Positions 1 to 64,000 of a stretch of 64,000 nucleotides of DNA are shown piece by piece. This stretch comes from Algoriphagus ratkowskyi. Lineage in GTDB: Bacteria; Bacteroidota; Bacteroidia; Cytophagales; Cyclobacteriaceae. The DNA lies in contig NZ_MSSV01000009.1 of NCBI RefSeq assembly GCF_002150505.1, positions 186,001 through 250,000 on the forward strand, in the 5' to 3' direction. The notes beneath the pieces were generated by a model. It worked only from the letters and a program-made list of their open reading frames with translations. It was not told the DNA's origin and searched no databases. The position numbers were made by a program, and so were the translations under genes. How positions within the stretch are numbered: position 1 is the first letter of the stretch; each line of letters starts with the position of its first letter.

Positions 1-2380
1 CGTCTGGATAATCTGGGTCAGATTGATAGATATGTGTAACTGTGTAACCATGTAGCTTTTCGTTTCGAGTCAATTGAGCACCAAGCATTCCGAAGCTAAT
101 ATCATCTTCTCCATCCCGAAGATCTCCTCCTCTTACCGAAGTGTGGAGCACAGAAAGCTCACCTACCATCTCTCCGATTACATCTGAAAGTTCCGCTCTT
201 GTAGTCACACGATCCACTAAAGGAAAGTATTTTTCTCGCATCCCATCCCAATCTACACCGTGCATATTTGCATCATAAAAATAGTCCCGCTCCATCCTCC
301 AAGCATCAGTAAAGATCTGCTTCCAGTCTTCCCGAGGATCAATGGAGAATTTTACGCTGGAGAAATCGACTTTCGTTTTAGATAGATCTGTAACTGGAGA
401 AGTCCCTAATTCCACAACAGAATACGTGGATCCACTTCGAACCAAAATATATTTGTTATTGAGAGAAACTGAATAGCTTCGCACATTTTCGATGAACGCT
501 TTTGGCTCAGGATTATTAGAAATCATTGCCATCATCAAAGGCGCTTTCTCATCACCTCTTGCTCCACCACCATAGAATACGCCCATTCCAGGGCCTATCT
601 CATGAAAATAAAGTGCTTTATCCGTCACAATCAGATTGGTGTAATTCCCCGCAGGTATCGGCACTTCACGAAGTCGCTCTAGCAGTCCAGCTTCCTCAAT
701 CGTTACCGTTACTTTTTCAGTCGCTTTATCCTTCTCTTTCTCTTTAGCAATTTCTAATTCATTGGAATAGAAGAATGGAGAAATCAAGTCTTTTTTCAGA
801 CCAATCTGATAAATTTTCATCTGCTTTTCCCAGAAAGGCTCCGGTTGTCGCTGCCCCCATGGACTGCTGATGACAGACTGGAAATTACGATCTGAAAGAA
901 AATAAAGCCAATTGCCATCCGGACTCCACTGCGGACTCAAGCTGTTTGCCCGATCCGAAGTCATGGCGATTCGCTTTTTGGTATCCACATTAAATGCGTG
1001 GATTTGGGAGAATGTATTAGTTGCCGCTTGCACAAATGCGATCCATTTGCTGTCAGGTGACCAAGACATCCCATTGATATCTTCATCGGAAACCGTGATT
1101 TTAGTTTGATTTCCAGTGTTTTTGTCCAATATCCAAAGGATCATGTTCAGATCAAGAAATGCGATCTTGGACCCATCCGGCGAAGGAAGCATGTCAAATT
1201 TTAAGGTGTTACCATTCTTGGAAAGTTGTTTTCCCTGATCCATTCCAAAGCTGTTGTATTCGTGGATTTCAAATTCAGAACTTTCATCCGAAAAAGTCAA
1301 AATCGATTTTCCGTCAGGAGAAAAAATTGCGTCTCGATAACGTACCCCATCTTTTCGGCTGAGCCGAACAGTCCTTCCTTCTTTCGCGGGAATTGAAAAA
1401 ACTCGACCTCTAGTAGTCAATGCAATCCGCTCTCCATCATTGCTGACGGCGATTCCAGTCAAATTATCCATTGGATTGTCAACCCATTTTTCGCGCAATT
1501 GATCAAAGTCTGAGACCAAAGAAATAGCCAAGGTCTTAGCCGAATTATCTCCAAGGCTCATTATTTTCAAATCTGCTCCGACACGATATACCAACTGATT
1601 TCCTGAAAGGGAAAACTCACGAACATCAAAGCTCGGCTCTTTAGTGATCTGGCTCATCGCTCCGCCAGTTTGATCCATCACCCAGACATTGACGATTCCA
1701 TCACGAGAAGAAAGGAAATAGACTTTGCCCTGATGGGCGACAGGATGATGATCTTCGCCTTTGTAGTCTTGGGTTAGTTTTACTGCTTCGGCTACCCCAG
1801 AAGTGTATTTCCAGATTTGTCGAGCGGTACCGCCTTCGTAGCGTTTGGTCACATTGTTGTGGAAAGTTGGTCGGACGAAAAAGTAGGTTTGCCCATCTTC
1901 TGAGAAGCTACCTTCAGCGGCCATTTCCAGAGGCAAAAAAGATTTGGCTCCAGTTTCCATATTGATAGTCAATGTCATGAGTTTTGGAAGTGTCGCATAT
2001 TGATTGGTGACGTAGCCGATTTCGGTTGCAGACTTCCAATCTATGGGGATCGAAGCTGCTGGCTCGTAGGTCAATCTTTTCGGCAAGCCACCTGCCATAG
2101 GCATCATATAAACCTCTGTAGGACCTTCATAGCTTGCGGCATAGGCCACCCATTTTCCATCAGGAGAAAGTTTGGGATCTGATTCATCTCCTGGATGTGA
2201 AGTAAGCCGGATGGCTTGTCCGCCCGAAATCGGAACTTTCCAAATATCACCTTCGGAAACAAATACGATTTGTTCAGCATTTACGTCTGGATGCATTAAA
2301 TAGCCAGGTTGCGTTTGAGCTTGGCTAAAACTGACACTACAGCTTATCGCAAGCAGGAGAAAGATGTTTTTGAAATTCAT
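1..2380 (-). CDS. Tricorn-type protease homologue (WD40-like propeller, S41 family), 3' end cut by window
   Basis: The minus-strand frame is open from the ATG at 2380 to the window edge, about 793 codons. It begins with a signal peptide ending in a SQAQTQ-like site. Repeated beta-propeller blades follow, with motifs such as LSPDGKWVAY, FSPDGKSI and WSPDSKWIAF. Near the edge it reads DWKQIFTDAWRMERDYFYD, then GELSVLHTSVRGGD, which are typical of the tricorn core region before the PDZ and S41 catalytic domains. Those domains would lie beyond base 1, so catalytic residues cannot be checked. Family knowledge: such proteins are periplasmic or secreted peptidases of about 1,070-1,100 residues that degrade peptides. 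Function as an exported oligopeptidase is inferred. No partner gene is visible next to it. Confidence 0.9.
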   Translation of the reverse strand, partial: MNFKNIFLLLAISCSVSFSQAQTQPGYLMHPDVNAEQIVFVSEGDIWKVPISGGQAIRLTSHPGDESDPKLSPDGKWVAYAASYEGPTEVYMMPMAGGLPKRLTYEPAASIPIDWKSATEIGYVTNQYATLPKLMTLTINMETGAKSFLPLEMAAEGSFSEDGQTYFFVRPTFHNNVTKRYEGGTARQIWKYTSGVAEAVKLTQDYKGEDHHPVAHQGKVYFLSSRDGIVNVWVMDQTGGAMSQITKEPSFDVREFSLSGNQLVYRVGADLKIMSLGDNSAKTLAISLVSDFDQLREKWVDNPMDNLTGIAVSNDGERIALTTRGRVFSIPAKEGRTVRLSRKDGVRYRDAIFSPDGKSILTFSDESSEFEIHEYNSFGMDQGKQLSKNGNTLKFDMLPSPDGSKIAFLDLNMILWILDKNTGNQTKITVSDEDINGMSWSPDSKWIAFVQAATNTFSQIHAFNVDTKKRIAMTSDRANSLSPQWSPDGNWLYFLSDRNFQSVISSPWGQRQPEPFWEKQMKIYQIGLKKDLISPFFYSNELEIAKEKEKDKATEKVTVTIEEAGLLERLREVPIPAGNYTNLIVTDKALYFHEIGPGMGVFYGGGARGDEKAPLMMAMISNNPEPKAFIENVRSYSVSLNNKYILVRSGSTYSVVELGTSPVTDLSKTKVDFSSVKFSIDPREDWKQIFTDAWRMERDYFYDANMHGVDWDGMREKYFPLVDRVTTRAELSDVIGEMVGELSVLHTSVRGGDLRDGEDDISFGMLGAQLTRNEKLHGYTVTHIYQSDPDYPD

Positions 2381-2960
2381 TTTTTTTTACGGATTAGATA
2401 CAAAAAATACAATTTTCTGTGAGTTTCAAATTGAAATTCCTATGAAACCCCTTATTTTCTACGGATAAGGATTTTATTGAAATAGAAAGATTTTTAAGTG
2501 CTATGCAAATTTTATTAGAATCACTTTTTTATAACTATTGATTCTCACAATAATCAAATGTAATTAAGTTAATCCCGATCGTTTTTTTCATCAACTAAAT
2601 TGATCTCTTCTCTGATTTCTGAGGCCTATTTCGCAATAGAAATTTTTTCCTTTTACAAATTCTTATTCCTATGAAAAACCTAACCCTTGCCAATCGTGTC
2701 AAGTTATCGTAGCACCTTTCTAATAGTTTGCTTATTTAAGTAGCTTCAACCCCCAAGAAATTCATATAGAATTTCATTTCCATTGAACTCGCTTCTTCGC
2801 AGTTCATGGACTCAAGCATCTTTCAAAATAGGTTTGGAAAGAATTAAGGAAGCTTCGGACATTTTATTTATTGATTCGTCCAAATCAGTTTTTTGCTGTC
2901 ATTGGGAATGTACTTCTTCAGTATTATATCTATAAAAAGAAGCTGATGAATTCTAGATAA
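2381..2960. other. Intergenic region, divergent spacer
   Basis: This AT-rich spacer lies between the divergent tricorn-like and subtilase-like genes. It should hold both promoters. A TAnnTTTG-like box on the minus strand is visible as CAAATGTA at 2555-2562, but no matching -33 element stands at the usual spacing. I see no gene with a start codon. A 13-codon frame from the ATG at 2671 is too short to call. Confidence 0.5.
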
Positions 2961-3194
2961 AGTAGTATTAGTCACTTTCATTTCGCCTTTTTTAAGTCTT
3001 GGATTCTAAAAATTTCAGAAGCATCTCAGGTGATGTTACCTGAAACTCATTATTGCTGTGACAGTAAGAAAGTCTACCAAGAATAATTGAATTAAGTTGA
3101 AGAAGTGGCTAAGATGATTCAAGACTGAAAAAGGACTAAAAGTTCTTGGGCGAGTTTCAAATTTGTTGATAAAGATAAATTTTTTGGCGATTAA
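2961..3194 (+). pseudogene. Possible decayed coding fragment
   Basis: One plus-strand frame stays protein-like for 77 codons apart from three in-frame stops (TAA, TAA, TGA). Readable pieces include FAFFKSWILKISEAS, LPETHYCCDSKKVYQE, VEEVAKMIQD and KSSWASFKFVDKD, ending at a TAA at 3192-3194. No start codon or known family is recognised. Low complexity of AT-rich DNA can mimic this, so the call is weak. Confidence 0.25.
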
Positions 3195-3263
3195 GGTATA
3201 ACTCAGGTATTAACCAAGTTGCAAAGTGCTTTCCCGTTTTGACGTAATTAAAACTCTTTTGAC

Positions 3264-6200
3264 ATGAAAAATTCCGCGATGCGCACATTCTTCTCACTAA
3301 GCAACAATCTGCTTTTTCTATTATTTCTTTCTATAAATTTTTCTTATGCGCAGAATGTTCAATTAGAACAAGGTCAGAATGGAGGACTTAAAAATATTCC
3401 TGTAAGCCCCGTAAACTGGGCTACTGGAAACTCCAATAATAGTAATAGTCATTTTTTTGAAGGTCAATCCATTCCCTATCGCTTAACTATCTCCAAGCTG
3501 AAGCCTGGGAACCATACCGTGGAGATTGAATGGGACACACGTGAAAAAAACAAAAGCGCTATAGACTACATCACTAGTTATGATAGAATCTGCGAGCAGG
3601 TTATCCCCCATGCTGGGTCTCCTAGCTTTGGATTAATCTCTACACCAAATGGAATACCCCAACCCTCCACCAGTTTCAGCGAACTTTCTGAAACTGAAAA
3701 GAAAATTGCCATCTATGGAGGCACAATAGGTGAGATAAAATATGTCTTGCAGGAAAATAATTCAGGAACTAGCTCGATCACCAGAATACAAATATCATTT
3801 ACTGCCATCGGCAGCAACGGAGCCAATAATACGGTTATCATAGCTTGGGGTGGTCACATTTCTAGTGCACAAGATTGGGGTGAAGGGAATTCTGCCTCTT
3901 CAATAAGTGGATCTCCCTATCATACTAGAGTAGTCTCACTAAATAGTAAATCAATGGGAAGCCAAAGTCGCTCTGTGCAAGCTGCTTCCGAGATGATTGA
4001 TTTTGACACAGCCTGTGCCATTCAAGGCAAAATTGAAGTTTGTGATGGTTCCTCTGCCAGCTACACGGTGCCTTCTGGAAATTCCGCATATTTTTGGTCT
4101 GTATCTGATGGAGGGGAAATTATTTCAGGGCAAGGCACTAATTCGATCCAAGTAAATTGGTCTAACTCTGGAACAGTATCTGTCAACATAGAAAATCGAG
4201 GAGCATGTTCTCCAACACAATGTAGCTTAGATGTCACCCTCACTACACCTCCTGTATTGTCAGTTGTAGATGCGGTATTATGTAGCACCGAGAATGGAGG
4301 AAATACTGCAATTACTAATTTAACGAATTTTGCCACTGTCGATTTTGGCGAGCTGATTTTTTCACGAAATGGTCATGTAATAATTACTCCAGAGTCCATT
4401 TTGGTTAATAATGGTGACGTGATTGACGTTAAGGCAGTGGGTGGATGTGGCAACACAGAAGCATTTAAAGTAACGGTTAACAATCGACAGGTTTTCGGTA
4501 TCTGCTCTCAAGGAAAAGTATATGAACTCATAGGTGCGGAATTATCTGCCCTCTACGAGATTTATGATAGGTCTCAAACAGTCGAAACAAATGAACTATT
4601 CTTTATCAGCGGAAACGAAGTGCTTATTGAAGTAATCTATGTAAAGGACAAGTTTGCTGAAGCAAAAGCGATAATTGAAGATTTAGGATTTGTTACTCCA
4701 ACTGAAGAAGTTTTAAAACAAGACCCGAATTCATTAATTATTGCTGGATTTTTTCCTATAAATGCATTATTAGATTTAAATCAGTACCCAGAAATAATCA
4801 ACTATGTACGTCCTGCTATCCCTCCTGTTGCAAATAAAGGTGCATCCACTACGCAGGGTGATAGAGTGATGCGCTCTAATCTTGTGAGGGCAGGATATAT
4901 TCATTCTGAGGGAGATCAAGCTATTGACGGGACAAGCATTAAAATCGGAGTTCTATCGGACAGTTATGCCACGCGTTCAGACGCTGGAGTGAATACATTA
5001 GCAAACGATATTACTAATGGCGATTTGCCAGAGAGCCTCTATTTCTTAAGGGAATTGCCAAGCCGATTTGGAATTGGATCCGATGAAGGTCGTGCCATGT
5101 TGCAGATCATCCACGATGTCGCACCGGGAGCCCAGCTTGGTTTCCGAACAGGAATCGTTACTGCTGGAGATTTTGCACAAGGAATTCGTGATATAGCTGC
5201 AGCAGGAAGTGATATAATAGTAGATGATATTACCTACATCACCGAACCATTCTATAGTGATGGAAAGGTGGCAAATGCAGTGAATGAAGTTTCTGCCAAT
5301 GGCGTTTCATATTTCACTTCTGCCGGAAATTTTGGGAGTAAATCCTTCGAAGGTGTATTTAATCCTGATAGTGGTTCGTCAATTGACTTACCGTTGAACA
5401 ATGGTGAGTGGGCAGGACGAGGCAGAGTTCATCAATTTAGTGGTGGCAATACAACTCAATCCATTAAAGTTTTCCCGGGGAAAAATGGACCCGCTGTCTA
5501 TATGATTGCCTTACAATGGGATGATCCACTCTATTCCTTTGACCAGACAGGTAGCTTATATGACCTTGATATTTATTTGAAAGATTTCGGTGTTCCTCTT
5601 TTTGGCTTTAATCGTAACAACGCCAACGGTGATCCAATTGAGATTCTTTCCTTTACTATTTCGGAAGAAACCACCATCGATCTTTTAATCGCAAGAGAAT
5701 GTGAAAGTTGCACTGACCTTGATTCAAACACCGGTATCAAGTTTAAATATATTGTTTTCAGAGGCGAGCTTGATCCAAACGATCACAATGGAATAAATTC
5801 ATCTACAATTTTTGGCCACGCCAATTCTAGTGAGGCAATGACAGTAGGTGCAGTACTTTATGCCAATACCTCAGTATATGGATTTGACCCAGCATTAGTA
5901 CCTAGTGGAACCGAGCCGTTCACTGTTGCTACATTCTCTTCAAGAGGTGGAACAACTACCTCTGGGGAGATTCGCAACAAGCCTGATTTCACTGGACCAA
6001 ATGGTGTGAATACTACCGTAAGCTTTGGAGCACCAAATTTAGAAGATGATAATTTTCCAAATTTCTTCGGTACCTCAGCAGCAGCGCCACATGTAGCTGC
6101 AATTGCTGCCTTAGTAAAGCAAGCCCGTATTAAGTATTATCCAGAAACCAATCCCGAAGATTGGATTGGCGGAGTTGGGGTCAGTTTGCCTGCGGATATA

Positions 6201-9200
6201 CGAAGAGTATTAAAAACTACTGCACAAGACATGCATGAAGCTGGAGACGATATTAAGTCAGGGTCTGGCCTTATTCGGGCTGACAGGGCATTGCTTAAAC
6301 TCGCCACACCGAATCCTGATAATATCCAGCTGGTTTATGATTCAATTATTAGCCCTGGTGAAGTTGAATTTGTGCTGAAAATTATCGGCACTAATTTATA
6401 TGAAGGCTCACAAGTTTATTTACGGGATGAATTCTTGATCCCAACCTATTTGATTAATGATCAAGGCTTAGGATATCTTGAGGTGACAATCCCTCCATTC
6501 GAGGGTAATCCAGGAGTCACTGTAGTTAACAGTCCCATATCTGACAGCGAACTGGATGGAGGAACCGCTGGCCCCATATATTTCTTTGATATTGTCAAAA
6601 AAACCATAGCCATCCGTGCGGATGATATGACCAAAAAATATGCTCAAGTTATAGCTCCTTTTGTAGCAAGTGTCTATGAACTAGTGGATATCAACTGGGT
6701 AAAGAGTGAACTGACTCTGGAAGAAGTCGGCCTTACACTAAACTCCGATAATCTGGACACTTCATTGGAAACACTAACACTTTTCAGTCCAATTAGTGGT
6801 GACCTAGCCGAAGTGGGAACTTATACAATCACTGCTTCCCATTCACCTACGAATTTTGAATTCTCTGATTTATTCAACTATGTAGGAGTAGTTCAAGAGA
6901 ATGGTGACCTACGCTATGACGGAATAAATGATGCCTTCGGCGATTATGGTCCAGGTATCATCACAGTTGAAACTTTACCGATTACCATCAAGCCTGTGGA
7001 TTTGATAGATCAATTATCCATAGAATATGGGGCTTCAATAAGCGATGCTTTAAAATTCGAAGTAATCATAGCTGATGAGCTGATTGAGTCAGAAGGCTTG
7101 GTGAAAATAATCGATGTAGCAAGTTTAAAAAGCGATATACTCCTCAAATATTTCCAAGATCTTGAATTGGCCAAAAAATTAGAAGACAATAGTTTGCCTC
7201 TGGGTATTTTTAATGGCAGGACAATACTTAACAAAGATAGTTTTATTAACAAAAGCTTTATGGTCAGTGGACGTACGATTATCAATGGGCGCACAATAAT
7301 CAACGGGCGTACCATCCTCAATGGTAGAACTATAATCAATTCCGCTTATGATGTCTCAGGGGAGTCCTTCCTTGAATACCTTGAAAATCAGGAAACTCAG
7401 GAACTAAAACCAGTGAGCATCAATGGCAGAACTATGATTAATGCTCGTACGATGATCAACGCAAGAACCATTGTCAATGGTCGTACGATCATCAACGGAC
7501 GTACAATTATCAATGCGCGCACAATTCTAAACGGACGTACTATAATTAACTCGAGAACAATTATCAATAGTAGTGGAGGCGAAGTAGAAGGTACGGAAGA
7601 TAATAGCTTAGTGATTTTTGGTGAAAATGATTTGGAAATTGCTGAGAAAGGCGAAAATGCAGAAATCGGGAAATATTATGATTTCGGTGCGGAAATCGGC
7701 GAAAATGATGATGATTTCAACCTAGAATTTTTCTCAATTAATATGGTAACTGGGACAGATGTTGGTCAACATTTTATCATTCCAGGGACTTTTGAATCTA
7801 GGAACTTTAGTGTATCCTATTTACCTGGAGACCTCAATATTACTCCTGCTACCCTTACTGCTGAAACAACAGCTAATCCAGATTTGATCGTGTACGGTGA
7901 AACAGCGCCAGAATATAAAACTGCATTTGCAGGATTTGAAGTAAGTACAAGTTTCCTTGATCCTAATGGAAATGAAGTGATCCTAGATGATGACGAAGAA
8001 TCGGTAGTTGACACTGTTACTTATTCATTGCTTCTCGATGAGACAAACTTCGAAAGCACCGGTTTGATCTCAGCTGGTATTTATGAAATTAACCCAAGTG
8101 TTATTCTTAGTGAGCCTTCCAATTACATTATCGGTACCGTAACTAGAGGTACGCTGAAAGTAGAAAAAGCAACCCCCTCGGTATCTGTTACAGGTGGCTT
8201 ATTTGAATATGATGGTCAACCTGTGGTTTCAACTGCATCAGCCTATGGAATAGGAGGAGAGGAAGATTTACTTGACATAGACCTAATTACCATAGAATAT
8301 GAAGGAACGCTAGATACCAATTATGCGCCCACCATTACCCCACCTATATTTCCAGGTACTTACCGTGTCATTGCAAATTTTGTAGGAAATGAGAATTACA
8401 ATGAAGCCAATTCAGAATATGCATCATTGGTGATCGTCGGATGCATCAATGTAGCTCCTGAAATACTCGGCTTTGAAACAGCCATGGGATCTGGAAATAC
8501 AAGTAATTCTGCAACCATAAAAAAACCTGATAATACCCAAATCGGAGATTTATTGATTGTAGGTTTAATGTTCGAAAAAGGTCAAGCTCCTTCTGTATCA
8601 CCTCCGGATAAAAACTGGGTACTTATAAATCGGGTGAACCAGGAAAATCAAGTTGCAATGATCACTTATTACAAAGTAGTAAAGAGCAACAATGAGCCGG
8701 AGACTTATGGGTTCCGAATCAATCAAGCACCGAAATGGAATATGGGAATCACCCGAGTGAGCGGTTCGGATATCTATCATAGTGATGGACCTATCGTTGC
8801 ATTTAGTGGAGCATCTGGATCCCCAGATTTACTCGCCACTGCTCCTTCGCTGACAATTACAGAATGTAATACTATGGTGATGGTATTTTATGCCAATAAG
8901 AAAGATGCCACATGGACACCTCCAGTAGGGACAATTGAAGTTTATGATGTCCCTAATAACCAACAGGGATTGACTTCAAATATGATGTCATATTATATAC
9001 AAACTGAAGCTGGAGAAACTGAGGAATTAATTGCTACTGCATCAATTAGTGACCATTGGATAGCTCAGGCGATTGCCATACGACCAATGTCAAACAATTT
9101 GGAAAATGCCAGACTAAAACCATTACCTATCGAAACTATCATCGAATTGCCGAAATCAGAAGAACTGTCGAATCTCTCGGGAGAAGAATTCCAAGGTGAT

Positions 9201-9455
9201 ATAATTGTCTATCCTAATCCGGTGAAAGACGTCCTCAATTTAAGACTTAGAGGTTATTTAGAAAATGCACCTAATATGTATTCTTTAGTGCTTGCTGATG
9301 CGCTTGGCCGAAGTCTTCCGTGGAAAGGCGAATGGCATCAAAAGGAAAGTCGTTTGGAGTTAGATTTCTCCCAAATGAAGGTTGGGCTATATATCATAAA
9401 TATTCAAACCCAATTTGGTGTAAAAACTATCCGTATCATCAAAACTTCGCAGTAA
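3264..9455 (+). CDS. Large secreted subtilase-like protein with MBG-like domains, hexapeptide repeats and T9SS sorting domain
   Basis: The 2063-residue product starts with a signal peptide (about 1-30, cleavage after YAQ). An N-terminal Bacteroidota-type adhesin region follows (about 30-240) and a PKD/Ig-like domain (about 250-330). A subtilase-like domain (about 540-990) has Asp566 in VLSDS and Ser938 in GTSAAAPH. The segment where HGTHVAG is expected reads DEGRAM (Asp607-Glu608), so the canonical His is missing. Next come MBG-like beta domains, with thirteen [NS][GAS]RT[IM][IVL] hexapeptides embedded at 1317-1435. A beta-jellyroll-like domain lies at about 1730-1950. The C terminus (1982-2063), beginning VYPNP and ending with a KTIRIIK motif, is a type A T9SS sorting domain. 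It is therefore probably exported by T9SS and surface-anchored or released. It is monocistronic, with a strong terminator downstream. Substrate is unknown. Confidence 0.93.
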   Translation: MKNSAMRTFFSLSNNLLFLLFLSINFSYAQNVQLEQGQNGGLKNIPVSPVNWATGNSNNSNSHFFEGQSIPYRLTISKLKPGNHTVEIEWDTREKNKSAIDYITSYDRICEQVIPHAGSPSFGLISTPNGIPQPSTSFSELSETEKKIAIYGGTIGEIKYVLQENNSGTSSITRIQISFTAIGSNGANNTVIIAWGGHISSAQDWGEGNSASSISGSPYHTRVVSLNSKSMGSQSRSVQAASEMIDFDTACAIQGKIEVCDGSSASYTVPSGNSAYFWSVSDGGEIISGQGTNSIQVNWSNSGTVSVNIENRGACSPTQCSLDVTLTTPPVLSVVDAVLCSTENGGNTAITNLTNFATVDFGELIFSRNGHVIITPESILVNNGDVIDVKAVGGCGNTEAFKVTVNNRQVFGICSQGKVYELIGAELSALYEIYDRSQTVETNELFFISGNEVLIEVIYVKDKFAEAKAIIEDLGFVTPTEEVLKQDPNSLIIAGFFPINALLDLNQYPEIINYVRPAIPPVANKGASTTQGDRVMRSNLVRAGYIHSEGDQAIDGTSIKIGVLSDSYATRSDAGVNTLANDITNGDLPESLYFLRELPSRFGIGSDEGRAMLQIIHDVAPGAQLGFRTGIVTAGDFAQGIRDIAAAGSDIIVDDITYITEPFYSDGKVANAVNEVSANGVSYFTSAGNFGSKSFEGVFNPDSGSSIDLPLNNGEWAGRGRVHQFSGGNTTQSIKVFPGKNGPAVYMIALQWDDPLYSFDQTGSLYDLDIYLKDFGVPLFGFNRNNANGDPIEILSFTISEETTIDLLIARECESCTDLDSNTGIKFKYIVFRGELDPNDHNGINSSTIFGHANSSEAMTVGAVLYANTSVYGFDPALVPSGTEPFTVATFSSRGGTTTSGEIRNKPDFTGPNGVNTTVSFGAPNLEDDNFPNFFGTSAAAPHVAAIAALVKQARIKYYPETNPEDWIGGVGVSLPADIRRVLKTTAQDMHEAGDDIKSGSGLIRADRALLKLATPNPDNIQLVYDSIISPGEVEFVLKIIGTNLYEGSQVYLRDEFLIPTYLINDQGLGYLEVTIPPFEGNPGVTVVNSPISDSELDGGTAGPIYFFDIVKKTIAIRADDMTKKYAQVIAPFVASVYELVDINWVKSELTLEEVGLTLNSDNLDTSLETLTLFSPISGDLAEVGTYTITASHSPTNFEFSDLFNYVGVVQENGDLRYDGINDAFGDYGPGIITVETLPITIKPVDLIDQLSIEYGASISDALKFEVIIADELIESEGLVKIIDVASLKSDILLKYFQDLELAKKLEDNSLPLGIFNGRTILNKDSFINKSFMVSGRTIINGRTIINGRTILNGRTIINSAYDVSGESFLEYLENQETQELKPVSINGRTMINARTMINARTIVNGRTIINGRTIINARTILNGRTIINSRTIINSSGGEVEGTEDNSLVIFGENDLEIAEKGENAEIGKYYDFGAEIGENDDDFNLEFFSINMVTGTDVGQHFIIPGTFESRNFSVSYLPGDLNITPATLTAETTANPDLIVYGETAPEYKTAFAGFEVSTSFLDPNGNEVILDDDEESVVDTVTYSLLLDETNFESTGLISAGIYEINPSVILSEPSNYIIGTVTRGTLKVEKATPSVSVTGGLFEYDGQPVVSTASAYGIGGEEDLLDIDLITIEYEGTLDTNYAPTITPPIFPGTYRVIANFVGNENYNEANSEYASLVIVGCINVAPEILGFETAMGSGNTSNSATIKKPDNTQIGDLLIVGLMFEKGQAPSVSPPDKNWVLINRVNQENQVAMITYYKVVKSNNEPETYGFRINQAPKWNMGITRVSGSDIYHSDGPIVAFSGASGSPDLLATAPSLTITECNTMVMVFYANKKDATWTPPVGTIEVYDVPNNQQGLTSNMMSYYIQTEAGETEELIATASISDHWIAQAIAIRPMSNNLENARLKPLPIETIIELPKSEELSNLSGEEFQGDIIVYPNPVKDVLNLRLRGYLENAPNMYSLVLADALGRSLPWKGEWHQKESRLELDFSQMKVGLYIINIQTQFGVKTIRIIKTSQ
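7212..7568 (+). repeat. Thirteen coding hexapeptide repeats in two clusters (NGRTII type)
   Basis: Five copies of a six-residue unit lie at 7212-7340 and eight at 7422-7568, separated by about 27 non-repeat residues. The consensus is N-G/A/S-R-T-I/M-I/V/L. Nucleotide copies differ strongly at synonymous sites: in the run of four units at 7266-7337, Thr is written ACG, ACA, ACC and ACT in turn, and Arg uses CGT, CGC, CGT and AGA. The peptide is conserved while the DNA is not. A strand-turn (beta-helix-like) fold is plausible but is inference. Confidence 0.9.
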
Positions 9456-9475
9456 GAGTTATATCATTTGAGTTA

Positions 9476-9515
9476 CAAACAAGAATGGATTCACATCCAT
9501 TCTTGTTTGTTTTTA
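9476..9515 (+). terminator. Intrinsic terminator of the subtilase-like gene
   Basis: A perfect 15-bp inverted repeat (9476-9490 and 9495-9509, loop TCAC) is followed by a T-rich tract. It starts about 20 nt after the stop codon at 9455. Confidence 0.85.
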
Positions 9516-9956
9516 GCTCAATTTGACAACTTGATAAAATTGGTTTTTTTAACTTCTAAATCTTGAAATATGGAGATTGCTGCTGCAAAAAAATGCTAAT
9601 GCACAAGTTAAAGACATGGAATAGACTATTTGAAAGGACTTAAAATCAGAACTTTAAATAAAAAATTATCAATATCGTTTGGCTAAATTTGAACAAAAGG
9701 AATTGATATACTTTAATCGTTGAATTTAATTTACGAATATCCGCTTTTCTGCAAGTGGTGATACCTAAGCTGTATTGGGTTTGATTTTCGCTTACACTTA
9801 GGCCAAATTTGTCATCGGTCTGCTGTCGCCTGGCTAAGCAAAGCAAATTAGGCTACTGGCAAAGTAGCGGATAATCAGAATTTACTAATTACAGGTTGGA
9901 TGAGTTTAGAATACTCTCAGTCTGATTGAGAAAAAAATCAGTATATTCTTAGCTAT
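9516..9956. other. Intergenic region, no gene seen
   Basis: This 440-bp AT-rich spacer precedes the histidine kinase gene. TAAATTTG at 9684-9691 matches the Bacteroidota -7 box, but lies about 270 nt from the start codon and has no good -33 partner. Nothing else is supported. Confidence 0.4.
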
Positions 9957-12116
9957 ATGACGACTTATATACAACTACTTTTTTTAGTATCATTATCTAT
10001 TCCACTTGGAAGTGAAAGCTACGCCCAATCTACCAAAGCGGATAGTTTATTTTACATTACTGAAAAGACAAATAATGACAGCGTAAAAGTTATACATTAT
10101 TTAGACTTGGGGCTAGAACTTTTTAGTTCAGACATAAATCGAGCAATCAGTTACTTTGATGAAGCTATTCGATTAGGAAATAAAATACACTACAAAAAAG
10201 GCTTGGCAGATGCTTATAATGCCAAAGGGAGGGCAATCGCCCAACAAGGTGATTTCTTGGAATCCATTGTGAATTTTCAAGAAGCATTAAAGTATTTCCA
10301 TGAGATTAATGATAGAACAGGAGAAGCCAATATCCTAAGTAATCTAGGCTCCATTTATTATATGTTGGGGAATAGCACTAAAGCTTTGGAGCTACATTTT
10401 GAATCCCTTAAGATTTCAGAAGAACTTGACAACAAATTAAGAATAGGGACTTCATTTAATAACATCGGAACGGTTTACCTTAAAAACAGAAGCACCATAA
10501 ATGATGCTTTGTCTTTCTTCAAGAAATCCTTGGAGGTGTTCCAAAGCATACAACAGGAACTAGGAATCGCCACTGCGGCAATGAATATAGGGGAAGTATA
10601 TTTTTTAAAATTGAATTATGATTCCGCCATCTACTTTCATGAAATGGCTTTAGATCTCTGTGATGAAACTATTGATGCTACATTTCCCCTCACACAATTA
10701 GGAGAAATTAACTCCACATTGGGCAATTTTCAAAAGGCATATGATTTTCACAGGCGCGCTTTAGCAATATCAGAGAGATTGGATGCCAAATTTGAACTGA
10801 CCCAAGTTCTCATTGGATTGGCAAAGACTCAAAAAAAACGAGGCAATTTTAATGACGCTATTATTTCTTTTGAAAGAGCAAAATTACTGGCAAAAGAAAT
10901 TGATGCAAAAGATGAATTGGTGGATGTGTATTTAAATTTGGCTGAGACCAGAGCACTTGTTGGAGACTTTATGGCCGCCTACGAAAATGAGGTCAATGCA
11001 AAGTATGTGAAGGAGGAAATTGCAAAAACCAGTACAGCACGAATGATTGAACAGCTTCAATATGAATTTGAATTGAATAAAAAAGAAGCAGAAATAGCAC
11101 TTCTACAAAAAGATACCGAATTAAAAAATGCAGCAGTATTTAATCAAAGGATACTCATATTTGCTACTTTATGTGGTTTGTTTATGTTTCTTGTAATCAG
11201 TATTTCACTGTATAGAAACAATTTGGGTAAACAAAAAGCAAATAAGCTGCTTCAGAGACAAAAGGAAGAAATTCATGCTCAGAGGGAAAACATCGAATCC
11301 GCTTATGATCAACTGAAGTCAACTCAATCACAACTGATCCAATCTGAAAAGATGGCTTCTATGGGTGAACTTGCCTCAGGAATTGCTCATGAGATTCAGA
11401 ATCCGCTGAACTTCGTGAATAACTTCTCTGAGGTCAGTAGAGAACTGATCGAGGAAGTGGAAGAAGAAAGAGCTAAAAACCAAGGAGCAAGAGATGAGGA
11501 ATTAGTTTCTGAAATCTTGAGTGATCTGAAAGAAAACCTTTCCAAAATCAACCACCACGGTAAGCGCGCCGGCGATATTGTAAAAGGCATGTTGGAGCAC
11601 AGCCGCAGCACAATTGGCGAAAAAGTAGCCACAGACCTCAATGCTTTGGCCGAATCATATTTAAGACTGTGTTACCATGGGCTACGAGCAAAGGATAAGT
11701 CCTTCAATGTAAATTTTGAATTAAACCTCGATTCTAACCTTCCTGAAGTTGAGATCATCCCTCAAGATATCGGAAGGGTCTTAATGAATCTTATTAATAA
11801 TGCTTTTTATGCCTGTGCTGAGCGAAGTCAGAGTACGGCAAGTGAACCCATGGAGGGTTATAGACCACTCGTTACCATCTCTACCAAAAACCTAGGCGAT
11901 AGAGTTCAAATAGCAGTCAAAGACAATGGATCTGGCATCCCCGACACTATCAAAGGCAAAATCTTCCAACCCTTCTTTACTACCAAGCCTACTGGGAAAG
12001 GAACAGGCTTGGGCCTATCTCTTTCTTATGATATCGTGAAAGCGCATGGAGGAGAGTTGAAGGTGGAGAGTAAGGAAGGGATTGCAAGTGAGTTTAGGAT
12101 TTTGTTAATGATTTGA
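9957..12116 (+). CDS. TPR-sensor histidine kinase
   Basis: This is a membrane-bound sensor kinase of 719 residues. A signal peptide (about 1-24, SYAQS) leads into TPR repeats (about 35-370), an amphipathic coiled coil, and one transmembrane helix at about 397-419. A HisKA domain follows, with the phospho-acceptor His478 in GIAHEIQNPLNF. The HATPase_c domain has an N-box (NLINNA, from 611), DNGSGIP (from 656) and TGKGTGLGLSLSYDIV. No receiver or DNA-binding domain is present, so it needs a separate response regulator. The nearest regulator is on the opposite strand at 12759-13490 and belongs to another kinase. The TPR region presumably senses a periplasmic protein or peptide. Ligand and partner are unknown. 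Confidence 0.93.
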   Translation: MTTYIQLLFLVSLSIPLGSESYAQSTKADSLFYITEKTNNDSVKVIHYLDLGLELFSSDINRAISYFDEAIRLGNKIHYKKGLADAYNAKGRAIAQQGDFLESIVNFQEALKYFHEINDRTGEANILSNLGSIYYMLGNSTKALELHFESLKISEELDNKLRIGTSFNNIGTVYLKNRSTINDALSFFKKSLEVFQSIQQELGIATAAMNIGEVYFLKLNYDSAIYFHEMALDLCDETIDATFPLTQLGEINSTLGNFQKAYDFHRRALAISERLDAKFELTQVLIGLAKTQKKRGNFNDAIISFERAKLLAKEIDAKDELVDVYLNLAETRALVGDFMAAYENEVNAKYVKEEIAKTSTARMIEQLQYEFELNKKEAEIALLQKDTELKNAAVFNQRILIFATLCGLFMFLVISISLYRNNLGKQKANKLLQRQKEEIHAQRENIESAYDQLKSTQSQLIQSEKMASMGELASGIAHEIQNPLNFVNNFSEVSRELIEEVEEERAKNQGARDEELVSEILSDLKENLSKINHHGKRAGDIVKGMLEHSRSTIGEKVATDLNALAESYLRLCYHGLRAKDKSFNVNFELNLDSNLPEVEIIPQDIGRVLMNLINNAFYACAERSQSTASEPMEGYRPLVTISTKNLGDRVQIAVKDNGSGIPDTIKGKIFQPFFTTKPTGKGTGLGLSLSYDIVKAHGGELKVESKEGIASEFRILLMI

Positions 12117-12758
12117 CAGATTCAGAAGGACAGGTTTGAAACCTATCTTTCCTCTACAAACCTCCTCCCCCGATGCTAAATTTATTTTTCTGGAAACATC
12201 CTTGGGAAAAATTTAAGCCATGTTCGGACACTATAGATTCTACTTCGTCCAAAATAGTTTTTGATTTCAACTATAATTTAATTCATTGACAAAACGTTTT
12301 CAAAACGATCTATATAATCTTTACAAATATATAAGCTTTCAAATTCCAAAGTATTATTATGCTTTTGCTCAATCCAATATCATAAATCGAAAAGACAGCA
12401 GTAGTTTTTTTTAATTAAAGCCACTGACAATTTAGACTACATTTTTTTTAAGGGTGATTACATTTTTTAATTAATGCTAGTAGTAATTAACGTTACTATT
12501 AGCATTGATTTTTAATTTGATAGAACCAGAATGTACAATGAATATTTAGATGCACTTTACCTTTATCGGACAAGTTTGAAGCCGCAGGAGGATGATACTT
12601 GAGAGTTACTGTTTTAGAAATTACTACAAAGAAGTGTTTGGCAGTTTTAGGGTTTAATTGACCTAGGTTAGCTAAATCGAGTTTAAAGGGTGAGAAACCT
12701 AGTGACATAAAAAAACTAAGCTATTTTAGTATTGATTCCTTAAAATTTTTACCCTCTA
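12117..12758. other. Convergent intergenic region with one hairpin
   Basis: The kinase gene (plus) and the LytTR gene (minus) converge on this 642-bp AT-rich spacer. Apart from the hairpin at 12473-12506 I see no convincing gene. A 23-codon plus-strand frame from 12531 and a 69-codon minus-strand frame overlap each other and neither looks clearly coding. Confidence 0.4.
12473..12513 (+). terminator. Candidate terminator hairpin
   Basis: Arms 12473-12486 and 12493-12506 pair over 14 bp with one G-U wobble and a 6-nt loop. A GATTTTTAATTT tract follows on the plus strand. It lies about 360 nt after the kinase stop, so it may end a long 3' UTR. Confidence 0.5.
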
Positions 12759-13490
12759 CTAAACCTTATTCACCAGTCTTAACAAATCCTCCTTGTATTG
12801 CTTCCCAATAGGAATGAGCTTTCCTTTCAGCTCTACACTAGAATCGGTGACAGCATCGAGTTTGGAAAAGTTGACCATAAAAGAACGGTGAATTCGTACA
12901 AATCGCTTAGGATCTATTTTATCACAAAACTTATTGAGCGGACTTACGATCATATAAGACTGTTGTGCTGTGATGATTTTACAATAATTGCGTTCGGCCT
13001 CTACCCACAGAATATCATCCAGCATTACTTTGATCAACTTATTATGGTTGCGGATGAAAATTCTGTCGTCATAAACGTCACTCCCTTGTTCCATGAAGGA
13101 AATAGTTGCTGAAGTTTCTTTTATTCTTTCCCTTACCAAGGCAATTGTTCTTTCTAAATTCTGTTTCGTAAAAGGCTTGGAAATAAATGCAAAAGGATGA
13201 GTCTCCTTTGCTTTTTCGAAGGTGGCATCATCCTCGTTTGCAGTAAGAAAAATCAAAGGAATATCTAGAAATCTATGTATTTCATGTGCGGCATCTATTC
13301 CGGTAGTTTTTCCTTTTAGATGTATATCCATCAGAATAATGTCCGGCTTGGACTCCAAAGCATGATGGATAGCCTCCTCCCCTTTGGTTTCTATCCCGGT
13401 GACTTCATAACCAAGTTTACTCAGTTGCAAACTGATATTTGCGGCGATAATCATATCATCTTCGACGATCAAAATTCTAGTTGGGCTCAT
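12759..13490 (-). CDS. LytTR-family response regulator
   Basis: This 243-residue two-domain regulator has an N-terminal receiver domain: acidic pair Glu10-Asp11-Asp12, phospho-acceptor Asp55 in LMDIHLKG, conserved Thr in FLTAN and Lys105 in ISKPF. The C-terminal LytTR DNA-binding domain (about 145-240) contains DDILWVEAERNYCKI and FVRIHRSFMVN. It is expected to bind direct repeats in promoters once phosphorylated. Its start overlaps the end of the upstream kinase gene by 4 nt (ATGA), so the pair is translationally coupled and that kinase is the likely phosphodonor. Target genes cannot be read from this window. Confidence 0.95.
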   Translation of the reverse strand: MSPTRILIVEDDMIIAANISLQLSKLGYEVTGIETKGEEAIHHALESKPDIILMDIHLKGKTTGIDAAHEIHRFLDIPLIFLTANEDDATFEKAKETHPFAFISKPFTKQNLERTIALVRERIKETSATISFMEQGSDVYDDRIFIRNHNKLIKVMLDDILWVEAERNYCKIITAQQSYMIVSPLNKFCDKIDPKRFVRIHRSFMVNFSKLDAVTDSSVELKGKLIPIGKQYKEDLLRLVNKV

Positions 13491-15433
13491 GCTGCTTTGT
13501 TAAGTACAAATTCAAAGTTAAACTCAGTCCCTGATTCGTTAACTAAGGTCATTTTCCCATCCAGCTGCCTTGTTAGCAGGCTTATCAACTCCCTTCCAAA
13601 TCCAGTTCCCTGCACAGGATAATTTTCCACGATACCTATACCGTCGTCAGATACTTTCAAGAAAAGGCTTCCTCCTTTTTCAACTAAGCTGACGCAAATC
13701 TGGCCAGTTTGCTGATTAGGAAAAGCGTATTTAAGCGAATTAGAGATCAATTCATTGACAATTAAACCAATAGGAATTGCTGCTTCCACGTCCAATTCCA
13801 GAGAATTCATTTCTACAGAAAACTTGATTCGACCCGAAGCATCAAAAGTATCTAAAATGAATCTCCCCAAACCCTTAAAAAACTCTTTCATCTTCACGTC
13901 TTTCAGGTTGCCTTCTTTGTACAAACTAAGGTGAATCATTCCCATACTTTGAACTCTAGTGTAAGTTTCCTCCATGATCTGTCTTAATTTGGGCTCTTCG
14001 ATTTTGGCAATCTGAAGGGTAAGTAAGCTGGATATCGTCTCCAGATTATTTTTGACACGATGATGGATTTCTTTCAGTAGAAACTCTTTCTCTTCATTCT
14101 TTTTTTCTAAAAGTGTACTGTATTTTTTCTTTCGAAGGAAAACTCGGTAGAGTAGAAATAGAATGATGATCAACACCCCTGCAAGTGTCCGGTAGAAGAT
14201 CTGTAGAATCCGCTGACTATCCAACTTGGCTTCTTGTAATTTGATTGTATTTTCCTTCTGTGTCACGTCCATTTCAGTCTGAAGTAAGGCGATCTGCTTT
14301 TCGGCTTCGCCGGTAAAAACTTCCTTGCGGAGTTCGTCAGATTTTCTAGAAGCGACAAGAGCCATTTGAAATTCGCCGTAACCTTCATAGGATTTGCTCA
14401 ACTCTTCATAGACAAGGCTTAAGTAAAACTTATCGCCAAAATTTTCTCCAACCGCATCAATACTTGTTTCTAAAAAATTAGCAGCCTGCAAATAATCCCC
14501 TGAGTCATTATTCACCTTCCCTAAGGCCATATAGGAACGCATGATCATAAACTCATTATTGAGCAATTCTGCATAGCGAAGAGCTTCTAAGCCAGATAGC
14601 TGAGCCTCCGCATAATCACCCATTTTTGTTTGTAAATTGGCCAAAGCTATGAAGGTGTCACTAAGATTATTATAAAAACCATAGCGCTCCCCCAATTGAG
14701 CTGAATGTTGGAAATACTGTAGTGCCTGCTTTGGCCGTTCCAGATCTACAAGAAATTGCCCCACTAGATGAAGTGTGAAATCATAATCCAGATCTTTGAG
14801 GCCTCTTTTTTCAAATAGCTCAAGAGATTTTAATCCATAATTTAAGGCAGCATCAAATTTGCCTTGCTTCCAAAAAAGGTTGCTCATATCTGAATAGGCC
14901 ATAGCGATCGCTTTATTGTCCCCATACTTTTCTCCTATCTCCAGTGTTTTGGAGGCATAAACAAATGCTTCTCCTAGCAGTCCCTTTCGCTCATATACAT
15001 AGCTTAAATTTGTGTAAAGTAACCAAGCTTCACTCTCAGGTATTTTCAGAATCGCTTCTCTGAGCACATACTCTGCCAGTTGCAATTCCTCCATCCGCAG
15101 TAATATGGCACCTTGCGACACCATTAATCGACCCTCCCAATAGAAATCCTTTTTCTTTCTAGCTTCTTCCAAACCCAATTCTATATAATCCAGCGCTACA
15201 TTTAAATTTCGAGTATGATAATAATAGCCAATGTCATTGAGGACCTGTAATCTGAGGGGAGAATCTTTTGGTATTTCATAGACAGCTTTTTCTAGCTTTT
15301 CGAGGTAGTCAGACTGAAAATCATCAGTATCTACAAAGACTTCTTTGTATTGAAAAAATCCATTTCTTAATTCAATCTGCGCAAATCCAGAGGTAGAAAT
15401 GAGAATAAAGCTCAGTAAAAAAAACTTCTTCAT
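13487..15433 (-). CDS. TPR-sensor histidine kinase, HisKA_2 type
   Basis: I place the start at the MKKFF methionine, five codons inside the longest frame (15448), because a clean signal peptide (ending GFAQ) begins there. TPR repeats fill about 40-390. A coiled coil follows and one transmembrane helix (about 415-435, TLAGVLIIILFLLY). The kinase core has EIHHRVKNNLETISSLL, the HisKA_2 phospho-acceptor motif, then an ATPase domain with NELISNSLKYAF, DDGIGI and GTGFGRELI. Its stop overlaps the start of the LytTR regulator, forming a two-gene two-component operon. The signal sensed is unknown. The terminator of this operon is not obvious. Confidence 0.93.
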   Translation of the reverse strand: MKKFFLLSFILISTSGFAQIELRNGFFQYKEVFVDTDDFQSDYLEKLEKAVYEIPKDSPLRLQVLNDIGYYYHTRNLNVALDYIELGLEEARKKKDFYWEGRLMVSQGAILLRMEELQLAEYVLREAILKIPESEAWLLYTNLSYVYERKGLLGEAFVYASKTLEIGEKYGDNKAIAMAYSDMSNLFWKQGKFDAALNYGLKSLELFEKRGLKDLDYDFTLHLVGQFLVDLERPKQALQYFQHSAQLGERYGFYNNLSDTFIALANLQTKMGDYAEAQLSGLEALRYAELLNNEFMIMRSYMALGKVNNDSGDYLQAANFLETSIDAVGENFGDKFYLSLVYEELSKSYEGYGEFQMALVASRKSDELRKEVFTGEAEKQIALLQTEMDVTQKENTIKLQEAKLDSQRILQIFYRTLAGVLIIILFLLYRVFLRKKKYSTLLEKKNEEKEFLLKEIHHRVKNNLETISSLLTLQIAKIEEPKLRQIMEETYTRVQSMGMIHLSLYKEGNLKDVKMKEFFKGLGRFILDTFDASGRIKFSVEMNSLELDVEAAIPIGLIVNELISNSLKYAFPNQQTGQICVSLVEKGGSLFLKVSDDGIGIVENYPVQGTGFGRELISLLTRQLDGKMTLVNESGTEFNFEFVLNKAA

Positions 15434-15626
15434 TTCTAAATGTAACATTTTGATCTGTTTGAAAACCAGATTATTGTGTTTAAAAATAGCAATAGGAAAA
15501 TATTTTGGGCAGATAGGAAAGTTTTAAGCCACGTTCATACCAATCCATTTTTATAGATGCTTGTAGAAATCCAACTTATATAGAATTAAGTCAATTGAAC
15601 ATTCTTACCATTAAAACCATAAAACT

Positions 15627-16145
15627 ATGAAGAGGCTTCTTTTCTTTGCTTTGATCCTTTCGTCATTTGGTTGTACTACCGAAACAAGGTATACCCAGCA
15701 ATCTCCCGAGATAGATATTTTCAAATCCATTATTGGAAATTATGTAGCTGGAGAATGGAATGAATACGCAGCTCATTATGCAGATGGAGCAGTGATTTTC
15801 TTTAATGTCACGGAAGATTACCCTTCCTCTATCCAAGAAATTATCGCTGGACAAAAGCTGAGTATTGAACCTCTATCAACCTATTCTTTTGACCGAGATG
15901 AGGAAGAATTAGAGATGGTAATGACGGACGAAGGCGAAACGTGGGTCAATTACTGGGGCTTATGGAAAGGAACTATTGCGGCCAATAATAAAACTTTCGA
16001 AATGACGGTGCATATCACTTCCCAGTTTGTAGATGGAAAAATCGTAAAAGCTCACGGCTATTGGAACATCGCTCCATTGCAGATGGAGCTAATGCAGATA
16101 CAAGAAGCGGCAGCAACTATAGCTGAGGAAGAAACGCTTGATTAA
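15627..16145 (+). CDS. Putative lipoprotein with NTF2/SnoaL-like fold
   Basis: The 172-residue product begins with a lipoprotein signal whose lipobox is SSFGC (Cys16). The mature part contains the pattern of SnoaL/NTF2-like proteins: ISIIGNYVAGEWNEYAAHYADGA-type start, then EETWVNYWGLWKG and a final KIVKAHGYWNI strand. Such cone-shaped domains bind small ligands or act as scaffolds, and catalytic residues are not predictable here. It faces away from the kinase operon and sits alone. A role in the envelope is inferred only from the lipobox. Confidence 0.8.
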   Translation: MKRLLFFALILSSFGCTTETRYTQQSPEIDIFKSIIGNYVAGEWNEYAAHYADGAVIFFNVTEDYPSSIQEIIAGQKLSIEPLSTYSFDRDEEELEMVMTDEGETWVNYWGLWKGTIAANNKTFEMTVHITSQFVDGKIVKAHGYWNIAPLQMELMQIQEAAATIAEEETLD

Positions 16146-16209
16146 AATAAACTAACAAACTTTTTACTCCCAGAAAGAATTTCAACTTACGTATTGGGCT
16201 ATCTACTGA

Positions 16210-16392
16210 GGATTATTTTTTGGTGATTATGTCACTTTCAAAGTTTCTATTTACTGGATATGGTATCTATTCCAGCTTTTCGAACTGGGTTTAGCTTTTT
16301 TAAGCTATAGCCTTATTTGGAAAATTGATATCTCAATCGATTGCGATCATTGCAAAAACTCTGCGCCAGCTGCAGATAAATACTATGCATAA
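16210..16392 (+). pseudogene. Possible C-terminal remnant of a membrane protein
   Basis: A plus-strand frame open from after a TGA at 16207-16209 to a TAA at 16390-16392 reads like a hydrophobic helix (SIYWIWYLFQLFELGLAFL) and then a short Cys-containing tail (DCDHCKNSAP). There is no start codon. The same frame continues protein-like upstream of the TGA for some codons, which suggests a decayed gene. Family unknown, weak call. Confidence 0.25.
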
Positions 16393-16416
16393 AAAAAGCC
16401 AGCGTCTCCACTGGCT
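16390..16416 (-). terminator. Terminator of the trp operon after aroF
   Basis: On the minus strand an 8-bp stem (AGCCAGTG with CGCTGGCT, one wobble) and a GAGA loop are followed by seven T residues. It lies about 12 nt after the DAHP synthase stop codon. Confidence 0.85.
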
Positions 16417-16428
16417 CTAATTTTTTCA

Positions 16429-17448
16429 TTATAATAAATCAAATCCTTTTCGCATCGCAAAGCTCTCTCTGATCCAGCCTGCAAGTCTTGCACTTTGTGC
16501 AAAATCCAGTGTCTGCTGTCCGTCGGAATAGGCTTTCTCCGGCACTTCATGCGATTCGTAGATAATCCCGTCGGCTCCTGACATCACTCCTGCCAAAGCC
16601 ATCTGAGGAACGTAAGCTCTGATTCCAATTCCATGTGAAGGATCAACAATCACAGGTAGGTGGGATTTCGCTTTCAAGATCGGAATAGCATTCAAATCTA
16701 AGGTGTTTCTAGATGCACGCTCGTAGGTACGTATGCCTCTTTCGCAGAGAATCAATTTTTCATTTCCTCCCGAGAACACATACTCTGCAGACTGCAAAAG
16801 TTCTTCGATCGTACCAGAAATACCGCGCTTGATCATTACTGCCTTGTCTACTTTACCAAGCTCGTCCAGCAAATTAAAGTTCTGAGAGTTTCTCGCTCCC
16901 ACTTGATACACATCCACGTAAGGATACATTTCTTCTATCTGGGAAGTTTGCATCACTTCGGTGACAATCTTGATTCCTGCTTCGCTCGCGATTTTATGCC
17001 ATAGCTTTAAGCCCTCCAGCCCCAAACCACGGAATGCGTAAGGGCTTGACCTAGGTTTGAACACGCCACCACGCATCATTTTAATGTCATTTTCTACGCA
17101 GTGAGCTACCACAGCACGGATTTGCTCTTCTGTCTCAATGGAGCAAGGCCCGGTGATCACAGCCATTTCTCCTTCTTTGATGAAAATTCCATCGCCTAAA
17201 TCCACGGAAGTTGGCTTGGCTTTCCACTTTTTGGAAACCAATTTGTATTCGTCAGAGACAATGTGAATGTCAATAATTCCGTCCATGTTGCCGATTTTAC
17301 GGATATCGAATTCCTTTTTACCGATACCAATTAGATAAGAACCCAATTGGGTTTTTACTTCAGTGGTTTTATAGCCTACTCCATTGACCTCAAGGATCAA
17401 TTTGTCTTTTTGGCTGTCGGAAATATCGGGTTGAAGTTGGATGATCAT
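16429..17448 (-). CDS. aroF: 3-deoxy-7-phosphoheptulonate (DAHP) synthase, type I-beta
   Basis: The enzyme condenses phosphoenolpyruvate and erythrose 4-phosphate to DAHP, the first step of the shikimate pathway. The 339 residues comprise a ferredoxin-like N-terminal regulatory domain (about 1-70) and a TIM barrel. Barrel motifs include ITGPCSIE (100-105), GGVFKPRSSPYAF, YQVGARNSQNF, MIKRG, CERGIRTYE and DPSHG. This layout matches the AroG-beta/Thermotoga-type enzymes, whose N domain mediates feedback inhibition. It is the last gene of the trp operon, 104 nt after trpA, so precursor supply would follow tryptophan demand. Which amino acid inhibits it cannot be told from the sequence. Confidence 0.95.
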   Translation of the reverse strand: MIIQLQPDISDSQKDKLILEVNGVGYKTTEVKTQLGSYLIGIGKKEFDIRKIGNMDGIIDIHIVSDEYKLVSKKWKAKPTSVDLGDGIFIKEGEMAVITGPCSIETEEQIRAVVAHCVENDIKMMRGGVFKPRSSPYAFRGLGLEGLKLWHKIASEAGIKIVTEVMQTSQIEEMYPYVDVYQVGARNSQNFNLLDELGKVDKAVMIKRGISGTIEELLQSAEYVFSGGNEKLILCERGIRTYERASRNTLDLNAIPILKAKSHLPVIVDPSHGIGIRAYVPQMALAGVMSGADGIIYESHEVPEKAYSDGQQTLDFAQSARLAGWIRESFAMRKGFDLL

Positions 17449-17552
17449 ATTTATTTGTGATTTGCGAAGTACGATTTACGAGGCCTTCTGTAGAGTTAAG
17501 TTTATTGGAATAGGTTAAGATTGAGTATAGAAAATTTTCGAATTTTCAAATC

Positions 17553-18335
17553 TTACAATTTTTCAATAATGACTGATTGAATATATGTCTGAATGTCTTC
17601 ATTTAAGCTTTTTGAGCTTTTTACGGTTTTGATGAATGCAGAGCCGATGATTGCTCCATTGCTATTTTCGGAAGCTTTGGAGAACGTTTCAGCATCTGAA
17701 ATTCCAAAACCTATCAGTCTTGGGTTTTTCAAATTCAATGCCTGTACTCTTTCGAAATAGGAGACTTGCTCTTCTGTAATTCCTGATTTCGCGCCTGTGA
17801 CTCCATGAGATGAAACCATGTAGATGAATCCACTGGTGTTTTCATCAATTTCTTTGATCCGCTTTTCGGTAGTTTGAGGTGAGATCAAGAAGGTGTTCAC
17901 CAAGCCATACTGCTCGAACAATGCCTTGTAATCATCTAAATATTGCTGCATTGGCAGATCTGGAAGTATCAATCCATCAACTCCTACTTCTTGGCATTTC
18001 TTGCAAAATGCTTCCATACCATACTGCATGATAGGATTCAAATAGCCCATCATCACCACGGGAATGTGAATTTTGGAGCGAAATCCTTTGAGTTGTTCAA
18101 ATAACTTTTTCAAACTTATCCCATTTTCCAAAGCAATCATATTACTATCCTGAATCGTAGGACCATCTGCGATAGGATCAGAATATGGGACGCCAATCTC
18201 TATAATATCTGCTCCTCCTGCCTGAATCGCCTCCATAATCGGAAGTGTGTCCTCTAGCGCAGGAAAACCTGCCGTAAAGTAGATCGAGAGCACACGGCTC
18301 TTTTTGCTATTGAATAAGGTATGTATTCGGTTCAT
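17553..18335 (-). CDS. trpA: Tryptophan synthase alpha chain
   Basis: TrpA cleaves indole-3-glycerol phosphate to indole and glyceraldehyde 3-phosphate, passing indole to TrpB. The 260-residue TIM barrel has the catalytic acid Glu46 in DIIEIGVPYSDP and Asp57 in IADGPT, with the VMMGYLNP, GLILPDLP and SSHGVTG motifs. Length is normal for the family. It follows trpB after a 230-nt spacer that contains a simple GATTGAAA-type repeat, an unusually long gap inside the operon. It is separated from aroF by 104 nt. Confidence 0.97.
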   Translation of the reverse strand: MNRIHTLFNSKKSRVLSIYFTAGFPALEDTLPIMEAIQAGGADIIEIGVPYSDPIADGPTIQDSNMIALENGISLKKLFEQLKGFRSKIHIPVVMMGYLNPIMQYGMEAFCKKCQEVGVDGLILPDLPMQQYLDDYKALFEQYGLVNTFLISPQTTEKRIKEIDENTSGFIYMVSSHGVTGAKSGITEEQVSYFERVQALNLKNPRLIGFGISDAETFSKASENSNGAIIGSAFIKTVKSSKSLNEDIQTYIQSVIIEKL

Positions 18336-18343
18336 CTTGATTT

Positions 18344-18389
18344 GATTGGAAAATTGAAAGATTGAAAAATTGGAAGATTAGGTTGAAAG
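18344..18389. repeat. Simple repeat in the trpB-trpA spacer
   Basis: Degenerate units of the type GATTGAAA/GATTGGAA are arranged in tandem. The 21 nt at 18360-18380 are identical to 22975-22995 in the trpE-trpG spacer. The rest of this 230-nt spacer (to 18565) is AT-rich with no gene. Confidence 0.7.
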
Positions 18390-18565
18390 GTTAGAGAGTT
18401 GTTTGGTTGGAAAGTTTGAGACTTCATCATTTAATATTAGAGATTCTTCATTCATTATTTTTTCAGGAAAAGAATGAATTCTAAAATTATAGTCGAGAAT
18501 CAATTTGATCTTGTGTATCGTAAATCGAAATTCTCAAATTCTATTTCTTACTTGATACTTACAAC

Positions 18566-19744
18566 TCAGTAATTTCCCCATTTAATGTAGGTTTCCAGAT
18601 CCTTGTCTCCTCTTCCGGAAAGATTGATAACAATCACATCATCCTTGGAATATTCGATCAAATTCAATGCATAAAGTGCGTGAGCAGATTCTATGGCAGG
18701 GATAATTCCTTCAAGCTTGCTGAGTTCAAAGCCTGCAGCCATTGCATCTTTATCTTCTACAGCTACGAACTCACCTCTTCCCACATCAAACAAATGCGCA
18801 TGAACTGGCCCAATTCCTGGGTAGTCTAAACCTGCTGAAATCGAATGTGGCTCTACCACTTGTCCATCTTCTGTCTGCATCAATATCGTCTTCGATCCAT
18901 GCAATATCCCTGGAGTACCCAAAGCCGTTGTTGCAGCGGACTTACCTGAATTAACTCCCAATCCAGCAGCTTCAGCAGCTACTAATCGTACTTCAGGTGT
19001 ATTGTAATAATGGTAAAAAGCCCCAGCAGCATTTGATCCTCCACCCACGCAGGCGATCACGATATCCGGATTTTCTCTTCCTTCTTTCTCCTTCAACTGC
19101 CATTTCATTTCCTCGGAAATCACAGACTGAAATCTCGCTACCATTTCTGGATATGGATGTGGCCCTACTACAGAACCGATAATATAATGTGTGCCAACTG
19201 GATCATTGATCCAGGCACGCATGGCTTCATTGGTTGCATCTTTAAGCGTTTTTGAGCCTGAAATCGCAGGAACTACTTTGGCTCCCAAGATTTTCATGCG
19301 TTCCACATTGGGATGCTGACGAGCGATGTCGATTTCACCCATGTAAACAGTGCATTCCATGCCCATCAGTGCGCAAACTGTAGCCGTAGCCACGCCATGC
19401 TGACCAGCGCCAGTCTCAGCAATAATCCGCTTTTTGCCAAGCTTCTTAGCCAAAATAATCTGACCAATTGTATTGTTCACCTTATGAGCTCCGGTATGAC
19501 AAAGATCTTCGCGCTTGAGGTAGATTTTGGCACCGTGCTTTTCAGAAAGTCGGGAAGCAAAATACAGCGGCGTAGGTCTGCCTACATAGTCTTTCAGCAA
19601 ACCTCTGAATTCGTCCTGAAACTCGTGTGAAGCCATGATTGCCTCGTAGTTTTCTTTCAGTTCTTCGATATTTGGGTGCAGCATTTCGGGGATGTAAGCT
19701 CCGCCAAACTTGCCGTAAAAACCCTTTTCATCTACTTTGATCAT
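18566..19744 (-). CDS. trpB: Tryptophan synthase beta chain
   Basis: TrpB is the PLP enzyme that joins indole and serine to tryptophan. The 392-residue sequence has the PLP lysine Lys88 in [13 protein letters not shown], the phosphate-binding [10 protein letters not shown], and the family motifs [12 protein letters not shown] and [11 protein letters not shown]. It is a canonical TrpB1 in length and motif order. It lies 9 nt downstream of trpF and should be made from the same transcript. The protein forms the alpha2-beta2 complex with TrpA encoded next. Confidence 0.98.
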
Positions 19745-19753
19745 TTCTTGTAG

Positions 19754-20407
19754 TTAGTTATTGGTTGCTGGATGTTTGTCAATCCCAAGTAACCCATTCT
19801 TAAAACTTTTCAGTTTTTTTATATTCTTCAATCCAGGGGCATCTTCAAATTTGGAATTCAAATCCACTCCCACGAGTCGCGGTAATCGATGTGCCAAATC
19901 CATAATCTCCTCCATACTTTCCTCATCCAATCCTCCACTCAGTAAAAATCCAACTTCAAAGGGATAGCCTTCCAGCACATCCCAATTGAATCTTTTCCCA
20001 GAGCCCCCGTGCTCGACGGTTGCAGTATCAAATAGAAAGTATTCTACCAACCCCACATAGTCTCTCAATGTTTCCCAATCGATGCTTTCTCCTACTGAAA
20101 TAACTTTCCAAAGTTTCTTGCCAGTTTTCAACTTCAACTCCCGCACATACTCCGGGCTCTCATTTCCATGAAGTTGAATTGTGGAAAGCTTAAATTCATC
20201 GATTTTATCTAGGACAAAGTCAACGGACTCATTTACAAATACTCCAACTTTGGGCACTTCTACTACTTGAATTGACGCTGCAAAATCATCGGATACATAC
20301 CTTGGGGACTTCGAATAGAATATCAAGCCCATCCAATCAGGCTTAACTTCTTGGATCAGGTTGTGGATATTTTCCGCTTCCCGCATTCCGCAGACTTTGA
20401 ATTTCAT
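19754..20407 (-). CDS. trpF: Phosphoribosylanthranilate isomerase
   Basis: TrpF isomerises N-(5-phosphoribosyl)anthranilate to the CdRP substrate of TrpC. I choose the ATG at 20407, giving 217 residues starting MKFKVCGM. The longer frame (to 20458) adds 17 residues that do not look like the family, and the extension would contain an RNA hairpin. Key motifs are KVCGMREAENI, GLIFYSKSPRYV, VGVFVN, QLHGNES, LFDTATVEHGGSGKRFNWD and LLSGGL. The phosphate loop reads GVDLNSKFED instead of the usual DxSSGxE, a mild deviation. It is a stand-alone TrpF, not fused to TrpC. Confidence 0.93.
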   Translation of the reverse strand: MKFKVCGMREAENIHNLIQEVKPDWMGLIFYSKSPRYVSDDFAASIQVVEVPKVGVFVNESVDFVLDKIDEFKLSTIQLHGNESPEYVRELKLKTGKKLWKVISVGESIDWETLRDYVGLVEYFLFDTATVEHGGSGKRFNWDVLEGYPFEVGFLLSGGLDEESMEEIMDLAHRLPRLVGVDLNSKFEDAPGLKNIKKLKSFKNGLLGIDKHPATNN

Positions 20408-20428
20408 GTGTTTATTATTTGATTTTTT

Positions 20429-20482
20429 ATAGGCCAAAAAGCCTATGTCTAACGTCAATACATATCATTTCGTGATACGTAT
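20429..20482 (-). promoter_or_regulatory. Two intercistronic hairpins between trpC and trpF
   Basis: A 6-bp stem (20429-20434 with 20441-20446, A/T-rich loop) and a 10-bp stem with one G-U wobble (20458-20467 with 20473-20482) occupy the 111-nt gap. They may be processing or stability elements, or chance. The larger one straddles the alternative trpF start. Confidence 0.4.
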
Positions 20483-20518
20483 CCTCACTGCTGTCGTCCT
20501 CAGGCAGCATCGATTTCA

Positions 20519-21337
20519 TTAGAAGCTTACTTCTGCTTCCTCTGTCAAGATCTTCTTATACTCTTTGATGAAAGTATAAGCGGCTTGTTCTGGACGGCTT
20601 GATTTCATAAAGTTCTCACCGATTAGGAACCCATCGAAACCAGCTTTTTTCAAGGTGATTAAAGTAACAGGATCAGAAATTCCAGATTCAGAAATCTTCA
20701 CAAAGTCAGACGGAATCTTATCTACTAAGTCTAGAGACGTTTGTAACGATACCTCGAAAGTCTTCAGGTTTCGATTGTTCACCCCAACTAAATCCAAATC
20801 TGCACATAAGCTTCTTTCCAACTCTTGGCCATCGTGCACCTCCATCAGCACTTCCAGGCCAAGGCTTTTTGCGAAAGCCGCCAACTCCTTCAATCTAGCT
20901 GGCTCTAAAGCCGCAGCAATTAAAAGAACACAGTCAGCACCTATAGATTTTGCTTCTAAGATCTGGTATTCATCCACCACAAAGTCCTTGCGAAGGATTG
21001 GGCAAAAGTTGAACTTTCGAGCTCCCATCAGATCTGCATTGCTTCCGCCAAAGAAATCCGTGTCGGTCAAAATCGATAAGGCAGAAGCTCCAGCCTGCAT
21101 ATATCCGATACTTACAGCTTCTACTGCAGCAGAACCATTGATCAAGCCTTTGGAAGGTGACTTTCTTTTGAATTCCGAGATGATCCCTGACTTTTCCGGA
21201 TCACACACGTACTTTTTCATGGAGACCACTTTCCCTTCGAAATAAGCACTTTTCTCCAAAAGTTTTACTGGCACCAAACTGCTTCTTTCAGCTACTTCGA
21301 TGTGCTTTTGAGCAATAATTTTATCTAAAATGTTCAT
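20519..21337 (-). CDS. trpC: Indole-3-glycerol-phosphate synthase
   Basis: TrpC decarboxylates and cyclises CdRP to indole-3-glycerol phosphate. The 272-residue TIM barrel has SEFKRKSPSKG, SILTDTDFFGG, PILRKDFVVDEYQI, LLIAAAL, MEVHDGQEL, GVNNRNLKTFEV and SESGISD, the normal order of active-site segments. Lys of the RKSPSKG and RKDFV motifs are the expected catalytic bases. It starts 6 nt after trpD ends, within the operon. Confidence 0.97.
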   Translation of the reverse strand: MNILDKIIAQKHIEVAERSSLVPVKLLEKSAYFEGKVVSMKKYVCDPEKSGIISEFKRKSPSKGLINGSAAVEAVSIGYMQAGASALSILTDTDFFGGSNADLMGARKFNFCPILRKDFVVDEYQILEAKSIGADCVLLIAAALEPARLKELAAFAKSLGLEVLMEVHDGQELERSLCADLDLVGVNNRNLKTFEVSLQTSLDLVDKIPSDFVKISESGISDPVTLITLKKAGFDGFLIGENFMKSSRPEQAAYTFIKEYKKILTEEAEVSF

Positions 21338-21343
21338 GATTTT

Positions 21344-22354
21344 TTAAGCTAAAGAGACTGTTGTTTTAGGCTTGACCAGTCCGTTAAATACCTGAAGTGC
21401 TTTTTGGTTTAGTAGGGATTCTTCCGCCACAGCCACTGCATCTACAAAAGAAAGTCCTTCTCGAGCGGTGACCAATGCGGCAGCCGAGTTGGCGATTACC
21501 ACCGAATTTTGGCTTTTGGTACCTTTCCCTTTTAGGATATTTTCAAATATTTTCGCAGATTCCTGAATGGTCTCTCCACCCTGTATAGATGCTGCGGTTA
21601 ACTTAGACAAGCCAATATTTTCAGGAGAAAAGACTTTTTCCCCGGAATTAGAAATCATCTTAAAGTCACCTGTAAGTGAAATCTCATCATAGCCATCCAA
21701 GGCATGGAGAATAGAGAATCTACCTTCCATATCCTGATAGAGATATCCATATAAACGAGCTAATTCCAAGCTAAATACGCCTACCAATTGCTTCCTAGGA
21801 AAACTAGGGTTTACCATCGGACCTAGCATATTGAAGAAGGTTTTCACACCTAAGTCTTTTCTGATCGGGCCGACATGCTTCATAGCCGGGTGAAAAAGTG
21901 GTGCATGCAAGAAACATATTCCAACCTCATCCAAACTTTGACGGATTTTATCTAGATCACTTGTGAACTCGTAGCCAAAGTAGGCGAGCAAATTAGAAGA
22001 CCCACAGATGGATGAAACACCAGTATTTCCATGCTTGGCGACATTTTGTCCGGCTCCAGCAACTATAAAGGAGGAAAGTGTAGAGATATTAAAGGTGTCT
22101 TTGCCGTCTCCGCCTGTACCGCATAGATCCATAGCGTCATACTCGTCGATTTCCACCGGAATACATCGCTCTAGCATGGCTTCGCGGAAGCCAGACAATT
22201 CCTCCACAGTAATGCTACGCATTAGATACACCGTCATAAATGCAGCAATCTGACTTGTATTGTAATTTCCGGCGGTAATGTTTTTTAAAACCTCTTTCGC
22301 ATCCTCTTTAGTGAGGGTTCGATGTGCGATGAGGTGATTTAAAATATCTTTCAT
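21344..22354 (-). CDS. trpD: Anthranilate phosphoribosyltransferase
   Basis: TrpD transfers phosphoribose from PRPP to anthranilate. The 336-residue protein has the glycine-rich PRPP site LCGTGGDGKDTFNIST, the KHGNTGVSS loop and GPMVNPSFP. The helical N-terminal domain begins ILNHLIAHRTLTKEDA. The sequence is full length and shows no missing motif. It lies 30 nt after trpG and is not fused to the amidotransferase subunit, unlike in enterobacteria. Confidence 0.97.
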   Translation of the reverse strand: MKDILNHLIAHRTLTKEDAKEVLKNITAGNYNTSQIAAFMTVYLMRSITVEELSGFREAMLERCIPVEIDEYDAMDLCGTGGDGKDTFNISTLSSFIVAGAGQNVAKHGNTGVSSICGSSNLLAYFGYEFTSDLDKIRQSLDEVGICFLHAPLFHPAMKHVGPIRKDLGVKTFFNMLGPMVNPSFPRKQLVGVFSLELARLYGYLYQDMEGRFSILHALDGYDEISLTGDFKMISNSGEKVFSPENIGLSKLTAASIQGGETIQESAKIFENILKGKGTKSQNSVVIANSAAALVTAREGLSFVDAVAVAEESLLNQKALQVFNGLVKPKTTVSLA

Positions 22355-22384
22355 AATATGATGGGGGTTGGGTGGTTCTGTTTC

Positions 22385-22951
22385 TTAATTCTCCATCCAG
22401 TTTTTGAGAATCTGAACTCCGTTTTCTGTAAGAATGCTCTCGGGGTGAAATTGCATTCCTCTGACATCATAACTCTTATGCCTAATGGCCATAATTTGAT
22501 TATCAGGCGTACGTGCGATCACTTCCAAGTCTGGTGAAAGGGTGTTTTCATCGACAACCCAGGAGTGATATCTACCAATACTAAAAGTATCGGGAACGTT
22601 TTTGAAAAGCAAATCATCTTCTACTTTTACTATAGAGGCCACGCCATGAAGTACTTCGGACAAATTGATCAGCTCTCCTCCAAAGGCTTCTCCGATTGCC
22701 TGGTGACCTAAGCAGACGCCTAATATAGATTTGGTCGCCGCATATTTCTTCAAAAGTTCAGGCATTATCCCTGCGTCTTTTGGAACTCCCGGACCAGGCG
22801 AAAGAATTATTTTATCGTATTGAGCTACGTCTTCCAAAGAAATCTTATCATTTCGGAATACATCCATCTGCGCGCCATAGCCCAACTGCCTTATTATGTA
22901 AACCAGGTTGTAGGTGAAGGAATCGTAATTATCAAGGACGAGTATTTTCAT
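22385..22951 (-). CDS. trpG: Anthranilate synthase component II (glutamine amidotransferase)
   Basis: TrpG releases ammonia from glutamine for TrpE. The 188 residues carry the class I amidotransferase triad: nucleophile Cys in ILGVCLGHQAIGEAFGG, and His-Glu in GMQFHPESIL. The N terminus is KILVLDNYDSFTYNLV and the oxyanion strand is LSPGPGVP. Context next to trpE supports TrpG over PabA, although one protein can serve both synthases. The 41-nt spacer from trpE is filled by a GATTGAAA-type simple repeat. Confidence 0.95.
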   Translation of the reverse strand: MKILVLDNYDSFTYNLVYIIRQLGYGAQMDVFRNDKISLEDVAQYDKIILSPGPGVPKDAGIMPELLKKYAATKSILGVCLGHQAIGEAFGGELINLSEVLHGVASIVKVEDDLLFKNVPDTFSIGRYHSWVVDENTLSPDLEVIARTPDNQIMAIRHKSYDVRGMQFHPESILTENGVQILKNWMEN

Positions 22952-22959
22952 TTTAATTT

Positions 22960-22995
22960 ATTGAAAGATTGGAAGATTGAAAAATTGGAAGATTA
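22960..22995. repeat. Simple repeat in the trpE-trpG spacer
   Basis: Four degenerate GATTGGAA/GATTGAAA units fill the gap and run into the trpE stop codon. The last 21 nt are identical to 18360-18380 in the trpB-trpA spacer. Confidence 0.7.
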
Positions 22996-24405
22996 AATAC
23001 TCTCAGCTGCGCGCAACGCCACTCTCAGCGCTTCCAACTTATTAGCAACTTCCTGCAATTCAGAAGGAATAGTCGATTTGGCAACTACTCCTGCACCTGC
23101 TTGAAATCGAAGTTGATTGTTTTCAGAGACAAATGATCTAATCAAAATTGCATGATTGAAATCTCCATTGAATCCTAAATAACCAATAGCTCCTCCATAA
23201 AACGTTCGGGATACATTTTCCAACTCATCTATCAGCTGCATTGCTCTGTATTTTGGAGCGCCAGAAAGTGTTCCTGCCGGAAATGTATCTGCTACTAATT
23301 GAAGAGGGTTCGTGCCTTCTGGTAATTCTCCAGTCACTTTGGAAACCAAATGAATGACGTGAGAATAGTATTGAATCTCCTTAAATACATCCACAGATAC
23401 TTTTTCTGAAGACCTACTCAAATCATTCCTTGCCAAGTCCACCAGCATTACATGTTCCGAATTCTCTTTAGGATCATCGTAAAGCTGACGAGCCAATACC
23501 GCATCATCTTGGTCATTGCCTGTTCTGCGGAAAGTGCCTGCTATGGGGTAGATCGTAGCTTTTTTATCCTTAACTACAATCTGCGCTTCAGGAGAACTTC
23601 CAAAAACCTTGAAGGAACCATAATCGAAATAGAATAAATAAGGGGATGGATTTACCGATCGAAGCGCTCGGTAGACATTAAATTCATCGCCTTTGAAAGC
23701 TGTGCTGAATCGACGAGAAAGCACAATTTGAAATACATCTCCTTTGAAGCAATGTTCCCGCCCCTGGTTCAAAATTTTCAAAAACTCCTCATCCGTATAG
23801 TTTGATTCTTCCTCACCTACACGCTGGAAGGAGTAACTTGGGATATTTTTATTATTCAGGAGACGCTCGATCTCCTCCATCATTTCTACATTTTCTGCTC
23901 CTGCGACTCTATGCTCAAGCAAGTGCAGTTCATTTTTGTAGTGATCTACGACGATTACATTCTGATAGACCGAATACTGCATCATCGGCACATCAGTTGG
24001 GTTGGTGTTCTGAAGTGTAATATCTTCAAAATAGGCTACCGTGTCGTATTGAATGTATCCAAAGAGCCCATTCGAGCTGAACTTGAATTTATCCTGAGCT
24101 ACATCAAACTTATCACCGAATGCACGCAGACTCTGCATCAAGTTCTGATGCGAACTCACTTCATAGCTTTCCTTTTTGCCAGAAGGAAGACTTTCCACGA
24201 CCTTGCCTGCATTGAAGGTAAACGTTGCTAATGGATTAAAACAGATATAAGAATAACTGTTTTCATGTCCATGGTAATCAGAACTTTCCAGCAGAATAGG
24301 ATTTGCGAATCGATCTCGGATCTGCAAATAGATACTTACCGGCGTGATCGTATCTGCCAATCGCTTTTGATAAGTAGTCAGTATTGGAAATTTAACTTGA
24401 GTCAT
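22993..24405 (-). CDS. trpE: Anthranilate synthase component I
   Basis: TrpE makes anthranilate from chorismate and ammonia, the first committed step to tryptophan. The 470-residue sequence shows the chorismate-binding core: GDVFQIVLSRRF, NPSPYLFYFDYG, GSSPEAQI, YPIAGTFRRTG, MLVDLARNDLSR and AGTLSGAPKYRAMQLIDELE. The N-terminal regulatory region (about 1-190) includes YLLESSD-like residues in PILLESSDYHGHENSYSYI, where tryptophan feedback binding occurs in the family. It is the first structural gene of the operon, about 20 nt after the attenuator terminator. Confidence 0.97.
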   Translation of the reverse strand: MTQVKFPILTTYQKRLADTITPVSIYLQIRDRFANPILLESSDYHGHENSYSYICFNPLATFTFNAGKVVESLPSGKKESYEVSSHQNLMQSLRAFGDKFDVAQDKFKFSSNGLFGYIQYDTVAYFEDITLQNTNPTDVPMMQYSVYQNVIVVDHYKNELHLLEHRVAGAENVEMMEEIERLLNNKNIPSYSFQRVGEEESNYTDEEFLKILNQGREHCFKGDVFQIVLSRRFSTAFKGDEFNVYRALRSVNPSPYLFYFDYGSFKVFGSSPEAQIVVKDKKATIYPIAGTFRRTGNDQDDAVLARQLYDDPKENSEHVMLVDLARNDLSRSSEKVSVDVFKEIQYYSHVIHLVSKVTGELPEGTNPLQLVADTFPAGTLSGAPKYRAMQLIDELENVSRTFYGGAIGYLGFNGDFNHAILIRSFVSENNQLRFQAGAGVVAKSTIPSELQEVANKLEALRVALRAAESI

Positions 24406-24424
24406 TCGTGCTTGTTTTTTATCA

Positions 24425-24460
24425 TGAAAAAAGGCTTACCGGAGATCCAGTAAGCCTTTT
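24425..24460 (-). terminator. trp operon attenuator terminator
   Basis: On the minus strand, arms 24460-24450 and 24439-24429 form an 11-bp perfect stem. A run of six T residues follows (24432-24427). It ends about 22 nt before the trpE start codon and lies 38 nt after the leader peptide stop. A downstream terminator placed between a Trp-rich leader peptide and trpE is the expected layout of an attenuator. A shorter alternative pairing of AAGCC after the leader stop with GGCTT in the 5' arm could act as antiterminator (inference). Confidence 0.85.
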
Positions 24461-24497
24461 ATACTATGTATAGCGCAAAATTAAATGCAGGGGCTTT

Positions 24498-24560
24498 CTA
24501 AACTTCCTTTTGGAAAGAGTAAGAGTGCCACCACCAATATTTGTTTGCGATTGTTTTCAT
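24498..24560 (-). CDS. trpL: trp leader peptide with three tandem Trp codons
   Basis: A 20-codon frame begins with ATG at 24560 and ends with TAG at 24500-24498. It reads MKTIANKYWWWHSYSFQKEV, so residues 9-11 are three TGG codons in a row, in a window where Trp is otherwise rare. It lies between a promoter and an intrinsic terminator ahead of trpE. Family knowledge: ribosome stalling at Trp codons when charged tRNA-Trp is scarce disfavours the terminator. Function is inferred from this layout. Confidence 0.85.
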   Translation of the reverse strand: MKTIANKYWWWHSYSFQKEV

Positions 24561-24571
24561 AAGAGTGAGGG

Positions 24572-24601
24572 CAAATTTATAAAGGGAATATTAAGGACAA
24601 A
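24572..24601 (-). promoter_or_regulatory. Promoter of the trp operon
   Basis: Minus strand TAAATTTG (24579-24572) matches the TAnnTTTG -7 box. TTTG (24601-24598) stands 18 nt upstream as -33 element, close to the usual 19-21. Transcription would start just before the leader peptide ATG at 24560. Confidence 0.75.
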
Positions 24602-24737
24602 GCATCAACCCATTTTTTTTATCAAAAAATTATACTTTTCGGTAAAAAAACCATGGATCAAGCACTCTCATAGACGATAAAAATAAAACTATAAATCCTT
24701 TATTCCGTTGACATCAAGCAACTAAGCCTAGTACAGC

Positions 24738-25292
24738 ATGAAAAATAATCTACTCGCTCTTGTATTAATTTTTTCTAGTATTGGAATTATTACTGCTCAA
24801 TCTTCCGCAGAATGGAAAGCCCCTATGTACCAAGTTAGCTTTGAATCTGATTCGGGTGCTATGGCTCAGATGCAAATTGACAAAGGGTATCGATACGCAG
24901 ACCTTGATTTTGAAGGAAGAAAATTTCATTTGTTTTTTAACCATGACAACAATGAAATAAAGAATGCTAGAATTATGGAGCCTAAAACCAACCTGCAAAT
25001 CGCCAGAGGAAGAGGAAGTTATTTCTGGGGTAATGCCCGTTTTGAATTTGTAGACGGAGAAGTTTACAAAGTCAAAAGGAAAAATAAAGCGAATGGATAT
25101 GAAATAATCGGGCCATACGGAACTCTTTTCAAGGTGGAAAATCATGCTATTAGTCCTGTGAAACCTATAAACGAAAAAGACTTTTTGACACAAGCTTTCT
25201 ATGTCTTTCAGAGAATCAAGGTTACTCAAAGTAATCCTTCAGATGTGATGATATTTTACTCAAACTACTATCCTATCGGCCCGAATGAGTAA
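24738..25292 (+). CDS. Hypothetical secreted protein
   Basis: The 184-residue product has a signal peptide (about 1-20, ending IITAQ) and a mature region rich in aromatic and charged residues. Beta-strand-like stretches include YRYADLDFEGRKFHLFF and GSYFWGNARFEFVDG. No known domain is recognised and there is no lipobox. It is divergent from the trp operon, across a spacer of about 135 nt from the trp promoter. It is followed 24 nt later by a small conserved gene, so the two may form an operon. An envelope location is inferred from the signal peptide. Confidence 0.7.
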   Translation: MKNNLLALVLIFSSIGIITAQSSAEWKAPMYQVSFESDSGAMAQMQIDKGYRYADLDFEGRKFHLFFNHDNNEIKNARIMEPKTNLQIARGRGSYFWGNARFEFVDGEVYKVKRKNKANGYEIIGPYGTLFKVENHAISPVKPINEKDFLTQAFYVFQRIKVTQSNPSDVMIFYSNYYPIGPNE

Positions 25293-25316
25293 TTTTGTCA
25301 AAAAAAATTAATAACA

Positions 25317-25547
25317 ATGGCTAAATCATTTCCACAATATTTCAAGCGAGTTTTTGACGATTATCAAGTTCTCGTACAAGTGAATACAGATACTTTCAAA
25401 GGTGTAGAACTGATTGTTCATCCTGATGGAAAGATAGAAAAGACCGAAATAGAATTCGACGAAGATATTTTTGATGACCTTGCTGCGGATGAATTCATGC
25501 AATGCAATGTCCTTGAATTCCAGATGCACATGGCAAAAGCCACATAA
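25317..25547 (+). CDS. Small hypothetical protein
   Basis: The 76-residue acidic protein begins MAKSFPQYFKRVFDDYQ and has a DPDGKIEKTEIEFDE-like central strand-rich part and a helical end (DEFMQCNVLEFQMHMA). No family is recognised. There is no signal peptide, so it is probably cytoplasmic. It follows a secreted protein gene by 24 nt, and an AT-rich weak hairpin follows it. Confidence 0.65.
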   Translation: MAKSFPQYFKRVFDDYQVLVQVNTDTFKGVELIVHPDGKIEKTEIEFDEDIFDDLAADEFMQCNVLEFQMHMAKAT

Positions 25548-25634
25548 TTTCAAATCTTAAATTTGAGATTTAAAATTAATACTCCTCATAGTCAGCACAG
25601 AAAGCCTGAAAAGCTGCAATTCAGTACGAGAATA

Positions 25635-25664
25635 TTGTAAACATTAATTTTCTCCTTACTTTTG
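25635..25664 (+). promoter_or_regulatory. Promoter of the SRP RNA gene
   Basis: TACTTTTG at 25657-25664 matches the -7 box and ATTG (TTG at 25635-25637) stands 19 nt upstream as -33 element. The start of transcription would fall at about 25667-25671, the first pair of the RNA stem. Confidence 0.75.
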
Positions 25665-25666
25665 TC

Positions 25667-25746
25667 GCGGCGGCACGACCAGCTCCTGCTGAATCCCCCA
25701 GGTCCGGAAGGAAGCAAGGGTAAGTAGTTGAGCGGTGCGATGCCGC
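25667..25746 (+). ncRNA. ffs: Signal recognition particle RNA (4.5S-like, small bacterial form)
   Basis: The sequence carries the conserved SRP apical hairpin, with the GGTCCGGAAGGAAGCAAGGGT loop region at about 25701-25721. Terminal arms also pair: GCGGC and GCAC near 25667-25676 with GGTGC and GCCGC near 25734-25746. It has no Alu domain, which is usual for this group. A T-rich tract follows at 25747-25756 as terminator. It works with Ffh to target membrane proteins co-translationally. Confidence 0.9.
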
Positions 25747-25940
25747 TTCTTTTTTGCCCTATTTTTTCTCTGGCATACCCAATCAGGTTCCAAATCTTGA
25801 TTAATCTTCTAACTTTGTTTCTTACAATAAAATCCATTTGGAATTATCCTATTGAATGGCTTTTTTCTTGTTTTCAATTTTAAAACCTGAGAAACAAAGC
25901 CTGAGACGAGCGATTTCAATCCCTATTAAACAATTCAAAC

Positions 25941-26600
25941 ATGAAATTCTTTATTGACACAGCAAACCTAGATGACATTCGCGAAGCTTATGAACTAGGA
26001 GTATTAGATGGCGTAACTACCAACCCTTCCTTGATGGCCAAAGAAGGCATCAGTGGAGATGAGAAAGTAAGAGCTCACTACAAAGCGATCTGTGATATCG
26101 TAGATGATAAAGTAAGTGCTGAAGTAATCTCTACGGATTTCGAAGGCATGATCAGAGAAGGCAAAGAACTTGCTAAGATTGATGACAAAATCGTGGTGAA
26201 AATTCCGATGGTAAAAGACGGCATTAAAGCACTTAAATATTTCAGCAACGAAGGTATCCGTACCAACTGTACTTTGATTTTCTCTGCTGGTCAAGCGCTG
26301 ATAGCAGCAAAAGCCGGAGCTAATTATGTATCTCCTTTCATCGGCAGATTAGATGATATCGCATATGATGGAATGGATCTTATCGCCCAGATCGTACATA
26401 TCTATGGCAACTATGGCTTCGAAACAGAAGTTCTCGCAGCATCAGTAAGGCACACAATGCACTTATTAAAATGTGCTGAAGTTGGAGCTGACGTAGTCAC
26501 TTGTCCATTAAAAGTAATCACTGGCTTGATAAACCATCCACTTACGGATTCAGGTTTGGCAACATTTTTGGCAGATCATGCCAAAGCAGCTGGAAAATAA
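25941..26600 (+). CDS. tal: Transaldolase (small TalC/FSA-type)
   Basis: The 219-residue single-domain barrel belongs to the transaldolase/fructose-6-phosphate aldolase family and probably acts in the non-oxidative pentose phosphate pathway. It begins [17 protein letters not shown] and has [13 protein letters not shown]. The Schiff-base lysine is Lys87 in IVVKIPMV, and [12 protein letters not shown] follows. Two positions separate activities in this family: SAEV carries Glu where FSA has Gln, and SPFIGRLDD carries Phe where FSA has Tyr. Both favour transaldolase over fructose-6-phosphate aldolase. This is from sequence comparison by memory, not an alignment. A strong terminator follows. Confidence 0.93.
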
Positions 26601-26609
26601 TTAATGAAG

Positions 26610-26633
26610 GACCGGCTATTGCCGGTCTTTTTT
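26610..26633 (+). terminator. Terminator after transaldolase
   Basis: A GACCGGC-TATT-GCCGGTC 7-bp stem is followed by six T residues (26628-26633), ten nt after the stop codon. Confidence 0.85.
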
Positions 26634-26643
26634 ACTTCTTCTT

Positions 26644-26847
26644 ATGTATATAATAAAAGTAAAAGGCAAAGCGAAAATCCCTGATTACATTCAGATCAGA
26701 GATGAAAACTTTGTATTAGTAGCTTATTTCAGAGCAGATAGGCCATTAAAAAAAATGGAGAAATTTGGTCTGGAAGGAAAGGAAGAGGAGCTTGAAGCGT
26801 TAATCCTGGGCCTCCCATTTGGGAAATTGCAAAAATTAGAACTATAA
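26644..26847 (+). CDS. Small conserved hypothetical protein upstream of ftsE
   Basis: The 67-residue protein starts MYIIKVKGKAKIPDYIQI, with RDENFVLVAYFRADRPLKK as a strand pair and a C-terminal helix ending FGKLQKLEL. It carries no signal peptide. It begins 11 nt after the transaldolase terminator and its stop lies 2 nt before the ftsE-like start, so it is probably translated with that gene. Function unknown, possibly linked to the ABC ATPase only by position. Confidence 0.7.
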   Translation: MYIIKVKGKAKIPDYIQIRDENFVLVAYFRADRPLKKMEKFGLEGKEEELEALILGLPFGKLQKLEL

Positions 26848-26849
26848 GA

Positions 26850-27560
26850 ATGGATTTCAGTACTCAGCCTGTACTTCAGGTAAACCAAGCGACGATCTTT
26901 CAAGGTATAGATCCTATCCTAACCAATGTAAACTTCTCCGTGGAGCAACATGAATTTGTGTTTCTAATCGGTAGAACTGGCAGTGGAAAAAGTTCCTTGT
27001 TGAAAACACTTTATGCCGATTTAGAGCTGAAAAGTGGAACTGCTGAAGTCGCTGGATTTGGATTAGAAAATATTAAGATTAAAGAAATTCCTTTTTTGAG
27101 AAGAAAAATTGGAATTATTTTTCAGGATTTCCAGCTTTTCAACGACAGATCAGTTGCTGAAAATCTTGCCTTTGTGATGAGAGCAACTGGCTGGAAAGAT
27201 AAAGCTAAAATCAACGATAGAATGGCTGAAGTGCTCCTTTTGGTAGGACTGAATAATGCATCAAGCAAAATGCCACATCAACTATCTGGCGGTGAGCAGC
27301 AGCGCGTAGTTATTGCAAGAGCTTTACTCAACGAGCCTTCGATATTGCTAGCGGATGAACCTACTGGAAATCTCGATCCAGATGTGGCAGATGGTATCTT
27401 CAAACTTTTCCAAGAAATAAATAAAAAGGGTACTGCCATACTCATGGCAACCCATAATTATGATTTACTTCGTAAGTACCCTTATCGAGTCCTTAAATGT
27501 GAAAATGGAGAATTGCAGGATAGTCAAACACACGACGTTTCTTATGGTTCTACGTTCTAA
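26850..27560 (+). CDS. ftsE: FtsE-like cell-division ABC ATP-binding protein
   Basis: The 236-residue ATPase has a Walker A motif GRTGSGKSS, Q-loop IIFQDFQLFNDRS, signature LSGGEQQR, Walker B ILLADEP, and TGNLDPD and ATHN motifs. The FQDFQLFNDRSVAENLAFVMRATG stretch is typical of FtsE. FtsE with FtsX regulates peptidoglycan hydrolases at the division septum. No ftsX gene is next to it here, so the partner must be elsewhere. FtsE is preferred over a generic MacB-type ATPase because of the short length and motif style. Confidence 0.85.
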   Translation: MDFSTQPVLQVNQATIFQGIDPILTNVNFSVEQHEFVFLIGRTGSGKSSLLKTLYADLELKSGTAEVAGFGLENIKIKEIPFLRRKIGIIFQDFQLFNDRSVAENLAFVMRATGWKDKAKINDRMAEVLLLVGLNNASSKMPHQLSGGEQQRVVIARALLNEPSILLADEPTGNLDPDVADGIFKLFQEINKKGTAILMATHNYDLLRKYPYRVLKCENGELQDSQTHDVSYGSTF

Positions 27561-27593
27561 TATCAAATCTTAATTAAACAGAATTGCAAATGC

Positions 27594-27601
27594 TACGTTT
27601 G
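27594..27601 (+). promoter_or_regulatory. Candidate -7 box of the S41 peptidase gene
   Basis: TACGTTTG matches TAnnTTTG and lies 22 nt before the start codon at 27624. No clear -33 TTTG is seen, so this is moderate evidence. Confidence 0.4.
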
Positions 27602-27623
27602 TAATTTTCCAGACATTCTAACT

Positions 27624-29015
27624 ATGAAAGTTAATCACCTACCAAAATTTCTCCTATTAGTTATCTTTAGCGGATTACTTTGGAGCTGTAAAGAGGAAGT
27701 AGAACCTATCGTAGAGCCCGATGCTACCCTAGAGGAGAACATTAACGCATGGATTTACGACGTGATGGATGAGGTTTATTACTGGAGACTGAATCTACAA
27801 ACACCAGTAGCAGCGACTTCTGATCCATCAGATTATTTCAATTCATTATTATTTAAGCCTACAGATCGCTTTTCGGTGATTTACCCTGATTATCAAGTAT
27901 TGATTAATTCACTCCAGGGAATTTCGCTAGATCCTGGTTATGAGTTTCAATTGTATCGAATCACTGATACCAACGATATATATGCGGAGATACTTTATGT
28001 TAAGAAAAACAGTCCCGCTGCAGGCCTAGATCTAAAACGTGGCGATAGGATACTTTCTATAAACGGGACACCCTTAACAATTGAAAACTACCGGAACCTT
28101 CTTGGGCAAACCACTAAAACCCATACTATTTCAAATTTACGCTACGATGACGAAGCAAGAGGATACATAGCGAGACCGGATATCTCTATTACTCCAGTTG
28201 AATTTTCCGAGGATCCAAATTTCCTTGATACAGTTTATACAGTCAATGATCAAAAAATCGGCTATATAGTATATAATTTCTTTGCACCAGGTGTAACTGG
28301 AGATAATACAAAATACGATAAAGAAATGGATGCCGTGTTTGCCAAAATGAAAGCTGCAAACATCAATAACTTAGTATTGGATCTGAGATATAATGGCGGT
28401 GGATATGTAAGTTCGGCAGTAAATCTTGCTAGTTTGATTGGTCCAGGAGTAACAAGTTCAAACATATTCTCAAAGACAAGATATAACACATTTCTAATGG
28501 AGAATATCCCTAGTTTGAGCAGCGTCAAAACAGCATTTCTAAACAAAGCAGAAAACCTTGGCAATACATTGGCTGGGAATCGCCTTTACGTTCTTACTTC
28601 TTCTGGAACTGCTTCTGCTTCTGAATTAATCATAAATGGCCTTAAACCTTATATGGATGTATTTCTAATTGGTGATGTCACATACGGTAAAAATGTAGGT
28701 TCAATTGCTATAGAAGATGAAGAAAATCCGAACAACCCTTATGGATTACTTCCTATCGTGACCCAGAGTTTCAATAGCCTTGACGAATCAGATTATAGTA
28801 CTGGCTTCAAACCAAATGTTACTGTTAAAGAAAATACAGAAAGGCTAAAAGCATTAGGGGATGTAAATGAGATCATGCTCCGAACTGCTATAGAGCGAAT
28901 CACTGGAGTACCTTCTTCTGGTAGATTTGCCAAATTCGAACGAGAAGTAATTGTCACTACCCTTGAAGATAAAATACGAACAGGAAAGATGATAGAAAAT
29001 TCAATCATCAAATAA
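27624..29015 (+). CDS. S41-family carboxy-terminal-processing peptidase, lipoprotein
   Basis: The 463-residue protein has a lipoprotein signal with Cys22 in LLWSCKEE. A short helical region precedes a PDZ-like segment (NSPAAGLDLKRGDRILSINGT), followed by the S41 fold (VLDLRYNGGGYVSSAVNLASL). The presumed catalytic Ser lies in LTSSGTASASELIINGL and the Lys in GDVTYGKNVGS, the Ser-Lys dyad of the CtpA family. It probably acts on periplasmic or outer-membrane proteins. A perfect terminator follows, and a second lipoprotein protease lies 185 nt further on, on its own promoter. Confidence 0.93.
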   Translation: MKVNHLPKFLLLVIFSGLLWSCKEEVEPIVEPDATLEENINAWIYDVMDEVYYWRLNLQTPVAATSDPSDYFNSLLFKPTDRFSVIYPDYQVLINSLQGISLDPGYEFQLYRITDTNDIYAEILYVKKNSPAAGLDLKRGDRILSINGTPLTIENYRNLLGQTTKTHTISNLRYDDEARGYIARPDISITPVEFSEDPNFLDTVYTVNDQKIGYIVYNFFAPGVTGDNTKYDKEMDAVFAKMKAANINNLVLDLRYNGGGYVSSAVNLASLIGPGVTSSNIFSKTRYNTFLMENIPSLSSVKTAFLNKAENLGNTLAGNRLYVLTSSGTASASELIINGLKPYMDVFLIGDVTYGKNVGSIAIEDEENPNNPYGLLPIVTQSFNSLDESDYSTGFKPNVTVKENTERLKALGDVNEIMLRTAIERITGVPSSGRFAKFEREVIVTTLEDKIRTGKMIENSIIK

Positions 29016-29034
29016 TTCGCATTTCACCATTACT

Positions 29035-29079
29035 AAATAGTCCCAAAAAACAACTAGTTTTTTGGGACTATTTTTTTTT
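29035..29079 (+). terminator. Strong terminator after the S41 peptidase
   Basis: A 17-bp inverted repeat (29035-29051 with 29057-29073, loop AACTA) is followed by a run of T residues to 29079. Confidence 0.9.
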
Positions 29080-29200
29080 GTATAAGCATAAAGGTTAAGG
29101 AGTTGGATTAACGAAACTTTTTTAAGACATTAAAAAACCTAAATACCGTAAGTATTCTAGTTTAACGTTAATGTAATCCATTTTATAAACCCCAATCCTT

Positions 29201-30427
29201 ATGTTTAAGCAAAAACCACTTTGGAGAAAGCCTGCTTTATTCGCAGGAATCATCATAGGAGCTGTTGCATTCTCCTGTCAGCAAAATACCGAATCACCTA
29301 TTACAGGAGATTCTATTGAGTTCGTCAAATTCCAATCCGGAGACATAATTCCTGGAAAGTACATTGTCACTTTAATGCCAACAGGTATAAATTTCAGAAA
29401 AGATTTGTCATACGATGCCGTTCAGGCAACCATGAGAAAAACAGGATCTGAATTATTATCCAAATACAGAATTGACCAAGAGAATCTCGGTTTTGTATAT
29501 GGTAGTAGTATAGAGGGATTTGCGGTTTCTTTAACCGAAGAGCAATATCAAGCAATCTCAAAAGACCCTTCCATTAAAGCAATTGAAGCAGATCGAGTGA
29601 TTGCATTAGGACCACCTCCAGGCAAAGGCCCGGGAAGTGGAGGAGGAGGAAGTACTGCAAGTCAACAGATTCCTTATGGCATCGAAAGAGTACACGGCGG
29701 AGCAACATACACTGGATCGAAAAAAGCATATATCATCGATTCAGGAATTGACTCTTCCCACGAAGATCTGAACGTAAGTACTAGCTTAGGATTTAATGCT
29801 TTTACCAAGGGAAAAGATGCTAGTTTAGATTCTGACGGGAATGGTCACGGAACACACGTAGCTGGTACCGTGGGAGCGAAAGACAATTCTGTAGGAGTCA
29901 TCGGTGTAGCAGCAGGTGTTACAGTTATACCTGTGAAAGTGTTGGACTCGAGAGGTTCAGGCTCTTATTCAGGTGTAATTGCCGGAGTAGATTTTGTGAA
30001 AGCAAATGCAACATCTGGTGATGTAGCAAATATGAGTTTGGGCGGTCCTATTTCAGATGCTCTTGATGCTGCTGTGGTTTCATTAGCTGCAAGCGGAGTG
30101 AAAGTAGCCCTAGCAGCAGGAAACGAATCTGATAATGCAAATAATCATTCTCCTGCTCGAGCAAATCATGCAAACATTTATACAATTTCTGCCATAGACA
30201 GCTCTGATAAATTTGCTTCTTTCTCTAACTATGGCAATCCGCCAATTGATTTTGCAGCACCAGGTGTAGGTATACTATCTACTGTTCCTGGTGGATACGC
30301 AAGTTATAGTGGAACCTCCATGGCCTCACCGCATGTGTGTGGACTATTAATATGGGGCAACCCTGGCAACGGCGGTAATGCAATCGGAGATCCAGATGGG
30401 AACCCAGATCAAATTGCAATTAGATAA
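29201..30427 (+). CDS. Subtilisin-like S8 serine protease, lipoprotein
   Basis: The 408-residue protein has a lipobox (AFSCQ, Cys26) and an inhibitor-like propeptide region (about 40-135, GKYIVTLMP and FAVSLTEEQYQAIS). A glycine-rich linker (GKGPGSGGGG) leads to a full subtilase domain. The catalytic triad is Asp180 (AYIIDSGID), His216 (GHGTHVAG) and Ser373 (SGTSMASPHV), with oxyanion Asn308 (AAGNES). Only 35 residues follow the Ser, ending in a GDPDGNPDQ Ca-binding-like tail, a short end sometimes seen in Bacteroidota subtilases. It is probably an active envelope protease, unlike the motif-altered subtilase at 3264-9455. Confidence 0.95.
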   Translation: MFKQKPLWRKPALFAGIIIGAVAFSCQQNTESPITGDSIEFVKFQSGDIIPGKYIVTLMPTGINFRKDLSYDAVQATMRKTGSELLSKYRIDQENLGFVYGSSIEGFAVSLTEEQYQAISKDPSIKAIEADRVIALGPPPGKGPGSGGGGSTASQQIPYGIERVHGGATYTGSKKAYIIDSGIDSSHEDLNVSTSLGFNAFTKGKDASLDSDGNGHGTHVAGTVGAKDNSVGVIGVAAGVTVIPVKVLDSRGSGSYSGVIAGVDFVKANATSGDVANMSLGGPISDALDAAVVSLAASGVKVALAAGNESDNANNHSPARANHANIYTISAIDSSDKFASFSNYGNPPIDFAAPGVGILSTVPGGYASYSGTSMASPHVCGLLIWGNPGNGGNAIGDPDGNPDQIAIR

Positions 30428-30446
30428 TTTTTGATAAATAATATCA

Positions 30447-30478
30447 ATGGGTGATCCAGATGGGTCACCCATTTTTTT
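30447..30478 (+). terminator. Terminator after the S8 lipoprotease
   Basis: An 8-bp stem ATGGGTGA with TCACCCAT (30447-30454 and 30465-30472) is followed by seven T residues, 20 nt after the stop codon. Confidence 0.8.
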
Positions 30479-30884
30479 ACTCATTATCGATTTTTTAAGG
30501 ACCTATTTAATCACTCAGCCCCTATATCAAAGTATTTGCATCTGAGATTAAACATCTAAATTTTATGGAAAACCCTGAAAGCTTCAACCTTATCAATTTG
30601 CTTTTTGGGCTGTCTTGCGCTCGTACAAAGTGTAATCTGTCCATACAGCCAACTTATAACACAAGAAGTAAAGAGAAAAAATAATTAGTGAAAAACTCCA
30701 CAAAGATCATTTCCTTAAGCTTCGGCAGCTCTTAACTAATCGCTAGTATAGCTTATTTCTTTTTTTAGCTATTAGAAATAATTCCTACTTCGTCAAGTAT
30801 TTGGCATTTGCTTAAGGACAATCCTCTCCATATTGTTCTGTAAATTTTGCTCTTAACAGAAGGCTAATTTTCTCTGTGAAATAC
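30479..30884. other. Convergent intergenic region, nothing seen
   Basis: This AT-rich spacer of about 400 bp lies between the S8 gene and the minus-strand TPR operon. Both neighbouring genes end at a terminator on its edges. No frame with a start codon looks coding. Confidence 0.4.
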
Positions 30885-30912
30885 CAAAAAAAAACCGACA
30901 TTAATGCCGGTT
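30885..30912 (-). terminator. Terminator of the TPR protein operon
   Basis: A near-perfect palindrome at 30893-30912 (AACCG on both ends, loop ATTAAT) is followed on the minus strand by eight or nine T residues. It is about 20 nt after the stop at 30935. Confidence 0.85.
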
Positions 30913-30934
30913 TCAGTATCAGAAATTGAATAGA

Positions 30935-31645
30935 TCAATTTGTTTTTGCTAGGTTTTCTTTGGCAAGATCAAATTCAGGATCAAGAGAAATAGCCTCTTG
31001 GAAAGCAGCCTTAGCCTCAGTTTTAGAACCTTGGTCCAAATAGATCATTCCCTTTAAGTTCAATGCAGCGGCTTTCATACTAACCTCTTGTGTCTCCACC
31101 TGTGACTTAGGAAAACCTACTTTCTCATCAGGCTTGGCATTTTTCACCAGCATATTCATTGAGTTTAACGCCTCAGGATATTTTTTTAAACTATACTGAA
31201 TAAACCCTGATTTGTAAAGGCTAAAATTATCTCCACTTATCAAATAAAGTGTTTCAAAATATGGAAGAGCTTTCTCCAATGCTCCAACTTGTTCAAGGGA
31301 ATTGGCTGCAATTTCCAAAGAGGCAATGCTCTTGTCATTTACTTTTAATACTTCCATGGAAACTAATGCAGCCGACATCGCCTGCCCAGCCTCATAATAA
31401 ACTGAGCCCAGCATCTCAACATATCGTAAGTCCTCAGGATTTCTAACGATCAAGTTATAAAGTGAATTCTTCGCAACGGCGATATCATTAAATCGCAAGG
31501 CTAATTGATAAGTAGCCTGATCAGCTATATTTAATGATTGCTTAATTTTAGGATCGAGCCTACTTACAGCAGTTGAGTCGATAGTCTGGGCAATTGTTGT
31601 GCTGGCACAAACGGCCATAAGCAGCATGAATAATACGTGCTTCAT
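30935..31645 (-). CDS. Secreted TPR-repeat protein
   Basis: The 236-residue product has a signal peptide (about 1-19, TTIAQ) and several tetratricopeptide repeats, e.g. ALNLKGMIYLDQGSKTEAKAAFQEAISLDPEFDLAKENL at the end. TPR domains bind proteins in the periplasm, and partner unknown. It follows cca by 21 nt in an apparent operon (YrdC-like, cca, TPR gene), which may be incidental. No transmembrane helix besides the signal. Confidence 0.85.
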   Translation of the reverse strand: MKHVLFMLLMAVCASTTIAQTIDSTAVSRLDPKIKQSLNIADQATYQLALRFNDIAVAKNSLYNLIVRNPEDLRYVEMLGSVYYEAGQAMSAALVSMEVLKVNDKSIASLEIAANSLEQVGALEKALPYFETLYLISGDNFSLYKSGFIQYSLKKYPEALNSMNMLVKNAKPDEKVGFPKSQVETQEVSMKAAALNLKGMIYLDQGSKTEAKAAFQEAISLDPEFDLAKENLAKTN

Positions 31646-31666
31646 TTGAGTTAATTTTAATTTAGT

Positions 31667-33100
31667 TTATGAATTTGGGAGATCTAACACAGGAGACAAT
31701 CCTTTGGATTTAGCAATCTCAAGCATCAATTCACGTGCCTGTATAGGATTGTTGTGAATTTTACCCTCCAATATAGCTTCTTTTATTTCCTCTTTAATAT
31801 CTCCAATGATTTTTGAAGGCTCCAAGCCAAAAATCGCCATGATTTCCTCTCCAGAGATGGGCGGCTGGAAGTTTCTGACCTGATCTTTCTCTTCCACTTC
31901 AAGTAGCTTTTGCGCTACATTATCGAAATTATCTAAATAACGCTTTACTTTCTTATTGTTTTTTGAAGTCACATCTGCGCGACAAAGCTTCATCAGATCA
32001 TCGATATCATCTCCAGCTTCGAATAGCAGTCTTCTCATTGCAGAATCCGTCACCTCATTTTTGACCAGTGCAATAGGTCTAAGATGGAGTTTAACTAATT
32101 TCTGCACATATTTCATGCGCTCATCCATCGGAAGCTTCATTCTCCGAAAGATTTCAGGGGTCATCCGTGCCCCTTTATCTTCATGTCCGTGGAATGTCCA
32201 TCCGACTTTCTTATTAAATCGCTTTGTAGCTGGCTTGGCTATATCATGAAGGATTGCTGCCCAGCGTAACCAGAGGTCATCACTCAGCAAGCATACATTA
32301 TCTAGCACTTGTAACGTATGGTAAAAATTATCTTTGTGGGACTTGTCATCTACAGAATCGACTCCTTGTAAATCAACCATTTCGGGAAAAAACTCATGGA
32401 GCAACTTGCCAGCAAATAACAATTTGAAACCATAGGATGGTTTTTTCACCTGAATGATTTTGTTTAGTTCGACAATTATCCTTTCCCCAGAAATAATATT
32501 TAAGCGAGAAGCATTCTCACTTAATGCGTGAAATGTGTCTCCATCAATATCGAAATCCAGTTGTGCGGCAAATCGAACTGCACGTAACATACGAAGTGGA
32601 TCATCTGAAAAAGTGACATTCGGTTCTAGCGGTGTGCGAATTATTTTTTTCCTGATATCCGAAAGTCCTCCTAATGGATCCAACAATTCGCCATAATCTT
32701 CAGCATTCAAAGAGATCGCCATAGCGTTGATGGTAAAATCTCTTCTCTCTAAATCCTCCAGAAGAGTTCCCGTCTCTACGATAGGATTACGGGATTCGGA
32801 ACGGTACGATTCTTTACGAGCACCTACAAATTCCAATTCCCACTCATCCAATTTCAGCATTGCTGTTCCGAAATTCTTAAATACAGAAAGTGGTACATGC
32901 CCCTCAAATTGTAAAGCAACTTCTTTGGCTAATTCTATTCCACTTCCTACGCAGGTAAAATCAATATCCTTACATGGCCTATTCAGCACCAAGTCTCTCA
33001 CATACCCGCCGACCACATAGGTTTTTACTCCTAGGTTGGTAGCGGCTGTCGCTACCTTCCCAAAAACTTCGAATTCGTCAAGATGCGATTTAAAATTCAT
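31667..33100 (-). CDS. cca: CCA-adding tRNA nucleotidyltransferase with HD domain
   Basis: The 477-residue protein belongs to class II nucleotidyltransferases: GGYVRDLVLNRPCKDIDFTC carries the GG and DxD motifs, with RRDFTINAMA and DDPLRMLRAVRFAAQLDF further on. A C-terminal HD-type domain shows WAAILHDIAKPATKR and FHGHEDKGARM. The likely role is adding CCA to tRNA 3' ends; a poly(A) polymerase role is less likely. tRNA-Arg and tRNA-Ser in this window do not encode CCA, so such an enzyme is needed. Its start overlaps the upstream gene's stop by 4 nt, and a TPR gene follows. Confidence 0.95.
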   Translation of the reverse strand: MNFKSHLDEFEVFGKVATAATNLGVKTYVVGGYVRDLVLNRPCKDIDFTCVGSGIELAKEVALQFEGHVPLSVFKNFGTAMLKLDEWELEFVGARKESYRSESRNPIVETGTLLEDLERRDFTINAMAISLNAEDYGELLDPLGGLSDIRKKIIRTPLEPNVTFSDDPLRMLRAVRFAAQLDFDIDGDTFHALSENASRLNIISGERIIVELNKIIQVKKPSYGFKLLFAGKLLHEFFPEMVDLQGVDSVDDKSHKDNFYHTLQVLDNVCLLSDDLWLRWAAILHDIAKPATKRFNKKVGWTFHGHEDKGARMTPEIFRRMKLPMDERMKYVQKLVKLHLRPIALVKNEVTDSAMRRLLFEAGDDIDDLMKLCRADVTSKNNKKVKRYLDNFDNVAQKLLEVEEKDQVRNFQPPISGEEIMAIFGLEPSKIIGDIKEEIKEAILEGKIHNNPIQARELMLEIAKSKGLSPVLDLPNS

Positions 33101-33585
33101 CCTTTTATAATTTTAACATCCCCATCGGGACCCAAATACATCTCCTTAGCACTAGGGCTTAAAAGTGGAAATAACAGTGGAGTCTGATGCGTTGTGGTTT
33201 CTTTAGTGTCTATTTTCACAAGTACTGGCTGAGAAATCTGAAACAATAATTTATTCCACGAAGGCTCCATTACTAAGCTGAACTTAAGTACTCCGTCTAT
33301 TATTGGGCCATTTTTGACGATACTATTTGCGGGACTATGATACACCGTTGGCTTATTGGCATATTCTATGATATCTAAGGAAACCTCTGAAAACTGCTGG
33401 CATATCAAACGGATTTGAAATAAATCAAACAATAAAAATGTCCAATCATCTCCCATGTCAGATTTCCATTGCTCAGGTTTCATGAGCGTGATTACTTTCC
33501 CATTTCCTTCTTTTAGGTGCAAAATTCCATTTTCCCTAAAAGCTGCTACTAATTGTGAATGATCCAAAGTGATTTGTTTTTTCAC
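33097..33585 (-). CDS. Degenerate YrdC/Sua5-like protein coupled to cca
   Basis: From a GTG at 33585 the frame gives 162 residues; the longer frame to an ATG at 33666 adds a hydrophobic N-terminal stretch, so the start is uncertain. The region DIIEYANKPTVYHSPANSI, NGPIIDGVLKFSLVMEPSWNKLLFQISQPVL aligns by eye with Sua5 segments (IEY..KP..., DGSIGIR..., K.LI..F..PIV). Active-site motifs of Sua5, such as PTDTxWG-like and SAN segments, are missing. It may have lost the threonylcarbamoyl-AMP synthase activity or be a binding module. Coupling to the CCA enzyme by a 4-nt overlap suggests a tRNA-related role. The homology is my inference. Confidence 0.55.
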   Translation of the reverse strand: MKKQITLDHSQLVAAFRENGILHLKEGNGKVITLMKPEQWKSDMGDDWTFLLFDLFQIRLICQQFSEVSLDIIEYANKPTVYHSPANSIVKNGPIIDGVLKFSLVMEPSWNKLLFQISQPVLVKIDTKETTTHQTPLLFPLLSPSAKEMYLGPDGDVKIIKG

Positions 33586-34525
33586 AAAAATAATCAGAAA
33601 AACGAGAGCAGTCGACAAAACCGTAGAATCCAAACAAACCTGACCCTTATAAGGGGAGTTTTCCATATAAATAAGAAAGCCACCGATTACCTAATTCAGG
33701 TAGGAACAGCTGACAAATTGAAATACTATAAAATCAGGTCCCTCTAAAGCACATCCATTATATGTATGTCTTCTAATTCTGTAAATGAAAACCCTTCGTT
33801 TACAACTTGATTAAACTGGAGAGTATATAAAATTCCTTTGAGATGGTAGGAAAAATCAAAAACACATACTATTGAAAAAAGCCTGTGAATAGACCAGAAG
33901 CTCACAAAATCACCTAGTTAGGAAATAAACTTAATTTACTTAAGGAAAAATAGAACTTCATTTACAGGGTCAAGGCGTGTTTGCATCTACAAAATCAACA
34001 GTTATAAACTTGATTTTTAAAAAAAACGAATTATAAAAATGTAGAAGATGACATATAGCTGACTAACTCAACTAGTAAACACAATTAGATAGAGCAATAA
34101 AATTCTTCTGGGAATATCTTTCACAAAAAGTAATAAAACACAACTTCTATGAAAGATTCATGCAAAAATATGAAGGTGTGTTAAAGATCAACACAACGAC
34201 TGCTGGCTTTCATAATTCTATACTAATAAAACTTCGCTCTAAAAAGCACATCAATATATACTACTGCAATCTGTATATTAGCTCGATTAATAGATGGCAC
34301 AACAGTAAAAACACAAATTAAGGACCTACCTTTCTTCTAATCTGCAAGAGAAAACTCCTTATCTGTACCAAACAATTAACTGCAAATTCTCTTCCTGAGT
34401 TAACAAATTAACTTTCCGACCCCTCATCTGTGTGCTTAATTATCTATAATAGTGATTCTTTCAAAATTGATTGTCACATTATTTGCATAGATCCCACGAA
34501 GAAGAACGACAAGTATATTAATTGA
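33586..34525. other. Mostly non-coding, AT-rich region with an open fragment
   Basis: No gene with a clear start is seen for about 900 nt. The plus-strand frame 34079-34321 is open for 80 codons without a start, reading LDRAIKFFWEYL, HNFYERFMQKYEG and NIYYCNLYISSINRWH, and may be a remnant. In AT-rich DNA such frames can arise by chance. The region upstream of the YrdC-like gene should hold its promoter. Confidence 0.4.
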
Positions 34526-34575
34526 CTCACTAAACAATAAAGGCAGCTTTTTAGCTGCCTTTATTGTTTAGTGAG
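34526..34575. terminator. Perfect 23-bp inverted repeat, bidirectional terminator candidate
   Basis: Arms 34526-34548 and 34553-34575 are perfectly complementary with a TTTT loop. It starts 7 nt after the stop of the minus-strand HTH gene. The G/C core (AGGCAGCT) is followed on the minus strand by a short T-rich stretch. It is unusually long for a terminator; see the findings. Confidence 0.8.
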
Positions 34576-34581
34576 AAAGGA

Positions 34582-34986
34582 TTAACCTCTTAACCAGTTG
34601 ATAAACGTCTGGTAACCAACACCAATTTCTCTAGCAAATGCTGCTTTAGTCTTTTTACCTGCAGCTTCAACTTTTTTCCACTCTTCTACAATTTTACTTT
34701 TCTCTGAATCAGAAAACGTTCTTCTTTTAGTGCTCTTTGCAGACACACCGTTTCCAGTTACAAGTGAAATCAATTCATTCAACTCATTTAAGAATTTAGC
34801 ATCATTCAAATGAAGACCAGCATTTTCCAACTTCTTAATTACTTGATTCTTAGGGTTAACAGGGGTGACTGCAATTCCTTGGCTAGCTGCATCATGCAAA
34901 TCAATCTTATTACCTTCTGAAGTAACATAAATAAATCCATCACCTTTTTTAAGGTCAGCAATAGCTTCTTTGATTAAATCTCTCAT
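34582..34986 (-). CDS. HTH-domain protein with transposase-OrfA-like C terminus
   Basis: The 134-residue protein has an unknown N-terminal part (MRDLIKEAIADLKKGDGFIYVTSEG) and a C-terminal helix-turn-helix of the IS3 OrfA/Lrp-like kind: RRTFSDSEKSKIVEEW, KTKAAFAREIGVGYQTFINWL. OrfA proteins bind transposon ends, but no OrfB or IS end is adjacent, so it may be a domesticated regulator. It stands alone amid long non-coding stretches and apparent gene remnants, with a perfect 23-bp hairpin after its stop. Function not known. Confidence 0.7.
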   Translation of the reverse strand: MRDLIKEAIADLKKGDGFIYVTSEGNKIDLHDAASQGIAVTPVNPKNQVIKKLENAGLHLNDAKFLNELNELISLVTGNGVSAKSTKRRTFSDSEKSKIVEEWKKVEAAGKKTKAAFAREIGVGYQTFINWLRG

Positions 34987-35102
34987 ATTTTGACTTGTTA
35001 AATCTATATTTTATCAATAATTCCTGCAATATAATAGAAATATTAAATATATATAATACAATCTAATTCAAAATTAGACTTTTTAACACTTTAAATAACT
35101 GG
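34987..35102. other. Upstream region of the HTH gene, AT-rich
   Basis: The spacer is rich in TATA-like runs. A TATATTG string on the minus strand near 35030 resembles a -7 box with no -33 partner. Nothing more can be supported. Confidence 0.3.
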
Positions 35103-35809
35103 CTAATTTTCAGAATAGTTTTCTATCCAATGGGCAATTAAGTTATTGGATGTACATTTCTGTATTATTGAACTGAAATAGATTTTTTCCACACTCCTAT
35201 TTACAAGTATCGTATTATAGTCTTCAAACTCTTATTTCTTCTGCAAGTTTTCCTATAATACTTCAAAATTTGTGGGAATCTGTGCAGAATTTACACCTAG
35301 CTTGTAGTGGTACTCAATAGACGATGAATATTCATTCAAAGTTTCCGTTGAAAATAACTAGGAGAATTTAGACTCAGCCTTTCAAACTTAAACAATAAGA
35401 TAGATTCATTCGCGTTCTTCAAGATGGCAATTTCTCCAAAACCTAGATTTAGTTAGATATCATTGCTTAGGGTATCCACAAAAAATAGAACAAAATACTT
35501 ACATAATTTCTGATACTCTTGGAGGATAGCTTTTTAATAAATATTCTCTTTTTAGGTCAACAATATTTAGTCAATTTGATTCCTGCGGATTTACATTGAA
35601 TTAAATGTTCAAATCTTGAAGCATCAGGAAAATTCAAGTTGGGCAAGTTGCAGATCAATGACTTATAATCTATAAGCATCGCATCAAATAAATCCATATA
35701 CCATGTTTATCACTTCAACGTTCTCATCGAATTCTGTCCATTTTATTCGTGAAAACAACCTTATGGGATGCAATCTTAAAGTCTCATTTTCATTCAGACT
35801 CAAGTGACT
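35103..35809 (-). pseudogene. Probable decayed gene(s) with frameshifts and stops
   Basis: On the minus strand several adjacent frames read like protein but are broken. From 35809: LSLNENETLRLHPIRLF, IKWTEFDENVEVINM, stop, then in another frame MDLFDAMLIDYKSLICNL and FPDASRFEHLIQCKSAGIKL to a TGA. It then continues KKRIFIKKLSSKSIRNYVS, and later LGFGEIAILKNANESIL and LNEYSSSIEYHYKLGVNS, VNRSVEKIYFSSIIQK, SNNLIAHWIENYSEN. At least three internal stops and two frame changes occur. No family is recognised, and base composition could contribute. Confidence 0.4.
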
Positions 35810-36141
35810 CTAGTCTATTAATTTTTGATCAATACATTGATTTACTAAAAAAAATTTCTGTTTAACGATGTCTTTTCTCTTCTGTTTAATACCTAACCAT
35901 ATAAATTTGTGCACTAATACTACTTCTTTTAAAAACCTTAAATTCCCTAATTCTTTCTGTTAGAATTCTGTATCAGTAGTCTTAATTCTTCAAATCTTAA
36001 CATTTACAATTAGATAAAGCTAGTTACATCAACAATTAATTGACACGTACTGTCGCAACACGCTTTTAGGCAAAAAAAGATTAAAACCGAGAAAACTGAT
36101 CTATTTCCTATTCAAAAAGCCATTAATCGGGAATTTTTCCA
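35810..36141. other. AT-rich spacer upstream of pyrG
   Basis: No gene is seen; a few short A/T runs occur. The pyrG promoter lies at its right end. Confidence 0.4.
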
Positions 36142-36149
36142 TAATTTTG
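36142..36149 (+). promoter_or_regulatory. Candidate -7 box of pyrG
   Basis: TAATTTTG matches TAnnTTTG, 44 nt before the pyrG start codon. The -33 region does not show a clear TTTG. Confidence 0.4.
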
Positions 36150-36193
36150 AGCCCCATAAGAATCCAAACAATTTTCCATCCTCCCCCATTCTT

Positions 36194-37810
36194 ATGGCTT
36201 CAAGCACCAAATACATATTTATTACCGGAGGAGTTACCTCCTCTCTCGGCAAAGGCATTATCGCAGCTTCATTAGGCAAGCTGCTTCAGGCCAGAGGCTT
36301 CAAAGTAACCATCCAGAAATTTGATCCTTATCTTAATATAGATCCAGGAACGTTAAACCCTTATGAACATGGTGAATGCTATGTTACAGATGATGGGGCT
36401 GAAACAGACTTGGACCTGGGACATTACGAGCGTTTTCTAAACATCACTACTTCTCAGGATAATAACATCACTACTGGAAGGATCTATAACAACGTGATCA
36501 CTAGGGAACGTAAAGGTGAATTTCTGGGTAAAACCGTTCAGGTCATTCCGCACATTACAGACGAAATAAAATCCAACTTTTATAAGCTGGGTGAAGAAGG
36601 GAAATATGACGTAGTAATTACTGAAATCGGTGGTTGCGTTGGAGACATCGAATCTTTACCATTTATTGAAGCAGTAAGGCAAGCGAAATGGGATCTAGGT
36701 CCAAATCGTTTCTTAGTCATTCACCTGACGTTGATTCCTTATCTAAAAGCTGCCAAAGAATTAAAGACAAAGCCTACTCAGCATTCTGTTAAGCAATTGC
36801 TGGAAGCAGGTATACAGCCAGATATCTTGGTTTGTCGCACAGAATATCACTTACCTTCTGATGTCAAGAAGAAATTGGCGCTTTTCTGCAATGTCCAATT
36901 GAACAACGTGATTGAAGCGATGGATGCTGACTCGATCTACGATGTGCCTTTGTTGATGAAAAAGGAAAAATTAGATGAGCGTGTGATGACTAAGCTGAAG
37001 CTTACATCCAAAGAGAATACAGACTTGGAAAACTGGAAAGACTTCCTTGGAAAACTTAAAAACCCGACGCAAGAAGTAAAAATCGGTTTGGTTGGAAAGT
37101 ACGTCTCTTTACCCGACTCCTATAAATCTATCATAGAATCATTCACGCATGCTGGCGCTTCTATAGAATGTGAAGTAGATCTTCGTCTGATCTCATCAGA
37201 AGAAATAAATGCTGACAACATCGCTTCCAAACTAAAGGACCTAGATGGGATTTTAGTAGCTCCAGGTTTTGGAGAAAGAGGTTTTGAGGGAAAAATAGAA
37301 ACTGTCAAATACGCACGTGAAAATAACATTCCCTTTCTAGGAATTTGTCTTGGAATGCAGGTAGCTGTGATAGAGTACGCCAGAAACGTACTCCATCTGA
37401 ACGATGCGAATAGTACGGAAATGGATTCTGAGACGAAAAACCCTGTAATAGGGTTGATGGAAGATCAAAAAAATATAGATCAAATGGGTGGAACCATGCG
37501 ACTGGGTTCCTATGCTTGCGAACTCAAAAAGGGAAGTAAGTCCTTTCAGGCCTATGGAAAATCTAAAATCCAAGAGAGACACCGTCACCGATACGAATTT
37601 AATAATAAGTATCTAGAAGTATTGGAGGAAAATGGCATGATCGCTACCGGTAAAAATCCTGAGACAGGATTAGTGGAGATTGTAGAAATCAAAAACCATC
37701 CTTGGTTTGTCGGAGTCCAATTTCATCCAGAATATAAAAGTACAGTACTAACCCCACAGCCACTTTTCGTGAAATTCATCCAAGCGGCGGTGGACAATAA
37801 AATCAAATAG
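36194..37810 (+). CDS. pyrG: CTP synthase
   Basis: CTP synthase aminates UTP with ammonia from glutamine. The 538-residue protein has an N-terminal synthetase domain ([51 protein letters not shown]). A C-terminal class I amidotransferase domain follows, with [12 protein letters not shown], the nucleophile Cys in [18 protein letters not shown] and His-Glu in [11 protein letters not shown]. Length is normal. It is followed 42 nt later by yidC, so the two may be co-transcribed. Confidence 0.98.
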
Positions 37811-37852
37811 AACTTCCCCGAAGACTAGTTATCGGGTTTACGATTAAACTTT

Positions 37853-39658
37853 ATGGACAGAAATCAAGCAACTGGTTTGATCCTTTTTGCAGCGGTCATC
37901 TTGATCTATTCGCTTTTCTTTGCGAGCACTCCCGAGATGCCAGAAGTGGAAACAGTAACCACCGAGCAAGCAGAATCGAACCAATCAAATACAGCCGGTC
38001 AACAGACGATTGCAGATACCGTTTCTGAAAACGACAGCACGCTGGATGCAACAAGAGTTGCAAAATATGGTGTACTAGCTACTCTCACTGTGGGAGAGGA
38101 AAAAACGCTCATACTTGAAAATGACCTCATTCAGGTAGAGATTTCCTCCAAAGGAGCTGGCGTGAAAAAGGTAATTCTAAAGGAATACAAAAGTTCACAG
38201 ATGGAGCCTTTGGAACTTCTCAATGAAAAAAGTTCTAAAATGGACTTTCTTTTAGAAGGTAGAAATGGCCCTGTAGACCTGAAAGACCTTTATTTTACCT
38301 CATCAATAGAAAATAGCCAAAATGAGGAAGGGGTAAACACCAAGACTTTGACGTTAACTTCTGGAACTGAAAGTGGTCAAATCATCCAGTCATTCACGTT
38401 GACTGATGGAAGCTATCAGGTGCAGAAATCTTTCGAAATTGATCGCTACCAAGGTGTTTTCACAGGAACTGAACTCCTCTTCAATTGGGAAGATCAAGTA
38501 ATCGCCCAAGAAAGCAATCTTGCTGAATCCAGAAGACAATCTAGACTGAACTATTACACTTCCGAGGGTTCTTTTGACAATTTGGGAGCCGGTGATGATT
38601 TAGAGCAAGAAACAATTGGCGAGCCGGTGAAATGGGTTGGATTTAGTCAGCGATTCTTTACTGCAGCGATCATTGCAGACACCGACTTCAGAAATGTATC
38701 CGTCACTCAAAGCACACCAGAAGATAGTGCTATCGTACGTGTGATGACTACTAGCCTATCTATTCCTCTTCAAGACGGTAAGGTTAATTACACTTATTAC
38801 TTTGGTCCAGATGAGTATAAAACCTTAAAAAAGGTGACAGACGGATTTGAGGATAATGTGGACATGGGTTACTTCTTTGTCAGCTGGGTCAACAAGTACA
38901 TTATCGTCAACCTATTTGCCTTCCTAGAGAAGTTCTTCACCAACTATGGTGTCATCATAATCATCATCGTATTCCTGATCAAACTCGCACTTTTCCCACT
39001 AACCTACAAGTCCTACATAGGCATGGCGAAAATGCGTGTGATCAAACCAGAAATCGATGAACTGAAAGAAAAATACGGTGATGACGCTACGAAGATGCAA
39101 CAAGAGCAAATGAAGCTTTTCTCTAAATTGGGTGTAAGTCCAATCTCTGGATGTCTGCCAATGGTTCTTCAGATGCCATTCCTCTTTGCCTTATTTTTCT
39201 TCTTTCCTAACGCAATTGAGCTTCGTCAGGAGTCCTTCCTATGGGCTACTGATCTTTCGACCTACGACACCTTCTTCAACCTGCCGTTTACGATTCCATT
39301 CTATGGATCACACGTAAGTATGTTTACACTGCTGATGACTGTGTCTCAGATTGCGTACACCCACTTTAACAATCAGCTGACTACAGCAACTGGTCCAATG
39401 AAAAACTTGGGTTATATCATGCCAGTTATGTTTATGTTCATATTGAACTCCTACCCTGCTGGATTGAGCTTCTACTATTTCGTATCCAATGTGGTTACTT
39501 TTGGTCAGCAGGCTTTGATCAAACTATTTGTAGATGATGAGAAAATCCGTGCAAAAGTGGAAGAAAGCAAAGCGAAAAACGTGAACAAGAAGAAATCAAA
39601 GTTCCAGCAGAAACTGGAAGATGCGATGAAAGCTGGGGAAACTAGCCGTAAAAAATAA
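37853..39658 (+). CDS. yidC: Membrane protein insertase YidC
   Basis: YidC inserts and folds inner-membrane proteins with or without SecYEG. The 601 residues give an N-terminal transmembrane helix (about 7-24) and a periplasmic beta-sandwich (about 60-330, ILENDLIQVEISSKGAGVKKVILKEY). The Oxa1-like core has five helices (about 350-560), e.g. TYKSYIGMAKMRVIKPEIDELKEKYG, PISGCLPMVLQMPFLFALFF and PAGLSFYYFVSNVVTFGQQ. The C terminus is Lys-rich, as in homologues that bind ribosomes. A terminator follows. Confidence 0.97.
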   Translation: MDRNQATGLILFAAVILIYSLFFASTPEMPEVETVTTEQAESNQSNTAGQQTIADTVSENDSTLDATRVAKYGVLATLTVGEEKTLILENDLIQVEISSKGAGVKKVILKEYKSSQMEPLELLNEKSSKMDFLLEGRNGPVDLKDLYFTSSIENSQNEEGVNTKTLTLTSGTESGQIIQSFTLTDGSYQVQKSFEIDRYQGVFTGTELLFNWEDQVIAQESNLAESRRQSRLNYYTSEGSFDNLGAGDDLEQETIGEPVKWVGFSQRFFTAAIIADTDFRNVSVTQSTPEDSAIVRVMTTSLSIPLQDGKVNYTYYFGPDEYKTLKKVTDGFEDNVDMGYFFVSWVNKYIIVNLFAFLEKFFTNYGVIIIIIVFLIKLALFPLTYKSYIGMAKMRVIKPEIDELKEKYGDDATKMQQEQMKLFSKLGVSPISGCLPMVLQMPFLFALFFFFPNAIELRQESFLWATDLSTYDTFFNLPFTIPFYGSHVSMFTLLMTVSQIAYTHFNNQLTTATGPMKNLGYIMPVMFMFILNSYPAGLSFYYFVSNVVTFGQQALIKLFVDDEKIRAKVEESKAKNVNKKKSKFQQKLEDAMKAGETSRKK

Positions 39659-39681
39659 TTTAAAAGGGATTAAAAAACCAA

Positions 39682-39718
39682 GCCCCCATTAAGTTTACTA
39701 CTTTTTGGGGGCATTTTT
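39682..39718 (+). terminator. Terminator after yidC
   Basis: A GCCCCCA with TGGGGGC stem (39682-39688 and 39706-39712, 17-nt loop) is followed by five T residues. Confidence 0.75.
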
Positions 39719-39745
39719 ATGTTCAAATAAATCTACTCAGTTTGA

Positions 39746-39991
39746 TTATTGACAGGTATAGCTGGTATAATCATTTTTGACAAGGGACCAAAGCTTATTA
39801 GCCTCATCACGATAAGTGATCGTTAGGGTCGTTTTACTTATTTCAATATTCCCATTACTTATTACACTTGATCCGTCAGTTAGACCTATAGTACATGGAC
39901 CATTAATTTCCTTTACGTCAACTAACCTGGTGTCTTCAAAAAGGCTACAGCCGGACATAACCAAAATAAATAGGGGAAGACACTTTTTCAT
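39746..39991 (-). CDS. Small putative lipoprotein
   Basis: The 81-residue product begins MKKCLPLFILVMSGC, where the lipobox VMSGC places the lipidated Cys at 15. The mature part (about 66 residues) has strand-like repeats, e.g. GNIEISKTTLTITYRDEANKLW, and two further Cys residues (GPCTI, YTCQ), which could form a disulphide. No family is recognised. It converges with yidC and stands alone. Confidence 0.7.
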   Translation of the reverse strand: MKKCLPLFILVMSGCSLFEDTRLVDVKEINGPCTIGLTDGSSVISNGNIEISKTTLTITYRDEANKLWSLVKNDYTSYTCQ

Positions 39992-40463
39992 TGCAATGAT
40001 GGGTAAATTTGTTTGTCGAAAATGGAGAAATTTTTACTCTAAAAAAAAGTATCCTCAAAAGAAGCTGCTGAAAATGTACTAAAAAACCCAAAACTATAAA
40101 TGAGTCTTTTGGCATAAACGGCTCCATGGTTTAATCCAGATTTCATCCTGGTTTAAAATTTTAGGATGTATTCACCTAAGTAATCACATCTGTAAAGAAA
40201 TGAAAACTAGCTAAAGTAGAAGGCAAATGTTCTTTCAATCAATTTCTGAAATTTCACCATAAAGGTCTTACAAGTAATAAAACCATTCAAAACACTAGAA
40301 TGGTTGTGCGGAGAAGGATCTTTAACAGCCTGCGTCCATGTAATCAGAAACTAGTAAACCTTGACATTTATATCTTCTTCCTTGCCCCATAAGGCCGCAC
40401 GCAATAGTAACGGTATTAAGGGTTGAGAATTCTATCTATCAGCTAAACGACTATTCAGCAGGC
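39992..40463. other. Non-coding region, no gene seen
   Basis: About 470 nt of AT-rich sequence with a few GC-rich spots (e.g. near 40305 and 40395) lie between the small lipoprotein and a coding-like fragment. No frame with a start codon looks like a gene. Confidence 0.4.
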
Positions 40464-40673
40464 TTAAAATCGTGTCACTAGACTTTTGATTAGTTTCATA
40501 CTGGCATCATTCTGGGCTAAATGTGATTTAACCTTTATAATAAAAAAATCATCTTTAATTCCTTTAATTGTTTGGAACAATGGTGTTATAAAAAAATCAT
40601 TATCGCCGTTATCTATGAAATTCCACCTTATGACTGCAATAAGATTCTCTTGGTCACCAACTAAAATATCATC
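40464..40673 (-). pseudogene. Possible 3' gene fragment
   Basis: A minus-strand frame open for 69 codons runs from a TAG at 40674-40676 to a TAA at 40464-40466. It reads ILVGDQENLIAVIRWNF, DNDFFITPLFQTIKGI, DDFFIIKVKSHLAQND, which looks protein-like. It has no start codon at the left. The match to a SnoaL/NTF2-like end is only an impression. Confidence 0.25.
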
Positions 40674-40696
40674 CTAAAACGCCCTTGGCCTGAAAT

Positions 40697-40726
40697 AGAA
40701 AAAGCTCAGCAGTTACGCTGAGCTTT
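40697..40726 (-). terminator. Terminator of tRNA-Arg
   Basis: On the minus strand a perfect 10-bp stem (AAAGCTCAGC with GCTGAGCTTT, 6-nt loop) with a run of T residues begins 2 nt after the tRNA 3' end. Confidence 0.85.
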
Positions 40727-40727
40727 G

Positions 40728-40801
40728 TGACCTCGTCAAGATTCAAACTTGAAACCTCCTGAGCCGTAATCAGGTGCTCTATTCAGTTGAGCTACGAAGC
40801 C
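40728..40801 (-). tRNA. tRNA-Arg (anticodon ACG)
   Basis: The minus-strand cloverleaf has acceptor GGCTTCG pairing with CGAGGTC, a D arm with TAGCTCAACTGAATAGAGC, anticodon stem CCTGA with TCAGG around loop TTACGGC (anticodon ACG), and T arm TCAAG-TTTGAAT-CTTGA. It is 74 nt and has no encoded CCA. Confidence 0.93.
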
Positions 40802-40940
40802 GAATTGGAATGCAAAGGTATCCAAAATTCGATTTGATCCAAATAAACAGCCACAAGAAATTTAGAATTTTTCAACCTGCGCTACTTTTCCCCTTAAGAA
40901 TAATTAAGATCAAAAAAGGGGTAAATCCTCTGGGATTTCC

Positions 40941-40948
40941 TATTTTTG
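40941..40948 (+). promoter_or_regulatory. Candidate -7 box of the beta-barrel gene
   Basis: TATTTTTG matches TAnnTTTG and lies 31 nt before the start codon. No clear -33 TTTG is found. Confidence 0.4.
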
Positions 40949-40979
40949 CCCGCATTGAATGCATTATAAGTAAACCAAT

Positions 40980-41738
40980 TTGATGAAAAAAATATACACC
41001 TTCCTACTAGCCTTTGCTTTGATTCAAACAGCTTTCGCTCAGGACACCCTGGAAATTGCAAAAAAATCAAAGACTTCCATCGGAGGAAGACCTAACATTC
41101 CAAGTGATTTGAAGTTTGAATTTGGCTTTAATCAACTCAATAACAGGTCAGAAGACATGAGTATTCGCTTCTTAGGCTCCCGCACATTCAATGTTTACTA
41201 TCAGTATCCTGTTTCCATTTTCGGTGATGCGTCTGGATTCACAATGGACATTGGTATCGGATTAGGAACAGACAAATATGCATTCAAGGATGATCAGACT
41301 TTATACAACAACCCAGCTTTAGGTCCAGAATCAAGTGTGTTGAAAGATATTACTGATGTGTTGGGTACTAATATTAACATTAAGAAAAATACAGTCGCCG
41401 CTAATTACGTTGACATTCCGCTAGATTTCACCTACCACTTCAACAAGGCGAACTACACAAAGGGCTTTCAAGTTAGTGTTGGTGGGAAATTCGGATACTT
41501 ATACGAGTCACATACCAAAGTGAAGTATGAGGACGCTGCTGATCTTAAAAGACAAGTCAAAGATTCTCAAAATTATGGTTTCGAGAAATTTCGATATGGT
41601 TTATCTGTGAAAGCTGGATCCCCCGGATTTTATGCATGGAGTTACTTTGGCTTGAATCAAGTATTTCAAAAAGGTCTTGGTCCAAATGGCACAGAAGCAA
41701 CTCAAATCAACTTTGGTATTGCTGTGAATGTTTTCTAA
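40980..41738 (+). CDS. Outer-membrane beta-barrel protein
   Basis: The 252-residue product has a signal peptide (ending AFAQD; a second Met follows the first, so the start may be 3 nt later). The mature part has alternating hydrophobic strands such as FTMDIGIGLGTDKYAF, VDIPLDFTYHFNKANY, GFQVSVGGKFGYLYES and LSVKAGSPGFYAWSYFG. It ends in an aromatic C-terminal residue (VNVF), a common outer-membrane insertion feature. This fits the PorT/OmpA-like barrel group; substrate unknown. A shared terminator lies between it and the convergent gene. Confidence 0.8.
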   Translation: MMKKIYTFLLAFALIQTAFAQDTLEIAKKSKTSIGGRPNIPSDLKFEFGFNQLNNRSEDMSIRFLGSRTFNVYYQYPVSIFGDASGFTMDIGIGLGTDKYAFKDDQTLYNNPALGPESSVLKDITDVLGTNINIKKNTVAANYVDIPLDFTYHFNKANYTKGFQVSVGGKFGYLYESHTKVKYEDAADLKRQVKDSQNYGFEKFRYGLSVKAGSPGFYAWSYFGLNQVFQKGLGPNGTEATQINFGIAVNVF

Positions 41739-41761
41739 AGAGAGATTCTTTAATAAAAATT

Positions 41762-41789
41762 AAAACCGAACTAACGTTCGGTTTTTTTT
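41762..41789. terminator. Shared terminator between convergent genes
   Basis: A 10-bp stem (41762-41771 with 41776-41785, TAAC loop) has a T run on the plus strand and an A/T-rich tract on the other. It ends just at the stop of the minus-strand gene. Confidence 0.8.
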
Positions 41790-42408
41790 ATGCCCAAATC
41801 CAGCTAAATCCAATAAAACAAAGGGTAAACCCAAAAATTAGTCCTATATAAATCTCGGTAGGCCTATGAGCGTCCAAGTGTAACCTAACTGTTCCAACTA
41901 GCCCAGCCAACATCAAGAGGCCTAATAAAGGATATACTGGCTGAAACGTAGGGAATCTATATCCTAGCACAAGCACGGCAGCAAGCAAGCCACCCATACC
42001 AGTCATGTGTGCAGACATCTTCCAGAAAAAAGTAACAATAGTAAGTAGTACAATAGCCAAAGTTATCACCCCTAATGCTTGCCAGAGAATAGGGTCCAGT
42101 TCATTCATCTCTCTTAAAAAATAAACCGTAAGGAGGTAATAAATGCTTGTTACTGTGAATGGGATTGCTCGATCCTTTAGCTCCGCCATATGGACACTTT
42201 TCAGAGTACCGCTTAATCTCAATCCAAAAATGGTAACCATAGGGATAACCAAAGTGGATAATACGAGAAGATAGAACAGCCGACTTTTGAATGACTCAGG
42301 AATACTAGTTGCCTCTGGCACTACAAATAGAGCTAAGCCAAAAACCAAACTGGGTACCACCAATGGCTGCAATACAACTGAAATAATCAATGAAAAAACT
42401 CTCTTCAC
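41788..42408 (-). CDS. Integral membrane protein, possibly PAP2-related
   Basis: The 206 residues include about five to six hydrophobic helices, e.g. FYLLVLSTLVIPMVTIFGLRL and LGVITLAIVLLTIVTFFW. The C-terminal HLDAHRPTEIYIGLIFGF resembles the final motif of PAP2 phosphatases (H....H), though the SGH motif is not visible, so assignment is weak. Its start codon GTG overlaps the stop of rpoN (TAGTG), which indicates coupling. Function unknown; a lipid-phosphatase role is inference. Confidence 0.6.
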   Translation of the reverse strand: MKRVFSLIISVVLQPLVVPSLVFGLALFVVPEATSIPESFKSRLFYLLVLSTLVIPMVTIFGLRLSGTLKSVHMAELKDRAIPFTVTSIYYLLTVYFLREMNELDPILWQALGVITLAIVLLTIVTFFWKMSAHMTGMGGLLAAVLVLGYRFPTFQPVYPLLGLLMLAGLVGTVRLHLDAHRPTEIYIGLIFGFTLCFIGFSWIWA

Positions 42409-43862
42409 TACAATTCCTTTCTAAGTCTGGCAACAGGAATTTGAAGCTGCTCACGATATTTAGCCACGGTTCTTCGCGCGATGTTATATCCTTTACCATT
42501 TAGCATCTTGACGAGCTTATCATCGGAAAGTGGCTTCTTCTTGTCTTCTGCGTCAACCATACTTTGCAGCACAGATTTCACTTCGCGATTACTCACGTCC
42601 TCACCGCTATCAGTAGAGATACCTTCAGAGAAGAAGTACTTTAGTGGATAGACGCCGAACTCTGTTTGAATGGCTTTACTATTTGCTACTCTAGACACAG
42701 TAGAAATATCCATATCAATCCGCTCTGCAATATCTTTCAAAATCATCGGACGAAGATTGGTCTCATCTCCATCGATGAAAAACTCCTTTTGATACTGCAG
42801 GATCGCTTCCATAGTTCTCAAAAGAGTATTTTGCCGCTGCTTGATGGCATCGATAAACCATTTGGCGGCATCTAATTTTTGCTTTACAAATGTGACCGTT
42901 TCTTTGAGTTTTTTATCCCGCTTATCACTCTTATCATATGCGTCAAACATCTCTGAATAAGATCTGGAAATCCTCAATTCAGGTGCATTTTTAGAGTTCA
43001 AACTAATCTCAAATTTGCCGGCCGTATTTGTCAGCATGAAATCTGGTATGATATATTGAGTGCGAACTAATCCATCTGCCACTCCTCCCGGCTTTGGGTT
43101 GAGCTTTGTGATCAGATTAACTGCATCCTTTGTCTGCTCGTCATTGAGGTCACATCGCTTCTGAATTTTGGCATAGTGCTTTTTTGTGAATTCATCAAAG
43201 CAATCATGCATTATCCTCAGCGCATTGCGTACGATAGGGTCGTCAGGATGATCCTTGCGCTCTAACTGTATAGTAAGGCATTCTTGAAGGTTTCTAGAGG
43301 CGATACCTGCTGGATCAAAAGTTTGGATCTTTCTCAGGATCTCCTCCAGTTCGTCTGTATCAGTTTCTATATTTTGGCTAAAAGCCAAGTCATTAATTAT
43401 TGCTTCGAGATCTCTCCTGATGTAGCCATCATTCTCAATACTTCCGATCAGCTGCTCACCGATAATCTTTTTTCTATCATCTAGTCTGAGGAAATTCAAC
43501 TGAGAGACTAGCTGCTCATGGAGAGATGATTGACTGGAAATAGGAATTTCTCGATCTTCCTCGTCGGCATTATAGTTACCGTCACCTTGCATTTTGTACC
43601 CCCCATACTCATCATCAAGGTAATCATCGATATTTACATCGCGTTCATCCTGTGGAGACTCCTCTTCATAGTTATCTTCATAATCTTCATCCGCACTATC
43701 TTTTTCTTCTGTTTTACCTTCTTCCAGCGCTGGATTAATTTCGAGTTCCTCTTCAATTCGGGTGTCTAATTCGGCAGTCGGGACCTGCAGCAACTTGATA
43801 AATTGTATCTGCTGAGGAGATAACTTCTGAGAAAGTGATTGGCTAAGATTTAACTTTTGCAT
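42408..43862 (-). CDS. rpoN: RNA polymerase sigma-54 factor
   Basis: The 484-residue protein has the N-terminal activator-interacting region (LSQSLSQKLSPQQIQFIKLLQVPTAEL). A strongly acidic linker follows (about 50-120, many Asp/Glu residues). The core-binding part contains FDPAGIASRNLQECLTIQLE. The DNA-binding region has the HTH (ISTVSRVANSKAIQTEFGVYPLKYFF) and the RpoN box ARRTVAKYRE near the C terminus. Sigma-54 directs transcription of -24/-12 promoters with enhancer-binding proteins; no activator gene is visible in this window. It is upstream of a coupled membrane-protein gene. Confidence 0.96.
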   Translation of the reverse strand: MQKLNLSQSLSQKLSPQQIQFIKLLQVPTAELDTRIEEELEINPALEEGKTEEKDSADEDYEDNYEEESPQDERDVNIDDYLDDEYGGYKMQGDGNYNADEEDREIPISSQSSLHEQLVSQLNFLRLDDRKKIIGEQLIGSIENDGYIRRDLEAIINDLAFSQNIETDTDELEEILRKIQTFDPAGIASRNLQECLTIQLERKDHPDDPIVRNALRIMHDCFDEFTKKHYAKIQKRCDLNDEQTKDAVNLITKLNPKPGGVADGLVRTQYIIPDFMLTNTAGKFEISLNSKNAPELRISRSYSEMFDAYDKSDKRDKKLKETVTFVKQKLDAAKWFIDAIKQRQNTLLRTMEAILQYQKEFFIDGDETNLRPMILKDIAERIDMDISTVSRVANSKAIQTEFGVYPLKYFFSEGISTDSGEDVSNREVKSVLQSMVDAEDKKKPLSDDKLVKMLNGKGYNIARRTVAKYREQLQIPVARLRKEL

Positions 43863-43929
43863 TCAGTATGGGATAAAACCTGCTGTTTGGGTTCAAAAAA
43901 GGCCTTTTCGTTTGAAAAAGCCCTTATGC

Positions 43930-43937
43930 CAAAGTTA
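43930..43937 (-). promoter_or_regulatory. Candidate -7 box of rpoN
   Basis: Minus strand TAACTTTG matches TAnnTTTG and lies about 67 nt before the start at 43862. No clear -33 element. Confidence 0.35.
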
Positions 43938-44042
43938 GGAAAAACAAGCAATCTTTTGATAAAAAGCTTATTTAATCGTTTTTTTGCATTCCTTTTAACT
44001 TATTCGCGGACTGAAATACACCCGCACTAACAAATACATCAA

Positions 44043-45494
44043 ATGGCATTTAATAAACGAATCAAAATCAAGACCATCCTGGATACAAATCCGATTGGAA
44101 CAGAAGTGACGCTGATGGGCTGGGTTCGTACCAAAAGAGGAAACAAAAACGTTTCTTTCATCGCACTGAATGACGGCTCTATCATTACCAATTACCAAGT
44201 GGTGGCTGATCCAAATTTAATTTCTGAGGAAGTTCTTAAAAAATGTACCACTGGCGCCTGTCTTAAAGTCACTGGAAATGTAGTAGCCTCTCAGGGTGCT
44301 GGACAAAGCTCAGAGCTCAATGCTATAGTTATTGAAATATTAGGCGAAGCAGATCCTGAAAAATATCCCCTGCAGCCAAAAAAACATTCGATGGAATTCC
44401 TTCGAGAAAATGCGCATTTGAGAATGCGTACCAGTACGTTTAGCGCTGTTTTCAGAGTTAGACATGCCTTAGCTTTTGCCGTACATAAATATTTCAATGA
44501 CAAGGGATTTTTCTACATCCATACACCAATCATCACAGCCTCTGATGCAGAAGGTGCTGGGGAAACATTTAAAGTAACTACGCTTGACCTGAAAAACCCG
44601 CCAAAGAATGATGACGGAACGATAGACTATACGAAAGATTTCTTTGAAAGAGAGACCAATCTGACGGTTTCTGGGCAATTGGAAGGCGAACTTGCAGCCA
44701 TGGCCCTAGCAGACATCTATACATTTGGCCCAACTTTCCGTGCTGAGAATTCGAATACTACCAGGCATTTGGCTGAGTTCTGGATGATAGAGCCAGAAAT
44801 GGCTTTCTACGATGCAGAAGACAATGCTGATCTAGCAGAGGACTTCTTGAAATATGTGATTCAATATGCACTTGACAATTGTGGGGAAGATTTAGCATTT
44901 CTTGATGCCAGACTTCTGGAGGATGAAAAGGTTAAGCCTGCAGATCAGCGTAGCGAAATGAGCTTAATTGATAAGTTGAAATTTGTTGCAGATAATGACT
45001 TCGTAAGAATCACATACACGGAGGCCATTGATATTCTAAGAAATTCTAACCCTAACAAGAAAAAGAAATTCTCTTACCTAATCGATTCTTGGGGTGCGGA
45101 TTTGCAATCTGAGCATGAGCGATTCTTGGTTGAAAAGCATTTCAAAAAGCCCGTTATCTTGACTGATTACCCTAAAGACATCAAGTCGTTCTACATGCGT
45201 CAAAATGAAGACGGAAAAACTGTGGCGGCTATGGACATCCTATTTCCTGGTATAGGTGAAATAGTAGGAGGATCGCAGCGAGAAGAACGTATGGATGTGC
45301 TGACCAAAAGAATGGAAGAAATGAACATCCCACAAGATGAAATGTGGTGGTACCTAGACACCAGAAGATTTGGAGCGACACCGCATGCAGGCTTCGGACT
45401 TGGCTTTGAGCGAATGGTACTCTTCGTCACAGGAATGGGTAATATTAGGGATGTGATCGCATTCCCACGAACTCCCGGAAATTCCGAATTTTAA
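44043..45494 (+). CDS. asnS: Asparaginyl-tRNA synthetase
   Basis: AsnRS charges tRNA-Asn. The 483-residue class II synthetase has an N-terminal OB-fold ([22 protein letters not shown]). Class II motifs follow: motif 2 in [22 protein letters not shown], and motif 3 in [12 protein letters not shown]. AsnRS rather than AspRS is favoured by the sequence style of the N-terminal domain and length (AspRS is longer in bacteria). It is divergent from rpoN and ends in a strong terminator. Confidence 0.95.
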
Positions 45495-45500
45495 CACACG

Positions 45501-45530
45501 AAAGCCCGATAGAAATATCGGGCTTTTTTT
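45501..45530 (+). terminator. Terminator of asnS
   Basis: An 11-bp stem (45501-45511 with 45516-45526) with a GAAA loop is followed by T residues. Confidence 0.9.
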
Positions 45531-45656
45531 GATTGTTATTTATTGTGGCAATGGTTACAAAATAATTACGCAAAGAACACAGCTAAATAGTGTAGTGAAA
45601 ATTGATAAGCCAAAAAATCCCTACAGGACATTAAAAAGTTGCTTAAAAGCTATGAT

Positions 45657-47126
45657 TTAAGAAATATTCAGTTGAATATATGTTTCAGGGATTGCATCTA
45701 TTATATCACTTGCAATCAAAGACCTTCTTTTAGATTTTGAGGCTATTTCTCCTGCCAAACCATGATGAAATACTCCACAAAGAACAGCGTTCTCCGGACT
45801 ATACCCCATACCTAAATACGAAGTAATCATCCCTGTAAGTACATCCCCAGATCCGCCAGTAGCCATGTACTTAGTGCCGGATGAGTTAAAAATTTGTCTG
45901 CCATCAGGTAAGTTTATTACTGTATTAGCACCCTTTAAAACCAGAATTAATTTGTTATCCATGCAAAATTTCTTAGCCATTTCCATTCTTTTAGAATGAT
46001 CTGCAGCTGGCCCCAAAAGACGTGTAAATTCACCGATATGTGGCGTCAAAACAGAGTTCTTTGGCAACAGATGCAATAGATCAAGATTTCTTGCAAGTAG
46101 ATTCAGAGCGTCAGCATCGATAACTATCGGCTTTTTGAAATCTTGCAGAAACTGTTTGAATAAACGGTCTCTATTACCTATACCCCACCCAGGTCCAATC
46201 CCAACAGCATCGTAAATCTCAGGATTGGGTATTAATCCCCAAGAAGACATTGCCTCAGGAACAGCAGTCTGAATAATAGCTCGCTCAGAATCCTCCATAT
46301 GGCATGTAACCAACCCAGATCCAGTACGTAATGCACTTTTGGCACAAAGAATTAATGCTCCCATCTTACCGGGGCTACCGCCTACAAGTAGAACCTTACC
46401 CATATCACCTTTATAACTGAACCTGCTAAATATTTTGTGCAAAGGGCGAATATCAACTGCTTCCAAATAATAAAAAGTTGACATTAGGTTATTATAAGCC
46501 TCTTCCAAAATACCAATCTTTAGCACTACTAGTTCACCTACAAATTCAGCGTTCTCTGGATACATGAGTGAAAGCTTAGGGAACTCAAAACTGACTGTAA
46601 AATCTGCTTTAATTGCAGTTCCATTCACTACTTCATCTGACGGCAGACCTGAGGGAACATCAATGCTAATTACTGTTCCTTTAAATGTATTTAGCTTTCG
46701 TATAATTTCAATAGCATCAGTCCGCAACTCACCCTTCAGTCCTACTCCAAGAAATGCATCTATCAAAATTCCACCATTAGGGAATACCCAATCTTCAAAA
46801 TCGTGGATTTGAATGATTTCGGGAAGACTGCTAAAATTCACGAGCGCATCTTTGCTCAGTCTTTCAATAGACTTGAAACAATTAAGTATCGAAACTGAAT
46901 AGGATTGATCTGCTAGCATCCTAGCAACAGCAAAACCGTCACCTCCATTATTCCCAGCGCCTACTGCTATTTGAATAGGTTGATCTATGGGTAACTCTTG
47001 GTTTAAAAACCAATTGACAAACTCCGTAGAAGCGGCTTCCATCAACTCATGACTAGTTTGACCAGATCGGCTCAACTGATTGGAATCCAATTCTTTGATT
47101 TGAATCCCCGAGAGAATTTTTTGCAT
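45657..47126 (-). CDS. nnr: Bifunctional NAD(P)H-hydrate epimerase/dehydratase
   Basis: This enzyme repairs hydrated NAD(P)H. The 489-residue fusion has an N-terminal epimerase (YjeF_N) domain (about 1-215, LMEAASTEFVNWF, GAGNNGGDGFAVAR, IDVPSGLPSDEVVNG). A C-terminal ADP-dependent dehydratase (ribokinase fold) follows, with GDMGKVLLVGGSPGKMGA, VLTPHIGEFTRLLG and the ATGGSGDVLTGMI motif. It starts 2 nt after the upstream MFS gene, so it is translated with it. Length fits the fused form. Confidence 0.94.
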   Translation of the reverse strand: MQKILSGIQIKELDSNQLSRSGQTSHELMEAASTEFVNWFLNQELPIDQPIQIAVGAGNNGGDGFAVARMLADQSYSVSILNCFKSIERLSKDALVNFSSLPEIIQIHDFEDWVFPNGGILIDAFLGVGLKGELRTDAIEIIRKLNTFKGTVISIDVPSGLPSDEVVNGTAIKADFTVSFEFPKLSLMYPENAEFVGELVVLKIGILEEAYNNLMSTFYYLEAVDIRPLHKIFSRFSYKGDMGKVLLVGGSPGKMGALILCAKSALRTGSGLVTCHMEDSERAIIQTAVPEAMSSWGLIPNPEIYDAVGIGPGWGIGNRDRLFKQFLQDFKKPIVIDADALNLLARNLDLLHLLPKNSVLTPHIGEFTRLLGPAADHSKRMEMAKKFCMDNKLILVLKGANTVINLPDGRQIFNSSGTKYMATGGSGDVLTGMITSYLGMGYSPENAVLCGVFHHGLAGEIASKSKRRSLIASDIIDAIPETYIQLNIS

Positions 47127-47128
47127 AG

Positions 47129-48442
47129 TTATGCCCTTTCAGTATTTAGACCCTTTTTAGGGATTGTGACTAAAAGTAGGAAACCTAGACCAACAAGAAA
47201 AAATATACCTAAGGAAAGCGCTGAATTCCTCATACTTCCAGTGATTTGCTCAATAAATCCATATGAGAATGTACCAAGAACTATTGCCAGTTTTTCTGTT
47301 ACATCGTAAAAGCTAAAGTAAGAAGCATGATCGGTAGTGTTTCTAGGAATTAATTTTGAAAAAGTTGATCTTGAGAGGGATTGTATCCCACCCATAACAA
47401 AACCTACTATAAATGCCAAGGCAAAGAATTCATAGACAGTATACACATAATAAGCACCTGCACAGATCCCTACCCATATCATTACCATAATTACCAAACT
47501 TTGCTTATTCCCATACTTTTTGGAAATAAAAGCAAAGAAATAGCTACCTGCAATTGCAACAATCTGAATAATCAAAATTGTGATAATTAATTGGTCACCG
47601 GGCAGTCCAAGCTCTTTATCACCAAATGTGGCGGCCAAATACATAACCGTTTGAACACCCATTGAGTAAAAAAAGAATGAAGCTAAGAAGCGATACATTA
47701 CTTTGATTTGCTTGACTTCATTCCAAACTTTCCTGATTTCCTGATATCCTTTTAGTAAAAACTCCCTTTTAATATCTTTCCCAAAAGGATTTTGAGGCAG
47801 GATTTTAAAAGGAATCTGAGCAAATCCAGCCCACCAAAGACCAGTAATTAAAAAAGAATACCGCGCTGCCATCCCACCATCAGATAGCATAAACCAAGAG
47901 GGGAATTGTATCATCAACAAGTTGACAACCAAAAGAATTACACTACCAACGTATCCTAGGGCGAATCCCTTTGCGCTTAGTAGGTCATACTTGTCAGGAG
48001 TAGTAATCTCAGGCAAATAGGCATTATAAAACACAATACTTCCTGCATACCCCACACTGGCTAGCACACTGAAACAAATACCCCACTCCAGATTATTACC
48101 ATCAAAAAAGAACAAGGCAATACAGGATATAGAACCGAGATAAGCAAAGAACTTCATAAACTGAAGCTTCTTCCCACTTGCATCGGCTATACCAGAAAGT
48201 ATAGGCGAAATCAATGCTATAATTAAAAATGAAAAGGAAATGGAATAGGAATACAAAACAGTATTAACTACCTCAAAGCCAAAAAAATTAACGGTATCAT
48301 TAACATTGAGCCCTTTGGTAACACTGTTGAAATAAACAGGGAATATTGTTGAAGTAATAACTAAACTATAGACTGAATTTGCCCAGTCGTACATCACCCA
48401 GGCATTTTGAACCTTCTTAGTGTTTTTAAGGGATGAAAGCAT
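47129..48442 (-). CDS. MFS transporter, UMF1/Atg22-like
   Basis: The 437-residue membrane protein has about 12 hydrophobic helices and the N-terminal signature VMYDWANSVYSLVITSTIFPVYF of the UMF1/Atg22-like MFS group. A central cytoplasmic loop with basic residues and a C-terminal MGGIQSLSRSTFSKLIP helix are also typical. Substrate is unknown (Atg22 relatives export amino acids). It is followed by the nnr gene, probably one transcript. The upstream exb terminator separates it from the exb operon. Confidence 0.88.
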   Translation of the reverse strand: MLSSLKNTKKVQNAWVMYDWANSVYSLVITSTIFPVYFNSVTKGLNVNDTVNFFGFEVVNTVLYSYSISFSFLIIALISPILSGIADASGKKLQFMKFFAYLGSISCIALFFFDGNNLEWGICFSVLASVGYAGSIVFYNAYLPEITTPDKYDLLSAKGFALGYVGSVILLVVNLLMIQFPSWFMLSDGGMAARYSFLITGLWWAGFAQIPFKILPQNPFGKDIKREFLLKGYQEIRKVWNEVKQIKVMYRFLASFFFYSMGVQTVMYLAATFGDKELGLPGDQLIITILIIQIVAIAGSYFFAFISKKYGNKQSLVIMVMIWVGICAGAYYVYTVYEFFALAFIVGFVMGGIQSLSRSTFSKLIPRNTTDHASYFSFYDVTEKLAIVLGTFSYGFIEQITGSMRNSALSLGIFFLVGLGFLLLVTIPKKGLNTERA

Positions 48443-48446
48443 AGTA

Positions 48447-48481
48447 TAAAAAAAAGCTATCCCGATTTACAGGATAGCTTT
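48447..48481 (-). terminator. Terminator of the exbBD operon
   Basis: On the minus strand a 10-bp stem (48481-48472 with 48462-48453, loop 9 nt) is followed by eight T residues. It lies about 23 nt after the last exbD stop codon. Confidence 0.85.
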
Positions 48482-48503
48482 AATATTTAATAAAGTATAT
48501 GTA

Positions 48504-48962
48504 CTATTTAACTTTTCCTATTGAAGCATAAAGCACTCTTCTTGCGTCAGCTTCTCTAAGTTCATTCTGAACATCAGAAATTGGACCCATTTTAACGTCT
48601 CTATCAACTTTCATAGATATAGTAATACCTCCTCTGTCCGATTCAGGAAGCATATCACGCTCTTGATTTACCCACTGTACAATATCAGGAGTATTCATGA
48701 GCGCATCGTTTGCTTGTACTCTAGGCTCAGTGCCGTGAAGTGCTGTATTCTTAGGTTTTCCTATGAAAATATAAGAAATAAGCGTCTTCTTCTGAAGCTT
48801 CTGAAGCTGAGTAGCAGCAGGGATCTTTTGCTCAACTAATATCTCTTGCTCTCTCAACACAGTTGTTACCATGAAGAAGAAGAGAAGCATAAAGATAATA
48901 TCTGGTAAAGCCGAAGTAGGTATATTTACCTCTGCTTTTGTTTTCTTTCCAAACTTTGCCAT
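48504..48962 (-). CDS. exbD: ExbD/TolR-family biopolymer transport protein (second copy)
   Basis: The 152-residue protein has one N-terminal transmembrane helix (about 20-38, LPDIIFMLLFFFMVTTVL) with the Asp residue before it that is essential in ExbD. A periplasmic domain follows, e.g. GPISDVQNELREADARRVLYASIGKV. It couples the proton gradient to TonB-like proteins with ExbB. It begins 1 nt after the preceding gene ends and belongs to the same operon. Paired exbD genes are common in Bacteroidota. Confidence 0.9.
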   Translation of the reverse strand: MAKFGKKTKAEVNIPTSALPDIIFMLLFFFMVTTVLREQEILVEQKIPAATQLQKLQKKTLISYIFIGKPKNTALHGTEPRVQANDALMNTPDIVQWVNQERDMLPESDRGGITISMKVDRDVKMGPISDVQNELREADARRVLYASIGKVK

Positions 48963-48963
48963 A

Positions 48964-49599
48964 TCAATTTCCTCCTATTTTATCAGGTTCTGCAATAGAT
49001 ATCGCCATCGGTATCCCCTCTTTTCCACGATCTATCAAGCTTTCCTCCGCGTCATTCTTACCGGTCAAAGCTCTATATTCATCCGTACTTAGATTAACTC
49101 TAGCAGCATAGATATCAAAATATGCTTTTTTAGCTAAATCGAATACTTCAAGATACTTTTCATAGCTCGTGCCACGGTCAGTCTTAATAGATATTACTGC
49201 GTCTCCCGGATCATCAGATGATTCTGGATTTCTACCCGCTAGCGCTTTTACTGAAGCCGGAAGTGAATTGTATAAGGCAACTGATGCTTCATCAGGTGAT
49301 CCGAAGTTCATAATGAATGCCTTCAACTCTTCATCAAGCCCGTCTGTGTTATCTCTATAATCACCTTCGATCAAATATTGATCGTTAGAATTTATTCGAA
49401 TAACAAAGATGTTTCTTTCGTTCAAATCAATCTCAGGCGGAGGATTGAGTGGATCCAGCTTCGGTGGAAGGACATTCAAAATACCCTTATCCGATGCGAT
49501 CGTTGTAGTGACGAGAAAGAAGATCAGCAGCAGGAAAGCAATATCTGCCATAGAGCCTGCATTGACCTCCGTACTCATTCTATTTTTCTTTCTAGCCAT
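48964..49599 (-). CDS. exbD: ExbD/TolR-family biopolymer transport protein (first copy)
   Basis: The 211-residue protein has the N-terminal helix GSMADIAFLLLIFFLVTTTI with its conserved Asp, and a longer periplasmic domain (ISIKTDRGTSYEKYLEVFDLAKKAYFDIY). The larger size than the second copy suggests a specialised periplasmic part. It starts 1 nt after the small membrane-protein gene ends. It probably forms an ExbB-ExbD complex energising outer-membrane transport or gliding/secretion; the partner TonB is not visible here. Confidence 0.9.
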   Translation of the reverse strand: MARKKNRMSTEVNAGSMADIAFLLLIFFLVTTTIASDKGILNVLPPKLDPLNPPPEIDLNERNIFVIRINSNDQYLIEGDYRDNTDGLDEELKAFIMNFGSPDEASVALYNSLPASVKALAGRNPESSDDPGDAVISIKTDRGTSYEKYLEVFDLAKKAYFDIYAARVNLSTDEYRALTGKNDAEESLIDRGKEGIPMAISIAEPDKIGGN

Positions 49600-49600
49600 A

Positions 49601-49930
49601 TTACTTTATCGCTTTAGTCACTTCTGTCAATACAATGCTACCAAGAGCAATGATTGCAAGAATGTATGTGGTGATCAACATTCCACCTACCAATTGAGAT
49701 CCACCAGGAGTCAAATTGAAAGGAGATGCTGCAAATTTAGGAAGTACTTCATTGCTTGAAATTGAATAAGCAATAAAGAACAATACAACTATACCGATAA
49801 TTCCCGCCGCAGTTTTAAGCAAGCTCTTTGGATTGTCCAAAGACTTGATCAATGGCATTAATATTGCCAATACAGCTCCAACTCCGATTAGGATGTAACT
49901 TCCGTATAATAAGATGTCATAAGTATCCAT
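49601..49930 (-). CDS. Small integral membrane protein in the exb operon
   Basis: The 109-residue protein has three hydrophobic helices (about 8-30, 40-60 and 85-105), e.g. ILIGVGAVLAILMPLI and TTYILAIIALGSIVLTEVTK. No family is recognised. Its position between exbB (56 nt upstream) and exbD (1 nt downstream) suggests an accessory role in the complex. It resembles small proteins that neighbour ExbBD in Bacteroidota; the role is inferred from context only. Confidence 0.8.
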   Translation of the reverse strand: MDTYDILLYGSYILIGVGAVLAILMPLIKSLDNPKSLLKTAAGIIGIVVLFFIAYSISSNEVLPKFAASPFNLTPGGSQLVGGMLITTYILAIIALGSIVLTEVTKAIK

Positions 49931-49986
49931 AATGTAGTTTTTCTTTGAGGTTAACTTTTAATTTAAGGTTTGATAAAATTAACGGT

Positions 49987-50784
49987 TTATCTACCAGTTA
50001 ATTTATGTCTTACCAAGATGTCAACCAATGAGATAGAAGCATCTTCCATATCATTAACCAAAGAATCAATTTTAGCTACACAATAGTTGTAAAACAACTG
50101 AAGGATAATCGCAACGATCAAACCAGCAACTGTGGTCAAAAGGGCGATCTTAATACCACCTGCTACTAGAGAAGGAGAGATATCACCTGCTGCTTCAATA
50201 GAGTCAAATGCACCAATCATACCGATTACTGTACCCATGAATCCTAACATTGGAGCAAGAGAGATAAATAGAGAGATCCAAATTAGACCTTTTTCTAATC
50301 TACCCATTTCTACAGAACCATAAGAAATAATAGACTTCTCTACCATTTCGATTCCTTCTGAGTATCTCATCAAACCTTGTGTAAAGATCGAAGCTACAGG
50401 GCCTTTAGTGTTTTTAGTAACATCTTTAGCCGCTTCAATTCCACCTGACTCAAGAGCATCTTCTACTTTGATCAACAATTTTTTCGTGTTGGTCGTAGAT
50501 AGATTCAAGGTGATAATTCTTTCCAAAGCAACCGCAAGACCCAAGATCAAACAGATCAATACTGGAGTCATGTAAAGAGGATCACCTTCGATGAACTTCT
50601 CCTTTACTACTTGGTGGAAACTTTGCTCCTCTGCGACGATCTCATCATCTACAATTGTGGGAGATGCGGCAGGCTGAACTGCTACTGGGGTTGTTTCTTC
50701 TTGTGCTGCAGTATCTTGTGCGTTAGAAATAACGGGTACGAATAGGATGCCTGCAAGCATGAACAAAGCGATTAACTTTCTCAT
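49987..50784 (-). CDS. exbB: ExbB/TolQ/MotA-family proton channel protein
   Basis: From the ATG at 50784 (the longer frame to 50871 adds 29 residues ahead of the signal-like start) the product has 265 residues. It begins MRKLIALFMLAGILFVPVISNAQD, a signal-like helix. The MotA/TolQ/ExbB core follows with transmembrane helices in DPLYMTPVLICLILGLAVALE, WISLFISLAPMLGFMGTVIGMIGAF and GIKIALLTTVAGLIVAIILQLFYNY. The GTVIGMIGAFDSIEAAG segment is the family hallmark. It powers TonB-type machinery by proton flow with ExbD. It leads a four-gene operon. Confidence 0.92.
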   Translation of the reverse strand: MRKLIALFMLAGILFVPVISNAQDTAAQEETTPVAVQPAASPTIVDDEIVAEEQSFHQVVKEKFIEGDPLYMTPVLICLILGLAVALERIITLNLSTTNTKKLLIKVEDALESGGIEAAKDVTKNTKGPVASIFTQGLMRYSEGIEMVEKSIISYGSVEMGRLEKGLIWISLFISLAPMLGFMGTVIGMIGAFDSIEAAGDISPSLVAGGIKIALLTTVAGLIVAIILQLFYNYCVAKIDSLVNDMEDASISLVDILVRHKLTGR

Positions 50785-50846
50785 AATGTTGATTTTAAAT
50801 AGTCTTTTGATAAAGGTTAAATGGTTTCTACTCTGGAATCGAGTTT

Positions 50847-50879
50847 TAAAGTTATCATTTTTTAAATTCAAAAAACAAA
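50847..50879 (-). promoter_or_regulatory. Candidate promoter of the exb operon
   Basis: Minus strand TAACTTTA (50854-50847) is close to TAnnTTTG, and TTTG (50879-50876) lies 21 nt upstream. It stands 63 nt before the chosen exbB start and would be inside the longer alternative frame, which supports the shorter start. Confidence 0.45.
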
Positions 50880-51303
50880 CGACTCTTTTAGAATTTTGTG
50901 AAAAATCAGGCTTATATCTCAGGATTAAGCAAGCTTTTACACGAACGGAAGTATTTCCTTTTACATTTTAAAAGACACGTAGCTCCAAAACTCTATGGTA
51001 AGGTTCTTATTTTTTCTCAGAAAGAAAAATAAAATTGTCTCCTAACGTATAGCTTTTTTCAAAATGATCAGAATATCCTGATTAATTGGTTTTTATATAG
51101 TGCGATTAAGAGATATTATTTTAGATGCATAGGTTCTGACTCTGTAAATCCACACTATCCTAGCCTCAAACTATACAGCATTACGAAATTTTAAAACACC
51201 TAATTCATAATTTCGTGTGCGAAATGCTATTTTTATTATTCACTATTGAGGGATATACAATTTCGAGCAATTGTGTAATAATTGAAAAAACTCTGATCCG
51301 ATC
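50880..51303. other. Intergenic region between exb operon and GH30 gene
   Basis: About 420 nt of AT-rich sequence. No gene or clear terminator for the minus-strand GH30 gene is seen. Confidence 0.4.
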
Positions 51304-52875
51304 CTATTTTTCTAATATTACAGTGACTATCGACCTAGCTGGAATAACAACCGAGTTCCCAGATGTCCCCACATCTACAAACTCTAAACTCTTATTCTGT
51401 GAAGTAATGTAGAGACGTTTCATCGTGTAGGAGGAGTTATCCCCTGTCAAACTCACCTTTAAATCACCTATCTCAGAGTTCACCACAATCATCACAACCT
51501 CACGCTGGTCAGCCGACTGATAAGCTGAAACCAAAAACTCTGGCGACTGATACTTTGAATTATTCAGTTCAACTCCAACACGTTTATATCCTGGCCGAAC
51601 AAACCTACTGAAGTTACCCAACCCCCAAAGCATTTTGCTTTCGTAGAAATCACCATCTTCCTTATTTTTGTCGATGTAAATTAAACCATCCTTATAGTCA
51701 TAGGGAGATAGTGCAATCCACCAATGCCAGGCACTTGCATTGGAAATAGTGAGGTCATTGTGAATTACTTTAGCAATGTAGAGCGCTGGATCAATTCCCA
51801 GATCCCTACCATTCCCTTTGATTTCTCCGGCATTATCTCCCAAAATACAGTATTCGCTCATCCAATAACCAAGCCCCTCTATCGTATTTAGAGCTGTTCT
51901 GAGGCTTTCCCTCTGACTAATTGCGGAGGCAAATGGAGAGGTTGAAAAGTAACTATGTGCAGAAATGGATTTGCTTACATGCTTCAAGTCACCAATGTAA
52001 TTGAAGGATTCTGGCTGAAAGAAATCCGTAATCTGCTCTCCTCTCCCACTTTTATCCGCTTGCTCATAGAGATAATTGATTTTTCCGGCTTCAGCAATAT
52101 CAATCTTGGTCTCCAATTTATTTTTCTCCAGAGCATCATCTAAAGCCTTGACAATCTCAGCTATTTCCGCATTAAAAAAAGGCGTTCCTTCTTGCCCCCT
52201 ATCTGACCAATCCCACTGCGGTTCATTCACAGGACTCACATAGTCTATGTTCAGCCCTTTCTCTCCAAGACCTTTAATTACCTGCGCCAAATATTCGCCG
52301 TAGGCGTTATAGTGATCTGATTTAAGATTTGATCTCCCAAGTATGGCATATGCCTGGCCAGTATCCGTCATAGAAACTGGAGGGCTATTGGCAAAGACTA
52401 ACAAATTTGCAACACCATATTTTTTGGCAGCCTTGGCAAACCAAACTTGCCCCGCTTGCTTTGACCAATCGTAAGATCCATCAGCATTCATAAAAGACTC
52501 CGCTCGCCTCCACTCATCGCGAATACCACTTTGTGCACCTTGTTCTGCACTACCAGCTCCGATATTAAATCTCCACATTGACAAACCTATACCTTTCGGG
52601 TTTCCCGCACCATCATTCTCATTGCTGAAAAGTAGTTCGGCAATTGAATTTTTCTTTTGATCTGGCCAAAGTCCTACAAATTGCGCTGACCAGGCATCTG
52701 AAGCTCCAAAATGCTCAATAGTCTGGTAGGTGTCTTTAGTGAGGAGGTGTATATCTATAGTCTCTGAAAGGCTTAGATCCACTGGCTTTACTTGGGCATT
52801 AACTTTAAGTGTAAGGAAAATTGCTATCCCAACAAATAAGATGGTATTCTTATACATAATTTTTCTAGTATCCAT
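51304..52875 (-). CDS. Glycoside hydrolase family 30-like secreted enzyme
   Basis: The chosen start (ATG at 52875, 523 residues) puts a signal peptide ahead of the mature domain (FVGIAIFLTLKVNAQ); the longest frame extends to 52992. The enzyme has a (beta/alpha)8 barrel with GFGASDAW-type start (FGASDAWSAQFVG), GIGLSMWRFNIGAGS, VNEPQWDW with the acid/base Glu, and WMSEYCI with the nucleophile Glu. A C-terminal beta domain follows. GH30 members act on beta-1,6-galactan, glucuronoxylan or beta-1,6-glucan; the exact substrate cannot be fixed. Export suggests polysaccharide degradation at the cell surface. Confidence 0.85.
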   Translation of the reverse strand: MDTRKIMYKNTILFVGIAIFLTLKVNAQVKPVDLSLSETIDIHLLTKDTYQTIEHFGASDAWSAQFVGLWPDQKKNSIAELLFSNENDGAGNPKGIGLSMWRFNIGAGSAEQGAQSGIRDEWRRAESFMNADGSYDWSKQAGQVWFAKAAKKYGVANLLVFANSPPVSMTDTGQAYAILGRSNLKSDHYNAYGEYLAQVIKGLGEKGLNIDYVSPVNEPQWDWSDRGQEGTPFFNAEIAEIVKALDDALEKNKLETKIDIAEAGKINYLYEQADKSGRGEQITDFFQPESFNYIGDLKHVSKSISAHSYFSTSPFASAISQRESLRTALNTIEGLGYWMSEYCILGDNAGEIKGNGRDLGIDPALYIAKVIHNDLTISNASAWHWWIALSPYDYKDGLIYIDKNKEDGDFYESKMLWGLGNFSRFVRPGYKRVGVELNNSKYQSPEFLVSAYQSADQREVVMIVVNSEIGDLKVSLTGDNSSYTMKRLYITSQNKSLEFVDVGTSGNSVVIPARSIVTVILEK

Positions 52876-53076
52876 TCTGCTTGACCTAAGGAGAATGTTT
52901 AAATTAAGTCTAAAAAAGTATTGAAAATTATCACGATCGAAAAATAGTATCCTTTTAAGGATGTGAGCTGCAGCCGAATCATGCGGATACAATTTCTGAA
53001 TCTGCGAGATGCTATCTCAATAGAAGTTAGCAGACAACCGAAAACTAATTGAGTACAGTCCAGTTTTTTCCATTAT

Positions 53077-53757
53077 TTATTCCTCATCACTTCTCACCGC
53101 AACTGTCTGAATCGATTGAATAATAAAAGTCCAGTGAAATCCGACTCCCAGTAATACTGCAAAATGAAATATCTCGTGAGGCCCTAAGTAGCCTTGTTTT
53201 AAAACTGGGTAGTTTACTCCATCAATGATGGCTCCTACGGTGTAAGCCAGCCCACCATATACCAGGTATTTGAAGGATATAGATTTCTTTAATTTCCATA
53301 TCCCAATCACAGACACCATACCAAGCCATCCAAATATCAGAAAGATGGCATGTGTCATGTACTCGGGAAGATCTTCAAAATAGATTGACACAAGAGTAAT
53401 CCCAAGCGTTGCGATCACCGAAGTAATGATCGTGATTCCCCATTTCATAAAACCGGTAAAGAGAATAACGTGAATAGCTATCAACGTCCCAGCAATCAAT
53501 AAAAAAATACCTGCGTGATCAAGTATTCTTAGCACATAGCGAGCGGTAGTCTCTCTTTCGATTAAATGGTACGTTCCACTCATGCTAAGCAGGAAAATGG
53601 AAGCAAAGCCATAAATCAAAACTGGAAGTGGGTGTTTTCTTCCTACTCCACCTTTCTTAAAAAGAAACACAAGAAGAATCCCCACAGCTAAAGCTCCTAA
53701 TAAATGAGTCCAGGAATCAATAGGATCGTCAAAACCAAGAATTGGATAAGTGTTCAT
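53077..53757 (-). CDS. PAQR/hemolysin III-family membrane protein (TrhA-like)
   Basis: I start at MNTYPILGF (53757), 226 residues, since the 33-residue extension of the longer frame (to 53856) looks unlike the family. Seven hydrophobic helices are seen. The conserved His/Asp ligand positions are in GTYHL, LDHAGIFLL and HEIFHFAVLLG, the signature of PAQR proteins (putative metal-dependent hydrolases). Function in bacteria is unclear; some affect membrane fluidity or host cells. It is next to the GH30 gene on the same strand across about 200 nt. Confidence 0.85.
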   Translation of the reverse strand: MNTYPILGFDDPIDSWTHLLGALAVGILLVFLFKKGGVGRKHPLPVLIYGFASIFLLSMSGTYHLIERETTARYVLRILDHAGIFLLIAGTLIAIHVILFTGFMKWGITIITSVIATLGITLVSIYFEDLPEYMTHAIFLIFGWLGMVSVIGIWKLKKSISFKYLVYGGLAYTVGAIIDGVNYPVLKQGYLGPHEIFHFAVLLGVGFHWTFIIQSIQTVAVRSDEE

Positions 53758-53879
53758 TGGCGAAGGGGGATAATCTAAGCGTGAAAGTTCGGCAAGAAGT
53801 AGTAGCGTAATTATTTTAGAGAGTATACATGTAAGCATCTCTTCCACTGAAAGCAATTTCAGGATACGATAGTTCTGAA

Positions 53880-54047
53880 ATGCAGATTTTCTATTTGTGG
53901 TTTGTGGAAATATTCGCCTTTAGTAAAGAGATCACTGATGTCGAAAGCTGGACAAATTGGATTAGATTTTTTCTGGGAGCAATTATTGGCCAGGCAAAGA
54001 AAAAAATGATCAAATATGCACAAAGTCATTTGCGTCTCATAAAGTAA
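53880..54047 (+). CDS. Possible small protein (55 residues)
   Basis: A plus-strand frame from ATG 53880 to TAA 54045-54047 codes for 55 residues, MQIFYLWFVEIFAFSKEITD then WTNWIRFFLGAIIGQAKKK. A hydrophobic first half and a basic tail suggest a small membrane or amphipathic protein. No homologue is recognised; it may be a fragment. Codon use is reasonable but length makes the call weak. Confidence 0.35.
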   Translation: MQIFYLWFVEIFAFSKEITDVESWTNWIRFFLGAIIGQAKKKMIKYAQSHLRLIK

Positions 54048-54203
54048 GTGAGATGAGACAAAAGAATATCTTGTATCTCATCTGTAATACATAAAAATAA
54101 ATAAGCAAAACAGCTTTGGATGGCTCTTACTTTTCCAACCCTACGAATGCGCGAGAATCCAAAGGTTTGAGAATCTATTTATGATCATCTATACTTTGAC
54201 TAG

Positions 54204-54230
54204 TACTGTCCCATAAAAGGTGTGTAAATG
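54204..54230. mobile_element. Possible IS256-type terminal inverted-repeat remnant
   Basis: TACTGTCCCATAAAAGGTGT followed by GTAAATG looks like the end of IS256/mutator elements, which carry a TTTACACACC...GGGACAGT-type end. Only one end is seen and no transposase is nearby, so this is at best a solo remnant. From memory, not compared. Confidence 0.3.
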
Positions 54231-54357
54231 GATATTTGAGACTTTGATTAAATGGATGAGTTTTTGAGACTTAAAATTGGGGCTTTTCAGCGGAGATATC
54301 CTTACCAAAACTGTCTCAAAAAACGGTCGTTTTACGAGACATTAAACCTTGCTAAAT

Positions 54358-55002
54358 TTAAACGTTTTTTGACTTTTCTATCAAGCGATTTTCAATACGA
54401 AAAATTAGGTCATACACATAGTCAAAATATGGTTTCGAAGTTTGTGTTGCAAAACTCTCCATCTGTAGAGCTTGAAGAAAGGGTATTATTTTTTGATTTA
54501 CACTGATCTCCTTTTTCTCATTGGGATTAGAAAAATTCCCTTGGATCATTTTTAAATCATCTGGTAAATGAGCTAAAATATTGCTTGAGTCTGCATGTGA
54601 AAATCCATTTCTCATTAAAATCCGAATTCGATCGAAAAGGTAGTTTTTTTCTTCGCCTGTTATAAGCTCAAATTTTTTACACAGTTCAATTGAATTTGCT
54701 AAAGAAATTGTTCCGTACTTTTTATGTGGTTCTTGAAAAACCTCATTCCATTTATTAGTTTCTATTGACCCAATTCCAATTTCACTATTTATCAAAGCAA
54801 GCTTTAGAAGTCGTTCTAATAAATGATTTGTAAGTGTTATTGCTGCTCTATCAAAATTCAAGAGGAGACAATTGTTAATTTCAAATAAAAGCGTTCGTAG
54901 TTCACAAAAAACCTCTAGGTTGATTTCATAATATTTCGCACGATCATTGAAATTCGCTCCTATTTTGTTCTGGAACGATTTTTCGAATTCATCTTTATCC
55001 AT
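54358..55002 (-). CDS. Hypothetical protein with HEPN-like motif
   Basis: The 214-residue helix-rich protein ends its central helix with ILMRNGFSHAD, which contains R-N-x3-H, the HEPN RNase motif (R-x4-6-H with a polar residue after Arg). The N-terminal part (DRAAITLTNHLLERLLKLALI) resembles the first long helix of HEPN folds. HEPN proteins are RNases or nucleotidyltransferase partners in toxin-antitoxin and defence systems. Its start overlaps the end of the upstream frame by 8 nt. A hairpin at 54313-54340 lies after its stop. The assignment is inferred from the motif and helicity. Confidence 0.7.
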   Translation of the reverse strand: MDKDEFEKSFQNKIGANFNDRAKYYEINLEVFCELRTLLFEINNCLLLNFDRAAITLTNHLLERLLKLALINSEIGIGSIETNKWNEVFQEPHKKYGTISLANSIELCKKFELITGEEKNYLFDRIRILMRNGFSHADSSNILAHLPDDLKMIQGNFSNPNEKKEISVNQKIIPFLQALQMESFATQTSKPYFDYVYDLIFRIENRLIEKSKNV

Positions 55003-55387
55003 ACAGATGATTGTTATACAGTGCTATATAATTTGTCCAAGATCTGCGCTGCAGAACGCACCGGTGATAGTAGAAAATGAATAGGCAATTAGGTGGCCAG
55101 TCCAAAACGCCATTGATTTGCTTGTGGCTACTATGCCCGGAAAAGATTAATATGCGAGTAAAAAAGCGGCTTGAGGCCGCTTTTTCCTCAAACCATTCGG
55201 GATTATATTTTAATTCCTCTTTGGTAATCCCATTCAAGATGAAATCTTCTCCACTATCATTGCTTATATGATGAATTTTTCCAATCGATTTGAGCTTTTC
55301 GATCATCTTCCAGGCATTTGCTCTGCTTCCTTCATTGATCTCAATGAATTCTTCTTCTGTGACCCTTATAATTTCATTTTGGTTCAT
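54995..55387 (-). CDS. Small protein upstream of the HEPN-like gene
   Basis: From ATG 55387 the frame gives 130 residues. The N-terminal 75 residues look genuine: MNQNEIIRVTEEEFIEINE, NAWKMIEKLKSIGKIHHIS, DFILNGITKEELKYNPEWF. The last 55 residues (HKQINGVLDWPPNCLF, YHRCVLQRRSW) look like translated non-coding DNA, and the frame reads through a perfect terminator-type hairpin at 55161-55185. The gene may have lost its stop codon, or its end may be a deletion junction. Overlap with the HEPN-like gene would allow coupling (antitoxin-toxin order) but this is inference. Confidence 0.5.
   Translation of the reverse strand: MNQNEIIRVTEEEFIEINEGSRANAWKMIEKLKSIGKIHHISNDSGEDFILNGITKEELKYNPEWFEEKAASSRFFTRILIFSGHSSHKQINGVLDWPPNCLFIFYYHRCVLQRRSWTNYIALYNNHLYG
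55161..55185. terminator. Terminator-type hairpin inside the small gene
   Basis: A perfect 10-bp stem (AAAAAGCGGC with GCCGCTTTTT, 5-nt loop) has a T-run after the stem in both directions. It lies within the reading frame of the 54995-55387 gene. Confidence 0.6.
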
Positions 55388-55894
55388 GGTAACTATTATT
55401 AATGGTGAACCTAAATTTACAACAAATACAGAATATTTACAAATGTTTAAATATAGAAACAAAATATAATTCTTATATTATAATAAAACCAAAATAATAA
55501 ATCGTTATTTCAAGATTACTATTAATCCGGATTCCAGTGAATTACTATCACACAGAAGTATAGTAATATTCTTACCCGTAATTTTAAAATCAGTGAATTC
55601 CGATTTCGACATTCTCGATAAAATCCAAAATATCCCGGGAAAACTCGAACCCATATTCCTGAAGGATTGTGCTTTGCTCTCTTAGCGTATCTCACGTTCC
55701 GATCAAATACAGGTAATGGATGTTTAGAAAAACAGATTTATGATGTACCCCTGTTACCGCGTCCTGTGAAGACTATTTAAAAATGATCGCTATTTTTTTG
55801 ATTGGTCATAATTTCCATAGAATTATAAAATAAGGAGAAGTGTCAGTTCCAAAAAAACACCAGATATCGCTACTGATTTCGCTAATAATTCAAA
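55388..55894. other. Non-coding region with a short coding-like fragment
   Basis: About 500 nt, AT-rich. On the minus strand, 55590-55691 is a 33-codon open stretch without a start, reading LREQSTILQEYGFEFSRDIL and DFIENVEIGI, probably the end of a lost gene. Nothing else is seen. Confidence 0.35.
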
Positions 55895-55937
55895 TAAAAA
55901 AACCCTACCTATCATTTTTTCTGATAGTTAGGGTTTT
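55895..55937 (-). terminator. Terminator of the tRNA-like unit
   Basis: A stem of AAAACCCTA-type arms with one mismatch and a short loop (TTTTTTC on the plus strand) has T-rich flanks on both sides. On the minus strand it follows the tRNA-like unit. Confidence 0.7.
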
Positions 55938-56055
55938 TAGATGTAGAGAGGAAAGGGTTGCTCATACGCGCAAGCATGCCGCACTGTCCCTCGCGAATCT
56001 CCCGATGGTCGATTTCAAACCCGAGGGTTCTCACCCCTTCCAAATTCATCTTGAT
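55938..56055 (-). ncRNA. Possible tRNA-Ser-derived or tRNA-end-bearing RNA
   Basis: The segment is visibly more GC-rich than its surroundings. Read on the minus strand it ends with CCTTTCCTCTCTACAT, close to the 3' end of the neighbouring tRNA-Ser (CCCTTCCTCTCTACAT), and each copy is followed by a terminator. It starts in a region that contains no cloverleaf. It could be a decayed or chimeric tRNA copy or a small RNA. A plus-strand 74-residue frame covers it but looks spurious. Confidence 0.35.
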
Positions 56056-56065
56056 TTAGACTAAA

Positions 56066-56098
56066 AAGAAAAAGCCAACTTTATTGCTAAAGTTGGCT
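56066..56098 (-). terminator. Terminator of tRNA-Ser
   Basis: An 11-bp stem (AGCCAACTTTA with TAAAGTTGGCT, loop of 4) with a T run on the minus strand lies just after the tRNA-Ser 3' end. Confidence 0.85.
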
Positions 56099-56104
56099 CT
56101 AATG

Positions 56105-56189
56105 TAGAGAGGAAGGGATTCGAACCCTCGATACCTTGCAGTATACACGCTTTCCAAGCGTGCGCCTTCAGCCACTCGGCCACCTCTCT
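56105..56189 (-). tRNA. tRNA-Ser (anticodon GGA)
   Basis: The minus-strand sequence begins AGAGAGGTGGCCGAGTGG. It pairs AGAGAGG with CCTCTCT, and has anticodon stem CACGC with GCGTG around TTGGAAA (anticodon GGA) and a long variable arm. The T arm contains GGGTTCGAATCCC. It is 85 nt and has no encoded CCA. Discriminator appears to be A, while G is usual for Ser, worth checking. Confidence 0.93.
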
Positions 56190-56288
56190 AGGTTGTTTTC
56201 TGATCCAGCATTCTGAATCGGAGTGCAAAGAAAATTATTATTAGTGCCCTTTCCAAATAATCCCAGAAAATAGCCAATGAATTTGCTT

Positions 56289-57356
56289 CTATGCGCTCAT
56301 CTCTCCTGCCAGAGCCACTTTCAGCTTGGCCACAATGACCTCGTGTTTACTCTCCTGCCCAAGCAAAAACATCAATTTTGTCACAGCTGCTTCCGTAGTC
56401 ATATCTGTTCCGCTAATTACCCCCACATTAAGTAGTTCTTTGCTAGTCTCATATCTTCCCTGGATCACTCGACCTCCATTACATTGCGACACATTTAGTA
56501 TAATCACTCCTTTTTTAATCGCTTTTTGCAAGGAATTCATAAACCAGTCCTCACTTGGACTATTTCCCGATCCGTAAGTTTCCAACACAATGGCCTTGAG
56601 TCCTTCAATATTCAGCATGGCATCAATCACTTTTTGTGTAATCCCGGGAAATAGCTTGAGAATAAGTACATTATTATCCAGCGTATTTCTAGTTACTAGC
56701 TTCTTATGGGATTCCAGCGGACGAATAGCCTGAGTATTATAATCTATCACGATTCCAGATTCGGCCAGCGGAGGATAATTCTCCGATTCAAAGGCATCAA
56801 AATGCACACTTTGCACTTTTTTGGAGCGATTTCCTCTCAACAGTAAGTGGTTAAAGAAAATACAAACCTCAGGCACTATCGGCTCTCCATTGATCTTTGC
56901 AGTAGCAATCTCAAGGGAAGTCATAAGATTTTCACGCGCATCTGATCGCATAGCGGAGATCGGCAACTGAGCTCCTGTAAAGATCACAGGTTTATTCAAG
57001 CCTTGTAGCATATAACTCAGCATCGAAGCAGAATATGCCATAGTGTCGGTACCATGTAACACCACAAAGCCATCATAGCTATCGTAATTCTCATAAATAA
57101 TATATGCCATGTCCTTCCAATGACTCATGGAAACGTTGGATGAGTCTATCGGCTCAGGAAAGGAAATCACCGTAATGGCAATATCCATGGTATATAGGAT
57201 AGGGATTTTCTCCAGTATCTGCCCGAAGTTGAACGGCACAAGTGCACCGCTATCATCATAAGCCATCCCAAGCGTACCACCAGTATATATAATGAGTACT
57301 GAGGATGTCTTGCTGGTGCGAAGTGCAGTATTTAATCGTACTATCTTATAGTTCAT
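56289..57356 (-). CDS. ansA: Type I L-asparaginase
   Basis: Cytoplasmic asparaginase converts asparagine to aspartate and ammonia. The 355-residue protein has the first active-site motif VLIIYTGGTLGMAYDDSGALVP, the second VVLHGTDTMAYSASML and FTGAQLPISAMRSDARENL. It has no signal peptide, which fits type I. Its start overlaps the end of the upstream tatD-type gene by 4 nt, so both are made from one transcript. Some Bacteroidota place these two together. Confidence 0.94.
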   Translation of the reverse strand: MNYKIVRLNTALRTSKTSSVLIIYTGGTLGMAYDDSGALVPFNFGQILEKIPILYTMDIAITVISFPEPIDSSNVSMSHWKDMAYIIYENYDSYDGFVVLHGTDTMAYSASMLSYMLQGLNKPVIFTGAQLPISAMRSDARENLMTSLEIATAKINGEPIVPEVCIFFNHLLLRGNRSKKVQSVHFDAFESENYPPLAESGIVIDYNTQAIRPLESHKKLVTRNTLDNNVLILKLFPGITQKVIDAMLNIEGLKAIVLETYGSGNSPSEDWFMNSLQKAIKKGVIILNVSQCNGGRVIQGRYETSKELLNVGVISGTDMTTEAAVTKLMFLLGQESKHEVIVAKLKVALAGEMSA

Positions 57357-58129
57357 GATTCAATCTCACGGAATAAGTTAAGGGCATTTTCTTTTGTCTT
57401 GAGCGCTACTTCCTCTTTTGAAAGCTGTAGAAAATCTCCAATTTTCTCTGCTATAAATGGTAAATATGCCGGAGAGTTCCGCTTGCCTCTGAACGGTACA
57501 GGAGCAAGATAAGGAGCGTCTGTCTCCAAAACTAAATGCTCGATGCTGATTTCAGGGATTACTTTATCCAATCCCCCATTCTTGAAAGTAGCTACTCCAC
57601 CGATTCCCAGCAGAAAGCCCATCTCAATGATTTGCTCTGCCTGATCCAGATTTCCATTGAAACAATGGAAGATCCCTTTTAACTTGCCGTCAAGCTCTGC
57701 CTTCACTATGGCAATTGTTTCGTCCATAGAATCTCGGCAGTGAAGGACAATCGGTAAATCTCTTTCCTTTGCCCAACTGATCTGAATTTTCAGCGCCTCT
57801 TTTTGCTGCTCAAAAAACGTCTTGTCCCAATATAAGTCCAGTCCAATCTCTCCAATAGCTGCAAACTGACGTTTATTCAGCCAGTCTTCCATGATAACCA
57901 GTTGCTCCCGAAAGTCCTCTTTCACATCACATGGATGCAGACCCATCATAGGAATGCATAAACCCGGATATTTCTCTTCGCAAGCGAGCATAGCTTCTAT
58001 AGTGGATACGTCCACATTTGGCATGTAAACTCGCTCAATACCAGCATCTCTGATTTCTTGAATCACTTGATCACGATCCGAGTCAAACTTAGTTGAATAA
58101 ATATGTGCGTGGGTCTCTATGTAATTCAT
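57353..58129 (-). CDS. tatD: TatD-family metal-dependent DNase
   Basis: The 258-residue amidohydrolase-fold protein has the metal-binding sets ETHAHIYSTKFD, EIGLDLYWD, VLHCRDS, GIFHCFNG and LETDAPYLAP. TatD/YcfH proteins act as 3'-5' exonucleases and are linked to DNA repair or oxidative damage. Length is normal. It overlaps ansA by 4 nt. Exact paralogue (TatD versus YcfH) cannot be settled. Confidence 0.93.
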   Translation of the reverse strand: MNYIETHAHIYSTKFDSDRDQVIQEIRDAGIERVYMPNVDVSTIEAMLACEEKYPGLCIPMMGLHPCDVKEDFREQLVIMEDWLNKRQFAAIGEIGLDLYWDKTFFEQQKEALKIQISWAKERDLPIVLHCRDSMDETIAIVKAELDGKLKGIFHCFNGNLDQAEQIIEMGFLLGIGGVATFKNGGLDKVIPEISIEHLVLETDAPYLAPVPFRGKRNSPAYLPFIAEKIGDFLQLSKEEVALKTKENALNLFREIES

Positions 58130-58257
58130 ACAATTATAATAAGTCTTATTAAATCCAATACCTGTCCGAATATTTCGGGTTGGAATCTGTCATAAATCAT
58201 AATTATTCCAGGTGTAAGCCATGGTATTATACCTGTATGCCCCTGGGAGGCTTGATT

Positions 58258-59367
58258 TCAGGGGTATATTCTGGATTTCCATTGGGTCTTGGAAGGCCAA
58301 AAATAGTAAAGAATAGTAAGGAGGATGGTATAGAAATTATAAAAATCAAAAAGCAGTAAGTATATCCATTTGATAATTGCTCCTGATTTCCGGGCTATTC
58401 TTGCAAGAAATATGCCTTGCAAAACTATTTTGACCAATGAAAGAGCTAGCCCTACCGACACATTTATACTCATTATGGCAACTATAACTATGAAGTAAAC
58501 TACTTGTAATGCTAATGCAAGTTTCCAATAAAAAGGCAGCGTCATCACGCCGCTAAGCCATCGCTTTCGTTGATGCAGCAAATTCATAAAACTCGTTTCG
58601 GCTTTGGTTTTAACAAGCATTCCTGGACTCACTTGATGCACTATAGAATAACCTGCATGCTGAATCGCTCTGGAGATTTCCAGATCTTCGGTTAGGCAAA
58701 ATGGCAAGTTCTTAAAACCTCCACTTCGCTGATAAGCTTCTTTGCTGATCACCATATTATTTCCCAAGCCGGTTGTCGGAATGTTCAGATCTGTTGCCAC
58801 TTTCACAAAACCCAAAGTCAACCACCAATCAATCTCCTGAAATTTTTCTAGCATGCCCGTCGCTTTCACCTGAGTGATCCCGATTACTATCCCAACATTT
58901 TCCCCGAAACAACTTACTCCTTCCCGTATCCAATCAGGATTCACATCACAATCCGCGTCTGTGAAAAAATAGTAATCTCCAGTGGCCCTCTCTTCCAAAA
59001 TCGCCAATGCATTAGCCTTGCCATTTTCATTGTAAAGGGCAGTTTCTGATGATGATATCGTGATAAAAGTTCTGTTAGATGCCACCTTGCACCAGTCCTC
59101 TAAAATCACAGAAGTACCATCAGTACTCTGATCATCGACAAAGAGTAACTGGATTTGATCTTTAAGATAATCCAATTGCTCTAAAGAACGCAAAAGATCA
59201 GGAAGGTCTTTTTCCTCATTTCTGGCTGCTACCAGAACAGACACAAGAGGTAAGTCTTTTGGAAGCTTTCTTGGATGGTCTTTCCAGAAAATTTCAATAC
59301 GTACTACAGCAATGACGAACTGAGCCAGTATCAACCCAACTATTCCATAACATATCCAGACTATCAT
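58258..59367 (-). CDS. Family 2 glycosyltransferase, membrane-associated
   Basis: The chosen start (59367, ATGATAG overlapping the deacetylase stop by 4 nt) gives 369 residues. An N-terminal helix leads to a GT2 domain with VSVLVAARNEEKDLPDLL, FVDDQSTDG, DADCDVNP and ED. The C-terminal part has the QxxRW-like LHQRKRWLSG motif and three or more transmembrane helices. It probably polymerises or adds sugars at the membrane (exopolysaccharide or glycolipid). It is coupled to a NodB-type deacetylase, a pattern of beta-1,6-GlcNAc or chitin-oligosaccharide-type synthesis, but the sugar cannot be named. Confidence 0.9.
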   Translation of the reverse strand: MIVWICYGIVGLILAQFVIAVVRIEIFWKDHPRKLPKDLPLVSVLVAARNEEKDLPDLLRSLEQLDYLKDQIQLLFVDDQSTDGTSVILEDWCKVASNRTFITISSSETALYNENGKANALAILEERATGDYYFFTDADCDVNPDWIREGVSCFGENVGIVIGITQVKATGMLEKFQEIDWWLTLGFVKVATDLNIPTTGLGNNMVISKEAYQRSGGFKNLPFCLTEDLEISRAIQHAGYSIVHQVSPGMLVKTKAETSFMNLLHQRKRWLSGVMTLPFYWKLALALQVVYFIVIVAIMSINVSVGLALSLVKIVLQGIFLARIARKSGAIIKWIYLLLFDFYNFYTILLTILYYFWPSKTQWKSRIYP

Positions 59368-59990
59368 AAGACATCTGCTTTCCAACCCATATCCTGTATG
59401 AAATCAAGGTATTGAGGTAGGATCTTTGGCAAAAGCTCCTTAGTCTTTATTTGATCATGAAAGACTGCAATAGTTCCAGGCTTGGTGTACTGGACGGATT
59501 TCTTCAATACTACTTCTGATTTCAAATTTCGATCATAATCACCAGAAAGCATATCCCACATCACTAGCTGATGAAATCTAGACACCTCCACTGCCTGGCT
59601 CGATTTGATCAGCCCATAGGGAGGGCGGAATAACTTTGTCTTTATCCCAAGCACATCTCCCAGTACTTTATCGCAAAGTTCTACATTATCCAAATAGATT
59701 GTCTTTTCGGTTTTCCACCCATTCATGTGATTGAAGGTGTGGTTCCCGAGCTTATGCCCTGCACTCACAATTTCCTGTGCCAAAGATGGATATCTAGCTA
59801 CATTGTCCCCAACTATAAAAAAAGTCGCTTTCTGATCTCTTTTGGCCAATTCTTCCAAAACATAATCAGTAACTCCTGGCACTGGCCCATCGTCAAAAGT
59901 CAAGTAAACCGTCTTTTCCTCAGCACTTTTGCTCCAAAGTCTCTTAGGGAAAAGGCGCTGAACTAGTACGGGAACCGTATGCCAGATCAT
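59364..59990 (-). CDS. Polysaccharide deacetylase (NodB homology domain)
   Basis: The 208-residue enzyme has the five NodB motifs: TFDDGP (31-36, Asp33-Asp34), HTFNH (His84, His88), RPPYG, WDMLSGDY and a C-terminal VFHDQ motif. It removes acetyl groups from N-acetylglucosamine-containing chains using a divalent metal. No signal peptide is obvious, so it may act in the cytoplasm or be anchored; the N-terminal MIWHTVPVLVQRLFPKRLW is moderately hydrophobic. It is followed by the GT2 gene (coupled) and preceded by the PP2C gene 4 nt away. Confidence 0.92.
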   Translation of the reverse strand: MIWHTVPVLVQRLFPKRLWSKSAEEKTVYLTFDDGPVPGVTDYVLEELAKRDQKATFFIVGDNVARYPSLAQEIVSAGHKLGNHTFNHMNGWKTEKTIYLDNVELCDKVLGDVLGIKTKLFRPPYGLIKSSQAVEVSRFHQLVMWDMLSGDYDRNLKSEVVLKKSVQYTKPGTIAVFHDQIKTKELLPKILPQYLDFIQDMGWKADVL

Positions 59991-59994
59991 TCTA

Positions 59995-61194
59995 TTAGAA
60001 TCTTAAACTTAGCAAGGTCAGATCATCTCTCAGCGGCACATTTTTGGAAAACTGCTCAATCTTTTTCAAAAACTTCCGATGAAAATCATCTGGATCCATA
60101 CCCATATTCTTGGTGACAAATGCCTCTAATCGATCTTCTCCGTACTCCTCTTCCTCGGGGTTCATCGCTTCTGTCAGACCGTCCGTGTAGAGATGTAGGG
60201 AAAAATTAGTAAGATGTTCACGTTTACCTATCTCCAAGAAGGGTAACTCATCAAAAGCTCCAAGGATTGTAGTTCCTGCCTGCAAGCTTTCAAATTCACC
60301 GGTTGCATCACGGCAAAGCAAAGGCGGGTTATGTCCAGCATTTACATACATAAGTTCGCGAGTTTTGAAATTGAAATAGCCTAGAAAAAAAGTAATGAAT
60401 CGCTCCCCATGTGTATTTTCATATAGGGTATAGTTCAGCTGCTTTACGACCATTTCCAGATCTGCATCGCTGCGCAAAAGTGTACGCAATGCCGCTTGAA
60501 AATTAGACATCAAAAGTGCCGCAGCAATTCCTTTGCCTGATACATCCGCAATACAAAAGTAAACTTCGTCTTTGGATTTGCGGATCAGATCATAGTAATC
60601 TCCGCCCACCATGCTATGAGGTAAATAAGTGACCTTTGCTTTCAGCTCCTTATCTATAGGAAGTTCGGCTGGGAAAAGCATTTGCTGCACCTGAGAAGCA
60701 ATAGCTACTTCCCGATTTAAGATTTCCTGCTCGAGTTGCTTTCGGGCAAATCGCTTATTTTCCAGTGCCACCACCAGAATATTGGTTAAAGCTTTAGTGA
60801 AATCAAGATCCAATTCCAAAGCCTCATCTTTCCTACGCAGAAAGAGAATCGCTAGCATCTTGTCTTTATGGTAGACTGGCAAATATTCAAGTTGTTCCAA
60901 AGAATAATCTGCTTCCAATTCCAAGCTTAATTCTCCCTGCTGATCCACTACCTGACTAGCAGCGATCAATTTCGGAATCTTCCCTTTTACGCCATGGGAG
61001 ATTTTATTTTCAAAAGCGCCTTCTTTCGCCACGAAGAGTATCAATGCTTTGATATTCAGATGGACTAAACAGGTAAACTTGAAAATATTAAGCAAAATTG
61101 CTTCAGACTGATTCTCATTGATCGCCTGCGTAATTTCCAGCAGCGATTTCAATTGCAGTTCCTTGCGTTGATATTTATGTGTTTCAGTGATCAA
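59995..61194 (-). CDS. PP2C/SpoIIE-family protein phosphatase with GAF-like domain
   Basis: The 399-residue protein has an N-terminal GAF-like sensor region (about 20-165) and a coiled linker. A SpoIIE/RsbU-type phosphatase domain follows: LPHSMVGGDYYDLI with metal-binding acidic residues, FCIADVSGKGIAAALLMS, YVNAGHNPPLL, YTDGLTEAM and RDDLTLLSL. Such phosphatases control anti-sigma partner-switching or, as here possibly, glycan synthesis. It sits 4 nt before the NodB gene, so it may regulate this cluster (inference). Confidence 0.9.
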   Translation of the reverse strand: MITETHKYQRKELQLKSLLEITQAINENQSEAILLNIFKFTCLVHLNIKALILFVAKEGAFENKISHGVKGKIPKLIAASQVVDQQGELSLELEADYSLEQLEYLPVYHKDKMLAILFLRRKDEALELDLDFTKALTNILVVALENKRFARKQLEQEILNREVAIASQVQQMLFPAELPIDKELKAKVTYLPHSMVGGDYYDLIRKSKDEVYFCIADVSGKGIAAALLMSNFQAALRTLLRSDADLEMVVKQLNYTLYENTHGERFITFFLGYFNFKTRELMYVNAGHNPPLLCRDATGEFESLQAGTTILGAFDELPFLEIGKREHLTNFSLHLYTDGLTEAMNPEEEEYGEDRLEAFVTKNMGMDPDDFHRKFLKKIEQFSKNVPLRDDLTLLSLRF

Positions 61195-61196
61195 TT

Positions 61197-61448
61197 CTAT
61201 AATGTGTTATGTGCCATCAGCCCTTTTTTTGTTGCCAAAAAATATAAGCCACTCCCCTCTTTAATAATATCTACTGTACTAAATCTCTCTTTGTCCGGAT
61301 CATCCAGACATTTGACATAACCTTGAGAAAAAAGGCTTTGAAGGGTAGAGAGTAATAATTCTTCCTCCCATTCCAAGGTTTCCAAAAGATAACTATAGGG
61401 CTGAACGAAGTAAAGTTCGTCCATCAAATCAAATTCCTCGTCGTTCAT
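61197..61448 (-). CDS. Small hypothetical protein
   Basis: I start at the ATG at 61448 (83 residues) because the longer frame (to 61562) would overlap the GT2 gene by about 80 nt. The product MNDEEFDLMDELYFVQPYSYLL is acidic with helices, EWEEELLLSTLQSLFSQGYVKCL and TVDIIKEGSGLYFLATKKGLM. The helical part resembles a small winged-helix protein. It ends 2 nt before the PP2C start, so coupling is likely. No family is recognised. Confidence 0.65.
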   Translation of the reverse strand: MNDEEFDLMDELYFVQPYSYLLETLEWEEELLLSTLQSLFSQGYVKCLDDPDKERFSTVDIIKEGSGLYFLATKKGLMAHNTL

Positions 61449-61482
61449 GATTCTAAATTCAGTTTCTAAAATTAACACTTCT

Positions 61483-62583
61483 CTAGTTCCTTCTGCCCTT
61501 CCAAGTGAATTTTCCTCTGAATACTCCCCATCCAACTCGCAAGACATAAAAAGGATGCACAAAGGAAGTTTGAAGGAAAGAATAAGGACTGGAAAACCTA
61601 CCGAAGCTTTTTAACACCTTTCCCAAACTCAATTTCTCTGCAGCTATTTTCAGCAGCCAAACTAACCCTAAAGCGAGTACACCTTTAACGCCTGATGAAA
61701 TCAAATAAAAACTTCCAAGCCAAATTAACTGCGCCAAAAAACCTCCAGCGGCGGATAGGGCGTGAGAGATGGAGAAGTGTGCTTTCCATTTACTTGCCCA
61801 GCGAACGCGCTGATTAATTAAGCTTTGCCAAGTTTGCTCTGCCCTTGTTGTAACCAATATCTGGGAAGAATTTAAATAGACGCAGGCATCTCTCCCATAC
61901 ATTCCAGCTATTTTTTTTAAAAGAAACTCATCGTCTCCTGAGGCAATCTGCCGATTTCCTTCGTACCCATCCACCTGTTCAAATGCAGACTTCCTATAGG
62001 ACAAGTTCGCACCACTGCAGATTAAGGGTTCTTTTTTGGCAAAAAAGTAATTTGTAACCAACAAAATACTTGCCCAGTCTAATGATTGAAACACCTCCAA
62101 AAAGGTGTTTTTTACCTCCACTAATACTGCTCCGGCCACGAGCTGGACCTGAGGATCCTGAAATGGATAAACCATTTCTTCAATCCAGGATTCTTTAAAA
62201 CTACAGTCCATATCGGTGCACAGAATAATTTCTCCAACCGCCAAATTCACCCCATATTCTATAGAAGCTTTTTTTCCATTTGTTGGGATTTTGAGGATTT
62301 GAACATTTCTTTCCTCTAAAAAATACTGCTCCAATAGCTGAAAGGACGCATCCTCAGAATGATCATCTATAAGTAGAATCTCAAGATTTGGATAGCTTAA
62401 CTTCTTTAGATTTAAGCTCAAATTCAAAGCATTTTCTGCTTCATTACGGAATGGGACAATAAGCGTCACCTCGGGATAAATGGCTTGAACATCAGCCGAA
62501 TCCACTTTTTTGTGCCAAAATCGACTCATCCACCAAAGTATTGTGAAGTAACTCAGAGACCAGATGAGGTAAAAACTTAGCAT
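61483..62583 (-). CDS. Family 2 glycosyltransferase, membrane-associated (second)
   Basis: The chosen start (ATG at 62583, 366 residues) avoids overlap with ruvC; the longer frame to 62619 has 12 extra residues. Motifs are LIVPFRNEAENALNLSLNL, IDDHSEDASFQLL, DMDCSFKESW, ASGDDEFLL and the NQRVRWASKW (QxxRW-like) motif, with C-terminal helices (LAQLIWLGSFYLIS). Together with the second GT2 and the deacetylase it suggests surface glycan synthesis. Substrate unknown. Divergent from ruvC with a 21-nt gap. Confidence 0.9.
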   Translation of the reverse strand: MLSFYLIWSLSYFTILWWMSRFWHKKVDSADVQAIYPEVTLIVPFRNEAENALNLSLNLKKLSYPNLEILLIDDHSEDASFQLLEQYFLEERNVQILKIPTNGKKASIEYGVNLAVGEIILCTDMDCSFKESWIEEMVYPFQDPQVQLVAGAVLVEVKNTFLEVFQSLDWASILLVTNYFFAKKEPLICSGANLSYRKSAFEQVDGYEGNRQIASGDDEFLLKKIAGMYGRDACVYLNSSQILVTTRAEQTWQSLINQRVRWASKWKAHFSISHALSAAGGFLAQLIWLGSFYLISSGVKGVLALGLVWLLKIAAEKLSLGKVLKSFGRFSSPYSFLQTSFVHPFYVLRVGWGVFRGKFTWKGRRN

Positions 62584-62604
62584 GTTTTGGGCTAACTTGC
62601 GGGG

Positions 62605-63180
62605 GTGAGCAAAGAACAAGAAAAAGCGCCAAACGAAAAAATTATCCTAGGCATTGATCCCGGCACAAACGTCATGGGCTATGCATTGATTTTGACAGAA
62701 GGCAAAAAATACAAGATCCTTCAATATGGTGTGATTCATCTCAAAAAGTATGAAACACATGAATTGAAACTTAAGAAGATTTTTGAGCGGATCACGGGAA
62801 TTTTGGAAGAATTCATGCCAGATAGCGTGGCTTTGGAAGCACCTTTTTTTGGTGTAAATGTGCAATCTATGCTCAAGCTCGGTCGAGCTCAAGGTGTAGC
62901 GATGGCGGCAGCGTTGGCGAGAGATATCCCGATCACTGAATATTCTCCTAAGAAAGTGAAGCAGTCCGTCACTGGAAATGGAAACGCATCAAAGGAGCAA
63001 GTTGCCGCAATGCTTCAAACACTTTTTTCGCTCACTGAGCTACCCAAAATGTTGGATGCTACAGATGCATTGGCTGTCGCGCTTTGTCATCATTTTCACG
63101 ATGGAAGGTTACAGACAAAAGGAAGAAATGCAGGTTGGAAATCATTTATCGAAGATAACCCAGACCGGCTGAAGAAATAA
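62605..63180 (+). CDS. ruvC: Crossover junction endodeoxyribonuclease RuvC
   Basis: RuvC resolves Holliday junctions with RuvAB. It starts at GTG (62605), and no other start precedes the conserved core. The 191 residues hold the catalytic acids Asp18 (LGIDPGT), Glu78 (VALEAP), Asp151 and Asp154 (LDATDALAVAL), all present. Length is near the family's 160-190. The start is 21 nt from the divergent GT2 start, a compact junction. A terminator follows. Confidence 0.95.
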   Translation: MSKEQEKAPNEKIILGIDPGTNVMGYALILTEGKKYKILQYGVIHLKKYETHELKLKKIFERITGILEEFMPDSVALEAPFFGVNVQSMLKLGRAQGVAMAAALARDIPITEYSPKKVKQSVTGNGNASKEQVAAMLQTLFSLTELPKMLDATDALAVALCHHFHDGRLQTKGRNAGWKSFIEDNPDRLKK

Positions 63181-63218
63181 TAACACAGTGAATTGTAATG
63201 TTGGTAAGTAGTAAAAAG

Positions 63219-63246
63219 TAAAACCCGGCGCTAACCGGGTTTTTAA
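63219..63246 (+). terminator. Terminator of ruvC
   Basis: A 9-bp stem (AAAACCCGG with CCGGGTTTT, 6-nt loop) ends in a T tract, about 40 nt after the stop codon. Confidence 0.85.
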
Positions 63247-63296
63247 GTATTTCTATATAATGTATATCCAAAATTGCCACTTTCAGATTGAAGCCA

Positions 63297-63397
63297 CTTC
63301 CGTCTTCTGTCTCCCATCTTCCGTCTTCTGTCTCCTGTCTCCTGTCTCCTGTCTTCTGTCTCCCATCTTCCGTCTTCTGTCTCCTGTCTTCCAGCTT
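63297..63397. repeat. CT-rich heptamer tandem repeat
   Basis: About 14 degenerate 7-bp units (TCTTCTG, TCTCCTG, TCTCCCA, TCTTCCG) form a tandem block of about 100 bp with a higher-order pattern. A minus-strand frame through it yields a low-complexity peptide and is spurious. Confidence 0.9.
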
Positions 63398-63435
63398 CAA
63401 AAGCTAAATGACTACTTGTAAAATTTCGAAATCAC

Positions 63436-63990
63436 CTAGAAATCATACCCTATTGAAATCTTCAACACATTGTTTTTAACGTTCTGATTGTAATAATTCA
63501 CGCTCTGAAATCCTAAATCATAGCTTAGCTGAGCATTCAATCCGAGCGGTAAATTAGCTCCAACACCTATTACACCCCCGATATCATAGCCCTTGACAGG
63601 CTCTGTACTGGTATCAGTATCACCATTCAAAAACTCTAATTTTCTCGATACTAAGACCGACCCTTGTGGACCAGCGAAAACATTCAGAAATGGAAGGAAA
63701 TTCACACGAAGCAATACCGGAAGATCTATATAGTTCAGTCGATCGTTTTTGACCCCACCATCATTCACTGAAGCGATTCGCTCGTGCCCTTTTTGAGAAT
63801 ATTGAAGTCCCGGTTCTATGGAAATAAATCCCAAGTCTTTTTTATAATATGCTCCAACATGAAACCCTGCAATAGCATCGGAATCAAAATCAGTGAAATT
63901 TGCGCTGCTGAAGCCTGCACGAACGCCAACTTGTGCCTGAGCAGTACCAAAGAACCCAAGTGCGAATACTAAAAGCAAAAGTTTTTTCAT
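63436..63990 (-). CDS. Outer-membrane beta-barrel protein (porin family)
   Basis: The 184-residue protein starts at the edge (ATG at 63990) with a signal peptide (MKKLLLLVFALGFFGTAQAQ). The mature part forms strands such as VGVRAGFSSANFTDFDSDAIAG, FISIEPGLQYSQKGHE, YIDLPVLLRVNF and KISIGYDF, ending in Phe. It matches the outer-membrane beta-barrel group (PorT/OMP_b-brl-like) and is about 165 residues when mature, an eight-strand barrel. Function unknown. Confidence 0.85.
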   Translation of the reverse strand: MKKLLLLVFALGFFGTAQAQVGVRAGFSSANFTDFDSDAIAGFHVGAYYKKDLGFISIEPGLQYSQKGHERIASVNDGGVKNDRLNYIDLPVLLRVNFLPFLNVFAGPQGSVLVSRKLEFLNGDTDTSTEPVKGYDIGGVIGVGANLPLGLNAQLSYDLGFQSVNYYNQNVKNNVLKISIGYDF

Positions 63991-64000
63991 TATATATTAA

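Follow-up and report, generated by a model that had tools for sequence, protein, structure and literature searches.

The tryptophan biosynthesis operon of Algoriphagus ratkowskyi is very probably governed by a ribosome-mediated transcription attenuator of the Bacteroid-trp kind. This reading, proposed in the initial annotation of the locus, is supported in silico by the parts that are present, by their conservation among relatives, by mutually exclusive RNA pairings and by model folds. The window, i.e., the whole stretch of 64,000 nucleotides that was analyzed, carries one attenuator cassette, which is a real and ordinary member of an already named Bacteroidota family; the added value of the present analysis lies in the anatomy of the antiterminator and in the serial cassettes encountered in relatives. 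Algoriphagus belongs to the Bacteroidota, Cytophagales, Cyclobacteriaceae, and the TrpE protein encoded in the window shares 95% identity with the TrpE of A. aquimarinus and with that of A. chordae. The elements of the proposed switch, given here in the order in which they would be transcribed, are the following:

24598..24601, minus strand: TTTG, a −33-type promoter element (consensus match only), separated by a spacer of 18 nt from the −7 box
24572..24579, minus strand: TAAATTTG, a −7 box of the Bacteroidota TAnnTTTG type (consensus match)
24567, minus strand: putative transcription start, placed according to the box position in F. psychrophilum (PMC9723704)
24498..24560, minus strand: leader peptide ORF MKTIANKYWWWHSYSFQKEV of 20 codons, with its ATG at 24560 and its stop codon UAG at 24500-24498
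24528..24536, minus strand: three Trp codons at positions 9-11 of the leader, proposed to be regulatory from the sequence
24503..24517, minus strand: possible protector hairpin CUUUCC(AAA)AGGAAG, which appears in full-length folds and would sequester the antiterminator strand in the absence of a stalled ribosome
24492..24507, minus strand: 5′ strand of the antiterminator, GGAAGUUUAGAAAGCC, which straddles the leader stop codon UAG and starts 20 nt past the last Trp codon
24441..24456, minus strand: 3′ strand of the antiterminator, GGCUUACUGGAUCUCC, which comprises the terminator 5′ arm, the loop and the start of the 3′ arm
24429..24460, minus strand: intrinsic terminator hairpin of 14 pairs (one G-U) with the loop AUCU, from folding
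24427..24432, minus strand: terminator U run of six U, from the sequence

According to the proposed mechanism, RNA synthesis would begin some 7 nt ahead of the leader ORF. A shortage of charged tRNA-Trp would stall the ribosome on Trp codons 9-11; the footprint of the stalled ribosome would cover the upstream competitors while leaving the strand 24507-24492 free to pair with the 5′ arm and loop of the terminator (24456-24441); this antiterminator pairing would block the terminator and trpEGDCFBA-aroF would be transcribed. When tryptophan is plentiful, the ribosome would instead reach the UAG codon located within the antiterminator strand and mask this strand, and the terminator would form. In this scheme the parts, their conservation and the exclusive pairings are shown in silico, together with model folds that assume ribosome footprints; the start, the stalling, the termination and the coupling in the cell are inferred.

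The operon that this switch would control lies directly downstream on the minus strand, and NCBIfam matches bear out the annotated order trpE, G, D, C, F, B, A, followed by the DAHP synthase gene aroF; the trpE and trpF matches lie below the strict NCBIfam equivalog cut-offs and those of the other six genes above theirs:

22993..24405, minus strand: trpE, anthranilate synthase component I (TIGR00564 best, 429 bits, below the cut-off of 517.7; ATG at 24405)
22385..22951, minus strand: trpG (TIGR00566, above cut-off)
21344..22354, minus strand: trpD (TIGR01245, above cut-off)
20519..21337, minus strand: trpC (NF001377, above cut-off)
19754..20458, minus strand: trpF (NF002295 best, 142 bits, below the cut-off of 216)
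18566..19744, minus strand: trpB (TIGR00263, above cut-off)
17553..18335, minus strand: trpA (TIGR00262, above cut-off)
16429..17448, minus strand: aroF, DAHP synthase (NF006421 and TIGR01361, above cut-off)
16395..16418, minus strand: candidate terminator-like hairpin with a U run directly after aroF, from structure and sequence

The start codon of trpF is uncertain, the ORF list giving a TTG and the family match beginning at residue 17. Three matches to the DAHP_synth_1 family were found in the genome, and the aroF of the operon is therefore one of several. The hairpin at 16395..16418 is likely the end of the putative operon. Similar 16-bp tandem repeats of the GATTGAAAAATTGAAA type occur in the gap between trpB and trpA (18344-18379) and in that between trpE and trpG (22960-22994). 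Outside of the operon, the window encodes on the plus strand a 184-aa protein divergent from the trp operon (24738-25292) and a 172-aa protein (15627-16145), both without a Pfam match at E ≤ 0.001, and the plus strand at 25663-25753 matches the Bacteroidales small SRP RNA (RF04183, 65.5 bits), in a genome that belongs to the Cytophagales.

The leader ORF of 20 codons with W-W-W at positions 9-11 was found on the minus strand just as annotated. The sequence TGGTGGTGG occurs in three copies in the window, compared with 0.17 expected, and one of these copies, that of the trp locus, was examined as a leader. Conservation was assessed in two samples that share species. The first consists of 81 TrpE loci, i.e., the window and the best 80 of 586 relatives ranked by TrpE, taken from contigs of one genome per species. 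A Trp-rich short ORF was present at 81/81 of these loci, 80 of them with WW and one (L056) with WHW; since L056 has WHW instead of WW, the set used in the shuffle, folding and protector tests (hereafter set A) has 80 rows. The second, or order sample, comprises 174 genomes, 141 with TrpE and 33 without it at E ≤ 1e-90; removal of the window itself (G000) and of two partial matches (G100 and G112) left 138 upstream stretches. A WW short ORF with a terminator was found at most 450 nt upstream of trpE in 105 of the 138 stretches and in 4 of 1380 dinucleotide shuffles, and the combination of a WW leader and a terminator is thus far above chance. Under a looser criterion that allows WxW, a Trp-rich leader and terminator were detected in 108/138 stretches. 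Conservation of both the leader ORF and the hairpin, which had been put forward as a check of the annotation, is hence seen in 81/81 loci and in 105/138 stretches across the order.

Thirty of the 138 stretches, two of them shorter than 350 nt, had no detected leader and terminator. Twenty-five of these 30 belong to the families f4, f15, f20, and f22, and because of this concentration, loss of the attenuator or its replacement by another regulator is possible in these families. Extra upstream "leaders" in L147 and L182 were judged spurious, and a few of the single leaders in the scan of the order sample may be spurious as well. Leaders of unusual length (34-36 residues), with WWW in a late position and a terminator that differs, were noted in the f2 genomes L163, L166, L172, L175, L177, and L181, and the attenuators of two Roseivirga genomes (L049 and L051) end 195 and 136 nt before trpE, respectively, with extra sequence in between.

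The promoter-like pair TTTG/TAAATTTG is likewise present on the minus strand as the annotation had it. With 5 matches in the 64 kb vs. 2.25 expected, the promoter pattern taken by itself is not significant. In 73/80 leaders of set A and 50/105 leaders of the order sample, the 90 nt that precede the Trp codons contain a TAnnTTTG box, compared with 31/525 shuffles of the order-sample stretches at the same distance. A scan for sigma-70 promoters remained at chance level and was discarded as uninformative for Bacteroidota. In F. psychrophilum, the mapped promoter box is reported at −12 to −5, with leaderless messages amounting to 5.5% and a median 5′ UTR of 24 nt (PMC9723704). Should the box occupy the same position in A. 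ratkowskyi, the leader transcript would have a 5′ UTR of only about 7 nt. The gap between box and leader ATG was at most 4 nt in 5/72 leaders measured in set A and in 5/49 measured in the order sample, and the leader mRNA of these relatives would then be leaderless. At several of the loci L060, L077, L231, and L243-L248, only about 4 nt separate the end of the −7 box from the ATG of the first leader, which likewise predicts a leader mRNA of the leaderless kind.

Downstream of the leader, the terminator had been described as an 11-bp hairpin with six T residues ending about 22 nt before trpE. The hairpin, the six residues and the position shortly before the gene all stand; the stem, however, counts 14 pairs including one G-U, and the end of the U run is separated from the ATG of trpE by 21 nt. 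The leader RNA folds with a z-score of −4.42, and a terminator was found by the script criterion for 84/84 leaders of the 81 loci. A general terminator scan of the window, overall at chance with 9 terminators found vs. 8.7 expected, did not list the trp attenuator hairpin, probably because its stem occupies part of the U run; indeed, part of the U run pairs inside the stem.

The antiterminator, which the initial annotation had considered short, proved to be extensive: 14 of 16 positions pair between 24507-24492 and 24456-24441, and the duplex GGAAGUUUAGAAAGCC:GGCUUACUGGAUCUCC has a predicted energy of −16.9 kcal/mol that none of 100 shuffles equaled. The corresponding pairing outperformed at least 95 of 100 shuffles in 82/84 leaders of the 81-locus set (mean z of −3.57) and in 82/105 leaders of the order sample (mean z of −2.81), in which the remaining 23 missed this criterion. 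A pairing spelled with other letters is preserved in relatives: GGGAAAGCUCAGAAAGCC pairs with GGCUUACUGGAUUUCCC in other Algoriphagus, Belliella and Cecembia combine GGGGAAGAACC and a loop resembling GGUUUNCCC, and the Fulvivirga-like members use GUGAACAGC and GCUGUUCAC. In Flavobacterium, where the counterpart is GUCGUGA with UCACGAC, the arrangement differs in that the strand bearing the stop codon pairs with the loop and 3′ arm of the terminator, and the stretch that follows it pairs with the 5′ arm. When compared with dissimilar foreign terminators, the cognate terminator gave the antiterminator strand a better fit than their mean in 99/105 leaders and than at least 95% of them in 66/105, which suggests co-evolution of strand and terminator. 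The spacing between the last Trp codon and the start of the antiterminator is also constrained (order sample: median of 18 nt, quartiles 16, 18, and 18; window: 20 nt), whereas the position of the stop codon varies among leaders. Such a tight spacing is what a ribosome footprint would require.

Folding with alternative pairings, another check called for by the annotation, favored the antiterminator when an assumed ribosome footprint was placed on the Trp codons and abolished it when the ribosome was placed at the stop codon. For the unfinished transcript of the window, the antiterminator pairing had a probability of 0.15-0.20 in the absence of a ribosome, which changed to 0.66-1.0 when a ribosome occupied W9, W10 or W11 and to 0 when it occupied the stop codon; the antiterminator is part of the minimum free energy fold computed with no ribosome, although its ensemble probability is only about 0.2. 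Upstream sequence paired with the 5′ arm and loop of the terminator at mean values of 0.46, 0.70, and 0.05 in set A; the order sample gave 0.44, 0.66, and 0.13 (no ribosome, stalled ribosome and ribosome at the stop codon, respectively), the last value of each series being low in part by construction because a ribosome placed at the stop codon masks the strand. Pairing was higher in the stalled state than in the stop state in 80/80 members of set A and 102/105 of the order sample, and higher than without a ribosome in only 71/80 and 89/105, respectively; six of the 105 order-sample members were without the contrast between stall and stop. The finished hairpin wins in every ribosome state, and the decision must therefore be kinetic and co-transcriptional, as is generally the case for attenuators. 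The protector hairpin was no more stable than in shuffles (mean z of −0.30 in set A and −0.91 in the order sample), and default termination in the absence of translation is thus not well supported.

The likeness to the enterobacterial trpL attenuator resides in the tandem Trp codons, in the competition between antiterminator and terminator, and in the location of the stop codon within the competing strand. The window differs from trpL by its promoter of the Bacteroidota type, its predicted 5′ UTR of about 7 nt, its three Trp codons and its weak protector hairpin, and by the lack of a TrpR match (PF01371) in its own genome, in a search that was positive in some of the 14 control genomes.

Whether such an element had been described in this lineage was not known to the initial annotation; a precedent does exist in the phylum, as the family RF01692 (Bacteroid-trp, "Bacteroidete tryptophan peptide leader RNA" in Rfam) originates from Weinberg et al. 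(2010; PMC2864571) and was discussed in 2019 as a Trp-leader element preceding the trp operon of F. psychrophilum (PMC6414381). A transcriptome paper of 2021 also mentions clues for leader-peptide attenuation before amino-acid operons of F. psychrophilum (PMC9723704). These attenuators resemble the present one in that leader-peptide attenuation is proposed and Bacteroid-trp precedes the trp operon (PMC9723704; PMC6414381), F. psychrophilum being a member of the Flavobacteriaceae, unlike the host of the window. In a permissive scan of 241 nt, RF01692 matched the leader with 38.4 bits (E of 0.0029), which is below the gathering score of 49, and a scan of the window at gathering level omits the leader. 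The alignment takes in the whole model (1-131) and positions 24583-24449, a span that includes the Trp codons and reaches the 5′ arm of the terminator, and the context of the family, upstream of trp biosynthesis genes in Bacteroidota, is also that of the window leader. The structure given for RF01692 consists of a long stem that surrounds the Trp codons and ends inside the terminator, and the antiterminator proposed here is absent from it. Two congeners (G020 with 57.3 bits and G009 with 50.3 bits) and one other member of the order pass the gathering score. Under stricter filters, RF01692 matched 4/58 genomes at E ≤ 0.001, the genome of the window not being among these, as opposed to 105/138 stretches by direct examination of a different set of genomes; this suggests that the model misses many members, and it may be too narrow for Cytophagales.

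Other ways of accounting for this leader have to be weighed against ribosome-mediated attenuation. The His residue that often follows the Trp run in this lineage (WWWH) could point to an arrest peptide similar to TnaC, in which the nascent chain would sense free tryptophan, as opposed to codons sensing uncharged tRNA-Trp. The leader, however, varies strongly outside of the Trp run and occurs in WW, WHW or WxW forms, and in the tna system, arrest by free tryptophan turns genes on at high tryptophan, a sense opposite to the need of a biosynthetic operon; an arrest peptide is accordingly very unlikely. The same variability outside of the Trp run speaks against a short ORF that acts in trans as a peptide, with a terminator that merely releases a small RNA, a mechanism reported for peTrpL of S. 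meliloti (PMC7298713). The antiterminator strands, moreover, fit their own terminators. Action in trans would be compatible with attenuation in cis as well. We consider this reading highly improbable.

It is equally hard to credit a leader that binds a ligand or a protein (T-box, TRAP, PyrR-like or unknown riboswitch) and contains the ORF only incidentally. A weak match to the PyrR model (25.9 bits, E of 0.087) would speak for it, and this match was rejected together with other weak Rfam matches as far below gathering (54 bits for PyrR). The genome of the window yielded neither a TRAP match (PF02081) nor a T-box covariance match in searches that both ring in B. subtilis; each of the two was positive in some of the 14 control genomes. 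Furthermore, a short ORF with clustered Trp codons at 81/81 loci and an antiterminator whose spacing is locked to these codons are at odds with an incidental ORF and agree with ribosome-mediated attenuation.

Some relatives carry more than one cassette. Two WW leaders, each with a hairpin of its own, precede trpE at three of the 80 loci of the best 80 of 586 relatives, namely those of Fulvivirga marina (L042), of a Flammeovirgaceae MAG (L052) and of Rufibacter latericius (L065). A pattern search for serial attenuators in 390 genomes of the order matched 31 of them, a total that is at chance since a reversed control pattern also matched about 31/390 by hand count. Twenty of the matches became loci, 7 of which encode TrpE adjoining the pattern and 13 of which do not; for matches without a locus, only the printed sequence was considered. 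The seven TrpE-adjoining cases correspond to six of the seven sampled members of the genus g89 and to G307, from the family of the window itself; their hairpins were scored by script for L065/L243 and L129/L248 and were read by eye in the others. L065 and L243 share their upstream sequence, and the distinct genomes with serial attenuators are therefore nine, namely L042, L052, L065 (= L243), L129 (= L248), L231, and L244-L247. All nine (9/9) are free of a TAnnTTTG box in the interval from the first leader to the second; one such box is located ahead of the first leader, with an additional one farther upstream in L247. Among the matches listed in a literature search that covered few subscription journals, there was no report of serial trp attenuators, and titles mentioned tandem attenuators only for Salmonella mgtCBR.

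The trp attenuator of Cytophagales could be a modular cassette, often nearly leaderless and with a fixed ruler of about 18 nt between Trp codons and antiterminator, of which several lineages stack two without an intervening promoter box, so that read-through would be multiplied and the response to Trp shortage would become steeper, a proposal that we hold to be evenly balanced between right and wrong. The serial attenuators provide natural material on how stacking alters the response curve. A candidate mechanism, with its antiterminator, the placement of its stop codon and its spacing ruler, is now attached to an RNA family cataloged in Rfam. Should aroF be co-transcribed with the trp genes, the switch would also act on the entry of the shikimate pathway. 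Finally, an attenuator of this kind would imply coupling of transcription and translation in a phylum whose messages are reported to be without Shine-Dalgarno sequences (PMC6847099).
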